Of a stretch of DNA of 64,000 nt, positions 1-64,000 are shown piece by piece. A program made the position numbers and the translations under genes. This stretch comes from Umbilicaria muhlenbergii (lineage: Eukaryota > Ascomycota > Lecanoromycetes > Umbilicariales > Umbilicariaceae), in contig KK106981.1 in NCBI GenBank assembly GCA_000611775.1, positions 4,590,927 to 4,654,926 of the forward strand, in the 5' to 3' direction. How positions within the stretch are numbered: the stretch's first letter is position 1; the number at the start of each line of letters is the position of its first letter. Below the pieces are notes generated by a model. The model saw only the letters and a program-made list of their open reading frames with translations, made no database searches and was not told where the DNA came from.

Positions 1-1318
1 TTTCTATTGCAGCGGGGTCTGCACTCGTTGCGCGAGAGGCTTTCTTGGAAGGCAGAATGCGACCGCCAAGGGCGTTGAGTGATGTTTGATCGAGCTGCTC
101 AGGGCAGAGGCGGAGGATGCTTTGGTGCTGTATACCCTACGTATTTCCGTGCAAGTCTAACCTATGAAATGCCTCCTTGATGGAACTAAAGCGTCGTCCT
201 TAATTGACAGCATTCACTGGTACATTCACTCTTCCGCTTTCCGCTTTTGGTGCAGACAATTCCATGCATTGACTCCTGAGCCTCTTTCGTTTCAATCATC
301 TTTACTCCTTGATGTCAATGTGTCCCATGACGCCAACTTCAGTTCTGATTGCCCACGTCTGAATTCGGTGCTTTCGGTCATTCGTTGACCTAAACTCGTA
401 TTCTCTGGCTACAAGGGTGCGCATACCATCAGTCACGCTTGTTGAGGGCTTCAAGTCTACTCGACTAAGTTTCCTTCACCTCTCAGAACCACATCATTCT
501 CTCTTGGCGCTACTCATTGAGGTCGTTGAGGTCCAGTCAGCCATTTCTATTGAATGACGTTGCTCCTCGCCAGTCTCAGTTAAATCTTATCACGGCTTCT
601 ACGTCACTGTCCAAGGTTCGACAAACAGATTGAAGGTCATTCCATCTTTGGCTCTCGGCTTCGATTGCCTTTTCGAGGTTGCCAGTGCTCCTTCCTCTTA
701 CATTGCTCATTCTGAGAATTGCAAGCTCATCCTCGGCCCGCTTTCGACTCGTTCATTACCCTCTCTGGCAAAATTAGTCAGTCGGGTCCTAGCTACTGTG
801 TCTGCTGCTATCCACCATGTGAGGAGTGGTCACTGGTGCTTCGATCTTGGGTCAGTTACCACGTAAGGTACGCTAGTTCACTATCACACCTACTTTAAGT
901 CTTCTCGAGTCTACTGCGTCCCTACTGTCATTCTCTAGCAAGAGCGTCCGGTTATATTTCGGCCGATCTCGCATTCTCCTCCCATATTCTGCCGTTGCGA
1001 CATCACTACGATTTTTGAGTTTAAGACTCCTCGGTGTCAGCTCATTGCTTCCTGCCAGTAACATTTCTTACTAGCTTACACTATCTTGCCGTCATCTTGC
1101 GTGGGCCGAGTTATGACTTGGGAGTCTGTATTCGTCTCATCTGAAAGCAACACTGTAATTCTTACTGTTATCTCACAGTATTTTGGACTTCTTCAGAGTT
1201 CAGTCTACAACTATTTACCCTTGACTAAACAGTGGCAGTCAGACTCGTCTTCCATTCGATTTTTCATTAACGGCGCTCGACAAAATTAACACTTGCAGCC
1301 TTAGAGCAGGTATCCATC
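1..1318. other. Intergenic or leader DNA, no confident gene
   Basis: The stretch is pyrimidine-rich on the + strand, as in long fungal 5' leaders, and probably includes the promoter and leader of the PWWP/BTB gene that starts at 1319. The first 90 bases begin with an acceptor-like TTGCAG and could hold the last exon of a gene cut by the window edge, but I do not recognise the peptide. Short open frames here have no recognisable domain. Confidence 0.5.
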
Positions 1319-3205
1319 ATGATCCTTCCAACCACACCAGAAAACAGCCCGTTCCGTATTCCGGCTCTTCCCAGAGGGCCTATCCCCACCTTGGGCATCC
1401 CTAAACCTACTAGTGCGTCAGCATCCGGTCGAGCAAGGTCCACATCGATTAGGAGTTCAACAGTTCCACCCCGCCCAGTCGCCCGCGAATCAACAACCCC
1501 CACACCTCCCGTCTCCGATTCTTTTCAGAACATCCTTCTAAAGCACGCCCAATGCGATGCTGAAGCAGGCGAGTATTGGTTGGCGCTGAAGGATGAAAGG
1601 GAACCGTGGCCAGTTGTGATTTGTAACGAAGAAATGATCGAAATGTTCTTTTCGGACATGCCACGGCCAGCAAACGCACGCAGGGCTGATGGGAGATGGC
1701 GCAAAGAATTCCGGTCTAGGGGAGATTTGACGGGACAGAAATGCTTTCCTGCCATGTACCTTGGGACGTGGAAATTGTAAGTGGCTTTACTTCCATGTAT
1801 TTTTAGCCTACGGCTACAACCATGCTTACAACAGTATCGCACGCATAATGCGCATTATGCCTTTGCCTTGCTGGAATTTCGCTGTCACCTTATCGCCAGA
1901 GTAATCTTATGAGGAAGGGCCCCACAAATGCTAACGTTCAATCATGCAGCTGCTGGGTACCATGGAACCGCCTTCAACCTCTTGACATTCAAAGGGCGTT
2001 TTCAAAGAAGGAAGAAACTGACGATGAAGATCTCGCAAAAGCCTACACCGAGGTGATGGAGCAATGGGACAATCATAACATCCAGTACTGGATAGACAAG
2101 CTTATAGCACTTCGGTACATGACCGAGGATGAGGGCAAGATTGTCAAGGCGACCAAAGTTGCAAAGCGCAAACGCACGGGTTCTCTCATCTTCAGAAATC
2201 CCCTAGGTCTCAGTAAGTTCCTTGATGGAGACAACGTTGACGATGACGAGGGTTTGTTCGCGCCCGTGAAGAAGGAGCCGAAGGATGATAACGTCATGGA
2301 CTTGTCTTTCGAGCAGGACAGTGTACTTTATGATGACTCAGATTTGGAGGAGCAGCAAAGACGGGTTAAGGCCAAGAGGAGTAGCAAGTCCTCCGCCTCC
2401 GTGGCCCCAAGTCTGTACACTCCACCGACGACACCGGCAAAGTCGAATGTTGGAGGAGCTTCTCATGAGTTGGTATCCCCTCCCAGCCCTAAATTCGCTT
2501 GCTGATATGATAAGCAGTGCCGAAAAAGTGCGCATCTTCGTCGGCAACCCCCACCGCCAGTTCACTGTGAAGAGAAGCGGATTGGCGGAGAGGAGCCCGC
2601 TGCTCTCCGGCTTGGTGTCCCACCACCGGGCCGAGAGCTCCTACATTATGTCACCTCTACTCTCGAGCATCGCTCCAGAAGATTTCAGGACGATAGCTGA
2701 GTACCTGGATCACGGGGAATATCGGCCCAATCTGCTTGATGACGGTACCCAATGGGCACGGCTGGAAAACATCAGTACCGACGCCCAGCGCGCCGAAGAG
2801 TTGCACCTCAGCGGCATCCGATATTGCCATGCGCAGCAACTTGAACTGACTGATCTCCAGCTGTTGATATTCCGGAAAGTGAAGGCGCTCGGGCATTATC
2901 CGGCGTTCGAGCTACTGTCCGCCGTCCGCATGTTTTATCGTGAGGGACTACCGGACAACGAGGAGATGCATGAATTCTTCGTCAGCCATCTGGCTGACCA
3001 CTTTTATGACCTTTTGCTAGAAGACATGGCGAGGTTCGTGGAAATGTTGCAAGGACACCCGGAGCTGGCGAGGTGCATCTTCGAGCGTTTGGGCATGGGT
3101 AGTAAGGTGAAAGAAGAGACGAAGGTGGAAGAAGACTTGGATGAGACGAAGAGCGAGGATGATTTGGGTCTGCCTCCTTTCAATTTTGGGCGTGAATCCC
3201 TTTGA
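1319..3205 (+). CDS. PWWP-like and BTB-like domain nuclear protein
   Basis: I see three exons. Exon 1 (1319-1776) starts at an ATG and carries a Pro/Ser-rich leader and then a PWWP-like core (EYWLALKDEREPWPVVICNE). A 173-nt intron (1777-1949, branch GCTAACG) joins it to exon 2, which completes the PWWP fold (CWVPWNRLQPLD) and continues into an acidic, Lys-rich linker. A second intron ends at CAG 2517; its donor is uncertain (2415, 2442 or 2469 keep the frame). The last exon has a BTB-like domain (EKVRIFVGN near its start) and an acidic tail. PWWP domains bind methylated histone or DNA, so a chromatin reader with a protein-interaction domain is the inference. Fungal proteins with this order are known to me, which supports one gene over two. 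The stop is TGA at 3203. Confidence 0.75.
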
Positions 3206-4149
3206 TCTCCTTTGCCTCACGGAGTGACTCACCCGTATCTTTTTGTTTCTGTTATTTTGGAGGTTACATTTGCTCTTCTGCTTGGGGACAATGCGTCTGG
3301 AAATCTGCACCAACATTTGCAATTTGGACGTTTCTGGAATTTAGCTTCTAGCAGAATCAATCTGCTTCTCGAACAGTTTGGCCTACATAGCAATGACCAG
3401 TAGAGCTCCAGAATGATGTCGTATGGGATCATGACGATGGCGCATTAAAGTGACGCTGGATTTCCCCAGAAACCGAATCAAGCTTAACTGACTTCTTATC
3501 TCAGCGGCCCCCAAAGCTTGGCACAACCACAGCAGGCACCACGGCAACGAGCAGCGCAAAGATGGCGACAGAGTGCCTTCGATTGGAACACCCTGGACCG
3601 CGTCAACGCCCACATGCAAATGCGGCTGCCATTCTGCACGCACCCACCAATCACCTTCCCCCCCTCCATCATGGGTCGAGTCAGATCACATGACCCCCCC
3701 AGCGCGCCTGGCGCCCGCGCAACGCATAAGAACCCATCGCACCCCGCCACTCTTCGCCTTCCTTCCCCACGCTTCTCAGAGCCCGCCGAACCTTCAGCCG
3801 CCCGCGAGCAATCTGCCCCCCCAGATTCCGCGCCGCGCGTCGAGTCTTTTCAGACAGCCGTCCGGACTCTTCGAATCGAAGGAATCACTGCTCTTGCGGT
3901 GACTCCGTCGAGAAGAGGAGATCGGTAGCGCAGGTCTGGAAGGCTTCCGGAGCTCCTCACACATGCTACGTGCTGCGTGCGAGGGCGTCGTCGTCGTCGG
4001 CAAGTCCGGAGTGTTGGGCTTGTAACTCACGCTCATTTTTCACACGTATTTTTTCGACTCGGGGGATTCGTTGGTTGCGACTGGATTCCGAGTGCGCGTT
4101 TGGATCGAATCGGCTTGGGCAATCAGGACGACACTGGATCTTGGGCAAG
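3206..4149. other. Intergenic, probable promoter of the BTB gene
   Basis: No gene is seen. The distal part (about 3640-3840) is strongly C-rich on the + strand and gives long but domain-free open frames on both strands. The last 200 bases before the ATG at 4150 are probably leader sequence. Confidence 0.5.
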
Positions 4150-5334
4150 ATGTTCAAGCGGTCTTTCCATTCGAAGGATCGCGCGGGCAAGGCGGTCAGG
4201 TCGGTCAAGAAGTCGTATCGTGAGCATACGAAGATGAAGTTGCAGCAGAAGTTGGATAGTCCGCCGGTCGGGAGGTGAGTGGTGTAGATACAGAATGGGG
4301 GAGATGATGGACGGCCGGGACGGGATGCTGATGGTGAAATGCGTGCAGTAGCCTGACCAGCCCCATTATCACCTTGATCGTGGGTCGTGAACAGCGTCTT
4401 TTCGCCGCTCACGAGGACGTTCTTTCTTTATCTCCCTTCTTCACCGCGGCGCTCAAGGGCCAGTTCCTCGAGAGCAGCGCGAAGAAGGTGGAGCTACCCG
4501 ACGAGTACGCTATTCCCATCTACACTTCCGACTCATCCATCCCTACTAACACCACCACCAGAGAACCCGAAATCCTCTCCTGCGTCCTCGAATACCTCTA
4601 CAAGGGCGACTACTACCCGCGCCTGCAATTCAACAAGCGCCTTCGCACTTGGGAGCTCGAAGACACCCCCCAGGACACCTCCCCCCACCAACCCGGTGGC
4701 TACACCCACCCGCCATCGACCATCTACCACACCGGCGTAGGCGGCACCATACTCAAGGACACAGTCATCTACTGCACGGCTGAAAAGTTCGGCCTGGACG
4801 AACTCAAGCGGCTCGCTTTGCGCAAGCAAGGCTTGCAGAGCTCGATCCCCGTCGATGCGATTCTGCGCAGTGCGCGGTTTGCGTATGAGAACACGCCGGA
4901 GACGGACTCGAAGTTGCGCGGGGCATTTTTGGCGCTGATCATTCGGAGTCGGAAGGTTTTCAAGAGGAGCGGAACCATGCAGATGGAGATGGAGATTGGG
5001 GGTAGTAAATTGTAGGAGTCCACACCGTCTTTGCTTTCGACGCGCGCTTTCTTGAGAGAAGGGAGGCTTACGGAGGACTGGGGCGTAGGTTTTTCGACTT
5101 GTTCTGTGCGATGGCGAATCACTTGGAGGATGTGATCGAGATAACGTAAGTCTCGCTATCCTCTCGTCCCGTTCCCTCACTTGTCTCTCTCCCCTCTCCT
5201 CGCCTATCTCTCTCGCTCCTTCCCTCACCTATCTCTCTCTCCTTCTTCCGGATCCTTCTAATCCTTTTCATCCCCGCAACCTCCAACTAATCCCCCTCTC
5301 CAACAGCAACTCCCGCTCACCCAAATCCATCTAA
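4150..5334 (+). CDS. BTB/POZ domain protein
   Basis: Four exons rebuild one frame: 4150-4274, 4349-5011, 5089-5145 and 5307-5334. The first exon is basic (MFKRSFHSKDRAGKAVRSVK). Exon 2 opens with the typical BTB strand and helix pattern (PIITLIVGREQRLFAAHEDV, then LSPFFTAALKGQF). The BTB core is interrupted by a Pro/Thr-rich insert and resumes at EILSCVLEYLYKGDYYP. Reading through the second donor would stop at 5013; splicing at GT 5012 instead gives KLFFDLFCAMANHLEDVIE, an ending usual for fungal BTB proteins, so I prefer the spliced form. BTB domains dimerise or act as Cullin-3 adaptors; no second domain shows its target. Coding-strand composition turns from C-rich to G-rich near 4830. Confidence 0.8.
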
Positions 5335-6264
5335 GCGCATCCCACCCACCGCCCCCGACAAGTCCCGCACACACCTTTGGAGGGCCCCAACAAATTGATC
5401 CAGACCCTCATTTCGGCGCTATTGCACGCACCATTCCACTTCTCCCACAAGAAACTCGAGGTCGGCCACCCTTACAGTCGGTTCTTCATCCCCTTCGGCT
5501 TTTTCGGCTCGAGAATGAGAATCCCGCTCTACTCAATTTAAGTTCCCCTTTGGTTGTTCGCGGCGGAAGCGGAAGTTTGTGCATTAATAGTCTACTACCC
5601 ACCCCCCAAATCTCCTACTCACTTTCAATGTCCCTTTCGTCGTCGTCGTTATTACTGTTCCGCTCATCTCACCTCACCTCACCTCACCCCACCCAAACGC
5701 CCGATTCTTTATTGAAACGGACTGGTCGGTCGGGGAGAGAGGGAGATAGCCGAGTCTGCGACTGCCTTCGCATTTCATAGTCTTGTCTTGTCGGGAGAGG
5801 AGAGGAAAGAGAATGGTATGAAGCAAAGGAAGGAAGGAAGGGAGAATGAAAACATCTGCATGGGAAAGCTCGTCTAGTCTGCTACTGTCGCGCTTGTTCG
5901 CATTTACCCTTGATGGGTAGGTGTGGATATCTGTGATGGTGGGGCCTTTTGGCGATGATCAGTTGCTAGCAAGAATGAACAGTGTGTTCGGCCACCTCAA
6001 TGTTGTTGTCTCACAGTAAACATGCGTGCGTGCGTGCGTGTGTGGTGAAAGTGAAGTGGAAGTGTGGCATTGACGAAGAGATTGATGTTGTCAATGGATG
6101 CATTAGAAACTCCTTATCAGCCCTGTGGCCCAAGGTAATGCCTCCAGCAGAAGAACGTAACCAGCCCTTTCCTTTCCTTTCCTCTCCCATCCAATCCCTC
6201 TCAAACATCCCTATCCCAACGCCCCCAGCCAAAACGCCCCTTCTCCCCACCACACTCTCAGCGT
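5335..6264. other. Intergenic, convergent 3' ends
   Basis: This lies between two convergent genes. It contains short CTCACC and GTGC tandem runs (about 5675-5690 and 6023-6042) and CT-rich tracts, but no gene that I can support. Confidence 0.5.
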
Positions 6265-8553
6265 CTACAAGTACACCGGTAGCAACAATCCCCGTGCCTT
6301 TCTCCCCCGCCCGACCTCTCTCCCGCTCCCATCATTTCCCTCTCTTTTTACCTCTACGAGTCCCCTCCCAACATCCCACCTCCTGATCCCAACTTTCCCT
6401 CTCTTCCTCCCCCCCCCCAATCTCCTCCTTTCCCCTCCTTTCCCCTCCTTTCCCCTCCTTTCCCCTCCTTTCCCCTCCTTTCCCCTCCTTTCCCCTCCTT
6501 TCCCCTCCTTTCCCCTCCTTTCCCCTCCTTTCCCCACCCCCACCACCCCCGCCGCCAGAAGATTAACCACCACGCCCAGCACCCACACCAACCCGGCAAA
6601 AGCCACGTACAAGACCTTCAGCGCCGCCCTCGTCGCCGTCGCCAACCGCACATCGTCGACATCGAACGCGGGTGTGAACTGCGCCATCCCCTTCTCGACT
6701 GGCGCGGCGGTGTGCTGTCGACTCGGGTGTTGGAGACCGCCCATTTCGAGATCCCGATCCCGATCCCGATCCGTGTCCATGTCCCTCTCGCTCGGGTGAG
6801 GGTGGTGGTGAGAGATAGCCGTAGCGTCCGATCGGCGTCGAGAGGTGCTGAATCTCGACAGCTTGGCGGAGCGGGGACTTTTCGTCTTCGCCTTCCCTTT
6901 CCCTTTGGCGGCGACACTGGCAGCCGTGGGTGGCGGCGCGAAGGTCATCGTAGTCGTCGTGGTCGAGAGGAGGGAGTCGCGACGGCGGGAGCGGGGCGAG
7001 GGGAAAGAGAGCGGAAGGGATGGATGGGTAGGCTGAGCATCGGAGGCGGAGGAGCGGTGCAAGTGCAAGAGGAGGGTCAAAAGCGCAGCGAGCAGCGAAT
7101 CGAGGAGATAAAGCGACCCGAGCCGCGCAATGCGCTGTGCATCAAGCCTCACCGCCAACGTACCCATCTCCAGCACCATCAACTCCGCTCTGGTCCCCCT
7201 CGTCGTCGCGCTGTCCGTCCCCGCCAACGACAGGGGTGAAGTGCCCGAGGGGGCCAAAACCCGAACACGGCCCAGCCCGCCCGTGCGCGCGTCCTTCTCC
7301 ACCGCAATCTCGAACGTCGCGGCGTCCCCGTCCGTCAGCGTCGGATGCACGAGCCAATACCGGCTGGAGTCGTCGTCCCAGTACAACGCACAGCCCTCAC
7401 GCTCCTTGGCCCTCACGAGCGCTTCGGCCTGCAACTCGCCGCTCGTGGCGCGGTCGAGTTTATACGACACCGCGACGGTGGAGCTCTGGTCTAGGGCCAT
7501 GAGTTCGGCCATGGTGGGGAAGATGGAAGCGAGGAGGGGTTGAGAGGGGCCGAGGGGGAGGAGGGTGGGGGAGGCGATGGTGAGGGGTGCGGGGGAAGGG
7601 TGGGTGGNNNNGGAAGGGTGGGTGGGATGGGTGCGGGTGATGGTGTGGGTGGGGGAGGTGGGGGAGGCGGAGAGGGAGTAGAGGGGGGTGGAGAGGGAGG
7701 AGAGGAGGTGGATGGATTCGAGGGAGGGGGCGAGGGATGTACTGCCGCGGGGTGGTTAGTTGGGAGCCGAGATGAAGGATGCGGAAAGAGAAGGGGGGAG
7801 GCACCATTCTAGTTGGAGAGTGTAGGTTGAGGTGGGGGGGTCGAGGCTTTGACCATTGGCTAGACTCCAGAGGTCGAGGAGGTCGGAAGGAGAGGAAAAT
7901 TCGGGTCGTGGTTCTGGTGGAGGTGGGACGGAGGAGATGGTCGTTGGTACAGCCGGGGGTTTGGGATGAATGTAGCCGGGTTTTGAGATTGGTGTGTTTT
8001 CGGATTGCGAGTAAAAGCTCGACGAGTATTCCGCCCTCGTCATCGCCGCGTTCGGGATACGACTGGGGCCTCTTTCAATGGTAGGGTAGTATCGCTGCTG
8101 TTGGAGAGGTATGGTCGGATCGAATCGGGGAAACATCGACCGCATAACCGGCGAATGCACTGATGTTGGGGATGCATTCCCCTTACAATCCGAGACCGGA
8201 GAACTTGTCTGCAGAACCGGCAAGCCCTCTGCAGGAGCCTGTGTCTCTGCGTGGCTATCTGAAGGCGATGGAGGCAACTCGATGTTTGATGGAGTTGGTG
8301 ATATGGCCCGTGATGTGTCGTCCGCCAAATGTGCTCTTGGAGGTTCTTGTATAATGTCATGGGTAGATCTCGTGGGTGAGGCTTCAGTGATCGAAATCAC
8401 CACCGCAGCGGTTGCCATCCCCTTGCCATCATATAGTGGTTTGACCATCTCGAAGTCTGGCTCCGAAGGTGGTTTGCCGGCGTAACGGGGGCGACCTGGT
8501 CCATTCCTCCGCAGAGACGCGGAGGGGAAGAGTCGGAGGACTTGTTCTGCCAT
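6265..8553 (-). CDS. Conserved fungal membrane protein, unknown function
   Basis: Exon 1 runs 8553-7805 from an ATG (MAEQVLRLFPSASLRR) and is Pro/Ser-rich. A 63-nt intron (7742-7804) joins it in frame to the second exon, which crosses a 4-N gap and stays open if the gap is really 4 nt. The second exon has an amphipathic or membrane-associated stretch (SLYLLDSLLAALLTLLLHLH) and a hydrophobic C-terminal segment (VLYVAFAGLVWVLGVVVNLL then AAGVVGVGKG). Directly after this the frame enters the 10-bp minisatellite and encodes a Gly/Glu/Arg/Lys repeat tail before stopping at 6265. The true end may lie before the minisatellite if an unseen splice is used. I recall no named family; similar proteins exist in other Dothideomycetes as far as I remember. 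Confidence 0.65.
6424..6535. repeat. 10-bp minisatellite, about 10-11 copies
   Basis: The + strand unit is TCCCCTCCTT, with ten perfect copies from 6431 to 6530 and partial copies at each side. On the minus strand it lies inside the open frame of the membrane protein and encodes a 10-residue peptide per three units. Because 10 is not a multiple of 3, gain or loss of one unit changes the downstream frame. Confidence 0.95.
7608..7611. other. Assembly gap of 4 N
   Basis: Four N lie between two direct copies of GGAAGGGTGGGTGG (7594-7607 and 7612-7625), so the gap marks a tandem repeat that the assembler could not size. A length of 4 happens to keep the membrane-protein frame open. Confidence 0.95.
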
Positions 8554-9514
8554 CGTGGTGGTTTGTAAAGAGGACCTGAAGAACGAAGCTTCGAGGTCTG
8601 CGAGGGAAACAGAATAGCACCTCGTACAATCATCAAATTAAAGACGAAGAAAGGACTCTTCTCCAAGGATGGCACTTGAGACGTGCAGCGACAGCGAAGC
8701 AAGCAGAACAACGAACAAGTCGCACGAAATGAGGAAATCTGCACTCATCCTCCACATATAGCCCTCACTATCCTACCTCCACCTCCATCTCCACCTCCAC
8801 GGTAGATAGCAAGCCGCAACGGGAGGCCACATGCTAGGCGCCGGTTTATCAGCGGCTCTACCTTGCAGTCGCCTATAATTATTCTCCAATAACGGCACTT
8901 TTGCAGAGAAGCATGTACAAGGGGATCTGGAAAGCTCAATGTGAACCTGAGGATTGGGTGTGACGGGCGTGCCTCGGCGGTTAATGCTCGTGTCTAATCG
9001 GCTGTGCTGATTGGCGTAGATGAGATTAGCGGCATGCCACCAACCGCCCACCAAAATCCCCTGAACGGTGTCCCGTCTTCAGTTCCTGCGCGATGCTCTA
9101 TTTATGACCAATTGGTGCGGAATTGGAGGTTGATAGGCTTGGTGGATGTCGATTGATCAAATGGCACCGCTCATGTGTACTGATTGTCTACTCATTATTC
9201 GCTAGGTAAAACTCCTTGGAGAAAGCCAGGCACGAGAGTGTATCGGTCAGAGCACTGGTTATGCAGTATTACTGCGTCTCACATCATTTCCCGTGTAATC
9301 CGGTTTGAAGGCAGTTGAACCGAGAAAGTAATGTCGGATTGGATATTTTTGATGGAAGACAGAAGCCCATCTGCTACCACAACCAATGGGCAATCCTCCC
9401 CGTCAAGATCATCATATCCAGTTCCTTCATAAGCCAATAGTCCAACGATATCCAACGCCAAAGCTCCTCGCCTTATCATCGTTAAGACCACACCGCATGC
9501 TGCTTTGTAACAAT
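8554..9514. other. Intergenic, upstream region of the membrane protein
   Basis: No gene is supported. A CCACCT-type short repeat lies at about 8777-8802. The rest is unremarkable mixed sequence between the membrane-protein start and the 3' end of the small acidic gene. Confidence 0.5.
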
Positions 9515-9970
9515 TTATGCGACATTGGTCGACGAGGTCCCATCATTCTCCGGCAATCCCTCCTCATCCCCCGGCTCACGATATGTGCCAGTAGGCTTGG
9601 CTCCGCGAGTGCGTCCACCGTCTAAGATGTTGCTTTGGTCGATAGCATCGGCCTCATCGCGAGCTGGATAGTACAGTCAGTTCCGGACTGGAGAAGAGAG
9701 TAGTCAAAGTGGTCATCGTGTGGAACGAAGACTCCTAGAAGCTAGAATTCTCAGGCTCGCATGGTCTACAAGCCGTCACTTACCCAATGTCTCGTCAGAG
9801 TCGGCTGTAGCAGGGTCAATTGGGTCTTCAACAGGCGTCTCATCCTTCTGGACCGGAATCTGCGACTGGCCGGTACGGCTGGTGTAGCTGTTGTCAGTGG
9901 CGTCGCCGGCCGGGGCACCGCCGGTGGCGGCGTCGTTCTTGGCTTCGTATTGGTCGTCGGCGGAAGACAT
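9515..9970 (-). CDS. Small acidic conserved fungal protein
   Basis: Two exons, 9970-9784 and 9663-9515, join in phase 1 to give 111 residues. The start is the ATG at 9970 (MSSADDQYEAKNDAATGG). The protein is hydrophilic with no membrane segment. Central motifs are SRTGQSQIPVQKDETPVEDP and, across the splice, ATADSDETLARDEADAIDQS; the end is EPGDEEGLPENDGTSSTNVA. This pattern occurs in short uncharacterised proteins of many filamentous ascomycetes, and it resembles acidic histone-chaperone-like or stress proteins, but that is only a resemblance. The clean reconstruction of conserved motifs across the intron makes the gene model firm even though the function is unknown. Confidence 0.8.
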
Positions 9971-10846
9971 TGTTGTGGTTGAACGATGATGTGTTGAATG
10001 GAAGGGTGTTTGCGAGATGGTCAACTGTTCCGGATGGATGAGGTATGAGTTTGGGAGGTTGTTGGGAAGACTAAGCAGCTAAAGTCAGAGGGGGGTTCTT
10101 GTAGTAGCCTTGACATCACAATGACCTCTTCTGACGACATGGCCCGCCCTTGCTCTCAATGAATGGAGGGTCATGATATCACTCCTCGTGGGCCCGAACC
10201 ACTCCAAGCATTACCCGCTCCATGTTTTCGTCTCAACCATGCCACGTTGGAATTGGCGGTGTACCTCGTATTTCCACCCATGTTCCTGAATACCATTGCC
10301 CCACACAGATGAAAGAGATCATGGCTTTGACTTGGACCATGCCAAATTCCATGTCTAGTTCATGTCATGACCGTGATGTGGCCGGGGGGTCGTCCTGTGA
10401 TCGAGCAAGTCAAGATCTGATCTATACCGTAAGTAGCAATAGTCAAAGAGGATCCGAGCAAACAAGGGTGACGGGTCAACGTCAAGACTCTCCGACTGCA
10501 TCATGAATTCGTAGTTGTCCACTTACCGCCAAGTCATCCATCCGATACGGTTTGGCATCGCGGGAGCTTGAGCTTATTGGGTGGAGAACGAGAATTGCGC
10601 CGAAGCAAGTTCAAAAATCTCATCCTGTACTCGAGATATACTATACATCATTCCAAAGTGCAAACAACCAGAGCAATGTACGCTGGATCTGAACAGTCTG
10701 CGGAGAGGTACCCCTGTCTATCTAAAACTATTGAGTTTTGCTCGTCATTCCTCGTGTGAATCTCCATCGCATCCGCTCATGATTCAAAACGAAAATGGCA
10801 GTGCACTGAATTGACTCCCACGCCCCTAAAAGAATCACCAAGCCCT
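9971..10846. other. Intergenic, nothing recognised
   Basis: This separates the start of the small acidic gene from the 3' end of the helicase gene; both are on the minus strand. It has no recognisable gene, repeat or RNA. Confidence 0.5.
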
Positions 10847-13800
10847 TCAAGCCGCAGCACGCATACGCATTTGTGCAAGAAAGGCATCCTCCTGCAAAAA
10901 TTGCGAGTAGTCAACCGGCTCGGGCGCTGGCAGCTCCACTTGCGCCGCCTTCCCCTCGCATTCCGGACACTCGTCAAACGTCTTGCTAGAGTAGGGGTGC
11001 CCGTTCGTACAAGACGTCAAATGACCGACTTCGTGCCGGCCCCACTTCCACCAGTATTGTCGCGCTTCCCGCCCGAAGAGCTTTCGTGGCGGGTCCATTC
11101 CATTGCAGAAGTTCTTCAACAGCCTATAACTCCGCATGTATGGCCCCGCGGCGGTGGGGTAGTACTTGCACGTCTTCGCAACTTCAAGCAGGCTCGCCTT
11201 TGTATCCAAGTCATGCTTGACTCCTAGAGCATGCAGGACCATGTAGAACGAGATCTGGACAAGGCGCAACTCAACTTCAAGGCTTTTCAGCTGAGCTGAG
11301 CCGGCCTCGATTAACAGCAAATCCAGCGTCTTAATGTTATCGGTAGCTTGCTCAATAGTAATCAGCAGGAGTCCATCCACCAATGTCTTGACATGCGGTA
11401 ACGCCTCTGCAGACAGAGACATGAATTTCTGCATCTTGACCGCTTCTTGCAAGGTCACCAGGCGACATTTGTGGTAGAGCAAATCATATCGTAGCTTAAA
11501 TGGAAGCACGGGAGCGGCAAAGATCTTAGGGTTGTCCAGGTATGCTGCTAAAGATACAGCGTTCTCCTCGAACGGTATCACAACTTTGTCTGATAGAGGA
11601 TCAGCTTCTAGATATTCGGTGATCAGCATTAAAACGCTCACCTCTAAAGTCGGTAATCATTTTTTGCACTTCCATCATTGTGTTTCCACGAACGCGGACC
11701 AAGTTCTGATTCTTCTTCCCAGCTAATGGAGATGGTCTGAATTGTTTGGTAAACTCTCCAAAACTTGAACACAATTCCGATTCGGCTTTGGTTAATTGGT
11801 CCTCAAACATATCCATCTTCCGTCCAAACTTCGCGTACATTCGATCGATGATGTCTGGGAGGCTCTGAAGTTGGTGGAAAAGTGAATATCTCCTGACGCT
11901 GCCGAGGCTCTCACTGCAAGCCGGACATGTTGGAGCACTGATATCGCTAACGAGTATCCGAGGACGAACAATGACACCCGTATGACTGATCTCATAACAA
12001 TCCGCTAGACCAACATGCTCGTCGAGCTCTTCCACGTCAAAACAGTGCCCACATGGCAGGCTCATCTGATGTCGATCGGGGAATTGGCCGGTTCTACATT
12101 CGATGCAGACACCGGGACATTGCTCTCCGCACAGACTGGGACAAACATGTCCACAAGCGAGTACTGCTATGGTAAGTAAGAGGAATTATCAAAGAAGTGA
12201 GGGGATGCCTTACTATCAGTACAAGGCTCACTGCAGGGCAAGCGACTACATGGCAAGCTGCACATAGTACTGCACTGCCCCTGATGTTCACACTCCCAAT
12301 TGCAAATTCTCACGCATGGGTCGCAGATTTTACTGCAGATTCGGGAACATGTTCCATGCTCACAAGACCTCTGACAAGGTTGCTGACAGGGCGGACATAC
12401 TCCTTTATGACATCTAAAAACGTTCAGCGTTGTCATACACAAGAGATTGGATAGACTCACTGAGCATCGCAATAGTGGCCGCAGGGTTGAAGCTTGTCAC
12501 AAGTCTCATCACAGGACGAGTGACCTGTCGACGCATGGCAATTAGAGCAAAGTCCTGTGCATTCATGACCGCAGTTCAGAACTTGTCCACAAGGCATATT
12601 GCACGGTAGAAATTGATCTTTAGCTGAACAACGAACATCTTGGTAATGTCCGCAAGGGAGCAGACGTGAGTCAACCGGATAGCTACACTCAGTTCCAGAT
12701 CCAGAGTAGGCTTCTGCGCAAGTCAGGGATGAAAGATGGCCGCATGTTAGATGAGTCGCTGTCACAGGGTAGCCGCATTCGCCACACTTCTCGCCGCAAG
12801 TCCGGGTACATGGATGGCCACAGTCATTTCGGACCTTTGGACAAGGCTCTGTACATCCGATACGTGCATGTAGTGACTCTGCATGGCACCTAAAAACGTC
12901 AGCGATACACTACTTTAACCATGTTAAGGCCCTACTTTTCTTTGCACATGTGCCCACAGGCAAGCTGCGCTCCACAGGGGACCTGGCAAATCGGTATGTG
13001 CCTGAACTGCACCGGGTCTCGGATCTCATAAGTCACCTGGGGATGTCTTGGGCAACAAGCTCGAAAGCTAGGTCCGATCATGCCTTTGCCAGCAAAAACT
13101 TCACTGGTGATGGGTTAGTACCTATGCCAATTCCAAGCATGACGCTGCTCACATGGTGGTATTCCACATCCCCACGCTACTCATGAGTGCTGCATTACCG
13201 ATGACATAGAAGCCATCACGGGCGCGACTGTACTCGTTAGCGTGGTCTCTTCCAGCGGCAAGGACTATTCGTCAGTCAAGATCAAGAGCATTGATGGGAT
13301 CTTACCTGCAGGCCACGTTGATACGATTGGGTGTCTTGAGAAAACCCACACGATCCTCGTAATTACTCCGGACAGTACTCATAATGACGACCTTGGCTTC
13401 TTCACCTTGGAAGTTGTCACTAGAAAACGTTAGCTTGTATCTATATCTGGCAGGACCCGACGTACATAGTAGTGACACGAAGCATATGTATCATGTCAAC
13501 TTCCGCTTTGAATCCAGATCCCATCATCTCGGCAGGAAGGAGACCTTCGTCAACAAGTGTCTCCCGATCTTTGTCGCTGAGCCATATCGAACACGTCATA
13601 TTCAACCGCTGTGAAAGGGCCGCGAGTTGGCCGTTGTATGGCGTCTAAATCTTGATGAGCAGTATGATCAATACGGAGGGAACAGGCTGCGCACCAAGAC
13701 AGCTATATCCCCGAGGTCGTAGGAGTTCCCTTTGATGAGGTACTGCACTAATTCGGCAACCATTTCCACCTCGAAAGCATTGGAGAACGACTTGGCCATA

Positions 13801-16705
13801 GGTGATCTAGGATCTGGTCGATCCTCTGGCTGCTGGTGATCAAGCCAATAGAGTCTGTCGACCATCCCTGCCACAGGCGGGTGTTGGTGCGTGGACTCGT
13901 GATCCTGTTTACAGTTAGACAGAGTGGACGATATTGGTTTGGCTGTTACTGGTACTTGCTTTCAGAAAAGGATATAATGTAGCTCTAGAAATGTCGGCGA
14001 TGTCTGGATGCATCCTCCTCTGGATGGTTAGTTGAGAAGTTGGTATGGGTAGCGCCTCCGGTTCCGAGGGAATCATAAGTCTCTCAAACAAAGATTCGTC
14101 AAGCCTATATCGACGACCGCCTTCATTCTCCATCGACAGCGCTGGCTCTTTGACCTGTGGTCTGCTGTCCTTAGCAAAGATAAAGTCTTCTCGAACATTG
14201 ACTGTACCTTAGCTGTAGCGGATCCCCAATGAATATGGCGTGCTCGATCGAAGAGAACAACGTGCACAGCGTATGAGCTTCCATGACTTCTCCCGCTTCT
14301 TCACAGATGACCACTCGTAGTTGAAGCTGGTTCAGAAGACGCCAATAACGAGCGCACGCTGTCGTAGTAAGGCCGATCACCTGCTCTGTACGATACAGTT
14401 AGTGATAAGTACAGAAAGCCGATGAAGGAGACTTACGCTGCGCTAGACACCTTCTATCTACTGCGGCGCGAGCTTCTCGCCTTCGATAGATTGCAGCTTG
14501 ATGACGTCGGTGGACCTCAACGAGGGAATCGGCAATTGCCCAAGGGTTTACCTCAGCCTTCAAGTTGTCAATGATCTTTTGCCTCTCAGCTAGGGGAGTT
14601 GTCCAGAGATTACTCTCTGCGAAAATGGTGCTGACATGCTCCGCATTGAGTTTTACTTTCGCCAGTAGTCTCTCTCTGGTCCTGGTCTCCCACGCGTCTG
14701 GCTCTCTAGAAGAATGATGCCTTCCGAGGAGTGTGTCGAAAAGTGTCACAAGGTGGTCCAAATCGCGTATGTCTCCCCCTTGACACCAGAACTCGTAGGC
14801 GTAGCCCCCTGCCTTTCTCGCTAACCGGATATCCGTGAGGTCCTCGCCGACGGTTTCCAGCGAGGCGAAATGCTCAAAAACAACCGGATATTTCGCTCGG
14901 AGAAGGCCTCTAACAGCGTGCCAGCTTAACGTGTCGTTACTTAATGCGTCTGACCAGCCCATCCCCTCGCGAACAAGACCTGTCGTAAGTTAGACTATTG
15001 TCATACGGTATGGATAAGTGCCGATGTACCTTCCACTTGAACTCGAGCATTACGTAAGTTCACAGACTCTATCCTCGTTATCTTCATCTTCTGACTTAGC
15101 TCTCTCAAGAGAAACGGTTTAGTCCACTCCGCCTTGCTACCAGCTCCAAGCCGAGCTATACTGGTTATGCCATCGTTCTTCAAGTCCCCCAGGAAGCTGT
15201 CGAGGGCATGGTTCGTCATGCAGACGGCCAATATTGGCTTCGGGTTGCTCTTGTCTTGTGAGTTGAGGATAGTCTTCGATAATGAGACGCCAAGATAAGT
15301 TTTCCCTGTACCGGGAGGCCCTTGAGTAAACGCGAGACCACGACTAAGGTTTTCGTGTAGCGCTGCAGCCTGGCCTTCGTCCAGCGTTGTTTCTTTCAGA
15401 GGATCACGGATATCAGGCTGCTGGTGAGGACATCCTGACCAATTTTTGCAAGGTGGCAGAGTAAGCGCGGTAGTGGAGTTTTGCTTGTTCCCGGGTCGAA
15501 GGCTATCGATGTTGTATTTAAAGTCCCGCCCTAATGCATATGTCGGTGGACCAATCTCTGCTACCGATAACGGAGTTGCAGACGCAATAAATGACGAAAA
15601 GGCGGCATTTGTGCTGTCATAAAGGTCCTGGAGCTGTCTAAGGCACAGAGAAAAGCCAGGCAACAACACTCCAGGGAGCTCCACCAATATGAATGTTCCG
15701 CGAAGTAGGCCCTGCGCGTAGTAGATAATTCGTCGCAAAGCATCCGTGTCTTCAGGGTCGGCGAGAGAAAGCTGGACCGATGCTGTTTCTGGTCAGTTAC
15801 ATAAAGACATCTGACAAGGAATGAGACTTGCCTCGCAGATCATTGCCGCTGCGCACTTTCATGGAATCAGTGCTTTGCCGTAAATGGACTTCAAAAAACG
15901 TGGTAGAAAGAGAAGAGCCATCCTCGTCTAGTCCTAGAAGTGCAACGAGCATACCCTTCTCAAAGAGCCCAGAGCTATGCATGCGACCTCCACGCAATGT
16001 ACGAGGACACGCAAAGCTGAGACGCACCACCGTGCCTTTGGCTTCATGAAAAAGTAGCTCCTCGAATAGCACGTCACGGAAAAGTGAGTATCGGACCCCA
16101 CGCGGTGTTTCTAGACTGAAGTCATAATCATAGTTCTGGTCTGTGGAAGCTATCGCCAGCTGCTGCGCAGCATGATAGCAAGTATCAATGATGCACTCGG
16201 TGCTCTCATATCGCAACTGACGGAAGAGAGTGTCGACAAGACAGGAGTATCCGCGTGGGAGGAAGTGAGACTGCGCAAAGTCTTTGCAAGGCATATACGG
16301 TCTTCGGAGGCATAGAATTTCGTCCGTCGTAGGTAGGATGCGAATGCGCCGGATATCCACGTGGTCATTGTCGTGACGTGTGCCTTGACGGGAGAGGTCT
16401 CCAGGACCATCTTCTTCAAAGACGTGCTTGTCGGCTGGTAAAATCCGCGGAGAGGAAGAGAGGCAGTTTGGAGCAGAGCTGGCTAAGCCAAGACAGGATG
16501 CTGATTGTGTGTCGTCTTCTATGATGCAGATGTTGTGACTGCTTGTGCAACGATCGCCCTGCCGGCAAAAGCCGTCCACGAAGTCCTTGCACAAGGATTC
16601 TCGTGGCACGGTCGCAAGGGATGCTGGTCGAAGTCGCTGGGCTTTGATCTGTCCCATGTTGCCGTTGTTACAAAGACCCTGCCACATGTGAGCTTGAGAT
16701 AGCAT
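10847..16705 (-). CDS. ZNFX1/Hrr1-like SF1 helicase with NFX1 zinc fingers
   Basis: This is a multi-exon gene with about eleven or twelve introns and roughly 1700 residues. Near the N-terminus is a CCCH finger (CKDFVDGFCRQGDRCTSSH, C-x7-C-x5-C-x3-H). The UPF1-like helicase core follows: Walker A AFTQGPPGTGKTYLG near 15330, motif II VVICEEAGEV near 14300, AIFIGDPLQL near 14225, TIQRRMHPDIADI near 14010, DNFQGEEAKVVIMSTVRSN near 13390, and NRINVACSRARDGF across an intron near 13300-13230. NFX1-type Cys-rich repeats fill about 13090-12060. A C-terminal motif CTNGHPYSSKTFDECPEC (near 11000) looks like the RZ finger of RNF213/ZNFX1. Known relatives act in small-RNA heterochromatin (S. pombe Hrr1) and small-RNA inheritance (C. 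elegans ZNFX-1). The first ATG in frame is at 16705; 16687 is an alternative, and an upstream exon is possible. One intron (15783-15831) is GC-AG. Confidence 0.9.
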
Positions 16706-17501
16706 AAGATGGAAGGAGAGACTGCGTTGGGAAGCTGGCTTACCTTCGAGTAGCAAGATCGTCAAGCTTCGTAGTCAAGTGTATGTAAGGTAAAGATTGG
16801 ACAATGCGTAGACGCAGATGAAGAATGAGGCGATTGATGTTGCTGTTGCTGTTGAGGTAGAGGTTGAGGTTGAGGTAGAGGTCGAGGGGAAGAGATGCAC
16901 GTTCTGGAAGGACTCTTCTCCGGCCCTACCTTAGTAAGCGAGGGGGTTGGGGTCATTCACCACAGACGTTAGTGGGAGATAAGGTAGGCAAACATGCATT
17001 CACTGTTTCGTTATGAAGCTCTCCGTAGGGCATTCCGCCAGGTCGTTCTCCTACGCCACCCATGCTCTCAGCTCGTACGTCAGTCTAAACGCCACTTCTA
17101 TGCCGCAAGGTGACATGATGAGGCAACTGTCGTTGGGATTGTCACCTCGAGAAAAACTTACCTCCTGAATCATCACACGTGGCCGAATAAGCATCAGTAG
17201 GGTAATTCACGTTCGGAGCTTGGCGTCTGGTAGTTGGAACGGATCCCTAGCTCTTGTAGAATGGGAAGCAAGTCTGGGGACAAGCAAACAGAGATTGAAG
17301 TAACAGCACTAGCTAGAGGGGTATATGAAGGAATCACAGCCAGAACAGGAACGCCGTATTATTTAGATTCGGACCTTGGTATCGAAAGCATGAGAAAGCA
17401 GACGCAAATAGCATGTGCACTATGGCAAAGACCCCGAAAGTACCTTTTAGCCATCTCCCCGACCCCTAAAAAGCAACAAGAAGCCCATCTCAAGTCTTCG
17501 T
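16706..17501. other. Intergenic, possible 5' exon of the helicase
   Basis: The stretch 16743-16880 has an open minus-strand frame ending in a good donor (GAAG|GTAAGCC near 16742) and a GTT/GAG hexamer-like tract near 16840-16885, so a short leader exon of the helicase may lie here, though I see no in-frame ATG. The rest holds no gene. Confidence 0.4.
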
Positions 17502-18889
17502 CTAAGCAGCTTTGGTGCGGGACGCTTTGGCAGTAGCTTTCTTCGGTCTACGAAACATAAGTAAAGCAAAGGTAACAATATTCTGAGCACCTACTCACCC
17601 TTCAGTATCCGTAGCACCACTCTTTTTGGCACCTTTCGCAGTCTTTGCATTACCATTCGCAGTGGCCTTTTTGCGCCCAGGCTTCGGCTTAGGGGCTTCT
17701 TCGACAATCTCTTCGTCGAGTTCATCCTTGTCGTCCTCCTCTTTGACCGCTTTGACTTCTGCAGCTTTTCTCGGCAGTCTGGTCCTTTTCGGAGCAGCCT
17801 CGAGCATGGGAGTTTCGTCGGCCACTTCGTCTTTCACAGCACTTGCTTCATCGTCAGCTTCAGCCTTGACCTTCTTCTTCTGCGCCTTTGCCTTCTTCGG
17901 TGGCGGCGCCTCGACTTCTGATCCGTTATCCTCCTTCACCTTCTTGCGCTGGACGCGGGCTTTCTTGAGTGATAGCATCTCATCTCCGGATTCATTGTTG
18001 GCTTCTTCGGCTTTGCCCTTTTTGGTCGTCTTACTAGCCGCTTTAGCTTTCTTGGTTGCTGGCTTCTCCACTTTGTCCTCCACGTCGCTGTCGTTATCCT
18101 TGGCACGGCCGCGCTTCTTTGGCGTACGCTTGCTCGGACTACCATCTTCGTTGTCCGCCTACCAAGTGTTAACGCAATGTTGAGCTTGCCGAAGGGCACC
18201 CCGCAACGCTCGTAGAGATATGCGCGTGTAATTACCTCATCGTTTCGCTGCTTCAAGGCGTGTGCTGGAGTTCTAAAGCCTTTCATGCCCGGACGATTGC
18301 GTTCCACGTCCTGGTCAACTTAACAAAGTCATCGAAGTACTGACGGGAAAATTCCACTTACACCTCTCCAGTCTTCGTCATCAACATGGCCATTTGCTAA
18401 AGCTCTCTGAACTTTCACTTGGTCTTCGAACGTAAGATCCTCGTACCCGTCGAGATATTCAAGATTGCCCTCGATGGCAGCCTTCAAACTCGCGATTTGT
18501 ACAGGCGTTGTGCATCCCCTGCAATAGCTTTAAACACTCATCGAGGCAGGAATTTCAAAGAACTACCCTACCAGTGTTTCCAATGCCAAGTCTGCTTGTC
18601 CTCGAAAGGCACTTGCGTTCCGAAACGTAGCTCGTTTTTTTCGATCTTGATGTCCGCTTTCTTGCACTCTGTATTACGGCAGCCTGCGCGCCGGCTACTG
18701 GCATACTCTGACCAAAGATGAGTAGGAAGCACTATACAACACGTAGCTACGTAAAAACGATGATATCCCAGATGGAAGGCTTTGAAATTCAGATACATGG
18801 ATGTGAGTATACTAGGTCAGACGAAAGAAAAGGCTTATCTGCGCGTGGAACAGAAACATCGGCCTACCTAGACGATAGACACCCGGCAT
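17502..18889 (-). CDS. PARP-type zinc-finger protein
   Basis: Exon 1 is 18889-18868 (MPGVYRL), followed by a 160-nt intron, and exon 2 starts at 18707. The join gives YRLEYASSRRAGCRNTECKK, then IEKNELRFGTQVPFEDKQTW and HWKHWGC across the next splice: a PARP-type finger with Cys, Cys, His, Cys ligands (C-x4-C in place of the C-x2-C of human PARP1). It continues with a GYEDL segment and GHVDDEDW, both typical of the fungal family. The C-terminal half (18083-17595) is a Lys/Ala/Glu-rich disordered tail with repeated KKAKAQKKK-like basic clusters; the last short exon ends at TAG 17504-17502. Such fingers bind broken or bent DNA; here no catalytic PARP domain is present, so a nuclear DNA-binding role is inferred. 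Confidence 0.85.
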
Positions 18890-19455
18890 CTTGGTGGATA
18901 ACCGGTAACAGGTTGTATTATGGCTAAAGCCGGAGAGAAGTGTGTGTTGTAGACTATTAACTTTGGATGACGCTATATTATGGTGAGAACGGTGCAAGGT
19001 TCCAAAGGAACGTGCCTTTTGGCGTCATCGTGAGGACTTACATCTGGATATTATACTTCTATTGAGAAAGTGATGGCAGTTTCTAGGTCGATGCTTCACT
19101 CCATCAACGTATCAAAGTGCTTTGGGTCGTGGTGGTTGCTCGGAGATGCTGCGCGGTCGTGTCGTAAGGCGCGGGAGGAGCACGCTTAATCTAGTTAGGC
19201 CTCGCGGTCCTTCGGTGGCAACAGTCCATTATCATTCTTCATTGTCGATACTATTGAGCGCTATCCTGGGAAATCCTCAGAACTACAGACTGTTGAGCGC
19301 AGTTCCGAGGACGTGCTCGTGACAAGCAACTGCTTACGGGCTGACGCACCTCCTTAAGGTAAAGCAGGAAGCGCAAGCATGTCTGCGACCACAAACTGTT
19401 ACTCCGACATGCTACAATTCTGGGATAAAGGGACTGCGTACGCTCACCGCTAGCA
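18890..19455. promoter_or_regulatory. Divergent intergenic promoter region
   Basis: This 566-bp stretch separates the starts of the minus-strand PARP-finger gene and the plus-strand mitochondrial-protein gene, so both promoters must lie here. I see no specific element that I can name. Confidence 0.5.
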
Positions 19456-22400
19456 ATGCATATAGCATCTACATCATACTGTCTGCGAGCATTCGCTCAT
19501 TCGGTGGAAGCTCGGTCTGGGCCGGCGACAGTCCTTGCGTTCCTCGCGCCGACTGTGGCGCGCTCGGCTCGACCTCTACATCCACTGCGGCAGCGATGGC
19601 GACCAAAGCCTCAAAGGCGTCATGCCTCCGGTCTAGCATTAAATGCCTCAGTACTTGACGATGTCGGTCTACCGCCCCCACAAAGGACGACCGGGCCCTC
19701 CAACACGAACTTGGTTGCTGCGCCCCAAGATCGCAATAATGCAGATGCTTGGGCAGCTCTCCTCGAACCGTACTTACCATTAACCCTACGGTCCAAGAGC
19801 CTGGTTGAGAAGTTGTCCGAGTTCGATGGGGTGCGGTGCATAGATACTCTCCCTCAGCTTCTGCTCCGAGCAAGGACGACTGATCCCTTGAGGTTAGACC
19901 TACTGAGCTACCTCGGGGTAAACCAGGGAAGATGGGAAGCCGTGCTCTGGCTTACGAAAACATTGTTGGCACATATGAAGAAAGTTGTAACACTTCCACA
20001 ATGCGAGACCATTTTGCAGCTACAATCATGGCGAGGCTCTGGAGGTTTGGATCAATTTACGGACCATGCGATATGGGCTGATCCGGTATCATGTCCATTT
20101 GATGCGCCAACACCAAGTCTTGATAAGCTCACAAGTTCTCCGGAACGCATAATGCCAACTATTGAGTCCCGCCCCTTAAGCGATGCACTCGGGCTTATAT
20201 GGCAGAGCGCTGGGAGTATGATACTTGAAGCGACCGACCGCTCACCCGAGCAGTGCAGAGTTATCATGTCTCACGTGTATCAATTACTTGCTCACTTGCA
20301 TCATATAGGGGCGATCCCCAATACCATGTACAATTACAGCCCTGCCCGAGATCCTTCTGTACTTCAAAGACCGCCAACCCTTCATCTCCTTTCGTCACGT
20401 ATATTGACTACGCTTTCCGACGCTGTGTGGAGAGCCCAGGAAAAAGAAGTCATATCCGAGGCTGCATCTGTGGGTGCAGAATACTCTTACAAGGGCCATG
20501 AGTTGCCCGAGGCGCGGTACAAGGTTCGAGTTCGCGAGCTCGGCACTGAAGTATGGCTGGAGCTCATTCTCTGGTCGTGCGTGGAAGGCGGCTGGATTTC
20601 AGAAGCTGCTTCGATTGTGACCGAGATGGAGAAACGGAAGGGCAAGTCTAAATGGTCGGTGATCAATTGGGATGCAATTCAGGAGCAGCCAACATCGGGT
20701 ACTCCTAAAGCTTCGAGAGTGGATTGGCAGGGTGTGATGTCTCGGATAGGTGGAGCCGTCGGTGGTATCGAAGGATACAACGAGGCGCCCCCTTTCGTAG
20801 AGATGGGTCCCCGCACCATCAGCAGCGAAGTGGTAGCTGCTCTCGTCGATGGCCTGGTCAACCTGGTTAGACGGGTGGCTGAGAACGGTGGCAAGACGCC
20901 TACAATGGTGTGGGAGAACATCAGCACCTGCAAGAAGCTTCTGGAACGAGGGAGATTCGGTTTGGAGTCTAGTTCTTGGAACTCGATAATACTTCGTTTG
21001 GTTGAATCTCAGGGTTTCAACCCTGAAATCGAGCCTGGCATGCTGGAGCGCATTCTAAACTTCGCACCGACTTACCAGCAGGAACTTGAGGCTTCTAATT
21101 CTCCTGCTGCACCTGGCTCTTTTGCGCAAGCGTACGTCGCTGAACAGTCGGCGGCCAGTCTTGGTCTCTTACATCGAACCTTGCATGCATTTGCATGTCG
21201 AGGCGACCTGCAAGGTGCTCTTCGTACTATCAAACAGTTGCAGAGCTTAGTAGATGCTAACCGGAACAAATCGATCAAAGAATTCAAGGTCCAGATTGAG
21301 GAAAGGCTTCGCAAAGGCGACAAGGATTCCATTGACTCTATAGATGATTACAGTAAGGATACTGATGTGCCGGGGTTCCATCCACACGTTCCAATCGGAA
21401 CACTGGCCATTTTCCTAGATCTCGTCACGGACGCGAAACTTTTCGAGATAGGTAAATGGCTTCTGTACTCCGATGCTATCGATGGGCGTATAATTCCTTC
21501 GTATCTTTACAGCGCCCCAGCGCTTCAACCGGCCCTTCTACGCTTTGCAACAGCAACGAAAGATGGGAGTCTATTCAATCGCTTAGTCACACGTTATTTG
21601 AATCCTCCGTTGCCAGAAGGCCACTTGCGAGCCCTTTTGCATTGTCAAATTGCGCTGGGCAAATGGGATGCTGTTGAAGAATTTCTCAAATATCGAAGGG
21701 ACGAGCGGAACATGATGTGGGATTCGACCGACGTGATGGCCGTCGCAAGTTCAATTATCTGCCTTGAGAAGTCGAGCGAGCCAGACTCGGAGTTCGCAAT
21801 GGCTAGGGCGAGGGGCATCTTGCGGGAGCTGTTACGAGGCGACTACAATACGCCGTCTGATCCTTCTCAACCACGCAACTTTTCTCGGTCACGCCTGCTG
21901 AACCAGCTCCGTCGGATTCTGAAGACTGTTCCTGGCCTCTCAGCTGACACTCCCTCCACTGCCCCGGTCGAGACGGGCCAAGCTCATGCCACTACAAATG
22001 TACCCGTCGAGGCTTTCAACATCTTACTTGAAGGAGTTGCCGAAACATTTGGGAGCGTTGAAGGGAGAAGACTGTGGAAACTGTGGTGCCGAGTTTCCAG
22101 ATCACCTAAAGAGCAAAACGTAGGTGGTACCAAGGACACCAGAAAGGCGTTGTTGAAAAGCAAGGAATGGGTAAGTGGAGGTGTGCCCGAATTGGTGGTT
22201 GTACCCAACCTTCAGACTCTGCGCATTGTTATGTGGCCGGCTGTGGAAGCAAGGGAAAAGGCCAGGCAAAAGCAGGTTCGAGGTTCGGCATCACAAGACC
22301 GAATACCGGCTGGAAAATCTGCAATCGACAAGGCCAAACTCTCCGAGGTCATGTTTGACGAAGAGTTATTTGCTTGGGCTGGGAAAATGTACAGAGACTT

Positions 22401-22464
22401 TGGCTTGACGAAAGATGAAGCCACTCAGGAACTTCGCGGATACTTTCCTGCGCGGTTGGTGTAA
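19456..22464 (+). CDS. Probable mitochondrial protein, 1002 residues, unknown
   Basis: This is a single uninterrupted exon with an ATG at 19456. The first 60 residues are rich in Arg, Ala and Ser with no acidic residues between about 20 and 60 (for example SARPLHPLRQRWRPKPQRRH), as in a mitochondrial targeting sequence. The body is alpha-helical with repeated helix-pair character (for example LHRTLHAFACRGDLQGALRT and LRALLHCQIALGKWDAVEEF), which recalls PPR/TPR-like helical repeats in fungal mitochondrial RNA or assembly factors. The pattern GDLQGALRTIKQLQSLVDAN is PPR-like, but I cannot assign a named protein. The C-terminus (EELFAWAGKMYRDFGLTKDE) is typical of a soluble globular end. Lack of introns in 3 kb is unusual next to its neighbours. 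Confidence 0.8.
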   Translation: MHIASTSYCLRAFAHSVEARSGPATVLAFLAPTVARSARPLHPLRQRWRPKPQRRHASGLALNASVLDDVGLPPPQRTTGPSNTNLVAAPQDRNNADAWAALLEPYLPLTLRSKSLVEKLSEFDGVRCIDTLPQLLLRARTTDPLRLDLLSYLGVNQGRWEAVLWLTKTLLAHMKKVVTLPQCETILQLQSWRGSGGLDQFTDHAIWADPVSCPFDAPTPSLDKLTSSPERIMPTIESRPLSDALGLIWQSAGSMILEATDRSPEQCRVIMSHVYQLLAHLHHIGAIPNTMYNYSPARDPSVLQRPPTLHLLSSRILTTLSDAVWRAQEKEVISEAASVGAEYSYKGHELPEARYKVRVRELGTEVWLELILWSCVEGGWISEAASIVTEMEKRKGKSKWSVINWDAIQEQPTSGTPKASRVDWQGVMSRIGGAVGGIEGYNEAPPFVEMGPRTISSEVVAALVDGLVNLVRRVAENGGKTPTMVWENISTCKKLLERGRFGLESSSWNSIILRLVESQGFNPEIEPGMLERILNFAPTYQQELEASNSPAAPGSFAQAYVAEQSAASLGLLHRTLHAFACRGDLQGALRTIKQLQSLVDANRNKSIKEFKVQIEERLRKGDKDSIDSIDDYSKDTDVPGFHPHVPIGTLAIFLDLVTDAKLFEIGKWLLYSDAIDGRIIPSYLYSAPALQPALLRFATATKDGSLFNRLVTRYLNPPLPEGHLRALLHCQIALGKWDAVEEFLKYRRDERNMMWDSTDVMAVASSIICLEKSSEPDSEFAMARARGILRELLRGDYNTPSDPSQPRNFSRSRLLNQLRRILKTVPGLSADTPSTAPVETGQAHATTNVPVEAFNILLEGVAETFGSVEGRRLWKLWCRVSRSPKEQNVGGTKDTRKALLKSKEWVSGGVPELVVVPNLQTLRIVMWPAVEAREKARQKQVRGSASQDRIPAGKSAIDKAKLSEVMFDEELFAWAGKMYRDFGLTKDEATQELRGYFPARLV

Positions 22465-23320
22465 AACAGGCATGTGGATACAGCGTTGGGTAGATAGTAT
22501 AGCTCCAAATACAGATCCGAAATAGAGCTATTGATGACATCTCAATCCATTTGTACGATTACCATGATGGGGTTGACTGTGGCTCTATCTCGACGGTGCC
22601 TGGTAAATGATCTCTTGCCGTTGAAATCCATTCTCGCCACTATCCATGATTACTCACTTGGGCTATCCATCTGCTTTGCCCTTTGCTACCTTATGTTCAC
22701 CATCCGGACACTGGCGTCGAGGCTTTCCTAGCCAGCCCTACCGTGAAGCCCTGAGCCTCAGCCCCTGAAGTCGGGGCTCGGTCCCCGCGGCCCGAGCCTG
22801 TTATAGAATACACTAGCCGCAAACAGAACATCAGCCGCAAGATTTCCTTGACATTTATTCCGCCCCAACTTTTTGTTCTCATTTAACACCCAACATCTAT
22901 CACAGTCAGATTTCAGAAGTATCCACAATAACTAGAATACAACACCATCAGCATTTTATCACCTATGGGGTACTTTGACGCGTCAACAAATTCTTCTTTC
23001 ATCCATCTTTGCCCGGGAGTCACAGGCCGCAACAGCATCAACCGAAAAGCACTGGTTTCACGCAATCAGATCTTGGACGTAGGTGTTCGTGCTCTGATTT
23101 GGCTACTGGCGGAGGGTCCGTCCTGAATGGGCGGACGGTAATCTCAGATCGAAAAGAGGAATCGGGAAAACGCAGGTGGTGAGTTGTCAGCCGTATGTCT
23201 TGGATTCCCCAATGCGCCTGTTCTGACGCACCTGGTGACACAGTTAGGCAGCTGAGCAAACATTCATCTGGATGCGCACGTTGCGCACGATTCCGACACT
23301 CTACATTTGCTATCGCAATC
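22465..23320. other. Intergenic, leader of the kinase gene
   Basis: This lies between two plus-strand genes. It contains a pair of overlapping hairpin arms at 22760-22798 (listed separately). An upstream in-frame ATG at 23195 would add 42 Cys/Ser-rich residues to the kinase; I think it is leader because the downstream start (MFAFDAADRHFSPLG) looks more like a protein N-terminus. Confidence 0.5.
22760..22798. other. Two mutually exclusive GC hairpins
   Basis: AGCCCC (22760-22765) pairs with GGGGCT (22773-22778), and GGCTCGG (22775-22781) pairs with CCGAGCC (22792-22798). The second stem uses bases of the first, so only one can form at a time. It lies about 300 bp after the 3' end of the mitochondrial-protein gene. 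Its role is not known. Confidence 0.6.
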
Positions 23321-25228
23321 ATGTTTGCTTTTGATGCCGCAGACAGGCACTTTTCTCCGCTGGGCAACCCCCCATTATGCAGCGCCGACGAATCTATTAC
23401 TCCTCTGGGACCTCAAGGGCTCCATCTTTCTCTCTCGAATAAGAAACATGGGAGGCCTCAAAATGCATATGAAGGAAAAACTAGTCTTCCCTCAGGTGCA
23501 GACGTATTTCCTGGCACAAATACGGCCCAGGATTCACAGGAGCTGCAAGATACCAATATCGACGTGTCTATGAGTGAAGACGAGAAAGATACTCGTATTT
23601 CAAGGGGATTCACTATGATGGGTTCTGGAACGCCTCCAATCAATATTGCGATGACTCCAACACAATCCAGAAGCAGGAGCAGAGGAAGACGAGACGACGG
23701 AGATGTGCCAAATATTCCAGACCCTACCCCGAGACCCGCTCCGATCAGTGGCAGGGCAGCACGGAAGAAGAAACGTGCGCAGAAGAAAGCCGCAGCATCT
23801 CCCGCTTTGAGTACCGTTCGAGGGTTTACGCCTGCAGCATCCGGTGATGATGACTCGGATTACTCTACCGGGGGCAGCTTCAAGAGGAAAGATCTGAAAG
23901 TCGGAGCCATGGCCAGCGTTACAAGTAGCCCTGGTCTTCGACCTTCGTCTTCATGTGGTGGTATCAGCGCTTTGAGGCAACAACTTGACGCGCTTGACCT
24001 GGAACCCGTCCCTGGTAGGCCTTCGTTGATCAGGAACAAAAGCAAGCTTGGGTCGGAAACACCTAGCACTGCCAGTGTGACATCTGATACCTTGAGTGAT
24101 GGGGACTCAACGGAGATGACAAGCTACGAAGTGCCACTGGAGCATGACTTCATCAGCTCAGACGTGGGTCCAAAAGGAACCGATAGCGGCTTGGGTTCGA
24201 CGCTGGATAACGCGACCCGCAAAATGACGGCCTCCGACTTTGAACCCTTGAGCTGTCTCGGCAAAGGCACATTCGGTACAGTACTCCTAGTAAAGCAGGT
24301 ATCCACCGGCCGCCTCTACGCCCAAAAACAATTCCGCAAAGCCTCCCTGACAGTCCACAAGCGCCTCGTCGAGCAAACCAAGACCGAGCGCGTCATCCTC
24401 GAAAGCGTAAACCGGCACCCCTTCGTCGTCAAACTCTACTACGCCTTCCAAGACCAAGAAAAGCTTTACCTGATCCTCGAATACGCCCAAGGGGGCGAAC
24501 TCTTCACCCACCTCGCCGCCGAGCGCATGTTCCCCGAAGACACCGCCGCCTTCTACATGGCCGAAATGGTCCTCGCCCTCGAACATCTGCACCACACCGT
24601 CGGCGTCGTCTATCGGGACCTGAAACCCGAAAACTGCCTCCTAGACTCCGAAGGGCACCTCCTGCTCACGGACTTCGGCCTCAGCAAAGTCTCCCTCGAT
24701 TCGTCCTCTTCCGACGCGCGCTGCACCTCCATGCTCGGCACCATCGAATACATGGCCCCCGAGGTGATCCTCGGCCACGCCTACGACACCGCCGTCGACT
24801 GGTGGTCCTTTGGCGCTCTCGGCTACGACCTCCTCACCGGCTCGCCCCCCTTCCAGGCCAACAACCACGCCAAGATCCAAGAGAAGATCCTGAAGCAGAA
24901 ACTCGCCCTGCCCTACTTCCTCGGCCCGGACGCCAAAGACCTCCTCACGCGCCTCTTGCGCAAGGAACCCGGCAAACGCCTCGGGGGTTGCATGCCCAGG
25001 GATATGCAGACCATCAAGACCCATCGGTTTTTCCGCAAGATCGACTGGAAGGCGTTGGAGAGGAGAGAGCTGGAGCCGCCTATCAGGCCGCTTATTACCG
25101 ATCCGGCGGCGGCGGAGAATTTTTCCAATGAGTTTACCGGGTTGGCGCTTAGTCCGGTGACGACGATGCAGCAGGAAGGGGGGATGTGGGGGGCGGGGCA
25201 GGGGGGAGTTTACCGGGTTGGCGCTTAG
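23321..25228 (+). CDS. AGC protein kinase, S6K/Psk1-like
   Basis: A long Ser-rich disordered N-terminus is followed by a complete kinase domain: glycine loop LGKGTFGTVLLV, catalytic Lys in YAQKQF, YRDLKPENCLLD, TDFGLSK, T-loop with SMLGTIEYMAPE, and VDWWSFGALGYDLLTGSPPF. The AGC C-tail begins with HRFFRKIDWKALERRELEPP. The order and the T-loop match fungal S6-kinase-like kinases (S. pombe Psk1 type), which work under TOR. The frame stops at TAG 25228 after NEFTGLALSPVTTMQQEGG. A 76-bp tandem duplication (25131-25282) causes this: past the second copy the conserved hydrophobic motif FGGFSF and a natural end are encoded in another frame (25284-25358). The start was set at MFAFDAADRHF; 23195 is an alternative. 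Confidence 0.9.
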   Translation: MFAFDAADRHFSPLGNPPLCSADESITPLGPQGLHLSLSNKKHGRPQNAYEGKTSLPSGADVFPGTNTAQDSQELQDTNIDVSMSEDEKDTRISRGFTMMGSGTPPINIAMTPTQSRSRSRGRRDDGDVPNIPDPTPRPAPISGRAARKKKRAQKKAAASPALSTVRGFTPAASGDDDSDYSTGGSFKRKDLKVGAMASVTSSPGLRPSSSCGGISALRQQLDALDLEPVPGRPSLIRNKSKLGSETPSTASVTSDTLSDGDSTEMTSYEVPLEHDFISSDVGPKGTDSGLGSTLDNATRKMTASDFEPLSCLGKGTFGTVLLVKQVSTGRLYAQKQFRKASLTVHKRLVEQTKTERVILESVNRHPFVVKLYYAFQDQEKLYLILEYAQGGELFTHLAAERMFPEDTAAFYMAEMVLALEHLHHTVGVVYRDLKPENCLLDSEGHLLLTDFGLSKVSLDSSSSDARCTSMLGTIEYMAPEVILGHAYDTAVDWWSFGALGYDLLTGSPPFQANNHAKIQEKILKQKLALPYFLGPDAKDLLTRLLRKEPGKRLGGCMPRDMQTIKTHRFFRKIDWKALERRELEPPIRPLITDPAAAENFSNEFTGLALSPVTTMQQEGGMWGAGQGGVYRVGA

Positions 25229-25282
25229 TCCGGTGACGACGATGCAGCAGGAAGGGGGGATGTGGGGGGCGGGGCAGGGGGG
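25131..25282. repeat. 76-bp direct tandem duplication in kinase 3' end
   Basis: AGTTTACCGGGTTGGCGCTT begins at 25131 and again at 25207, and the two copies match base for base through the following GC-rich part to the poly-G tract. The copy number of G at the junction is 6 in the first copy and 8 in the second. The period of 76 is 1 modulo 3, so the second copy is read in a shifted frame. Confidence 0.97.
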
Positions 25283-25761
25283 GGAGGGGGATCAGTTTGG
25301 GGGGTTTAGTTTTGTGGCGAGTCGGAGTTTGTTGGAGTGTGGGGATTGGGGCTGTTGAGGTTGGTAGGGTGGTGGGGATGGTGGGGGGTGGGGGGTGAGG
25401 AATGAGATGTTGGTGGAGAGCGGTGGGCATGAGATGATCTTGGAGGAGCTTGATGGGTGTTTGATCGGGTATGAGAGTCATCTGATAAGTGGCGTTTGCG
25501 GCTATTGACTGTGTATATCCTTACCTGCCTGTGAGGGTGAGGCGAGGCTCAGTGCCGTGCCGTAACACATAGTAACGCCTTCAGCAGCATTTACATAGAT
25601 AGGAATGGTTTGGGTACTGAAATTGATTTTTCCGAGAGAAGGTCAATATGTCATGTCCCCACTCGATGGACTTTTGCCTTGACTATTTCACAGATGACCG
25701 AAAGCTCAAGATCGAAATGGTCGTTGCAAACTGATGGATTGCTCTTGCAGACGAACACATT
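25229..25761. other. Kinase orphan C-terminus, then intergenic
   Basis: Bases 25284-25360 still encode the expected kinase ending (EGDQFGGFSFVASRSLLECG and a TGA at 25356-25358) in the frame that would be used if one 76-bp copy were absent. The remainder is a G-rich then C-rich junction between the kinase 3' end and the convergent RRP3 3' end, with no gene. Confidence 0.7.
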
Positions 25762-27303
25762 CTATCCTTCCTCCCTATCCATCTCATCCCTCCCCTTCCT
25801 CCCCCCCTTGCCCATTCCAGGCTTCCTCCCTCTCAACGTCGCTCCCTTCGTCCCCCTCTTCTCATGTAGATCCTTCATCTCCCGAATCGCCACCCTCTGC
25901 GCCTCGCTCACCCTCTCCCCCAACACCATAACCTCCTCCTTGACCGTCGCATACTCCTGCAACTGCTTCCCCAACGCCGCTTCGATGCGCTGGAAGATTT
26001 CCACGTCATACTGCGTGACGAACGACATCGCATGCCCGGACTTCCCCGCCCGCGCCGTCCGCCCCACCCGGTGAATGTACGTTTTGCTGTCCGGTGGCAG
26101 GTCGAAGTTCAAGACCACGTCGACAGAGGGGATGTCCAGGCCTCGAGCAGCGACGTCGGTGGCGACGAGGATGTCTCGGCTGCCGGCGCGGAATTTGCCC
26201 AGGGCGCCCAGGCGCGCGGATTGGGAAAGTTGGCCGTGGAGGGGGATGGCTCCGAAGCCGAGGGAGCGGAGGAGGATAGCGAGACGTTGGGTTTCGTTGA
26301 CGGTGCGGGTGAAGACGATGGCGGATTGGCCGGCGAATTCGTTGAGAAGGTAGACGAGGTAGAGGTCTTTGTCTTTGTGGGGGAAGAAGAGGTAGGACTG
26401 GAGGAGGGTGGAAACGGTTTGGTATTTGTTTGTGGAGATGGAGACGCGGAGGGGGTTGGAGAGAGAGGCGCGTTGGAGGGATTCCACTTTGGAGGTCATG
26501 GTTGCGGAGAAGAGATATGTGCGCCGTTCTTTGGGGAGAACTTTGAGGATTTTGTCGAGGATCGGGCCGAAATCAAGATCGAGAAGACGGTCTGCTTCGT
26601 CCATGACTAGATATTTGAGACCGCGTAGGGAGAAGCCTTTGGTATTTTCGAGATGATCCAATAATCGCCCCGGCGTAGCGACTATTACGTGGGGTTTCTT
26701 GCCCAATGCTATCGCCTGCGGTACCATATCCATACCTCCTACTATGACCGCGCAACGGACAGATATGAGGGAGCCTAGAGCTTCGAAGGCTTGTGATATT
26801 TGATAGGCCAATTCACGAGTTGGTGCCATGACCAGGCCGAACAGCGGCTGCGGCTTGTTCATAAGGGCTACCAACGATCAGCTTCAGTTTGATCTGACAA
26901 ATCTGAAGCGCTTCTTACCTTGAAGAATGGGGAGCGCAAAAGCTGCGGTTTTCCCACTACCAGTCTCGGCAAGGCCTATCAGATCCCTTCCCTGTAAAGC
27001 CAACGGTATTGCTTCTCTCTGGATGGGCGTAGGAGCCTTGTAGCCTAAGGCAGTGCATGCATCGCATAATGAATCGATAACACCGAGATCTTGGAAGCTT
27101 TTCGGAGCTTCTTCAGCTGGCTCTGTAGTCTCCGGTGCCTCTGTACTTTCTGCTGGTTCTGTAGCGTCTGCTGCAGCATCCCCAGACTCTTCGTCAATTT
27201 CCTCTGGTGTTTTGGATCTTTTCGCTACTTTGGACGGGCGCGCAGGTGCTTCAGTTGGTTTAGATGCCAGCCCATTGAGCCTGCGCTTCTTGAGTGCTGG
27301 CAT
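25762..27303 (-). CDS. RRP3: DEAD-box rRNA-processing helicase Rrp3
   Basis: Two exons, 27303-26919 and 26867-25762, are split by a 51-nt intron right after the Walker A motif. The N-terminus is Lys- and Glu-rich. In order: Q motif ([29 protein letters not shown]), motif [29 protein letters not shown], motif [28 protein letters not shown], and [11 protein letters not shown]. The C-terminus is basic. [20 protein letters not shown] and the extended match to the DDX47/Rrp3 subfamily set it apart from other DEAD proteins. Rrp3 acts in the nucleolus on the 35S pre-rRNA and is needed for 18S rRNA maturation. It is divergently paired with SSF1. Confidence 0.95.
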
Positions 27304-27517
27304 GTTGGCGTTTCAGTCCTTCCTGATAAGTGATCCGATAGTGATGGTCGAAGAAGCTGGAGATGGATGTTTAAAAATTGTACGCCAACACAATCGATAA
27401 GCGATCTCAGGCTCAATATCGATTGGCTGCGCAAACGTCAATTTGCAAGAAAAACATCTCGAACTCTTTCATCTCCAGTGTACACACCTCTTTCCAGAGA
27501 TAGACATATTTCACATA
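27304..27517. promoter_or_regulatory. Bidirectional promoter of RRP3 and SSF1
   Basis: Only 214 bp separate the two ATGs. The stretch has an A/T block TTTAAAAATTG (27369-27379) that resembles the yeast RRPE element, a GCGATCTC that is two bases from the PAC core GCGATGAG, and an inverted CCAAT box (GATTGGCTG near 27420). The first two are motif resemblances only. Confidence 0.6.
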
Positions 27518-29004
27518 ATGGCACGAAGACGTGTAAAGAAACGTACGCATGTCGGCGCTCGCAATGGTCCCACAAATGGTGTGCCCGCCAACAATGCCGC
27601 CAGCAGATCACCCAAAAGCATGGTCATACGAATCGGAGCAGGAGAAGTGGGCCCCAGTGTAAGCCAGCTGGTCAAGGATGTTCGGCATATGATGGAACCA
27701 GGAACAGCTAGCAGATTAAAGGTATGTAACTCTTATACACATACCTCCAGGCTTGAAGTCACTCTACTAACGATCTCCAGGAACGACGGTCCAACCGCCT
27801 CCGCGACTACACCACCATGGCCGGCCCACTAGGAGTATCCCACCTCCTCCTCTTCTCGCGCTCCGCCTCCGGCAACACCAACCTACGCCTCGCCATCACC
27901 CCCCGCGGCCCCACCCTCCACTTCCGCGTCGAGAAATACTCCCTCTGCAAAGACGTCCAAAAAGCGCAAAAGCACCCCAAAGCCGGCGGCAAGGAATACC
28001 TCTCCCCCCCCCTCCTCGTCATGAACAACTTCACCTCCCCCGCCACCATCACCGGCTCCTGCCCTCCCACCGTTCCCAAACATCTCGAATCCCTCACAAC
28101 CACAATTTTCCAATCCCTCTTCCCCCCCATATCCCCGCAAACCACCCCCCTCACCTCCATCCGTCGCGTCCTCCTCCTCAATCGCGAACTACCCTCCCCC
28201 TCCACCTCCACCACCCCCTCCTCGGCAGACGAACCCGGCACCTACACCCTCAACCTCCGGCACTACGCCATCAGCACCAAGCGCACCGGCCTCTCGCGCG
28301 GCATCCGGCGCCTCAACGCCGCCGAAAAACTCACCCACTCCCGCCGCGCCGGCAAACGCGGCGGCGGCAGCGGCCTCCCCAACCTTGGCAAGCTCGAAGA
28401 CGTCGCCGACTACCTCCTCGACCCCTCCGCCACCGCTGCGGGCTTCACCTCCGGCAGCGACAGCGAAGCCGAAACGGACGCCGAAGTCGAAGTCCTCGAC
28501 CCGCACGCGCGCAAAGTGCTGAGCAAGAAACAAGCCGAGCGGATGCGGGCCGCGGACGGGGTGCGGGGCTCCAAAGCCGACAGGGGAGGCCCCGAGGTGG
28601 AGAAGCGGGCGGTGAAGCTCGTGGAGTTGGGGCCGAGGTTGAAGCTGCGGATGACGAAGGTGGAGGAGGGGGTTTGTGGGGGGAAGGTGCTGTGGCATGA
28701 GTATTTGAGGAAGAGTAGGGAGGAGGAGGGGAGGTTGGAGGAATTGTGGGAGGGGAGGAGGAGGGAGAGGGAGGAGAGGAGGAGGATGCAGAGGGGGAAT
28801 GTGGAGAGGAAGGAGATGGAGAGGGGGGAGAGGAAGAAGGGGAAGGGGGAGGGAGGGGAGGAGGGGGATGAGGAGATGGATGAGTACGATGAGGATGAGT
28901 GGGATAGCGAGGGGTTGGAGGGGGATGCGGAGATGGAACTTAATGAGGAGGCGGAGGCGGAGGGAGAGTTCAGTGCGCAGGAAGAGGAGATTGCAGCGGG
29001 ATAG
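27518..29004 (+). CDS. SSF1: Brix-domain ribosome biogenesis protein Ssf1 (Peter Pan)
   Basis: Exon 1 is 27518-27721 and exon 2 is 27781-29004; the 59-nt intron has a TACTAAC branch point. The start MARRRVKKRTHVGARNG and the segment PKSMVIRIGAGEVGPSVSQL mark the Ssf1/PPAN family. The Brix domain follows (KDVRHMMEPGTASRLKERRS, then YTTMAGPLGVSHLLLFSRS and SPPLLVMNNFTSP) and ends near GIRRLNAAEKL. The C-terminal third is a Glu/Arg/Lys-rich tail. Ssf1 acts in the nucleolus in 60S subunit assembly, on 27S pre-rRNA. On the coding strand the first half of exon 2 is very C-rich and the last 450 bases are very G-rich. Confidence 0.93.
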
Positions 29005-30133
29005 GATTGTGGATTCTTCGTTTGCATAAACTGGTTGGCAGGGTGGTAGAAAGAGAGGTTGCATGCAGTAAGCCACGTATGCTATATCTGGAACGCGGTT
29101 TACACACGGATCAAGAATCTGCCCCGTCAGTCATCATTGCCCGTGAGAAAAGTTCATCTGATAATGACGTGGCTCTTCCAGTCCAGTCTATGAACCCAAC
29201 CCTCCAACACATGCCCTTAGCATTCCTCCCTCCAAACCCGCATCCCAGAATCATCCCCCAAAAATATCACAACACTCCCCCAATCCACAACTCACTTCAC
29301 ACGCCCAACGCTTCGAGTCTCCAAAAGCCGTAATCCATCCACACCTCCAGTCCTCCACCCCGTCCATCCCCCACGCAAACCCAGCCATCAAGACTCCTCC
29401 CTCCAAGCCTCTCAGCGCAAAGGCGTTACAGAAAAAGCAATACCCAACCAACCAACATCCAACCTCCCACCCATCTCCCATACTTCACCTCCCCGAACCG
29501 CCCTGCACGCCCTGCACGCCCTGAACGTCCTTACTCGGAGTAGGCATCATACCAACCGCATGCCAAAAACCAACCCTCCACCCCCAAAAGATCCCCCCAC
29601 GAACCCACCCATAAGTCTCGTCCGACGTATACCTCACTCACTCATAACCAAGGACGGTAGTTCCGCACCGATTTCCCAATCTGGATATCTTAATAAGCAC
29701 AGTTCAAACCGCAACTTTCAACCTCACAACCCCAACGTCCCTTTCCAAACGAGAAGGAATCAACAAAAGGAATATGAAATCACAGCGTCCGACCCATCAG
29801 ATCCCGACGAGCCTGCATTCCATCCACAGCACAACACCACGACGGCGCACCGTAGACACAAAAAAAAAAGAACTTTTATTTGTATGACCGACACCATCTA
29901 TGAAAAACTCCCCTCGATTCGATTCCCCCCAGTCCCTCATCCGATCATGAACCCGTCCCCCACCCTTCCCCCAACCGCACAAAACAAAAAGACAAAAGCC
30001 GCCGCCCCAAAACTTTTCCATTCCATTGCATAGCCCTTCGACCCCGCCACCCCCTTAAAGTAACCGAAAAAAGCCCGTCCTCCCCATCCCTCCCCTCCCA
30101 CCGCCCCCTCCCCGTTCCCTCCCAACCAAAAAC
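29005..30133. other. Intergenic, C- and A-rich
   Basis: This lies between the convergent 3' ends of SSF1 and PCM1. It is strongly C-rich on the + strand and contains CTGCACGCC repeats at about 29503-29525. A 157-residue open frame at 29560-30033 has no domain and unusual composition; I take it as chance. Confidence 0.5.
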
Positions 30134-32101
30134 CTAACACCCCCCCTGCCTCACCACCCCAGCAACCTTCCCCGCCAAATCGTCCGCCTCCCCCCTCGTC
30201 GCCGCCTCCGCATAAACCCTCACCGCATCCTCCGTCCCACTCGCCCTCGCAAAGCTCCTCCCGTGTTTATATTTCCCGACGAGCGCGTCGATCTGGCCCT
30301 GCACCCCCACCGGAAACTGCAGCCGGCGCTCCGCGTCGACGGCTTTGAACAGATTCCGGTCGGCGACCTCGACCCGCACGAGCCGGTTGGGCAGGTCCGT
30401 GTACGTCGAGTCCCACTCCTTGGGGCCCCAGCCCTTGTGCGCCAGGATGACTTCCACCAGGAGCAGGTCCGAGAGGGCGTCGCCGACCGTTTGGTTGATG
30501 AGCTGGACGAGCGCGCGGAGCGTCTGCAGCGCCGTGTTCTGGGCGGGCGACTGGGGTTCGTGTTTGCGGAGGCGTTTGAGCGCCGAGTCGGAAAAGAGGA
30601 CGGTGCCGTGCCCGTTCGCCTCGAAGTAGACGCCGACGTCGAATTTAGCCGCCGCGTGATGGAGGTGTTTGACGCCCGTGTTGGTGCAGACGACGGGCAG
30701 TTTGAGGTGCTGGGTGATGTAGTCGGTGCTGGCGCCGTTGGCGTAGGCGGTCTGGACGACGCCGATTCTGAGTTTTTCGGCGAGGCCGGCGCTTCTGGCC
30801 AGGTCGCCGATGAAGAGGGCGGCGAGGGTGGCGATGCGGTCGCCGTCGAGGAGGCGGAAGGTGTTTTCCGAGTCGATGAAGTAGTAGACTATGCGGTCAG
30901 CGTCGCCATCGAATGATGCGCATCGCGCGAGTGGGGCGGCCTGTGACGAGGGTGGGGCTCGTTGGTTGGTCTTGACGAAATCTGCGCCGCACTGCAATCG
31001 TTGGGTGGTCAGCATAACAGTATATTAGATCACCAAGGGTTGCCTGTCAATTAGCATGCAATCACCTGATGGTTTAGTCTCTCCGGCTGCACGACATCAT
31101 CATTCACGATCTTGATCTCCACTCCTCCTTCAGATGCATTTGGAAGGTATTTGATCAATTCTCTTAGCTTCGGTCCACCAACGCCATTGGCACAATCCAC
31201 GGTCACTGCACCATTCGCTTTACGCCCGCTGATGGCAGCTTTGAAAGCTTTCGCCATCTTCTCATAGTATCCTTGTTCAGTCGGCTCTCCGTATTCGTAT
31301 TGTGTCCCTTTGGTGTTCAAGCACCGAGTCAGGTAATGGAGTTGAGGTGTAGTGAGGATCTTGTAGTCGGTATATTCGGTATTCGTAGCTTTGAGAGCTT
31401 CGACCAGAGCCGTAACGAGACGAGGACCGGACGCTCGGGTATCGCGAGCAAATATAACACGAGCCGGCGCGTCAGGCTTGATCTTTAGGTCCTCGTTGAG
31501 CTTGTCGTAGGCCTCGACGAGAGCCTGGTCCGAGGTGGCGTTGGCAAGAACCGTCGCATGTGCTTCCCATGACGACTATTCTTTCATCAGCATTGATCAC
31601 GCTAATCCGCAACGAGTTCTTGTATCTACCTCCAGCATCTCGCCCTACCAAGCCAAAGTGTTAGTCACGAAGCTTGTTTACTGGACCCAAGGCAACCGAC
31701 CATAGGATCTACCAACTTGACACCGTTATCGTCCGGAGGGTTGTGGCTAGCAGTGATCATCACCCCAACGATTTGCCCATTGAGTTTCCTGGACCGCAAG
31801 GCTGCCAACAGTCCAACACGGTAAACAACCGAGTCGAGGAGCGAGCTGTCGTTGAGACGAAGTCAGCCAAGCAGCGACAGGGCCGCATTGCGCAGTGGCA
31901 GAAGTCGCAGTTAGAGTATAAGAGTCGTTGCAGATCAGAGTCGGCACTCACGCTTTCATTCGAAACTACGAAGCGATCAGTCAGCCAATCTAAAACGAAT
32001 TGAGAGGAATTACTCACTCCAGCGGTACCGTACTGGAAGACTCTGTCGGCGGGCTTGGGGAACTTGGCTGAAGCGGCGAGAATGGCATCTTTGGAGGCCA
32101 T
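30134..32101 (-). CDS. PCM1: Phosphoacetylglucosamine mutase
   Basis: Six exons make a complete enzyme that converts GlcNAc-6-P to GlcNAc-1-P in the UDP-GlcNAc pathway for chitin, N-glycans and GPI anchors. Exon 1 (32101-32018) ends in FQYGTAG; a 14-nt micro-exon (31965-31952) supplies FRMK and two bases of Ala; exon 3 starts at 31845 and holds the phosphoserine loop [15 protein letters not shown]; a 15-nt micro-exon (31644-31630) encodes GEMLE; exon 5 ends near 31067; and exon 6 carries the metal site [12 protein letters not shown], the sugar-binding loop [11 protein letters not shown] and the phosphate loop [12 protein letters not shown]. All catalytic motifs are intact. Both micro-exons restore residues that are conserved across eukaryotic AGM1/PGM3, so the model is firm. 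Confidence 0.95.
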
Positions 32102-32734
32102 CGTGTGGAGGTGTCGAGGGGACCCAGAGTCCTAAGTTCCTGGGCGTTGTGAGGCGGTGAGGCGGTGAGGGTAAAAGGAGAGATGCAGCGGCAAGGTCGA
32201 GACGATGGAGAAAGGGTCACCGTTTTTGTGCCTGGCCTTTGCCGCGGATAAGGCTGACCCCACGCTGGTGCTAGTCCCAGAGCAGCCTAGGGCGGATGGG
32301 GGCATGGGGGTGCAGGGGGTCCGAGCTGCGGCGCGCCGGCGAATGGGCTGCGCGTGCCCGCTTTGTCGCCACCCTGCGCTTGGACCCAGGCTGGCCAGGC
32401 TGCCGGGCTGCCAGGCTGCCAGGCTGCCAGGCTCGCCAGGGCTCCGTTCGTCCTGAAGCGTTCGTCGTTAATCGTGCATCCTTATCGCTGCCGTCCACTG
32501 CGAGGGTGTGGGGTGTGGGGAGCTGCAGCACGCCTTCCTGCCCATTAGTCGTCGCTTCTGCCCCGGCGACACTGGTGATGTGATATATCATCTGTGATGT
32601 GAGGTGTGACTGCGCTGCATGTCTGACAGCTACATGGCGCAGCCAGCCGACATCTGCAGACAGTATAACGTCAGGGAGAGAAACCCGGGGGCATATACGA
32701 GCTGCATTGTCTACCAATCTGCCCGTCTGGAATC
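32102..32734. other. Intergenic with GCCAGGCT tandem repeat
   Basis: This is the promoter side of PCM1 and the 3' side of PER1. An 8-bp GCCAGGCT-type tandem repeat with one variant lies at about 32391-32440. I see no gene. Confidence 0.6.
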
Positions 32735-33896
32735 TTAGGCTTTCAACCTTTCCCCCGCCATGTCCTGCTGTGCGTCTTTGACGAGAAAGCTGCAGCGGCG
32801 AGGTCAGCGATGCCTCAAAACCGGGCGTGATACGTACTTGTACCACCAGATGGTAGGCCCCACGGTCCCGAGGTGCCACAGACTGTGCGCATCCACCATT
32901 CCCCAGATAGGGGGGAAGTCCAGCAACTCAAGACTCATGGCCATCACGATCCACGCCACTATCAGACCCGGCCACGCCGCCCACGGCTTCTTCGATTTCC
33001 GGTATCGCGTGACGCTAAACCCACTCCACAGCACATTCTGCACTATCCCAGCGGCCACATTGGCGGCCATGTTGTAGCTGTAGTCCCACCGCCACAGCGT
33101 CAGATACGACACGTGAGCCACGTAGAGCAGCACGCAGGTGACTGTCCACAAACGGAGTACGGCCTGCTTGACCGGAGGCTTCCGTTGGTCCATCCGGAAG
33201 ATCCTTATCGGCGTGTAGTACAGCCCATAGAGGACACTCGCGCCAGCCGCAAAGTAATCCAACTTCTCCGTCACGCCGAAATCCCGCGTGTGAAAGATCA
33301 TGCTGAACACCCAGCTCGCCAATCCAAAGTATCCGAACGCCACGTAGTATTTTCGGAGCGGGTAGTCCGCGGGTATCCTTTCGCGAATCTTGCTCAAGCC
33401 ATGCCGATGCGCGAGGAAGTTGAAGAGCGAAAATAGGACGGAAAATGGTTCCTGTATTCCCAAGAAGCGGTAGAATGGCCATTTGCCGTGATATTGGACC
33501 ACGGGCTCCAGCATTGGAGGGTCTCTCGACATCCGCCGGTCCGTGATGATATGCTGGCAGACATAGTCACAATTGGAGGGGCACGTCCACAGGAGGAGTC
33601 GGAGATGGAGGGCTAAAGGAAAACCCGACTCAGTACACCCGCATTGCCGGAAGAAGTCGGCGCAGACTTACGGACAACCGAGTTCCCATGTCCACAGTTC
33701 TCATCAACGCACACCTAGAACGTTAGCGATCGTCTGAAGTGGTGGCTAGCATGCTGGGTGGCCATACGGAGACGCATTCGCGGAAGTCCGGTAAGTGGTC
33801 GCCCAACGATGCATTGGCGGTCAGAATCAAGCTGCAGAACACCATTGACCACTGTATGAACCTCCTTGGGGCCGCTGCCCGCTGTCGGGTAATCAT
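32735..33896 (-). CDS. PER1: GPI-anchor lipid remodelling protein Per1
   Basis: Four exons: 33896-33768, 33714-33672, 33612-32838 and 32789-32735. The N-terminus has a basic stretch and a hydrophobic core (MVFCSLILTANAS), a signal peptide. The mature start has GDHLPDFRECVSVCVDENCG, then LHLRLLLWTCPSNCDYVCQH and QYHGKWPFYRFLGIQEPFSV, the Cys-rich luminal signature of Per1/PGAP3. Several transmembrane segments follow, with the family residues SMIFHTRDF and VDAHSLWHLGT. The last short exon supplies FLVKDAQQDMAGERLKA, a typical Per1 ending. Per1 removes the sn-2 acyl chain of the GPI lipid in the ER. The start could also be the ATG at 33845. Confidence 0.92.
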
Positions 33897-34272
33897 CGTA
33901 TGTACAGAATCGAGATCGTTACCCCATGGTCGCGCCTCGATCGAGGTACTTCGGGACAAATACTTCGCTTACTCAGGTTCGAGGTCAGCGCCGCCCTATC
34001 GGAGGAGCCGCACCGCTCCAGCTCCACTCGGTAGGATACCTCTAGGCGCCATCTATCGCCATGATTCATTTGAAGCATCACACTCAGGACACAATCACAC
34101 GAGACTACTGCAAGAGGCTCATTGCAAACAAGGTTTCAGCATAGAACCAATCATAAGTAATACAACGCTAAAGTACCCCCATCCTCTCCGAACCTATGTA
34201 ACCCCAAAACATTGCTCGCTACCATGGATGTCCTCCCTCAGCTCACAACGAATCTCGATCCGGCCAACCCCT
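33897..34272. other. Intergenic, Per1 upstream region
   Basis: This 376-bp stretch separates the Per1 start from the DUF3292 gene stop. Nothing is recognised. Confidence 0.5.
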
Positions 34273-36584
34273 TCAGTAACTTTCCCACTTCTGCCCACCG
34301 ATCGCAATCAACCTATTGAACAGCTGGTCCCGCAGTGGAATCGCCGTGAACCTCCACGTTTCCCCTGTCTTCGTCACAATCTCCAACCCGTCCGCAACCT
34401 GCCTATCAGTGGCCCAGCCCACAATGATCTTCGCCTTCCAGCCCAAGCCACCGATCTTCTTCAGCTCCTGGATATCCTCGATCGGGATGCTGAGAACCGG
34501 CTTGAGCGCAGCGTCTCTATCTTCGCCGCTAACATCATCCGCCGCGTGCGTCGTGAATGAGACACAAGGGATCGTTGCCGAGGTGCTAATGTAGATCCAG
34601 CCCTTCTTACCCTTGTAACGGGCTTTAAAATCGACCGGCCCCGACGCAGTTTGCTCTTCGGGTGTGGGGAGGACACCAAGATGATTCCTGGCATGTTGAG
34701 AACCCACAGCGGCTCTCAGACGATCAATGCCCAATTTGGATTCCACGCCGGCCTTGGTGGTACCTTTGAAGACGCCTAAGATCTTCGCGCCGACATTGCT
34801 CTTCTTCTTGGTCTGGGCCTGGGTCTCGGGGACTGGCTCGACCGCGTCTTGATGAATGGCATCCTGGATCTCTCCGTGGGAGGCGTCGAGAGTAAGTTCT
34901 TCGTGATTGAGAGATTTGGGTCTATCTGGGGGTGGTTCCGAAGAAGTAGGTGGAGGTGGAAGCGGGGCTTTGTTTGCCTCGCCGATACGGAGGAGGGTAA
35001 TCGTGAGTTGGGCGTTTGTTGGGACGCCTTTAAGGAGTGTGCTGTTCATGTGTTAGGCTCTATCGCTCATTTATTGGGGTCCAGGGTGCTTACTTTCTAA
35101 TTTCCAAAAGTTTCTGCCAGTTCGGGAATTTGCGATTCAACCAGCTGAGAGCACGCCGGATGATTGGATCTCCGAAGAACCCCAGGCCAATTGAGAACGT
35201 GGTCATCTTCATAAACATGGCAGACGTGGTGAGGAGTGAGATCGCCACCGCTGGGACAAGTACCGCAGCGAGCCGGAACCGTGGTGTGTCTTGTGGAAAA
35301 GGATGGGTTGGAGAGAGAGCGCTATGAAGAATTTAGCAGGCACACCCAGCAGAAGAACTCCATGGCATACTTTGCAAATCGCTCCCAGCCATCAGAGATT
35401 TCTCCAACAACATGCATGACCGGTCTCATCTTTGTCCACATTGCTTCTTCCATGGGCTGCTTCGTCTTGTCATGGTGTACTGGAGACGATCCTCCACTCG
35501 TAGAATCCTTTGCCTGTGCACCTTCAACAGCCATGCGTGTTGGATCAGGCGCGGAGTCACCGATAGGATCACTCCCTGGATCACCCTGTTCATGCTTTCC
35601 GGTAGCACTGCTGAGTGCAATGTGAGCGAAGCCGGAAACGAAGTTGCTGGCTTCCTGCTCTACGGCTTCTCCTTGGTGCTTCTCTGGAGCGCCGGTCACG
35701 CTGTCATGGCTACCAAGTACGCCAGCCTTGGGGGATTGGACGCCGCCAGTCTTCGAATCGACCAGCGCTAGTGGCGCTGGAGGGAACAGGTAAGGACGTG
35801 ACGGTGGGTAGGCGACAAGGACGATAAGGGTAGTAAAAAGAAGAGGCATCAAGAAGTTGAAGAGCCACGCAATCGTATACGCCTAAGATTGATATTAGAA
35901 TCTGCGGTGGACCTCGGCTTCTAATGACTTACTGCGCAGAACGCTGCCGTGCGTCGTGGCTCTCTCCATGACCGCAATCGTGCAATGTGCTTCCCAAACC
36001 CAATAAGTCCAATAATCACCGTCATGTACAGTCTTTCAATGTTGCTGCGTAGCTTATCTGGAGAGAACTCATCCTCCTCTGCGATATTGAGATCAAGACC
36101 TCCCGGAGGCGGGCCAGACATTGCTTTGACATGGTACATTTGCTGGAACAGTCAATTAGCGTTGGGAGACATTAAATGCATGGTCAACGCATGAACATGA
36201 ACCCTAAGACCTTACCTTGTTGAACCTCCTGACAAGCGTCCACAGTTCTTCATTTGGTAAGCCTCCAACAAGAGGCGCGGGCACATCATCGGGGTGGTCG
36301 GTCCAGCCCAAGTCCCTAACCTCTGCCCCGAAATGAGGCAGTTGCGCCGCGCCTTTATGATCATGATCGGCCTCTGCAAGAGCATGACTCTCGGTTGGTG
36401 CATTCGACGGCGAAGTACTCGAGGTTGGTGTGTTGAAGTTCGAGCTGCTCGAGGTGGAAGTGTGCCTTACTTCCACAGGTGGCTCGAAATGTACTCCTGG
36501 TGGAAGAGTTCTGGTTGCATTTTCTGGCAGCTCTGAATCGGGTATCGGACCGCCATCGCGGAACACATAACCTGGCATCGGCAT
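34273..36584 (-). CDS. DUF3292 family membrane protein
   Basis: Five exons encode about 690 residues from the ATG at 36584 (MPMPGYVFRDGGPIPDSELP). Family landmarks occur in order: EVRDLGWTDHPDDVPAPLVG, GGLPNEELWTLVRRFNKQMY, GGLDLNIAEEDEFSPDKLRS, SWREPRRTAAFCA, hydrophobic segments WLFNFLMPLLFTTLIVLVAY, then PLALVDSKTGGVQSPKAGVL, and GFFGDPIIRRALSWLNRKFP, NTLLKGVPTNAQLTITLLRI. A 49-nt intron (GTATGC to CATAG near 35325-35373) joins GWERFAN to ALSPTHPFPQDTPRFRLA. The C-terminal part (KARYKGKKGWIYISTSATIP) looks like a GRAM/PH-like fold. The family is fungal and of unknown biochemical function; membrane association is inferred from two or three hydrophobic spans. Confidence 0.88.
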
Positions 36585-37259
36585 GTTGACGACTCAAGGA
36601 CAAAGGTCGATATGTATTTCACCCAGCTCGTGACATTGTGAGGAAGAGGTTATCGCTGAGACGCGAGGAGAGAAAGGTGGGGATACGCCATATTAGGGGT
36701 CCACCGTATGGAAAGGATAGCTAGTGAGGATGGCTGTAAGATTACGAAACACCACCCCTTGTTGCATACGTGAAGCAAGGGAAACGTTCAGCTCTAACCA
36801 ATTTGGAGATGACGTTCGTCAACAGTTCCCAGTTTTGCTGGAATAATACGGTAAGGCCATCCCATGTACGTAAAAGCGAAGCGCCAGTCTACGTCATTGA
36901 GTCTACAAATTTAAGTTTAGGTTGTTTTCGAGCGCGACGGTAAGGCTGGACCCTTATCTAGGAATGCTAAGCACATGTACGAGTACTCCTAGTAAGATCA
37001 CAAAAATTGATTCTTTCAGCATGGCTCAGCCAAACATCAGGATGTTTTGGTGCTTGTGTTCGAGCCAATCTACACTTGAGGCTCAAGCCTCAATCTTAGT
37101 CTTTCCTCAATTCCCGATCAAAAGCCTGTCTACTTGACGTTCATGGTCCTTGTATCAACGCCTTGAAGGTCCGCACATATGCCAACAACAGTCCTCCCTT
37201 ACCCTTTGCGCTTCTCCGATTACCATGCAATACAGAGCCTTGACGTATGTGTTTGAATC
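36585..37259. other. Intergenic, nothing recognised
   Basis: The sequence is AT-richer than the housekeeping block to its left and marks the change to the more accessory region on the right. I see no gene or repeat. Confidence 0.5.
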
Positions 37260-38259
37260 CTAGCCGTGGACAATGCGGCATCTCCCAGTGTTGCGACCCC
37301 CATGACGCATGCAATCCAAGCAAATATCCTCCGTCCAGCTCCTTGCCTGACCTCCTATCTCTCGAATCTTTTCTGAAACGTTACCGACCTGGCGGCAGAT
37401 GCCACAAGGACAGGTGGAAGTGTTCAAGATACACGGATCGAACCTTTTCAGAGCGGCGATAGTCGAGTCCACACCAGTAGTCAGTCTCCAAGGGTATACG
37501 CCAATCCGATATAGTTCTTTGAAATACGCGGCAACGCTGGTCTGGTGACCAAACATCATGGGTTCGATGAGTTCTTGCACAGCGACCTCGATGCGGTTAT
37601 TCAGCTTCTTTCTCTTCTCTTCGAGAGCGACTAGTAGTTATTAGACTTAGCGCATTCTCAGACTCTTTAGACTTGTAGTACTCACAACAGAGGCAGGATG
37701 GTAGAATGTTCCGCCCGTGTTGAGACACAAAGTCCATATAATTGCCGGTGTATCTGCACACCAGCTCTCGTGTGACTTTGCCGAAGAATACCGGATCATC
37801 GAACATGTAGGATACCACCAGGAGGTTGTGGAAGCCAGTCACTCCACCATAACAATCGTAAGGACGGAGCCAAAGCCGGGTTGACGGTCGCACCGCACGG
37901 GCACAGTCGTACTTGTCACAAAACGTGGCTAACTCATCGAGAAGCTCCAAGGTGGGGTTCTCAAGTGTGTCGTCCAGCTTGTAATGGAACATTCTGCAAG
38001 CTAGACTCACGGCCTCGGGAGTGTCGTCTGGCAGTGATATTGACACGGGCTGGTTCGCGGTAGCATTGAGTATGGCGCCTTCGCGGTAATGAGAACTGAA
38101 CATGGCTTTGAAGACGGTCGAGACAAGACCGAGGACATGCGAAGAGACTTGAATACTGAGTGTGTGATCGGGAGTAATGTTCCCACCAACGACAAGAATG
38201 ACGTCCCCAGATAGATCGGCTACACACAGGGCGGTATTGGAAGACGTCGATTCAGCCAT
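37260..38259 (-). CDS. BTB protein with Cys-rich C-terminal motif (copy 1)
   Basis: Two exons, 38259-37686 and 37630-37260, are joined in phase 1 across a 55-nt intron. The N-terminal BTB domain has DLSGDVILVVGGNITPDHTL, SSHVLGLVSTVFKAMFSSHY and SISLPDDTPEAVSLACRMFH, and continues with ELATFCDKYDCARAVRPSTR. The second exon encodes a helical segment and a Cys-rich tail: CPCGIC, then after about 23 residues ICLDC, then CRIVHG at the very end. The same architecture, intron position and tail recur at 49867-50984, and a relic tail lies at 39280-39594. The tail looks like a metal site, but I know no named family. Function is unknown; BTB suggests protein-protein interaction. Confidence 0.82.
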
Positions 38260-39279
38260 GGATGCTTGATGTGACCGGTTTCGTAGTAGATTGCGGATGT
38301 GTTGTGTTCAAGTACGATGAGCTCCGGTGCCTCGATTTGGCACTGTAGAAATGTGTGGGCCATTAAGTAAGGTTAGATGACACCACCGAGTGTTAATCAA
38401 GTGAAGTAAAAGCATCGGACGGCTAGGCCCGACTCCCAGGCGCCCTCGAGATGACTGCGTGTTAATGCGGCTTAGATGAAGCCCAAAGGTCCAAGCTCCG
38501 AAATGTACGCGAAGCACTCAAGGCGGTTATAGATATATAGGTGATACGTTGGTATCATTGTAGGTTCAAATCGATTTGCAGTGGCAAAATACCCGCCTAC
38601 AAAAATGGCGAAGTCGTGTTACTGACCCGGAGCAGGATCAACAGTCTGGTTCGCGACCCTCAACGAGCCCGGAAAATGCTCGGACACCATTCCGACTTGC
38701 TGGCTGGACTTGCTGCATGCTGGGATCTAGGATATAAATGGTCTCCCATCACGTAACGACCTCCCGGTCAAACATAAGACGGCCGGTGAAAAGGACTTGG
38801 GGGATGCAAATCAATGAGGCAACGTATTTCCGCGGATTATATAAATACAAACACGAGCCCATAGGAGGAGTGAAAAACAGAGCAGCGATATCGCCAAATT
38901 TGTGAGATCAAGCTTCGCTATGCTGTACAAGATGTGTGATATGGATTCAAACGCCCCCACGTAATGAAGTAGATCTTTAACAGTTGTGGGAAGATAAAGA
39001 GATCCACGGAGCCGTAAGGTGCTTCTCAGTAGCTGGTGAGAAAAGTAGCAATGACAGTAACCCCGCCAGAACATCAGCAACCTATCTATACTCTATAAGA
39101 CACATTGCTCCGCAGAAGAATAAAGCTATCCTGTCTTTAGACAGTGGTTTGATACCGATGTTTGGGCTTGAAACGAAGCCTGCCGTCTAAATAGGCTATC
39201 TTGTGTGATTAGATCTTCCGCTAAGCCAAGCGTGGCCGGCGACCTGCACTGCAGGAACTCTCACCTGCTCCTTTATGCA
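38260..39279. other. Intergenic between BTB copy 1 and the relic
   Basis: Mixed sequence with many stop codons in all frames. A GGTTCAAATC at 38563 resembles a tRNA B box but lacks a partner A box or stems. No BTB N-terminal remnant could be recognised by eye. Confidence 0.45.
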
Positions 39280-39594
39280 ATGCCGCATACGACCGCTTAT
39301 GTGCTGATTTTTGTTGCTAGTATTCTCATATATATAATTCTCTGGCCACTATCACAAGCACTCTCGTCCAAGACCGTTTTCAATCTCTGTTCGAAATTGA
39401 CCGAGTACCCTACCACGATTCGATACACCCACGCGTGCCTGTTCAGTTGTCCATTATGTCGCGAACGAATCACGAATCACATCAGTAAGCTAGCTTATCA
39501 GGTCAACACGTTCTCCCATGGTCTCTGTCTGGATTGTTTCACGCGGGGCAGATCTGGGGAGAAGAGCGAAAACTGTCGTATCAAGCATCTTTGA
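39280..39594 (+). pseudogene. Relic of BTB/Cys-tail family, C-terminal part only
   Basis: The frame ends with SCPLCRERITNHISKL, HGLCLDCFTRG and CRIKHL before a stop at 39592-39594. It matches the tail of the two intact BTB proteins: CxxC, then LCLDC, then CRI-x-H, and an upstream ILWPLSQALSSKT aligns with GLWPISRTSKIST of copy 2. No BTB domain or in-frame start precedes it, so it is a decayed or truncated third member. It lies 1 kb from copy 1 and on the other strand, which suggests local duplication with inversion. Confidence 0.65.
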
Positions 39595-40054
39595 AGAGCG
39601 TGTCAAAAGGTGGTGGTTTAAAGGTCTTCGCATTAGAGTCATCTTGCTTTTGAAGCTACTTGGACTACGACACAGTACAAAAGGAGGATCACGGTGGTGT
39701 TCATGTGTATTCAGGGATTGTGTGCTTACTGACCAGCTAGCGCAATGAACAAGTTACCTTGGCGTCAGCCAGCAACGCAGAACATGTTCCAGATAGACTG
39801 TAATGACCCTAGTACCTTGCACTCCCCTTCCACTCCCATTATAAACTCCGGATACCGCAGCATACCTTGCGTGTCAACTTCGTATCCCACCCCCACCGCA
39901 TCTAGCATAAGCCTCGTGAGCAAAACAGAAAATAGAGTCCAGCCATCCAGCCCAACTCCACAAACTCTTCCCCGCACGCTTCCCCTCAACCAATTTTCCC
40001 ACCCTCAGTCGATCTTCCAACCCATCCCCGCGATCAATCTCTCCGCCCTCCCAC
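39595..40054. other. Intergenic, C-rich toward the right
   Basis: This separates the relic from the peroxidase 3' end. The right half is C-rich on the + strand and carries a long low-complexity open frame without a domain. Confidence 0.5.
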
Positions 40055-40849
40055 TCAATCAATCTTCCCCACCGCCTTCTTCAACACCCCCGTCTGCCAC
40101 GTCAACTCCCCAAACCCCAACCGCCACCACCCCCTCGCCCTCCACCCCTCCCTCACCGGCAACCTCTCCTCCCCAAACAACGCCTTGACATACCCCACCG
40201 GCACCAACTTGTCCCTCCCAAAAAGCGTCTGAATAAGCGCCCACTCCCCGCACGCCAACTGATGCTGCAACGTCCCATACACCACCTCCTTATTATCCCT
40301 CCTCTGCTGCTCGAGCCTCAGCCGTCTGAGCCGCGCGAAATCCTCCGTCGTGATATACTCGCCGTCGCTCGAGGACGCGAGAAGTTGGGCGACGAGGTCG
40401 GGTTGGCGGGTGTGGTTGTCGCCCTGCGCGGCGTCCCTTCTCGTCAGGGAGACGTCGTGTTCGATCGCGCCGTGCAGCGCCAACTGGTCGAGGCTCAGCC
40501 ACTTCTGGCCCGTGGCGTCCGTCTGGCCGGGATGGCGGAGTCCGAATCTCCGGAGGAGATAGGCGACGGGGTTGCGCAGGATGGCCCAGATGCCGGAGGG
40601 GGCGGGGGCGAGGTGCTCGAGGTAGGAGGCGTAGACGAGGGTGTGGGTGATTGTGGGGGAGAGGCCGAGGAGCGGGAGGGCGGAGAGGAGGTCCGTGGGG
40701 GTGATGTGGCGGCCGTCGCGGGGGAGGTGGCCGTGGTTCGAGAGGGCGTTGATGATTGGGCAGGGGGAGCGGATGTCGGTTGGGAGGGCGGGGGCGTAGG
40801 TGCCGCGGTGGAGGGGGGGGGAGGGGGAAGGGGGGGAGGTGGACGACAT
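40055..40849 (-). CDS. Haem-thiolate peroxidase (chloroperoxidase/UPO-like)
   Basis: A single exon of 264 residues starts at the ATG 40849. The proximal haem motif is present (SPCPIINALSNHGHLPRDGR), in which the Cys of PCP is the thiolate ligand. The acid-base motif EHDVSLTRRD follows about 100 residues later, as in the EHD group of the Peroxidase_2 family. The length matches the short class of these enzymes. No N-terminal signal peptide is visible (the start is Ser/Pro-rich, then HRGTYAPALPTDIR), so an intracellular or non-classically exported enzyme is likely. Family members oxidise or oxygenate aromatic substrates with peroxide; the substrate here is unknown. The coding strand is C-rich in the first two thirds and G-rich at the end. 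Confidence 0.88.
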   Translation of the reverse strand: MSSTSPPSPSPPLHRGTYAPALPTDIRSPCPIINALSNHGHLPRDGRHITPTDLLSALPLLGLSPTITHTLVYASYLEHLAPAPSGIWAILRNPVAYLLRRFGLRHPGQTDATGQKWLSLDQLALHGAIEHDVSLTRRDAAQGDNHTRQPDLVAQLLASSSDGEYITTEDFARLRRLRLEQQRRDNKEVVYGTLQHQLACGEWALIQTLFGRDKLVPVGYVKALFGEERLPVREGWRARGWWRLGFGELTWQTGVLKKAVGKID

Positions 40850-41935
40850 GTTGGTTGGTTTGGAGGAATGGGGAGATGGATGGAGGATGGGGAGATGGTG
40901 AAGGGGTGGAGGAGTTGAGGATTCGGAGATTTGAGGAGTGGAGAATAGATATCGTCGATGAGAGATGGGTAGCCTAGGGGACGAGAATAGGCAGCCGAGA
41001 TGAGGAGAAATGACAGCCTGAGTGAAGACAATAGGCAGCCTGGGTTAAAGAGAAGAAATGAACCTAAGGTAACGAGATCATTCCCATCAAACCCACGTCC
41101 TCCTCAGACCACATGAAAGCTCCTTTATGCTTATCACGCACCCAACGCCTTGTGCTCCCACGCACGTCACACGCCCAGCCCTGTGCAACAAACATGCTCG
41201 CCCCCACCTCAAACCTAAGGTAAGGAGGAAACGACGCATCAAGCCGCCGTGGCTGCTGACGTCTAGCCGTCCGTTTAACATTCGTGACACTCAGCTGAGA
41301 CGCCTCATGGCTGCCGTACCACACGAAAAGGGAAGGGCCAACTGGAAGGACTGGCTACCCGCAGAAGGCGACTACCTTACCCTGGGTGCAATGTAGCCAC
41401 AGGACTGACACGTCGAGCTGAAACGCGAACTCAGACTCCAATCGTTTTGTCCATTGTCAGGATTGGTGGTAGGCCCTTTGTTAGAAGTTGGCAGAGGGGT
41501 ACGGGTAATAACAACGCGTACGGAATCGTCAGCGCTACCGCACACACGTCTCCGCTCTAAGCCCAACCAGGCTGACGCCACTACTTCGCCGGGGCGACGC
41601 ATATCGTATCTGGTGCGTGCCCATTCTTGCATGTGAATCTACCTTAAGTCGCACCATAGCCTTTACAGAAGAGCCACTTGTTGTGGCGTCGCCCAGTGCA
41701 GCTGAAACGGGGATGGTCGAGTCCTCCAATATGGGCGCGGTGACGTCGAGTGAAGACACCAGGAGTTCTACCTTATCCATAGCGTGTCTATATCGGCATA
41801 TTAAACTTGGTTTGGAGGATACGGAATACGATCCATCTTATTCTTGTGGCGGCTCCTCAACCGCTCCTTGCGCACCTGCTCACCTCAAAGAGCAGTGTTC
41901 GGTCAGATCGCGCCAGAAGCCATCATCATCAGCAA
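40850..41935. other. Intergenic, peroxidase upstream region
   Basis: The first 130 bases are G-rich with GATGG-type short repeats. The rest is mixed sequence up to the TIR element, with short open frames only and no recognised domain. Confidence 0.5.
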
Positions 41936-42699
41936 ATTACCCCCGGGTATCCCCATCCTTTGACGTATTGCCCGGGAGTACCCCTTTTTAGTTTTCTTAC
42001 CCCGGAGTACCCCCCCTCAATTGAGGTTATTACCTGGGAGTACCCCCTCCCCTTCAAAGCCTCAAAGTCTTGCACTCTAGAAGCTCACTTTCTTGCGCAT
42101 TTGCCGCTTCTTTTGTGTCCAATTCGCACCTCATTTCACGCCTTGCCTTACGCCTTGTTTTTCCAGTTCAGGTTCAAAAGTAAATGTTCTAGTGAGATGT
42201 TTTGGTTGAACATTACAGTCAACATTCTACTTGGACAGTTGAGATAATCAAATACTAGAATATCGATCTACTTTTTGGAAGAACTTTATATGCACTGTGT
42301 CATAAACTCTGTTCTTGATCTCTGCGTTACTGTCTTTACCGCCGTCTCCACCTCTGCTGCCGCCGTCATCAGCCAGTCAGGTCGATATCATAGAGTTGAA
42401 AGAGATGCTGATGACAAACTCAGAACTAAACATTCTGACAGGCAGATGGAGTGAATTATGAAGGCGAATTATGAAGGAAAGGTGATAAAGAAGAAGAATG
42501 TATTGAAGTTGTAAAGCAAATATATCACTAGCTATAACAAATATTGAAGGTGGCAACATGAAGGAGGGGGGGGAGGAGGGGGGAATGGGAGGGGGAACCT
42601 CCTGAGGAATTACATCAACTGAGGGGGAGTACTCCGGGGTAAGGAAGCCGAAAAGGGGTACCCCCGGATAAGAAATATTCTGAAGGGGTACCCAGGGTC
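41936..42699. mobile_element. Non-autonomous TIR element with iterated termini
   Basis: Left terminus 41936-42054 and right terminus 42582-42699 are imperfect inverted repeats of about 115 bp. Each is built from short units of the type TTACCCCGGAGTACCCC, spaced about 30 bp: on the left near 41936, 41968, 41998 and 42030, and on the right (inverted) near 42627, 42656 and 42686. The 530-bp interior has no transposase frame. This is the layout of a MITE-like DNA transposon with subterminal binding repeats. I cannot fix the target-site duplication; CATCAG occurs close to both ends and is a candidate. Confidence 0.75.
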
Positions 42700-42907
42700 C
42701 ATCAGCCGCATCATCATTCGTCGAAGCATTGAGCCATCATCCAGCTCATCTCATTATGCTCTACCCGCCATCAGACCCAACAAACAAACAACATACAGCC
42801 AACTCTCCCCACCATACCCAGAGCAAAGCAGTCGTCTTACATCCCCAACCCCCAGCTCCTCCCCAACCCCCTCAATCCCCACCACCTCCCCACCACCCCG
42901 CCTCCGC

Positions 42908-44070
42908 CTAAAAGTTATAATACCCCACCCCACACGGCCCCGCAATCGTCCCCGTACTCCTAAAATCCGGCGCGACATTCGGCCCATACGTCAGCCCCGC
43001 GAACAAGCCCGCCGGACAAACGGCACTCGCCCCCGTCCCCGTCCCACTGGTCAAATTGGTAGCCTGCGAGACGACACAGCCCTGGTAGGAATAATAGTAC
43101 GCGTTCACACAGTTGGGGATCTCGAAGAAACAGGTGTTGCAGCACGCGGTGGCGGAGGCGCCTTCGGGCGTGTCGAGGTAGAAACGGGAGTTCGAGAGGC
43201 CGAGGTCGGAGGCGGAGAGGTGGTCGCCGTAGGCGGGGCCGGGGGAGGGGAGGGGGAAGGCGCAGGGGTAGATGGTTTTGGTTGTGGGGGGTGGGAGGAC
43301 CTAGGTTTGGGGAGGGGGGATGTTAGCGGGGAGATGGAGAATGGGAGAGGNNNNNNNNNNNNNNNNNNNNNNCTTACGGTAGTGGTTGCGACGGCGACGG
43401 TGATGGTGGTGTAGGAGGCCGGGATGGAGACGGGGGGGCAGTCGCAGGTGGTGGTTGTGGTGGAGGAGGGGGGTGAGGTTGTGCTGATGGAGGTGGGGGT
43501 TGTGTACGGTGCGGCTGTTTCCGCGGTGCTGGTTAGACAGGAGCAGGCGCTGGAGATGCGCGAGGGGTTGCATTGCGTGGGGATGTAGGTGGGGAGGCCT
43601 ATCGTTGCCGTGTTGGTCGTTTGGGTGTATGTGGCGCAGAATGGGGCACCGGTGTGGCGTCTCAAGGCGCGCAGACAGTTGTCCGCATTGCATCCGTTTC
43701 GGGGGAGGATGTCGTTGACGGCTTGTTCGTCGGCCTCGGGGCTGGCGAGACGCTTTATGGCGGGGGCGGACGAGGCGGGAGGGTTGCCGGGGAGAAAGAT
43801 GTTGGATGTGCTGAGTGGAGGTCAATAGGGAGGTCGGTTCAGGTGTCAAGATGGTACTCACGAGGGCGTTCCTGTTACGGTTTCAGTTGTGGTTCCGGTA
43901 CTGTACTTGGTGAGTATATGGTGGTCTGTGAGGAGTACGCGCACATACGCAGTTACGGTAATGGTGTGAGTTGACGCGGGTATGGTGTCGGTGCAACATG
44001 GGGGTTCAGCGACCAGAGCCTGCACTAGTGGTGCCAGGGCAAATGCCAGAAGGGACGAATGGATATACAT
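42908..44070 (-). CDS. Secreted Cys-rich protein with apple/PAN-like C-terminus
   Basis: Three exons. Exon 1 (44070-43862) starts MYIHSSLLAFALAPLVQALV, a clear signal peptide, followed by Thr-rich sequence. Exon 2 (43810 to about 43381) contains a Cys pair region (GCNADNCLRALRRHTGAPFC) and a Thr/Ser/Pro-rich linker likely to be O-glycosylated. The second intron contains the 22-N gap and ends at TAG near 43303. Exon 3 has ASATACCNTCFFEIPNCVNA and YYYSYQGCVVSQATN and ends GVGYYNF at 42908; its spacing of Cys resembles apple/PAN modules. The protein is probably extracellular or wall-associated. I know no function for it. Confidence 0.8.
43351..43372. other. Assembly gap of 22 N
   Basis: The gap lies inside the second intron of the secreted-protein gene, so it does not affect the protein model. 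Confidence 0.95.
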
Positions 44071-44808
44071 TGTAGACGTCGAGTATGAATAATGCTTCTA
44101 TACTGGAAAAGAAAGGATGAATGATACAGAGAAAGGGAATATCGTTGAAGCTATATAAGAAAAGAGATTGGGAACAGGAAACGTGAGTATTAGTATGCCC
44201 TACTAATACTGTGCTCGGACTGATCAAGAAGCTCCATGCTTGAGGCAGCTGACATGCCTTGGCCGAGAAGCAATAAACGCCACAGAAGATGAACTGATGT
44301 GGAGATGTCAACAATACGGGGCCAAGATCTCTCGTATCCTGCTTTCCCGTAGTCTGTGTAGGTGAGTTGCTTCATGCGGTGTAGTGTGCTGCATCTGGCT
44401 AGCCTTGATCTCGCCGCCCTCCGCTTCGTGCTGCTGTCGGATGTTCCCACCCTGTTAGTGTGGATATGCCTACACATTCGACTTGTGTGAAGTAACTGTA
44501 TTTATCAAGTTACAGAGATATCGTCTTCTTCAGTATATTATATATCACATGCCGGCTATTCCAAGTGGCCTTTCAGGTCGATTTTGTAGGCGAATGGGGA
44601 GATTGTTCCTATTGGCTGTAGACACGCGATTGGCGGATGCACTCGATGGACGTGTCCGCTGAAGATTCAGATTGGGGGCAATGGCGAGGTGCAGCATGTG
44701 TAACTTGAGGCCGTACCTCACCATGTCCAATCTTATCAGCAGAGTGTGCTTGATCTCCAGCCTTGTCTTTTGCCTTTCCTGTTGTGGACACATCTTGCCA
44801 TTTCCCAG
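44071..44808. promoter_or_regulatory. Divergent intergenic promoter region
   Basis: This 738-bp stretch lies between the starts of the minus-strand secreted-protein gene and the plus-strand membrane-protein gene, so it should hold both promoters. No specific site is recognised. Confidence 0.5.
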
Positions 44809-45903
44809 ATGCTTGATCACAGAAGCTTGCTAAAGATGCTCATACTACTACTCTGTCTTGCGCTCCTCCTTGTGAGGCCATGCTCGTGCTATCATCTCTT
44901 CAATAGTCGAGATGCCGTTGCAAGATCGGTCATCGAAGCATGTCGCAGCCAAACGCCAGATGAAAAGTCTCATTGTTACATCATACTTCGGTGCATCATG
45001 GACAACATCCCAAGTGATTTCACAGCACGGTGGTCTGCCGGATCCTCCATTTTGGCCTTTATTCCCACCATTGTCGCATTGATGTCGAACAGTATCAACG
45101 AGATCACATCTATAGCTGATGAATCTATCTTTCTTGCGATTGCCTTATCTATATCTTCTATCACGGCGTTCAATTCAAGATTTGGAGACGGGCCAAAACG
45201 TTCATCTGATACCATATTCGAAAAGAGAAGAGTGTCTCGTGCTCGTATACAGAGAGCTTTGTCGATTCTAGAAGACTTGATGACTCAATCCCGGAGATCT
45301 CGTCCATGGTGGCAAAGTAGCGGCATACAGATTTATTCCTCAACACTCATCGCAGTTCTTCTTGGAGCAGTGGTCTGGTACGAAGTGTACCAGATCACCA
45401 GATATGGCGTTGTGGTTTTCGCGTGTCCCGTTAAAGCCAACATTGGAGTATGGGTCGGCCTAAGCCAGCTCCTTGCTCTTCTCAACGTCGTATGCCGCTC
45501 TTTTCTATTCGAAATTCACACAATTCATGTTAGGGCGGGAGACACAGCGCCTAGGAGGCAATCAGCCGCTCCCACCACCAATGCCAATTGCTCCTCGATC
45601 GTCCTTCGATGTCCTCGGAATACGTTTCTACGATGGCTCTTGCAAACCTTTACGGCAATAGCCAGCTTCATTCTATATGCTTACGGGACTACTTTGTTAG
45701 CTAGCATGACTCTCATTCCGGCTTCTGATGCAATCCGAGCCATGGTGGTAACAACTGCGGGTGCCGGGTTTGGAAGGCTCGCTGGATCTTGGTTTAGTTC
45801 ACCTAGCAGAAGAGCCAGAAAGATTATCGTGATTGATGTTCCCGCCGACTGCCTACAGGACTTCACTTCCTCAATTTTGCAACACACTGGGGCTACATCA
45901 TAA
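44809..45903 (+). CDS. Integral membrane protein, unknown function
   Basis: A single exon of 364 residues starts at the first in-frame ATG (44809, MLDHRSLLKMLILLLCLALL), which gives a signal-anchor or signal peptide. Then come a Cys-containing segment (HCYIILRCIMDNIPSDFTAR), a hydrophobic span around ILAFIPTIVALMSNS, and further spans around SSTLIAVLLGAVVWYEVYQI, IGVWVGLSQLLALLNVVCRS and LLQTFTAIASFILYAYGTTL, then a soluble tail. This gives about five or six membrane segments. Similar proteins occur in other filamentous fungi, but I know no named family or activity. The sequence has normal codon use and no sign of decay. Confidence 0.75.
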   Translation: MLDHRSLLKMLILLLCLALLLVRPCSCYHLFNSRDAVARSVIEACRSQTPDEKSHCYIILRCIMDNIPSDFTARWSAGSSILAFIPTIVALMSNSINEITSIADESIFLAIALSISSITAFNSRFGDGPKRSSDTIFEKRRVSRARIQRALSILEDLMTQSRRSRPWWQSSGIQIYSSTLIAVLLGAVVWYEVYQITRYGVVVFACPVKANIGVWVGLSQLLALLNVVCRSFLFEIHTIHVRAGDTAPRRQSAAPTTNANCSSIVLRCPRNTFLRWLLQTFTAIASFILYAYGTTLLASMTLIPASDAIRAMVVTTAGAGFGRLAGSWFSSPSRRARKIIVIDVPADCLQDFTSSILQHTGATS

Positions 45904-47297
45904 CTGAGTTGTGTAGGTTTCAGTACTGCTTTTATATTTGTTTGTCAGCTTCTTTCCTGCGGAGTCGCTATGCCTTTATCATATTAGACTGCTTGTGAGA
46001 AATGTTCAAAGAGGTTGCAAGATAAGATGAAAGCAGCTTTCAGAATTGTCAGTTAAAGCTTGATAGTTTCATACTTTTCCAACCGCAGAAACTAATGTTG
46101 TTGAGAATGATTGATTTGATTTCAATAAAGTAAACATGTCCTGGCTTGTGAGTTGTAAGTCTTTCGAAGGTACAACCTGCATGTGATGTTTGTCAATTAC
46201 TTTAGTATTTCTAATATATTTGCTTCAAATCAAGTTTCTTGGTCTGAAAATTCTCTCAAAACAGCCATATTCCTGAGATACATACAACTTACAGACTGCT
46301 CATGTAAACAAATCACATGAAGCGCGCTGCAAAACTGACACTTCTTTCTGTATCTGTATTAACATAAGGTAAAGCGGCTCCCAGATCCTCATCTAAAGTG
46401 GCAAGACACTAACCAACATCTCCCAAGCGCGCCAACTCCCCTCGCCTAATAAACACGAGCCTAAAACAAAATCGGCTTCCAATTGAATTAGTCTACCAGT
46501 TAAAGTGAGCCCAGATCCATGCTCGCCCAGACATAACCACGTTGATTCCCAACCACATTGGTATATTGAATTCGCCCAGTATTGCTTCCAAGGCTTTAAT
46601 GCGCCTCAAGCTCCGACCTCGAGACTCAGCTCGCCGCCACAACTATGGCTCACCGCGACCGCTGTCGGGTTAGAGCAGTCAGCTGGCGAGCAATTCTCTA
46701 GCTACGGCAATTCTCTAGCTACGGCAAGAGCTACTAGTGAACAGTCGGCTTGGTGAGATGCCACTGGGGTGTAGCGGGGTACCGAGTACGAGTGTGTAGT
46801 CAATACCAAGTGCGAAACCAACCAGATATCAGCAAGACTTCCGGGAGGCCTCCAGGAGCTACAGGTTGGGTTTGACCTCGGCCAGTTGGGCTTGTAGATA
46901 CAGGTCGAGTTCCTTTCTGCGGCTTCCGCTGTGAGCTGGCTAGAGATTCTATTTCTACTAGCACAGTTGACTGAGGTGTCAGATCTTCCCTTGGTGTCTC
47001 CATGGTGTGATTTAGAAGTAGTGATGTTGACGTCTCCGAGATTTTGACTGCAGAAGGATTTGCTGCGTAAATATGAACCACTTAAAAGTCTCCGGATGGA
47101 TAGAAGGGAAGTGTTAGGGAGTGTAGTCAGAAGAGTGTAAAGCATGTGAATGAGATGTGAATTGATCCGCTTCAAGAGCCGCGAAGCATGATATCAGAGA
47201 TAAAACTCATCAAAGACCGTCCTCAATGACCTGACGACGCCCTTCCCGCTAACCAAACCCATGTAATTCAAAATGCCCCCTGTCGAACTGTAGAACG
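45904..47297. other. Intergenic, AT-richer, no gene supported
   Basis: Nearly 1.4 kb between two convergent genes. It includes a direct repeat of the 17-mer AATTCTCTAGCTACGGC at about 46690-46725. The open frames on both strands have no recognisable domain. Confidence 0.5.
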
Positions 47298-49262
47298 TTA
47301 CCAGCCGAACTTCTCGATCTCAACACCAACATTGTGTCCATTACGCAACAGAGAGGAGCAAGTGTTTCTGACAGCCCTATTCATCCCATCCGGACCTGAA
47401 CACACGACACCGAAGCTGGCTTGGCGCCCATGATGGTCACAATCGCGCTTCAGAACCCATGACTCGACAATTTTGCCTATGTCCGGCCGTCCTTTCTCGT
47501 TTGTAGGCTCGGGTATTATAATGTCGACGCCTCTAGCCTTCAGCTCGTCCATTTGCTCGGCACTGATCCAGGAAAGATGGGACCGTTCGTGGACAATCCA
47601 GACGAGGCATATCCTCTGAATCAAGCCGGCACCGGCTGAAATCTCCAGATCCTTCACCTGATTGCCGTCAAGTACGGACCAAACAAGTGGCCAGGCGACT
47701 GCGATACCACTGCCCCCTGCAACGATAACAGAAAATTCGCACTCTTGAAGCATATCAACCGCGCTCTGCGAGCCATACGGTCCGTCGAGTCGTACAGAAA
47801 TGGTATTGTGGGACTTGGCATGTCTAACCAGGTCGCTCGAAAAGCCATCTTGCGCTCTAATAATCAAATCTAAAGAGGCTTCCATGTCGCTAGCAGCAGG
47901 CGCTCTTGATGCGATGGTAAATGGATGTGCTTGAAAGATATGTTTCCTTGCTAGTGATGGAACGGTCAAAAAGACATGTTCAGTGGCCTTCCAGCCGCTC
48001 GTGATGTCGAATTCAAAAACCCTTCTCAATGCTGATCTAGCACTCATCAAAGGAAAATCGGCGTGAAGCGCGACAGTGAGTTGGTCCTCCTTCAGTTCCA
48101 TCGAAGCCCGTATAGCCCTCGTCTTGAGAGTAAACCGATAAACTAGTCTGTCGATGAGGAAGATCGCCAGGGCCACACCGACATATACCCTACTACTATG
48201 GTGATGAAACCATAGTAAAACCAAAGCAGCGACTTGCAAAACGATGTGAAGGCCTAGGAACAGCTCGTACCATCGTTGCCGAAAGCTGCCCAAAGACGTG
48301 AAGTATATGGTCTCGTACGCTACGAACGCGCCGATTCCAAGTAGTATGATCTTGCTCAGGAGAAACCTCGCCAAGCTGAGTCCGACGGGACGCAGAAGGG
48401 TATACCAAACACCGAGCATTCCAACGCCATGTAGGAGGGCGAGCAAGCACATCATTTCGCCAAGTCGACGATGGAAGATATTCAACGATTCGTAAGAGTA
48501 GCCCGTAAGAATTTTCATGGGTTGATTCTTCATAGCTAGAAGGTATAGAAGCGGAAGATTGGCAACAAAAACTAACCCCGTGCGATCTGCGAACAAGAAG
48601 AGCATTGGAACGGTGAACGGAACCCGGTATAGAGTGTAGAATATGTTGACCCCAAAAAGGGCAAGAACTGCAAGGGTTGTGGCATTGGACGGCAGAGTTT
48701 TGTTAACAATTGGAATAGGTCGAGGTTGGTAGACCATCCAAGCGCAGAAGACTTTCCAAAAAGAGGACCTGCGGGCATTGTCGTCTGAATTGCCCAGGAG
48801 CGGGCTCCGCTCATCTTGCACCGGATCAACCTTCAAGGTTTGGGGTGGGCTAGCTGTCCATCCAAGGGTACTGCTGCTGGAAGACGACGAACTTCCGTGA
48901 CTCCCGCCCTCCACCTGAGGGACCTTGCTTCCATCTTTATACGAGCCCGTGGCATCCCAATCTCGTTTTGTCGCAGCCCGTCTCTTCTTCCATCTTATCA
49001 CTTTCTTCCCCCAATGTACGACAGTGAAGGCCAGCAGCACACTGAGAATGACAAATTGATAGCTTAGAATAAACCTCCTGGAGAAAACTATGCCCCTAAT
49101 CAACTTCCTAAGGCCTGGACTGTCCCTTTGGCCAGGCTCTCCAGCAGCGGCCGTTATCGATAAGGGCGCGCTCCCAGAAGTCGAGGTCCATGTTGCAACG
49201 AGAGAGTAGCGGAGGGCCGCCCGGACATCAGAAATCGACGGGGCCAGGTCCAGGAGGTCCAT
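47298..49262 (-). CDS. FRE-type ferric reductase
   Basis: Single exon, about 654 residues from the first in-frame ATG at 49262 (MDLLDLAPSISDVRAALRYS). The N-terminal part has a hydrophobic span (FILSYQFVILSVLLAFTVVH) and a Ser-rich linker. The membrane ferric-reductase domain follows, with paired haem-ligand His residues in NIFHRRLGEMMCLLALLHGV and LFLGLHIVLQVAALVLLWFH. The C-terminal half is FAD/NAD(P)H-binding: HPFTIAS for FAD, VAGGSGIAVAWPL for the nucleotide, and VVCSGPDGMN near the end. These mark the FRE/NOX superfamily; absence of EF hands and the overall layout favour a metalloreductase over a NADPH oxidase. It would sit in the plasma or vacuolar membrane and reduce ferric or cupric ions. 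Confidence 0.88.
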   Translation of the reverse strand: MDLLDLAPSISDVRAALRYSLVATWTSTSGSAPLSITAAAGEPGQRDSPGLRKLIRGIVFSRRFILSYQFVILSVLLAFTVVHWGKKVIRWKKRRAATKRDWDATGSYKDGSKVPQVEGGSHGSSSSSSSSTLGWTASPPQTLKVDPVQDERSPLLGNSDDNARRSSFWKVFCAWMVYQPRPIPIVNKTLPSNATTLAVLALFGVNIFYTLYRVPFTVPMLFLFADRTGLVFVANLPLLYLLAMKNQPMKILTGYSYESLNIFHRRLGEMMCLLALLHGVGMLGVWYTLLRPVGLSLARFLLSKIILLGIGAFVAYETIYFTSLGSFRQRWYELFLGLHIVLQVAALVLLWFHHHSSRVYVGVALAIFLIDRLVYRFTLKTRAIRASMELKEDQLTVALHADFPLMSARSALRRVFEFDITSGWKATEHVFLTVPSLARKHIFQAHPFTIASRAPAASDMEASLDLIIRAQDGFSSDLVRHAKSHNTISVRLDGPYGSQSAVDMLQECEFSVIVAGGSGIAVAWPLVWSVLDGNQVKDLEISAGAGLIQRICLVWIVHERSHLSWISAEQMDELKARGVDIIIPEPTNEKGRPDIGKIVESWVLKRDCDHHGRQASFGVVCSGPDGMNRAVRNTCSSLLRNGHNVGVEIEKFGW

Positions 49263-49866
49263 CACGGCCGACAATGCCTTTGCGACAGTATTGTCATGTG
49301 AGGGAGCAGGCCGATGGAGTTGCTGCTTGATGAAAGATAAGAGGCTCGACTGAAGTCGATGACGCGCAAGTGCCGGGTCCGCATTAAGTGTTTCTCCGGC
49401 AGGCCCAAAACAACACTTGGCTGAGTGTTGGCTATCATTCACATCTCCTTCACTGTCCTTACATGATAGTAATTGTAATGAATACTATCGCTTCGCTTTC
49501 TTTCTCTTTCTCTTTCTCTTTCTCTTTCTCTTTCTCTTTCTCTTTCTCTTTCTCTTTCTCTTTCTCTTTCTCTTTCTCTTTCTCTTTCTCTTTCTTCTCT
49601 CCTCACCATGCGTCACTTCAACCATCTTTGGCAGACATCTGGACAGAACCCATCAATGCCCACCTCACATCAAAACTGAAATCCAGTACATCTCCTATGT
49701 CCACGAGCTTTTCGTCTGAGATAGGTCATTATCATAGCTGTTTGCTAAATCGCTGTGTTATTGGGACACCGCATCACCCTTTGTCTGCTGTCAATCCATC
49801 TCTTGTCTTGGTTTCCTGAACGTCCATCACTCGTCAGATCAGATCGTTCGTACATTGCGGTCCATC
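49263..49866. promoter_or_regulatory. Divergent promoter region with TTTCTC microsatellite
   Basis: This lies between the ferric reductase start (minus) and the BTB copy 2 start (plus). It contains the hexanucleotide array listed separately, which is a purine/pyrimidine-asymmetric tract able to form a triplex. Confidence 0.6.
49498..49594. repeat. (TTTCTC)n microsatellite, about 15-16 copies
   Basis: The hexamer TTTCTC repeats without error from 49501 to about 49590. It is all pyrimidine on the + strand. It lies in the shared upstream region of the ferric reductase and BTB copy 2. Confidence 0.97.
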
Positions 49867-50984
49867 ATGTGCGAACCAATTCCCATCACTGCCGAATCGG
49901 ATTACTGGATCCTCGACGATGAAGGCGACATTATGCTTGTTGTGGGCAGTTCCGAACCTTCCCACCTCAGAGTCTCATCCAAAATCCTTTCCCTAGCTTC
50001 CGACGTCTTCAAGGCCATGTCAAGTCCACGCTTTCGAGAGGGCTCGAATCTACGATCCACCGAGAACCCGATCGCCGAGCCAATACTCATCACCTTCCCC
50101 GAGGACGATTCAGCGGCAATGCTTACTCTCTGCCAACTCTTGCATTTTCAGACTGATATGGTGGATCCCCACCCAGATGTGGATGCTCTTCTCCTGCTAG
50201 CTACTCATTGCGATAAGTACAACTGCGTACGTGCGGTTCGTTACGCAAGCCACATCTGGCTAAACCCGTTGGTCGATTCCACAGGAGTTGGCAGTTTGAA
50301 TAATCTACTTATCGCGTCTTATCTATTTGACTGTGCGGAAGTGTTCACTAAAGTAACGTGCAAGCTGTTGGAGGAATGGACCGGATCCCTCAAAGAGCTT
50401 ATCCGCGACATTGGAGATACTAGTATCCCAGCAAGCATTTATGGTGAGCTTCAAACCAGTCAATAGCCAAGGTCCTTGCAAAGCTAACGCGCCTTCTAGT
50501 TGCGTTGGAGGAAAAGATGAACCATGTCCACTATTATGTTGAAAGGTCCTTGCAGGTGATAATTGCGGAGCTCTTGAATGGCAACTTGAATGGCAACTTG
50601 AAATGCCGTTCAGGTTACGGGCAAAACAAGAATAGATTGGGACATGTTGGAACGTGCGTTGAGACGTTCATTGAAATAGGTTTATGGCCCATATCACGAA
50701 CGTCGAAAATTTCCACAACCCTGGAGCAGCTTAATGCTTTCCATTGGACGCCGATAACTACTGGTTGTGAGCGTCTGAACTGTCTAGCGTGCTACATAGA
50801 TCTCAAGCCCAAGGTGGAGGAAATTCGTGAAGACGCGCTCCGCAAGATCGAGGGTCTTTGCCTCGACTGCACCCATCATGACGGCTACCATCTTGGCATT
50901 TGCCGAATCGCTCACCGCAAAAAGGCTGCGGATCTCGACCAGGTCCCGGATTCTGACACCCAGATCTCCGCGCCGGATGAATAG
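49867..50984 (+). CDS. BTB protein with Cys-rich C-terminal motif (copy 2)
   Basis: Two exons, 49867-50443 and 50500-50984, joined in phase 1 across a 56-nt intron (branch GCTAACG). The BTB domain includes DDEGDIMLVVGSSEPSHLRV, SSKILSLASDVFKAMSSPRF and ILITFPEDDSAAMLTLCQLL, and continues with LATHCDKYNCVRAVRYASHI. Exon 2 starts VALEEKM, like ALEEKRKKL in copy 1, and ends with the Cys motif LNCLAC, GLCLDC, then CRIAH, plus a short acidic extension. The intron falls at the same place and phase as in copy 1, so the two genes are true paralogues. The insert NGNLNGNL in exon 2 is a small direct duplication. The role is unknown. Confidence 0.82.
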
Positions 50985-51484
50985 TCGAGGATAAGCTCAT
51001 CTAAAGGCGGAGCATCTCGGGAACTGTGTAGCTAGTCAGAGCCTTGGAGATCCGTCCTATCGCTCGATTCAGTTGTGCCAATGGTATAACCTATACCCGG
51101 AGACCCTCGACGAAGGAGGTTCTCATTGCCTCTACCGAGAGCGGCTGTCCAGCAAGTAGGTTAATTTCAAGGCACAACGAGGGCTTCTAGGGATCGGTAT
51201 CTCGCACAGTTGGTACAGTCTGTTCATCTCATAGCTGCTCTAATTCAGAACCTGGCTTGTGCCGACTGTCTGCCTGCAACATGACGTTTCGTGAGATCAA
51301 CAGTTTCTTGGATCTGACTCTGCCCACTTGTGCAGCTCTATAGATGTTTATTGAAGCTGAAACACCTGGAAGTATGCAATGCTGCTTCGGCGCTGATAGC
51401 AGGTGGAGCACTTTCAGACCTAGTATCTTATCCTCCTAAGCCTATGGTACACTCTCGGTTCTAGTATGTTACATACCTCCAACA
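50985..51484. other. Intergenic, convergent 3' ends
   Basis: This lies between BTB copy 2 and the PHD-finger gene. I see no gene, repeat or RNA. Confidence 0.5.
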
Positions 51485-53335
51485 TCAGGCACCAACACTC
51501 AACAAGCCCAATCCCCCCTGTTGCCCGCCTCCATCCATGAAACCACTATTAACATATGGCTCATCCATAATCTCAAAAGCCGTCTCCCGCCAAGTATGAC
51601 TGAAAGTGACCGTATCATCATCAACGAGGAACTCGAGATCCTCGCTCTCTGGCGGTAACTTGATCCCATTGCCCGCTTTCGGGTACGGCAAAATATCCTC
51701 GTATTCCAACTCCTCCGCAGACGGCGACGCCAAATCCACAACCTCGTCGTTAGTATCCTTATCGGCCCGTTCCTCCACCGCCAGCAATGGCTTGGCCACC
51801 GGTCTAGCATCCGGCGCGAAGAGCGGGAGCTCAGGATGTAGATTACTCGCATGCACCAGCAACGACACAAGATCCGCATGTGGCAAACCCTCAAAATACC
51901 GTCGTTTCTGGCCCCAACCATCAGCATGCACCCTCTGCCCAAGATCCAAACCCCCCCCCAAAAAGCACAACCAAAAGAATTCATTCGAACTCACCTCCTC
52001 CCCCGCCCACCCTTCCCCCCCCACCTTCCCCTCCAGCACCCCCCTCTCCCTCCTCCCCCCTTCACATCCCCCACAAACCCACTCTCTCTCCTCCACCCTC
52101 ACCACCTCCGCCTCAATAACCGGGTCATGACAAAATTGATGCCAAGCCCCATTGCACCCATCACAGAACACTATCGCATTACTCGCCGGACTGTGCCCGC
52201 GCCCGCAATTCTTGCACACGCTCGCTTCGCCTGGGCGGCGGTAGGCGCGTTTTCGCTTCTTCGGGGGGTTGGGGTCGGGGATGGCGGGGGAGAAGAAGGG
52301 GGGAGGTTTGAGAAGGGGGCGACCGGACCGGGATTGCGTGGGGAGGGGGGTGTAGGTTTCGGAGGAGGAGGTGTCGGCGTCTTTGTCGGCGCCGGAGTCG
52401 ACGTCGCTGGCGCTGCGCTTTCTTTTGCCGCTGCGAGTGCTGCCGCCGCCGCCGCCGCGGGTGGTGCCGCGGGGACGGCCACCGCTTCGGCCTCGGCCTC
52501 GACCGCGGGCTCGGAGGGTGGCGGGGGTGGTTCCGAGGTCGGGTTTTATGGGGACTTCGGAGTCGGCGCCGGGTTCCGTTGGGCCCATTCGCTGGACTTT
52601 GATTGTGCCTCTGGCTGCGGGGCTGGCGCGTTTGTTGAGGCGGGCGCCTCTTCCTCTTCGTCCGCTTGTGGGGTTGGGGGTGGTTGTGGAGGGGTTTTCG
52701 AGGCCGAGGTCGCGGGTTGTGGTCATTTGATTTAGGATTTGTTCGCGGGCGGCTTCCCAGTTGGTGGTTGTGGGGGTGGTGTTGACGCGGGCGAGGAGGG
52801 CGGTGGTACTGGCGGAGAGGGCGGGGAAGGTTGGGGGGGTGAAGGTGGAGGTGGAGGTTGGACGAGCGAATGTGCTGCTAGTGGATGTTCGGGGAGCGGA
52901 TGCTGGGCTTGTAGCAAATGCTACTGCAGGGGCGGAAGGCTCGTAGGGAGAGATGTAGGTGGAGGAAGAGAGGTGGTCGTGGATGGCTTGCTGTGGCGTG
53001 GTCCCAATAGGCTGGGAAGGTTCGACTAGAGCTGAGCTTGAGAGGGAAGTTGTAGGGTTTGCGGAGGGTGTCGAGGTAGCGGGTTTTGCGGAAGTTGCTG
53101 AGGTTGCCATGTTCAGGTCCATTGGCTCGTCAGTGGTCTCTGAGGCTGCGGGTGCTGCCCGATGGACAGGCGCGCTGGAGAACCAGGGAAGCTGCATGTT
53201 TGGTGGTGCTGGCTGTGCTTGAGTGGAGGTTGACGTTAGAGGTAGATACAGTACGTACGGCCCGAGCCGGAAGTCTGGCGGGTCCCTTAAGAAGGTACAT
53301 AAACCATTGATCTCGACAATATCAACTCCAAGCAT
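51485..53335 (-). CDS. PHD-finger nuclear protein
   Basis: The protein has a long Ser/Thr/Pro-rich N-terminus, a Gly/Arg-rich AT-hook-like stretch (LRARGRGRGRSGGRPRGTTR), a basic segment (PPKKRKRAYRRPGEA) and one PHD finger: CKNCGRGHSPASNAIVFCDG, CNGAWHQFCHDPVIEAEVVR, then WVCGGCEGG, with C4HC3 ligands. PHD fingers read histone H3 tails, so a chromatin reader is inferred. A canonical intron (51935-51994, 60 nt, GTGAGT to CAG) is in frame and free of stops, so both spliced and retained forms code; the spliced form joins GWAGEE to RVHADGWG. The start is uncertain: the first in-frame ATG is 53335, but 53197 (MQLPWFSS) may be the true one. Confidence 0.85.
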   Translation of the reverse strand: MLGVDIVEINGLCTFLRDPPDFRLGPYVLYLPLTSTSTQAQPAPPNMQLPWFSSAPVHRAAPAASETTDEPMDLNMATSATSAKPATSTPSANPTTSLSSSALVEPSQPIGTTPQQAIHDHLSSSTYISPYEPSAPAVAFATSPASAPRTSTSSTFARPTSTSTFTPPTFPALSASTTALLARVNTTPTTTNWEAAREQILNQMTTTRDLGLENPSTTTPNPTSGRRGRGARLNKRASPAARGTIKVQRMGPTEPGADSEVPIKPDLGTTPATLRARGRGRGRSGGRPRGTTRGGGGGSTRSGKRKRSASDVDSGADKDADTSSSETYTPLPTQSRSGRPLLKPPPFFSPAIPDPNPPKKRKRAYRRPGEASVCKNCGRGHSPASNAIVFCDGCNGAWHQFCHDPVIEAEVVRVEEREWVCGGCEGGRRERGVLEGKVGGEGWAGEEVSSNEFFWLCFLGGGLDLGQRVHADGWGQKRRYFEGLPHADLVSLLVHASNLHPELPLFAPDARPVAKPLLAVEERADKDTNDEVVDLASPSAEELEYEDILPYPKAGNGIKLPPESEDLEFLVDDDTVTFSHTWRETAFEIMDEPYVNSGFMDGGGQQGGLGLLSVGA

Positions 53336-53952
53336 GTACACTTGTCACCTTCATTACTGTATCACTGCGAGGGACCTGGCTGGGAGACTGGCACGCCAAT
53401 GCTGTCCACGGCTAACATTTATGCCACGACTTCTTGCTAAACCTACCTAATTGTGTGCACTCGCAACCCTCTACTCCCGCCCCCCCACTGTTGGTACATG
53501 TCTGCAGTCCTTGTTAAGCACTTCCTGTGAGGTCTACCTGGATCGACGCGATGTACTGCACCCTTTCTGAGGAGATCTGGGAAGCTGCGTGAAGTTGGAG
53601 TGGAGATCAAGAACTGACTACACGATGTGGAGAATGCACGCATTTGAGCATCATCTGTTGGCATGGGGCACAATCCCCTATATGTCGCGCTCTCTGCATG
53701 GACTTCATGTTTATGTTCCTGTTCTCCCATTCAATGCGTTGCAATCCTCCGTAACATGGCTCTGCGCTGGAAGACGATATTTCACATGCATATTTCGTGG
53801 TCGTACAGAAAGCACGCAAGACGCGTTTGTGAAACACATATGGTAGTACAAATTTCTTTGCCCGCTTAGAACATTTGTACCGTCTATCTTCAACCTCTGG
53901 CTCTCCCCGTGCTTATCGTCTATCTTGAGCCTTTGTGATCTGATAGCGAGCA
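53336..53952. other. Divergent intergenic region
   Basis: This lies between the PHD-finger gene and the 53953 gene, which diverge, so it should contain both promoters. I see no specific element. Confidence 0.5.
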
Positions 53953-54864
53953 ATGGAAGACGCCTCTGGGTCCTCATCTGATGGGAGGTTCTCTCCGCAC
54001 CATCCAGCTATATCACCAGCTGACGCGCCATCCCCCGGTCCTCCTAAACGAACTCTAACTTTGGTGGAGGTGTCTCCTTCAGCCAGCTCTCACGTTAGCC
54101 CACCGCGAGTCGACTTTATCAGGGTGATAGCTACCCCATACGGCCCCCAGAGCACATCATCCACTTTTGATTTCGCCGCCTTCAGCTCTGTCCCCCCTCA
54201 TCTAAGACGCACCTTGACCATTCGAGAGGAATACTCTTCATCCGAACCATCCCCGCCTGAGCTTCCAGAAGCTGCAAACTACCACCACGCAGAATCCTCC
54301 CACCCTGGTACAGATATCTGGCCAGCCGATATGAAGCCTGCCGAGCCGAAATCCATACCGCGAAGCCTTCTCCTAGGTGGCGCTCTAGGTACGACATGGG
54401 CAGCCTTGCGAGCTGCTTGGTGCGTGTCTGATCCCTTGTATAAGCATCTTCGTCCAGGAGACCGGCTTCTAGCAATGTCTCAAGGCCAGGGTCTACGGGT
54501 TGCTACATTTGCAACAGTTTTCCACTTCCTCTCCAGTGGTGTCGGGGCGAACAGACGGTCTCTGCCACAAATCATGGCGGAGGCAGCGGAACTCAAGGTT
54601 ACTGGCCCACAGATGGCACAGATTAAACAGCCTTATGCTCAAGGAACTACCTTCACATATCTAGGAGCCGTTGCCGGTATGATCGCATCAACGTGGAAGC
54701 TCCATCGATCTCCAGGGCCTAGAGTTGGCGCTGTACAGCAAATGGTGGGGAGTGCCGCCATCGGGTGGTTCTGGGCAGCTGCTGGCCAGTCTAGCTCGAG
54801 GCTGGTCAGGACTGTGGCGTCGAATGCGAAAGTCAGGGGCAAAGATAAGGGGCAGCAAGGCTAG
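53953..54864 (+). CDS. Unknown protein, possible membrane-associated C-terminus
   Basis: A single exon of 303 residues starts at the ATG 53953. The N-terminal half is Ser/Pro-rich and probably disordered. The C-terminal half is Ala/Gly/Leu-rich with weakly hydrophobic helices (LLLGGALGTTWAALRAAWCV, LRVATFATVFHFLSSG, FTYLGAVAGMIASTWKL, VGSAAIGWFWAAAG), a pattern that recalls small membrane proteins of organelles with a Gly-rich helix pair. I do not recognise a named family. The layout is ordinary and the frame is clean. Confidence 0.65.
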   Translation: MEDASGSSSDGRFSPHHPAISPADAPSPGPPKRTLTLVEVSPSASSHVSPPRVDFIRVIATPYGPQSTSSTFDFAAFSSVPPHLRRTLTIREEYSSSEPSPPELPEAANYHHAESSHPGTDIWPADMKPAEPKSIPRSLLLGGALGTTWAALRAAWCVSDPLYKHLRPGDRLLAMSQGQGLRVATFATVFHFLSSGVGANRRSLPQIMAEAAELKVTGPQMAQIKQPYAQGTTFTYLGAVAGMIASTWKLHRSPGPRVGAVQQMVGSAAIGWFWAAAGQSSSRLVRTVASNAKVRGKDKGQQG

Positions 54865-55148
54865 GATAGAGCAGAGCTGTGATAAGGACAGATGGGTGTT
54901 TTGAAAGAGATAGAGAAAGTTCGCAAGGTACTTCCTTCTACCTCCCTCCGGGACTGGTACCTTGCGCGTGTGTCTGAAGGCGTTATTACAGTTCTGGTGA
55001 GGATGAGCTCTCATAGATATGAATCAATATTTCGGTATGATACAGAATTTTGTTCATGGCGAGTGGCCAAAGCTGTATAGATATACAACCTATCCTCCGC
55101 TCCCAGACATGCCTGTTGAACATATCATGCTCACCAGTACGCTGTCAC

Positions 55149-55926
55149 TCAACTTCGTCTATCCAACCTCTCATCCACCAACCTCCCCACCATCTTCTCC
55201 AACACCCCTCCTTCCCCACTCTTCCCAGCTTCCAACCCCTCAAAATATGCCTGAACGCTCTTCTCCACATACTTCCCCACCATATCCACCTCCACATTGA
55301 CCGCATCCCCGGACTTCTTCCCCCCCATCACCACCCTCTCTTGCGTATAGCTGATCAACATAACCTCCCACCACCCTTCCCGATCATTCACTTGCGTGAC
55401 CGTCAAACTAGCCCCGTCAAGCGTCACATACCCTTTCTCCACCACATACCTCAAGACGTCCTTGTCCCTTGGCTTTAACCGGAACGTAAGGGCATTGCCG
55501 TCAGGTGTCACGGACGCAATACTAGCGATGGTATCGACATGACCTTGGACGAAATGCCCGCCCATACGCGTAGATGCCGAGACGGCTCGTTCTAGGTTCA
55601 CATGAGAATCCTTTGTTAAGTCGCCTAGGTTCGTCCGCCGTAGCGTCTCAGGCGAGACGCCCACTTTGAAGTCATGGGCACTGAACTCGGTGATGGTAAG
55701 ACAAGTGCCATTGATGCTGATGCTATCGCCTAGATGGGCATCGGTGAGGATATCGGCGCAGTTGGAGATCGTGAGGGAGGTTCCGCCGCCGCCGCTGCTG
55801 GTGTTGTCTTGGGCTTCGAGGGCGGAGACCGCTGCGGAGGGGCTGTGGTCAGCTTAGCTTAGTGGCATCTTATCGCGGATAGGGAATAGGCTTACTGCCG
55901 ATAGTCTCTACAATACCGGTGAACAT
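55149..55926 (-). CDS. RIB5: Riboflavin synthase
   Basis: Exons 55926-55896 and 55831-55149 encode 237 residues. The start MFTGIVETIG is the near-invariant N-terminus of riboflavin synthase. The first lumazine-binding repeat contains GDSISINGTCLTITEF and SPETLRRTNLG; the second begins at ASTRMGGHFVQGHVD and contains GYVTLDGASLTVTQV. The enzyme dismutates two 6,7-dimethyl-8-ribityllumazine molecules to riboflavin in the cytosol. The C-terminus carries about 35 extra residues with Gly/Glu. A 64-nt intron splits the conserved start from the body. It shares a 163-bp promoter with the CoA-transferase gene. Confidence 0.95.
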
Positions 55927-56089
55927 TGCGCGCGGATTTTGGGGGGATATATGGATTTATTGGTGATAGGTGGAAGTCGGATGATGATGTCGTTCGGAAC
56001 ATTTCCGCTGTAGACCTCGGCAGCGGGGAAATATGGGGAGCTCAATTTCAACGATATGGACTCTCTGTCTCTACCTTTCACTCGCAAAA
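55927..56089. promoter_or_regulatory. Bidirectional promoter of RIB5 and CoA-transferase
   Basis: Only 163 bp separate the two start codons. I see no element that I can name with confidence. Confidence 0.6.
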
Positions 56090-57749
56090 ATGGTCTCTAC
56101 TGCGGCGCCGTCCTTGTTGGCATTCGCCAGGCTGGCAGGGCGAAGAGTGCCAGCCAGTGGCTTGGGGCATTTGGCGCGGCGGTGTATGGCGACGGCAGCG
56201 GTGGATTCTTCGACGCTTCCATTGGCAGGCGTACGGATACTGGATATGACGAGAGTGCTGGCCGGCGTACGTCGAAAATAGGAAATACGTCTATACTCTG
56301 TACTGTCAAGCTAATTCGACCATCTAGCCATACTGCACGCAAATACTTGGAGACTTAGGGTTCGTCAATTGAGACCCAGTATGGACCATTTCCAGCGAGG
56401 TCGGCCATCAATTGCCTCAGATGCTCGTACTGATGTTCCTGTTGGAAAATAGAGCGGAGGTAATCAAAATAGAACATCCTACAAGAGGAGACGACACTCG
56501 AGCATGGGGTCCACCATACGCAAAGCATATCCGGGGAGACAAGAAGGATAGCCCTGGGGAAAGCGCCTACTTCCTGGCGGTATGCAAACAAACTCCCTTC
56601 CCCTATGCAATATCCAGCTGATATGCGCAAGGTCAACCGCAACAAGAAATCCCTCGCCCTCTCCTTCGCCCACCCCTCCGGCGTCTCCATCCTCCACAAA
56701 CTCGTCAAAGACTGCGACGTCCTAGTCGAAAACTACATCCCCGACTCCCTCAAGAAATACAACATGGACTACGAGTCCCTACGGAAAATAAACCCGGGCC
56801 TTATCTACGCCAGCATTACAGGTTACGGACAAACAGGACCGTATCGGAAACGAGCCGGCTACGATGTCATGGTCGAGGCAGAGATGGGCTTGATGCATAT
56901 CACCGGCTCGAGAGATGGTCCACCAGTGAAAGTCGGGGTAGCAGTGACGGACTTGACGACGGGGCTGTACACGTCGAATTCGATCATGGCAGCACTATTG
57001 GCGAGGGTGAAGACAGGAAAGGGGCAGCATATCGATGCGGCGCTGAGTGACTGTCAGGTGGCGACGTTGGCGAATATGGCGAGTTCGGCGTTGATCAGTG
57101 GGCAGCCGGATTCAGGGAGGTGGGGGACAGCACATCGTATGTTCAAGGTCGCTGGTCACCTAACCCAATGGAACTGACGGGAAAAGCTTCAATCGTCCCT
57201 TACAAAGCTTTCAAGACGGCAGATGGCGATATTCTCGTCGGTGGAGGCAACGACCGGCTATTCGGAGTCCTATGCGACAGCCTCGGGAGACCCGAATGGA
57301 AGACCGATGGTAGATTCATCACAAATTCCCTACGAGTACAAAACCGCGTGGAACTCGAAGCGATGATCGAAGATGAAACGAAGACAAAGACGACGAAGGA
57401 GTGGCTCGATGTTCTAGAAGGGACGGGTATGCCATATGCTGCTGTGAATGATATCCAGGGCACGATGAACCATGAGCATGGTAAGAAACCACCTTTCTAG
57501 CGGCTGAGAGGAGTAATTGCCTATGACACCGCTACAGTACTCGCTCGCGACATGGTCAAAGAGGTTGAACACCCTACCTGCGGACCAATGAAGCTCGTCA
57601 ATACGCCAGTGAAATACTCGCACTCGACGCCAAGTATCAGAACGCCGCCGCCACTGCTGGGACAGCATACGGATGAAGTATTGCGGGATGTGGTGGGAAT
57701 GACCGAGGAAGAGATCCGGGGATTAAAGAGTGAAGGCGTTGTAGCGTAG
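56090..57749 (+). CDS. CaiB/BaiF CoA-transferase, SUGCT-like, mitochondrial
   Basis: Six exons: 56090-56266, 56328-56359, 56453-56579, 56632-57136, 57187-57480 and 57538-57749. The N-terminus (MVSTAAPSLLAFARLAGRRV, then ARRCMATAAVDSS) looks like a mitochondrial targeting sequence. Family motifs after splicing: PLAGVRILDMTRVLAGPYCT, GAEVIKIEHPTRGDDTRAWG, NRNKKSLALSFAHPSG, LVENYIPDSLKKYNMDYESL, INPGLIYASITGYGQTGPY, RAGYDVMVEAEMGLMHITGS, GPPVKVGVAVTDLTTGLY and PVKYSHSTPSIRTPPPLLGQ. These are class III CoA-transferases; closest in layout are succinyl-CoA:glutarate CoA-transferases. The catalytic Asp is expected in VEAEMG or the nearby TDLTTG; I cannot fix it. Dependence on CoA and organic acids points to mitochondrial metabolism. 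Confidence 0.92.
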
Positions 57750-58639
57750 GTAGGAGATGGTGGAGATGCGGAGTACATACCATTATACGAAAAAGTCATT
57801 CATGATGCCAGATCTACATATTTTATTCGCAGCGCCGAGTTAGTCAATTAATATGACTGACCACGCCGGAGGATCAAATTCATCCACGCCTACTCTCCCT
57901 GCTCTCTTAAAAGCATTGAGAATCTTTACCAATTCTTCCCCTCCGTTCCCGGTTGGCAGGCCTGCGCCACCCCCCCCTTCCCCTTTTTTTCCGTGTACGA
58001 AATCCGAAATTTCTTGAATTTGAGTTCAAAATATAGAGAATTGGGCGGGATGGTCTCTGGCGTATCAAAAGCTGTCCATGTCGTTCCGCAGCCTTGTATC
58101 TACCAATAGTGCTGCCGGCGGCCAAAAGTCCCCCGCGGAGAACCCCCCTTCCCTTTGAAACGATCTGGACGACGACAACTCCCTCAACGGTAGGAATGGC
58201 GCAGAGAAATCAATGACTTGCAAGAAGCTGTCCGCGGGATTCCGCGCTATATATTTACCAGATGTCGTTGCTGGTGGGAGGTCTCTGCCCCAGAATCTGG
58301 ATTTTGCAATATCTGTTCAACGCCAATAGGATTCATACAGAGGGACGGTGACGTTGCCCTGATCTGCCCTTGAGATTCCGTAGTGACGGCGCTGCCAGTA
58401 ACGTGGTCAACATACGTTTTTCCCATCCATAGGGACCCCCCCCCTCCCCCTTCTTTCGGAAAAATGCTGAAATATGAAAACACATGCTTTGCTCTTAGGA
58501 ATGGTACGGGATGTGTAAATAGTAAAGATAAGGCCTCCGTCCAATTCCGCAGCCATCGACTTGCGATGAACTTTTGGTAGCAGCGGCATCCAGGCCGCAA
58601 AAATCACAAACACACAAAGTTGGACCGGAGCCTTTAGGA
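57750..58639. other. Intergenic approach to the satellite array
   Basis: No gene. Isolated ATTCCGC or ATTCCGT sites appear here (about 58239, 58374 and 58543), and single TTAGGAAT sites near 58495 and 58634, which are the core motifs of the array to the right. These may be remnants of older units. Confidence 0.5.
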
Positions 58640-60450
58640 ATCACGAGGAAAGCACGGAAACAGATCCTAAACATTCCGCCAGATTCCGCAATTGTGTAGT
58701 TTCAAATTGCGTTGTTGACTATCTTTTTCATCCAGTCCGGTGGCAGAAATTTCAAAACATGAGCTTAAAGCCAATGAAGTTAGGAACCACGCGGAGAGCT
58801 TTATCATGGCTCCTAAACATTCCGCCAGATTCCGCAATTGTGTAGTTGCAAATTGCGTTGTTGACTGTCTCTCCACCCCGGGGGGGGTGAGAAATTCCAA
58901 AATGGTGAGCTTAATGCCAATGAAGTTAGGAGTCACGCGGAGAGCTTTATCATGGCTCCTAAACATTCCGCTAGATTCCGCATATGTCTAGTTCCGAACT
59001 GCGTTGTTGACTGTCCCTCCACGCCCGGGGGGGTGAGAAATTCCAAAATTGTGAGCTTAAAGCCAATGAAGTTAGGAATCACGCGGAGAGCTTTACCATG
59101 GCTCCTAAACATTCCGCCAGATTCCGTAGGTCTGTAGTTTCAAATTGCGTTGTTGGCTGCCTTTTCCCTTCACGCCGGGGTGAGAAATTTCAAAATTGTG
59201 AGCTTAAAGCCAATGAAGTTAGGAATCACGCATAGAGCTTAATGACAGCTCCTAAGCATTCCGCTAGATTCCGTAGGTTTGTAGTTTCAAACTGCGTTGT
59301 TGACTATCTTTTTCATCCAGTCCGGTGGCAGAAATTTCAAAACATGAGCTTAAAGCCAATGAAGTTAGGAACCACGCGGAGAGCTTAGCAATGACTCCTA
59401 AACATTCCGCCAGATTCCGCAATTGTGTAGTTGCAAATTGCGTTGTTGACTGTCTCTCCACCCCGGGGGGGGTGAGAAATTCCAAAATGGTGAGCTTAAT
59501 GCCAATGAAGTTAGGAGTCACGCGGAGAGCTTTATCATGGCTCCTAAACATTCCGCCAGATTCCGCAATTGTGTAGTTGCAAATTGCGTTGTTGACTGTC
59601 TCTCCACCCCGGGGGGGGTGAGAAATTCCAAAATGGTGAGCTTAATGCCAATGAAGTTAGGAGTCACGCGGAGAGCTTTATCATGGCTCCTAAACATTCC
59701 GCCAGATTCCGCAATTGTGTAGTTGGCAGAAATTTCAAATCCATGAGTTTAAAGCCGATTATGTTAGGAATCACGCGGAGAGCTTACTGACAGTTCCTAA
59801 ACATTCCGCTAGATTCCGCGGGTCTGTAGTTTCAAATTGCTTTGTTGGCTGTCTTTTCATCCAGTCCGGTGGCAGAAATTTCAAATCCATGAGTTTAAAG
59901 CCAATTATGTTAGGAATCACACGGAGAGTATAACAAGGGCTCCTAAACATTCCGCTAGATTCCGTAGGTGTGTAGTCTCAAGTTGCGTTGTTGGCTGTCT
60001 TTTCCCTCCACGCCGGCGGGGGTTGAGAAATTGCAAAACCATGAGCTCAAAGGCATTCATGTTAGGAATCACGCGGAGAGTACAATGACAGTTCCTAAAC
60101 ATTCCGCTAGATTCCGCATATGTCTAGTTTCAAACTGCGTTGTTGGCTGTCCCTCCACACGGAGGGGGGTGAGAAATTCCAAAATTGTGAGCTTAAAGCC
60201 AATGATGTTAGGAATCACACGGAGAGCTTTACAATGACTCCTAAACATTCCGCTAGATTCCGCGGTTGTCTAGTTTCATATTGCATTGTTGGCTGTCTTT
60301 TTCCTCCACGCGGGGGTGAGAAATTACAAGAAATTACAAAATCATGAACCTAAAGCCAATGACGTTAGGAATCACGCGGAGAGCTTAATGGCGGTTTCTA
60401 AACATTCCGCCAGATTCCGCAGGTGTGTAATTTCGAATTGCGTTGTTGGC
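58640..60450. repeat. Satellite-like tandem array, family A, about 146 bp, 13 units
   Basis: CATTCCG starts recur at 58672, 58818, 58964, 59110, 59257, 59403, 59549, 59695, 59802, 59948, 60100, 60245 and 60403. Spacing is 146 bp for most, with one short unit (107 bp) and a few of 145-158 bp. Each unit holds ATTCCGC twice, 10 bp apart, then GCGTTGTTGRCTG, a C/G-run palindrome, GTGAGAAATTCCAAAA-like sequence and TTAGGAATCACGCGGAGAGC. Units 1-2 (58672-58963) closely match units 5-6 (59257-59548), a four-unit higher-order period of 585 bp. Units 2, 6 and 7 are nearly identical. Open frames within it only reflect the repeat. Confidence 0.95.
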
Positions 60451-60454
60451 TGTC

Positions 60455-60960
60455 TTTTTCACATTCAGAGCCCAGATCATGAGACTCTGCAAGAGAATCC
60501 GCATTTTCACTACAATGTCTTTGAGATTTATGCGGAATTCTTATCCAAGGCGTGCAACGATTCCGTCACATTCCGCGGGTTCAGATCCGGAGAGGGCCTC
60601 GTCGGCGCCAAATCTCCGTCTGGAGCCCAGAAATTGAAACTCTGCAAGAGAATCCGCAGTTTTGATACAACGTCCTTCGGATCTATGCAGAATTCTTATC
60701 CAAGGCTTACAACGCCTCCGTCACATTCCGCAGGTTCAGATCCTCAGAGGCCGTCGTCGGCGTCAAATCTTCATCCGGAGCCCAGATATTGATACTCTGC
60801 AAGAGAATCCGCAGTTTGGATACAATGTCTTTCGGATTGATCCGGAACTCTCATCTAGGCAGTGCAACGATTCCGTCACATTCCGCGGGTTCAGATCCAG
60901 AGAGGGCGTCGTCGGTGCCAAATCTCCGTACTCGAGACGCAAACCCTGCAACCATGCACG
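60455..60960. repeat. Tandem array, family B, 155 bp, three units
   Basis: CTCTGCAAGAGAATCCGCA recurs at 60485, 60640 and 60795, exactly 155 bp apart. Each unit also holds CACATTCCGC and a GGAGCCCAG block. It directly follows family A and shares the ATTCCGC core. Confidence 0.9.
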
Positions 60961-61025
60961 AGGAAGCTGCAAATTCCAAGTGATGGATATAGGACGCTTA
61001 CGGAATGCTTTACTAGAGTTCTGGA

Positions 61026-61480
61026 TGTCTCCGCCGGATTCCGCAGATCTAAATGCAAAGGGAGGCCTGCTGACATCAGATTTCCGCTTTCTACCCCCGC
61101 CCCCATGAATTATGTCAAAAACCTGCAAATCCGGAGCGGAGTCATTAGGAATCACGCACAGAGCTTCCCAGCTCTTGAAAGTGCTCTATCTACATTCCGT
61201 ATATCTGGCTCCCAAGGGGCCGCTGCTGACATCAGATTTTCGCTTTCCGCCCCCGCCCCCATGAATTATGTCAAAAACCTGCAAATCTGGAGCGGAGTCA
61301 TTAGGAATCACACACAGAGCTTCCCAGCTCTTGAAAGTGCTCTATCTCCATTCCGTATGTCTGGCTCCAAGGGGGTCATGCTGCCGCCATATTTCCGCCT
61401 ACCCAGCCCCTGAGAATTCGAAAACTGTGATATGCGTGCAATGGGGTTAGGAATCATGGAGAAGGACTGTGCGGGTCTCA
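61026..61480. repeat. Tandem array, family C, 156 bp, about three units
   Basis: CCCCATGAATTATGTC recurs at 61102 and 61258, 156 bp apart. A third, diverged unit ends at about 61480 and reads GAGAATTCGAAAACTGTGAT followed by GGGGTTAGGAATCATGGAGA, which matches the family A pattern; the unit order (CATTCCG, C-run, GAAATT or GAATT, TTAGGAATC) is shared with A. The array therefore links A and C as relatives. Confidence 0.85.
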
Positions 61481-62669
61481 GAGTCTCTCCGCCAGAAGAC
61501 AAAGGTCTCCGCCGGTCCGCGGCGTGCAGGGCGACGGGGTTTGGAAGGTAGGTTGGATGGAAGTCGGTTTTTGCAATATAGGAAAGGAGACGTTAGGAGA
61601 CGTTAGGATTGGCAGGGTATCATGCTGTTACTGATACTATGTATCCGCTACATTCCGCACATGTACAGAGGCAAGAAGCGTTGCTGGCGGTTATCTTTCT
61701 CCCATGGTGAACCCCCTATATCGATTCTTTCGATTCTTCCAAATCTTCTGATAATTCTTTAGGAATACGGCGGAGGATTGACATACACCGTCAGATTTAT
61801 CTATCGCATCCCTATCCTTTCCGCTACACTCTGCGTTGTATGGCAGAAGAATTACGGGTGCGGGCCGGGAAGGAACGACTATGTACCATAAAGTTGAAAG
61901 ACGCCCCGTGCCCCGTCACCAAAAAAATACAAGACAGAGAAGATATGGAAATGACACAGGATAGACTTAAAGCTCCTCTAATGCCTCTCCGATTTCCAGA
62001 GCTCTTCCGTTGCAGTATGCCTGCCGCAACGGTAGTTGATTCCGGATCCCCTGGCGGAAAAACCCAGACACTGAGCAACGGCGTAGAAAGGTGTCGAAAC
62101 GACGGGGAAGGATCTTTTGAACTGCTCTAAACCCCCTGTCAGCTTCCTAAGTTATCTGAATGCATACAGTGTTTACAGCATCCGGTTTCCATGTAATATC
62201 GTTTTCCGTTACGAGGTCGATATCTTGCGTTACGGGGTTAGGATTTTGCATTACGCGTGTCGGACAATGCAAATAGGAGAGTGTATGTTCTCCGCTAGGA
62301 CGTGGTACCAGTATATACTAACAAGGAACATCAGGCTCAATTTTTGTCTCGTAGAGCAGTAAGCGGACACGATTGTTAGTCACGGCGATGCACGATTGTT
62401 AGTCCAGAGTTACGGAATAGGGAGATATAGGACAACATGGTTAGGGTTGTACATGGGTTACTAGGGGGTCACAGGGGGTTTCCGGAGAGTCATAGGGGGT
62501 TGTTGTAGGGGGTTGTTGTAGGGGGTTTGTTGTAGGGGGTTGTTGTAGGGTTGATCATGGAATTTCTCACGTGGTTGGAACTACAACTGCCGTGAAGTCA
62601 TGTTAGAGTGCAAATAGTCTAGCCTATTCAACCTTTCTGATATTCGCTATGTGATCGGCTCGCAAGAAC
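61481..62669. other. Flank of the array; no firm gene
   Basis: Isolated array motifs (CATTCCGC near 61651, TTTAGGAATACGGCGG near 61759) persist here. A 96-codon open frame at 61840-62130 starts at an ATG but matches nothing that I know. The G-rich minisatellite lies at the right end. Confidence 0.45.
62438..62552 (+). repeat. G-rich minisatellite with TTAGGG-like element
   Basis: The + strand has GGTTAGGGTTG at 62439, then repeated runs of five G in units like TTGTTGTAGGGGG (about 13-14 bp) through 62552. Four or more G-runs in close spacing make a G-quadruplex possible. Confidence 0.85.
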
Positions 62670-63244
62670 CTAACTTTCTGGAAGAATTGACCCCTGACCA
62701 ACTTGATTTTGTCCATCAAAGATCTGGAAGTTAACTGATCCGTATCCATATTGCTCCATCCAATCTCCCAAAGCCTCGAAAGCCGACTGAAGAACACCCC
62801 AGGTGACTTGATGGTTGTTGGCATTCGATATCGTGACTTCCAAACCCTCGTCTGACGGAAATTTATCAAAGGTCCCAGCCGGCATCACCCCATCACCGTG
62901 CGTCTCCAAATGCTCCTGTATAATCTCATAGACTTCCGCCAACGTGTCGAGGACAACACTCTGGGCAATTGCGGAGACACCCTTTAACACGATGTACGTG
63001 GCAGAGTCTGGAGCACACCAACGGACGTAGCCGGTGCTGGCGCGGGGGTGGACGCTGGCGAACAGAGCGGGTATGTTGTTACCGCCGGAGCCTACCTTAC
63101 TGGAATATTGGGGCGGACGTTAGTTGCCTAGAGCTCTGCATTCAAAGCTTGACACGTGAATAGGATTGCCACTTACGTTCCGGCTACCGCGTTAGGGAAA
63201 TTTTGGCATTTAGCGGCACTTCGAAGAGATATTGATGAAAACAT
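62670..63244 (-). CDS. Small unknown fungal protein, 165 residues
   Basis: Exon 1 (63244-63177) starts MFSSISLRSAAKCQNFPNAV and is joined across a 77-nt intron (acceptor CAG at 63100) to exon 2 (63099-62670), giving AGTKVGSGGNNIPALFASVH at the junction. The rest is a soluble domain: TGYVRWCAPDSATYIVLKGV, LDTLAEVYEIIQEHLETHGD, GLEVTISNANNHQVTWGVLQ and a Gly-rich end (QIFDGQNQVGQGSILPES). No membrane segment follows, and I do not recognise the family. A first exon upstream encoding a signal peptide cannot be excluded. The splice model restores a clean frame, so I regard it as a real gene, beside the satellite array. Confidence 0.7.
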
Positions 63245-64000
63245 GTCATCGGCGACTGGTACTGCCGAGCAGAAAGCAGTGGACTCCATCAAAGCCACAA
63301 AGAGTGAGAAAGAAGGAAATCGCATGATTGATTTGGGAAATAGTAGAAAGGAGATCTAGGACGAAAAGGGTTGAAAGCAAACGTCACAGTAAATGCAAGT
63401 ACTTCAGGGTAAACCAGAGTACAGTGTGTTGTGAAAGGACTTTGTCTAGCGCCAAGGTCTTCTCTTATATCTTATTTCTTGGTTTTGTCACTCAGAAATA
63501 GGCAGATGTGACTCGGGTCGCAATTGTTTTGAACGGTGCGTATAGGAGGTAATTGTCTGGCCACGGTTTTAAAGACAGCTTAAGCAGGGATAAATCCAGT
63601 TGCGGCAATCCCAGCTTGCCAGTGGACCCGCTCTTAGTTAGTAATTTGTATACCCGCTTTCGATCACAAATATGATGCCACGATGCCTATGGCGGTAAGG
63701 TACCGAGCCGCACGAATGGGAGTAGTGCTAGGGTTGGCTTTCCACGTGAAGTGAGTGATGTCTCGAACGAGGTGGAGCCCACTGTGATGTCTAAAGGCAG
63801 TCACTAGTCCGCACAGGGTTATGGTAACAAAGATACTCTTCAATGATATGATCGTATATTGTAGCGCACAACAAAGAATGGCATTGGTAGAGAAAGAGCA
63901 TCAAAACTCTACCCATCAGCAGACAAGACATCATGAACAAGAGTGTCTCTCGTACGGTGATCAATGCCCGACCAATTTCGGTCGAAACGAAAGCAGAGTA
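63245..64000. other. Upstream of small unknown gene, nothing recognised
   Basis: Mixed sequence to the window end. The only open frames are short and have no recognised domain. Confidence 0.5.

Follow-up and report, generated by a model that had tools for sequence, protein, structure and literature searches.

The repeated DNA described here is a dispersed, composite satellite that is real and of a known kind; its interest lies in the small number of gene-flanking islands, in the mosaicism of its units between loci and in the CGGA-type motifs that its families share. Our preferred explanation, to which we give an even chance of being correct, is that the satellite is homogenized between loci and retains a CGGA-type core, probably through binding by a putative protein. 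The array was found in the window (the whole 64,000-nucleotide stretch that was analysed, C1:4590927–4654926 in a genome of 34.8 Mb and seven contigs), in which its units lie head to tail in tandem, with higher-order repeats and local homogenization.

A composite array between a gene and a reading frame

The initial annotation described about 2.8 kb of tandem DNA built from three unit families, A, B and C, and both the array and the unit counts were confirmed. Tandem Repeats Finder (TRF) called a period of 146 over 58665–59725 and 59724–60458 (family A), a period of 155 with 3.0 copies over 60468–60929 (family B) and a period of 156 with 2.0 copies and 94% matches over 61067–61374 (family C). 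Family A comprises 12 complete units and 1 partial unit (58634–60462) and is followed by three B and three C units (Table 1). The complete A units start at 58634, 58780, 58926, 59072, 59219, 59365, 59511, 59657, 59764, 59910, 60062 and 60208, with lengths, in that order, of 146, 146, 146, 147, 146, 146, 146, 107, 146, 152, 146 and 157 bp. The extent and unit length first given for the array needed revision: recognizable units span 58191–61703, decayed ones lying at both ends, and A units in the window range from 107 to 157 bp, with spacings of up to 171 bp at other loci.

The proposed 585-bp higher-order repeat, in which units 1–2 reappear as units 5–6, is present, and the three nearly identical A units on which a recent local amplification had been suggested are units 2, 6 and 7 (97–99% identity). 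Across the whole window, CATTCCGC occurs 18 times (2.4 expected) and TTAGGAAT 13 times (1.6 expected), counts that none of 100 shuffles equalled in either case. The left neighbour of the array is a CoA-transferase family III gene (ORFs 56473–57500; Pfam) and the right neighbour is a reading frame on the minus strand (62670–63119) that has no Pfam match. In the approximately 5 kb between the two, the longest listed ORFs (184 and 172 amino acids) run through the repeats, and stop-to-stop ORFs of at most 184 amino acids traverse the array. As the A-unit length of 146 bp is not divisible by 3, no reading frame repeats. The repeated DNA is apparently non-coding. Just past the satellite, G-rich TAGGGGGTTGTTG repeats (4.4 copies, 62493–62550) occur with GTTAGGG-like words around them.

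Table 1. Features of the satellite in the window and family-A loci in the genome
Feature	Position	Strand	Basis or remark
Decayed A-type unit, upstream of array	58191..58327	+	45.8 bits, all-loci profile; 16.3 bits, window-excluded profile (its shuffle control covered the B/C and downstream region, separate from 58191)
Family A	58634..60361	+	12 complete units, mostly 146 bp; TRF, profile, alignment
Higher-order block, units 1–2	58634..58925	+	93.5% identity to 59219–59510, offset 585 bp
Quasi-palindromic core, example from unit 3	58929..58979	+	alignment columns 4–54
Higher-order block, second copy, units 5–6	59219..59510	+	unit comparison
Shortened A unit, 107 bp, middle part absent	59657..59763	+	profile, spacing, unit comparison
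Partial A unit at A/B junction	60365..60462	+	profile positions 1–98, 90.8 bits
Family B, three 155-bp units	60468..60929	+	register starts near 60525, 60679, 60834
Family C, three ~156-bp units	60990..61446	+	register starts near 60990, 61145, 61301
Decayed A-type unit, downstream	61629..61703	+	33.6 bits, all-loci profile; 18.5 bits (61635–61702), window-excluded profile
Locus A	C1:4.65 Mb		the window
Locus B	C1:8.98 Mb		family-A island
Locus C	C2:1.36 Mb		family-A island
Locus D	C2:2.92 Mb		family-A island
Locus E	C2:4.53 Mb		family-A island
Locus F	C2:6.13 Mb		vestige of three units, two of them partial and one complete
Locus G	C5:0.85 Mb		family-A island
Locus H	C7:1.19 Mb		family-A island

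Islands across the genome

The window array is not unique, because family A recurs at eight loci on four of the seven contigs. This count is a lower bound, as the genome searches score best candidates only; among these best-scoring candidates there was no family-A locus on contigs 3, 4 and 6. A 761-bp family-A query gave 19 genome matches and a one-strand profile gave 72 matches in the eight loci, 51 of them complete. The A matches sit in eight islands and are not dispersed at random. All 28 exact genome copies of TTAGGAATCACGC fall within arrays at seven of the eight loci (reverse-pattern control, 0), and 55 of the 56 matches to a core pattern of 18 bases, for which at most 2 mismatches were allowed, lie inside islands (control, 4), the lone match outside carrying 2 mismatches. 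Of the 54 matches in a scan for the core grammar, 46 lie in islands and the other 8 are strays (control, 3); four of the strays were inspected and have no array of about 150 bp, and the others are at C1:7.365 Mb and on contigs 3, 4 and 6. Pairs of CATTCCG or of CAGGGGTA placed about 137–169 bp apart form clusters only at the known loci, in addition to 8 isolated pairs of the former (control, 7) and 1 of the latter (control, 2). An exact 20-base pattern had zero matches among viral contigs. The one match to an exact 18-base pattern, in a cyanobacterial MAG, was taken as chance; the 200 bases inspected there contain no array.

The islands are composite and about 1–4 kb long as assembled, sizes that may be under-counts through assembly collapse, and they have ORFs on both sides. 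Families adjoining the A arrays have periods of about 146–158 bp (TRF). A query from island H (H155) matched only at loci H, D, B and C, and a query from island E (E3) only at loci E, B and F; neither family has a fixed orientation with respect to A. Locus C contains six copies of an H155-related 146-bp unit that are 97% alike (TRF), and longer TRF periods were called at loci A (439), B (288), D (304–310) and H (291).

The four islands on contig 2 lie at approximately 1.359, 2.921, 4.531 and 6.133 Mb, with gaps of 1,562, 1,610 and 1,602 kb (CV 0.013). Gaps as even as these arose in 0.00018 of random draws, in a post hoc test of one contig on which one island of the four is the vestige. The two contig-1 islands do not follow this spacing. 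An N run (about C2:2920435–2920580) lies at the edge of the locus-D island, making the copy number there uncertain. The vestigial locus (L022, C2:6.13 Mb) adjoins hAT-like and copia-like transposon ORFs, as judged by eye.

One superfamily with shared motifs

To place families B and C, we used a profile made from the units of the seven other loci, with the window units left out. The three C units scored 14.8, 11.1 and 10.4 bits and the three B units 12.6, 9.9 and 6.3 bits, all of them in register on the + strand; 35 of 200 dinucleotide shuffles gave any match, the best of them reaching 6.7 bits. Five of the six units are thus above the control and only the third B unit is not, and for this reason we read A, B and C as one superfamily at different ages, as the initial annotation had it, in which B and C are, to judge from these scores, diverged relatives of A. 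Elsewhere in the genome, the sole match to family B is 100 bp long (77%) and lies in the island at C2:1.36 Mb, and the genome search gave no second match to family C. The clean one-strand profile also matches the reverse strand, with up to 22.4 bits, owing to the quasi-palindromic core.

The motif test took one unit-length stretch each from A, B, C, H155, G158, E3 and the right part of island G, with the test units and island limits picked by eye. Over all 6-mers on either strand, ATTCCG was the most widely shared (seven of seven families), and CGGAGA, GGAGAG and CATTCC were each found in six. Over 300 dinucleotide shuffles, the widest sharing of any 6-mer was 3, 4, 5 and 6 families in 22, 226, 50 and 2 instances, and never 7. 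CGGAGAG is present in five of the six units from outside family A (mean of 0.2 in shuffles; none of 1,000 shuffles as high). CGGAR is counted 23 times in these six units compared with 5.7 in shuffles (0 of 1,000 as high); its presence in all six was matched by 63 of 1,000 shuffles. Its density per kb is 19.4 for islands, 4.4 for flanks and 18.2 for island DNA with A masked, values that are inflated by repetition, which enriches any word of a unit: in masked islands one control word has 1.15 per kb compared with 0.30 in the flanks (3.8-fold, 8 copies), and a second is not denser (5.73 compared with 5.04). Given that B and C appear to be diverged relatives of A, the shared motifs may reflect common ancestry.

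Within the core, GGAATC pairs with GATTCC, GCGGA with TCCGC and GAGC with GCTC around a variable loop, and the pairing sequences themselves differ somewhat between units. Identity is 94% in the core pair columns and 83% in the remaining columns. The 12-column mean conservation is lowest in the C/G tract, at 0.68–0.71, and reaches 0.95 where the unit starts; core blocks have values of 0.80–0.95, and columns 61–84 and 133–144, which lie outside the core, match most of these blocks with 0.90–0.92, so that strong conservation extends beyond the core.

Probable exchange between loci

The alignment comprises 49 units (47 distinct), which are the 51 complete ones less the 107-bp unit and the decayed one at 58191. 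On a maximum-likelihood tree of these units, for which the bootstrap had not settled, the locus labels require 23 changes. This number is between the minimum of 7 and the shuffled mean of 32.6, and thus points to local clustering together with mixing between loci. By locus, the number of 500 label shuffles with values as low was 0 for A and D, 2 for G, 85 for H, 111 for B, 115 for C and 500 for E.

We also measured linkage over 56 informative columns. The mean r2 was 0.205 at distances of 1–5 bp, 0.049 at 6–15, 0.054 at 16–30, 0.052 at 31–60 and 0.029 at 61–150 bp, a decay that none of 2,000 permutations equalled and that lumps exchange together with recurrent and multi-base mutation. All four combinations occur in 1,215 of 1,539 site pairs, and short block variants recur across several loci. 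Because the tree is intermingled and association is lost beyond 5 bp, the units appear to be mosaics, best read as products of exchange between loci; frequent short-patch exchange would be the simplest reading of these patterns.

What might maintain the core

A satellite homogenized between loci with a protein-bound core, the reading that we prefer, could work as follows. Unequal exchange would lengthen and shorten the islands, and patches would move between loci through gene conversion or by way of circular copies that insert again. The core, a quasi-palindrome of CGGAR half-sites, would be kept by a putative sequence-specific protein; a fungal zinc-cluster type factor would presumably fit the CGG half-site. 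The protein-binding role is an inference. If such a protein binds the core, each island would be a dense cluster of binding sites. The repeat length, in this reading, would be a relic of the founding unit and not a nucleosome ruler. A stronger version, which we consider unlikely, is that the islands are genome-wide, sequence-defined elements, each carrying the CGGA-type core as its mark, with one dedicated putative DNA-binding protein, which would read them as anchors, boundaries or pairing sites, and that constant interchromosomal exchange keeps them alike. Were this the case, the even 1.56–1.61-Mb spacing of the four contig-2 islands would be meaningful.

The main rival to protein binding is that this is neutral, selfish satellite DNA spread by recombination only, with its motifs the product of ancestry and homogenization and with no protein or function; we regard this as a tentative but serious possibility. 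Recombination alone suffices for mosaic units and higher-order repeats, the core lacks covariation (see below), unit spacing drifts to 171 bp, and the arrays have edges at differing unit positions, with decayed units there. What such an account does not readily predict is conservation as uneven along the unit as that between the C/G tract and the unit start, or that ATTCCG and CGGAGA should be common to single units of nearly all families when the rest has diverged.

A length of 146 bp is that of the nucleosome core particle, and the initial annotation proposed that the array could phase nucleosomes or nucleate silencing. Its interpretation is supported in part: the array, the superfamily, the higher-order structure and the amplification stand, and phasing or silencing is unsupported by the indirect signals that we measured, which are weak or absent, and would be a doubtful explanation. 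The unit length is within the nucleosomal range, and families B and C, with periods of 155–156 bp, come close to the nucleosome repeat length of Aspergillus nidulans (154 bp; about 165 bp in budding yeast), as given in PMC5807854; the passages of PMC4938642 that were consulted gave no repeat length. Dyad and cruciform structures may also position nucleosomes, according to a review (PMC8122249). However, 146 bp allows no linker, and spacing between neighbouring A units scatters: 36 of 55 intervals are at 145–147 bp and 19 fall outside, over a range of 78–171 bp (nine intervals were dropped: one of 444, one of 465 and the seven that fall in the B/C part; the value of 78 involves a partial unit). 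The units may have a slight excess of AA/TT/TA periodicity at about 10 bp, within one standard deviation of background (mean 0.31, s.d. 0.79, for 51 units that are not independent of one another; mean 0.06, s.d. 0.65, for 387 windows of island flanks that served as genomic background, 29% of which reach the unit mean). There is no consistent RIP signature, as the RIP index is similar in islands (−0.57) and flanks (−0.53), and C-to-T change at CpA (14%, compared with 8–10% in other contexts) has no matching excess of G-to-A at TpG, which is low (4.5%). A centromeric role is a poor fit to islands that number up to four on one contig, with none found on three.

The core could instead belong to tandem non-coding RNA genes or small-RNA hairpin precursors on the + strand, which we judge improbable. 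Pairing in the core hairpin is kept in 95.3% of cells across the 47 distinct units, and the consensus fold has a z-score of −6.8 on the + strand compared with −1.4 on the − strand (100 column-shuffled alignments each). Yet covariation does not exceed that of shuffles: 5 cells are double-changed compared with 4.4, 3 pairs have double changes compared with 2.1 (147 of 500 shuffles as high) and the covariation score was equalled by 201 of 500 shuffles, so that the unit alignment lacks the covarying base pairs by which a structured RNA is recognized. Ten single-unit folds, on both strands, gave z-scores of −2.3 to +3.1 (A unit, −0.6), the pairing is not cleanly preserved in family B by eye, and an Rfam search returned only two matches, both far below the cut-offs. 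Given pairing that is kept without covariation and Rfam matches below cut-off, we read the core as a conserved dyad-symmetric sequence and not as a proven RNA. A search for inverted repeats with a 12-base minimum found none, and a scan for bacterial-type promoters and terminators was at chance level, with bacterial models being uninformative for this DNA.

That the islands are remnants or internal repeat blocks of a mobile element is very improbable: the loci are dispersed and the vestigial one adjoins transposon-like ORFs by eye, but the arrays have no common defined ends (they start at unit positions 1–109 and end at 56–143), and the ORFs by other loci resemble ordinary genes by eye (Pfam was run on the window only).

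Relation to known satellites

CENP-B box satellites similarly have a short motif common to otherwise differing units, which is what a protein-binding site would lead one to expect; here the motif differs, the locations of the islands give no hint of centromeres and binding is putative. Satellite DNA with higher-order repeats (PMC8122249), of which alpha satellite is an example, is alike in its head-to-tail units in the nucleosomal range, higher-order repeats, homogenization and dyads, but forms long (peri)centromeric blocks, whereas the islands here are intergenic, about 1–4 kb long and of mixed families. The islands as assembled, which lie amid ORFs and may have been shortened by assembly collapse, do not look like classical long heterochromatic or centromeric arrays. 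The TCAST1 satellite of Tribolium castaneum resembles them in having arrays scattered through gene-rich DNA (PMC5844308); it differs in that here eight loci were found, with additional co-located families and CGGA-type motifs. No fungal satellite of this kind appeared in the titles and abstract openings of the literature searched.

Should the core prove to be a binding site, the islands would offer a compact system in which to ask why satellites keep short motifs while the rest turns over, a question that could be tested by deleting a single island. If the satellite is neutral, it would still make a clear case of recombination between satellite islands scattered through a genome dense in genes.

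Other repeats in the window

Elsewhere in the window, an N run at 43351–43372 is, like that of locus D, an assembly gap or withheld sequence. An exact 76-bp tandem duplication (25130–25282; 2.0 copies, 100%; 76 is not divisible by 3) reflects either a recent event or an assembly effect. Perfect short arrays comprise CCTCCTTTCC in 11.2 copies at 6424–6535 and TCTTTC in 16.2 copies at 49499–49595.
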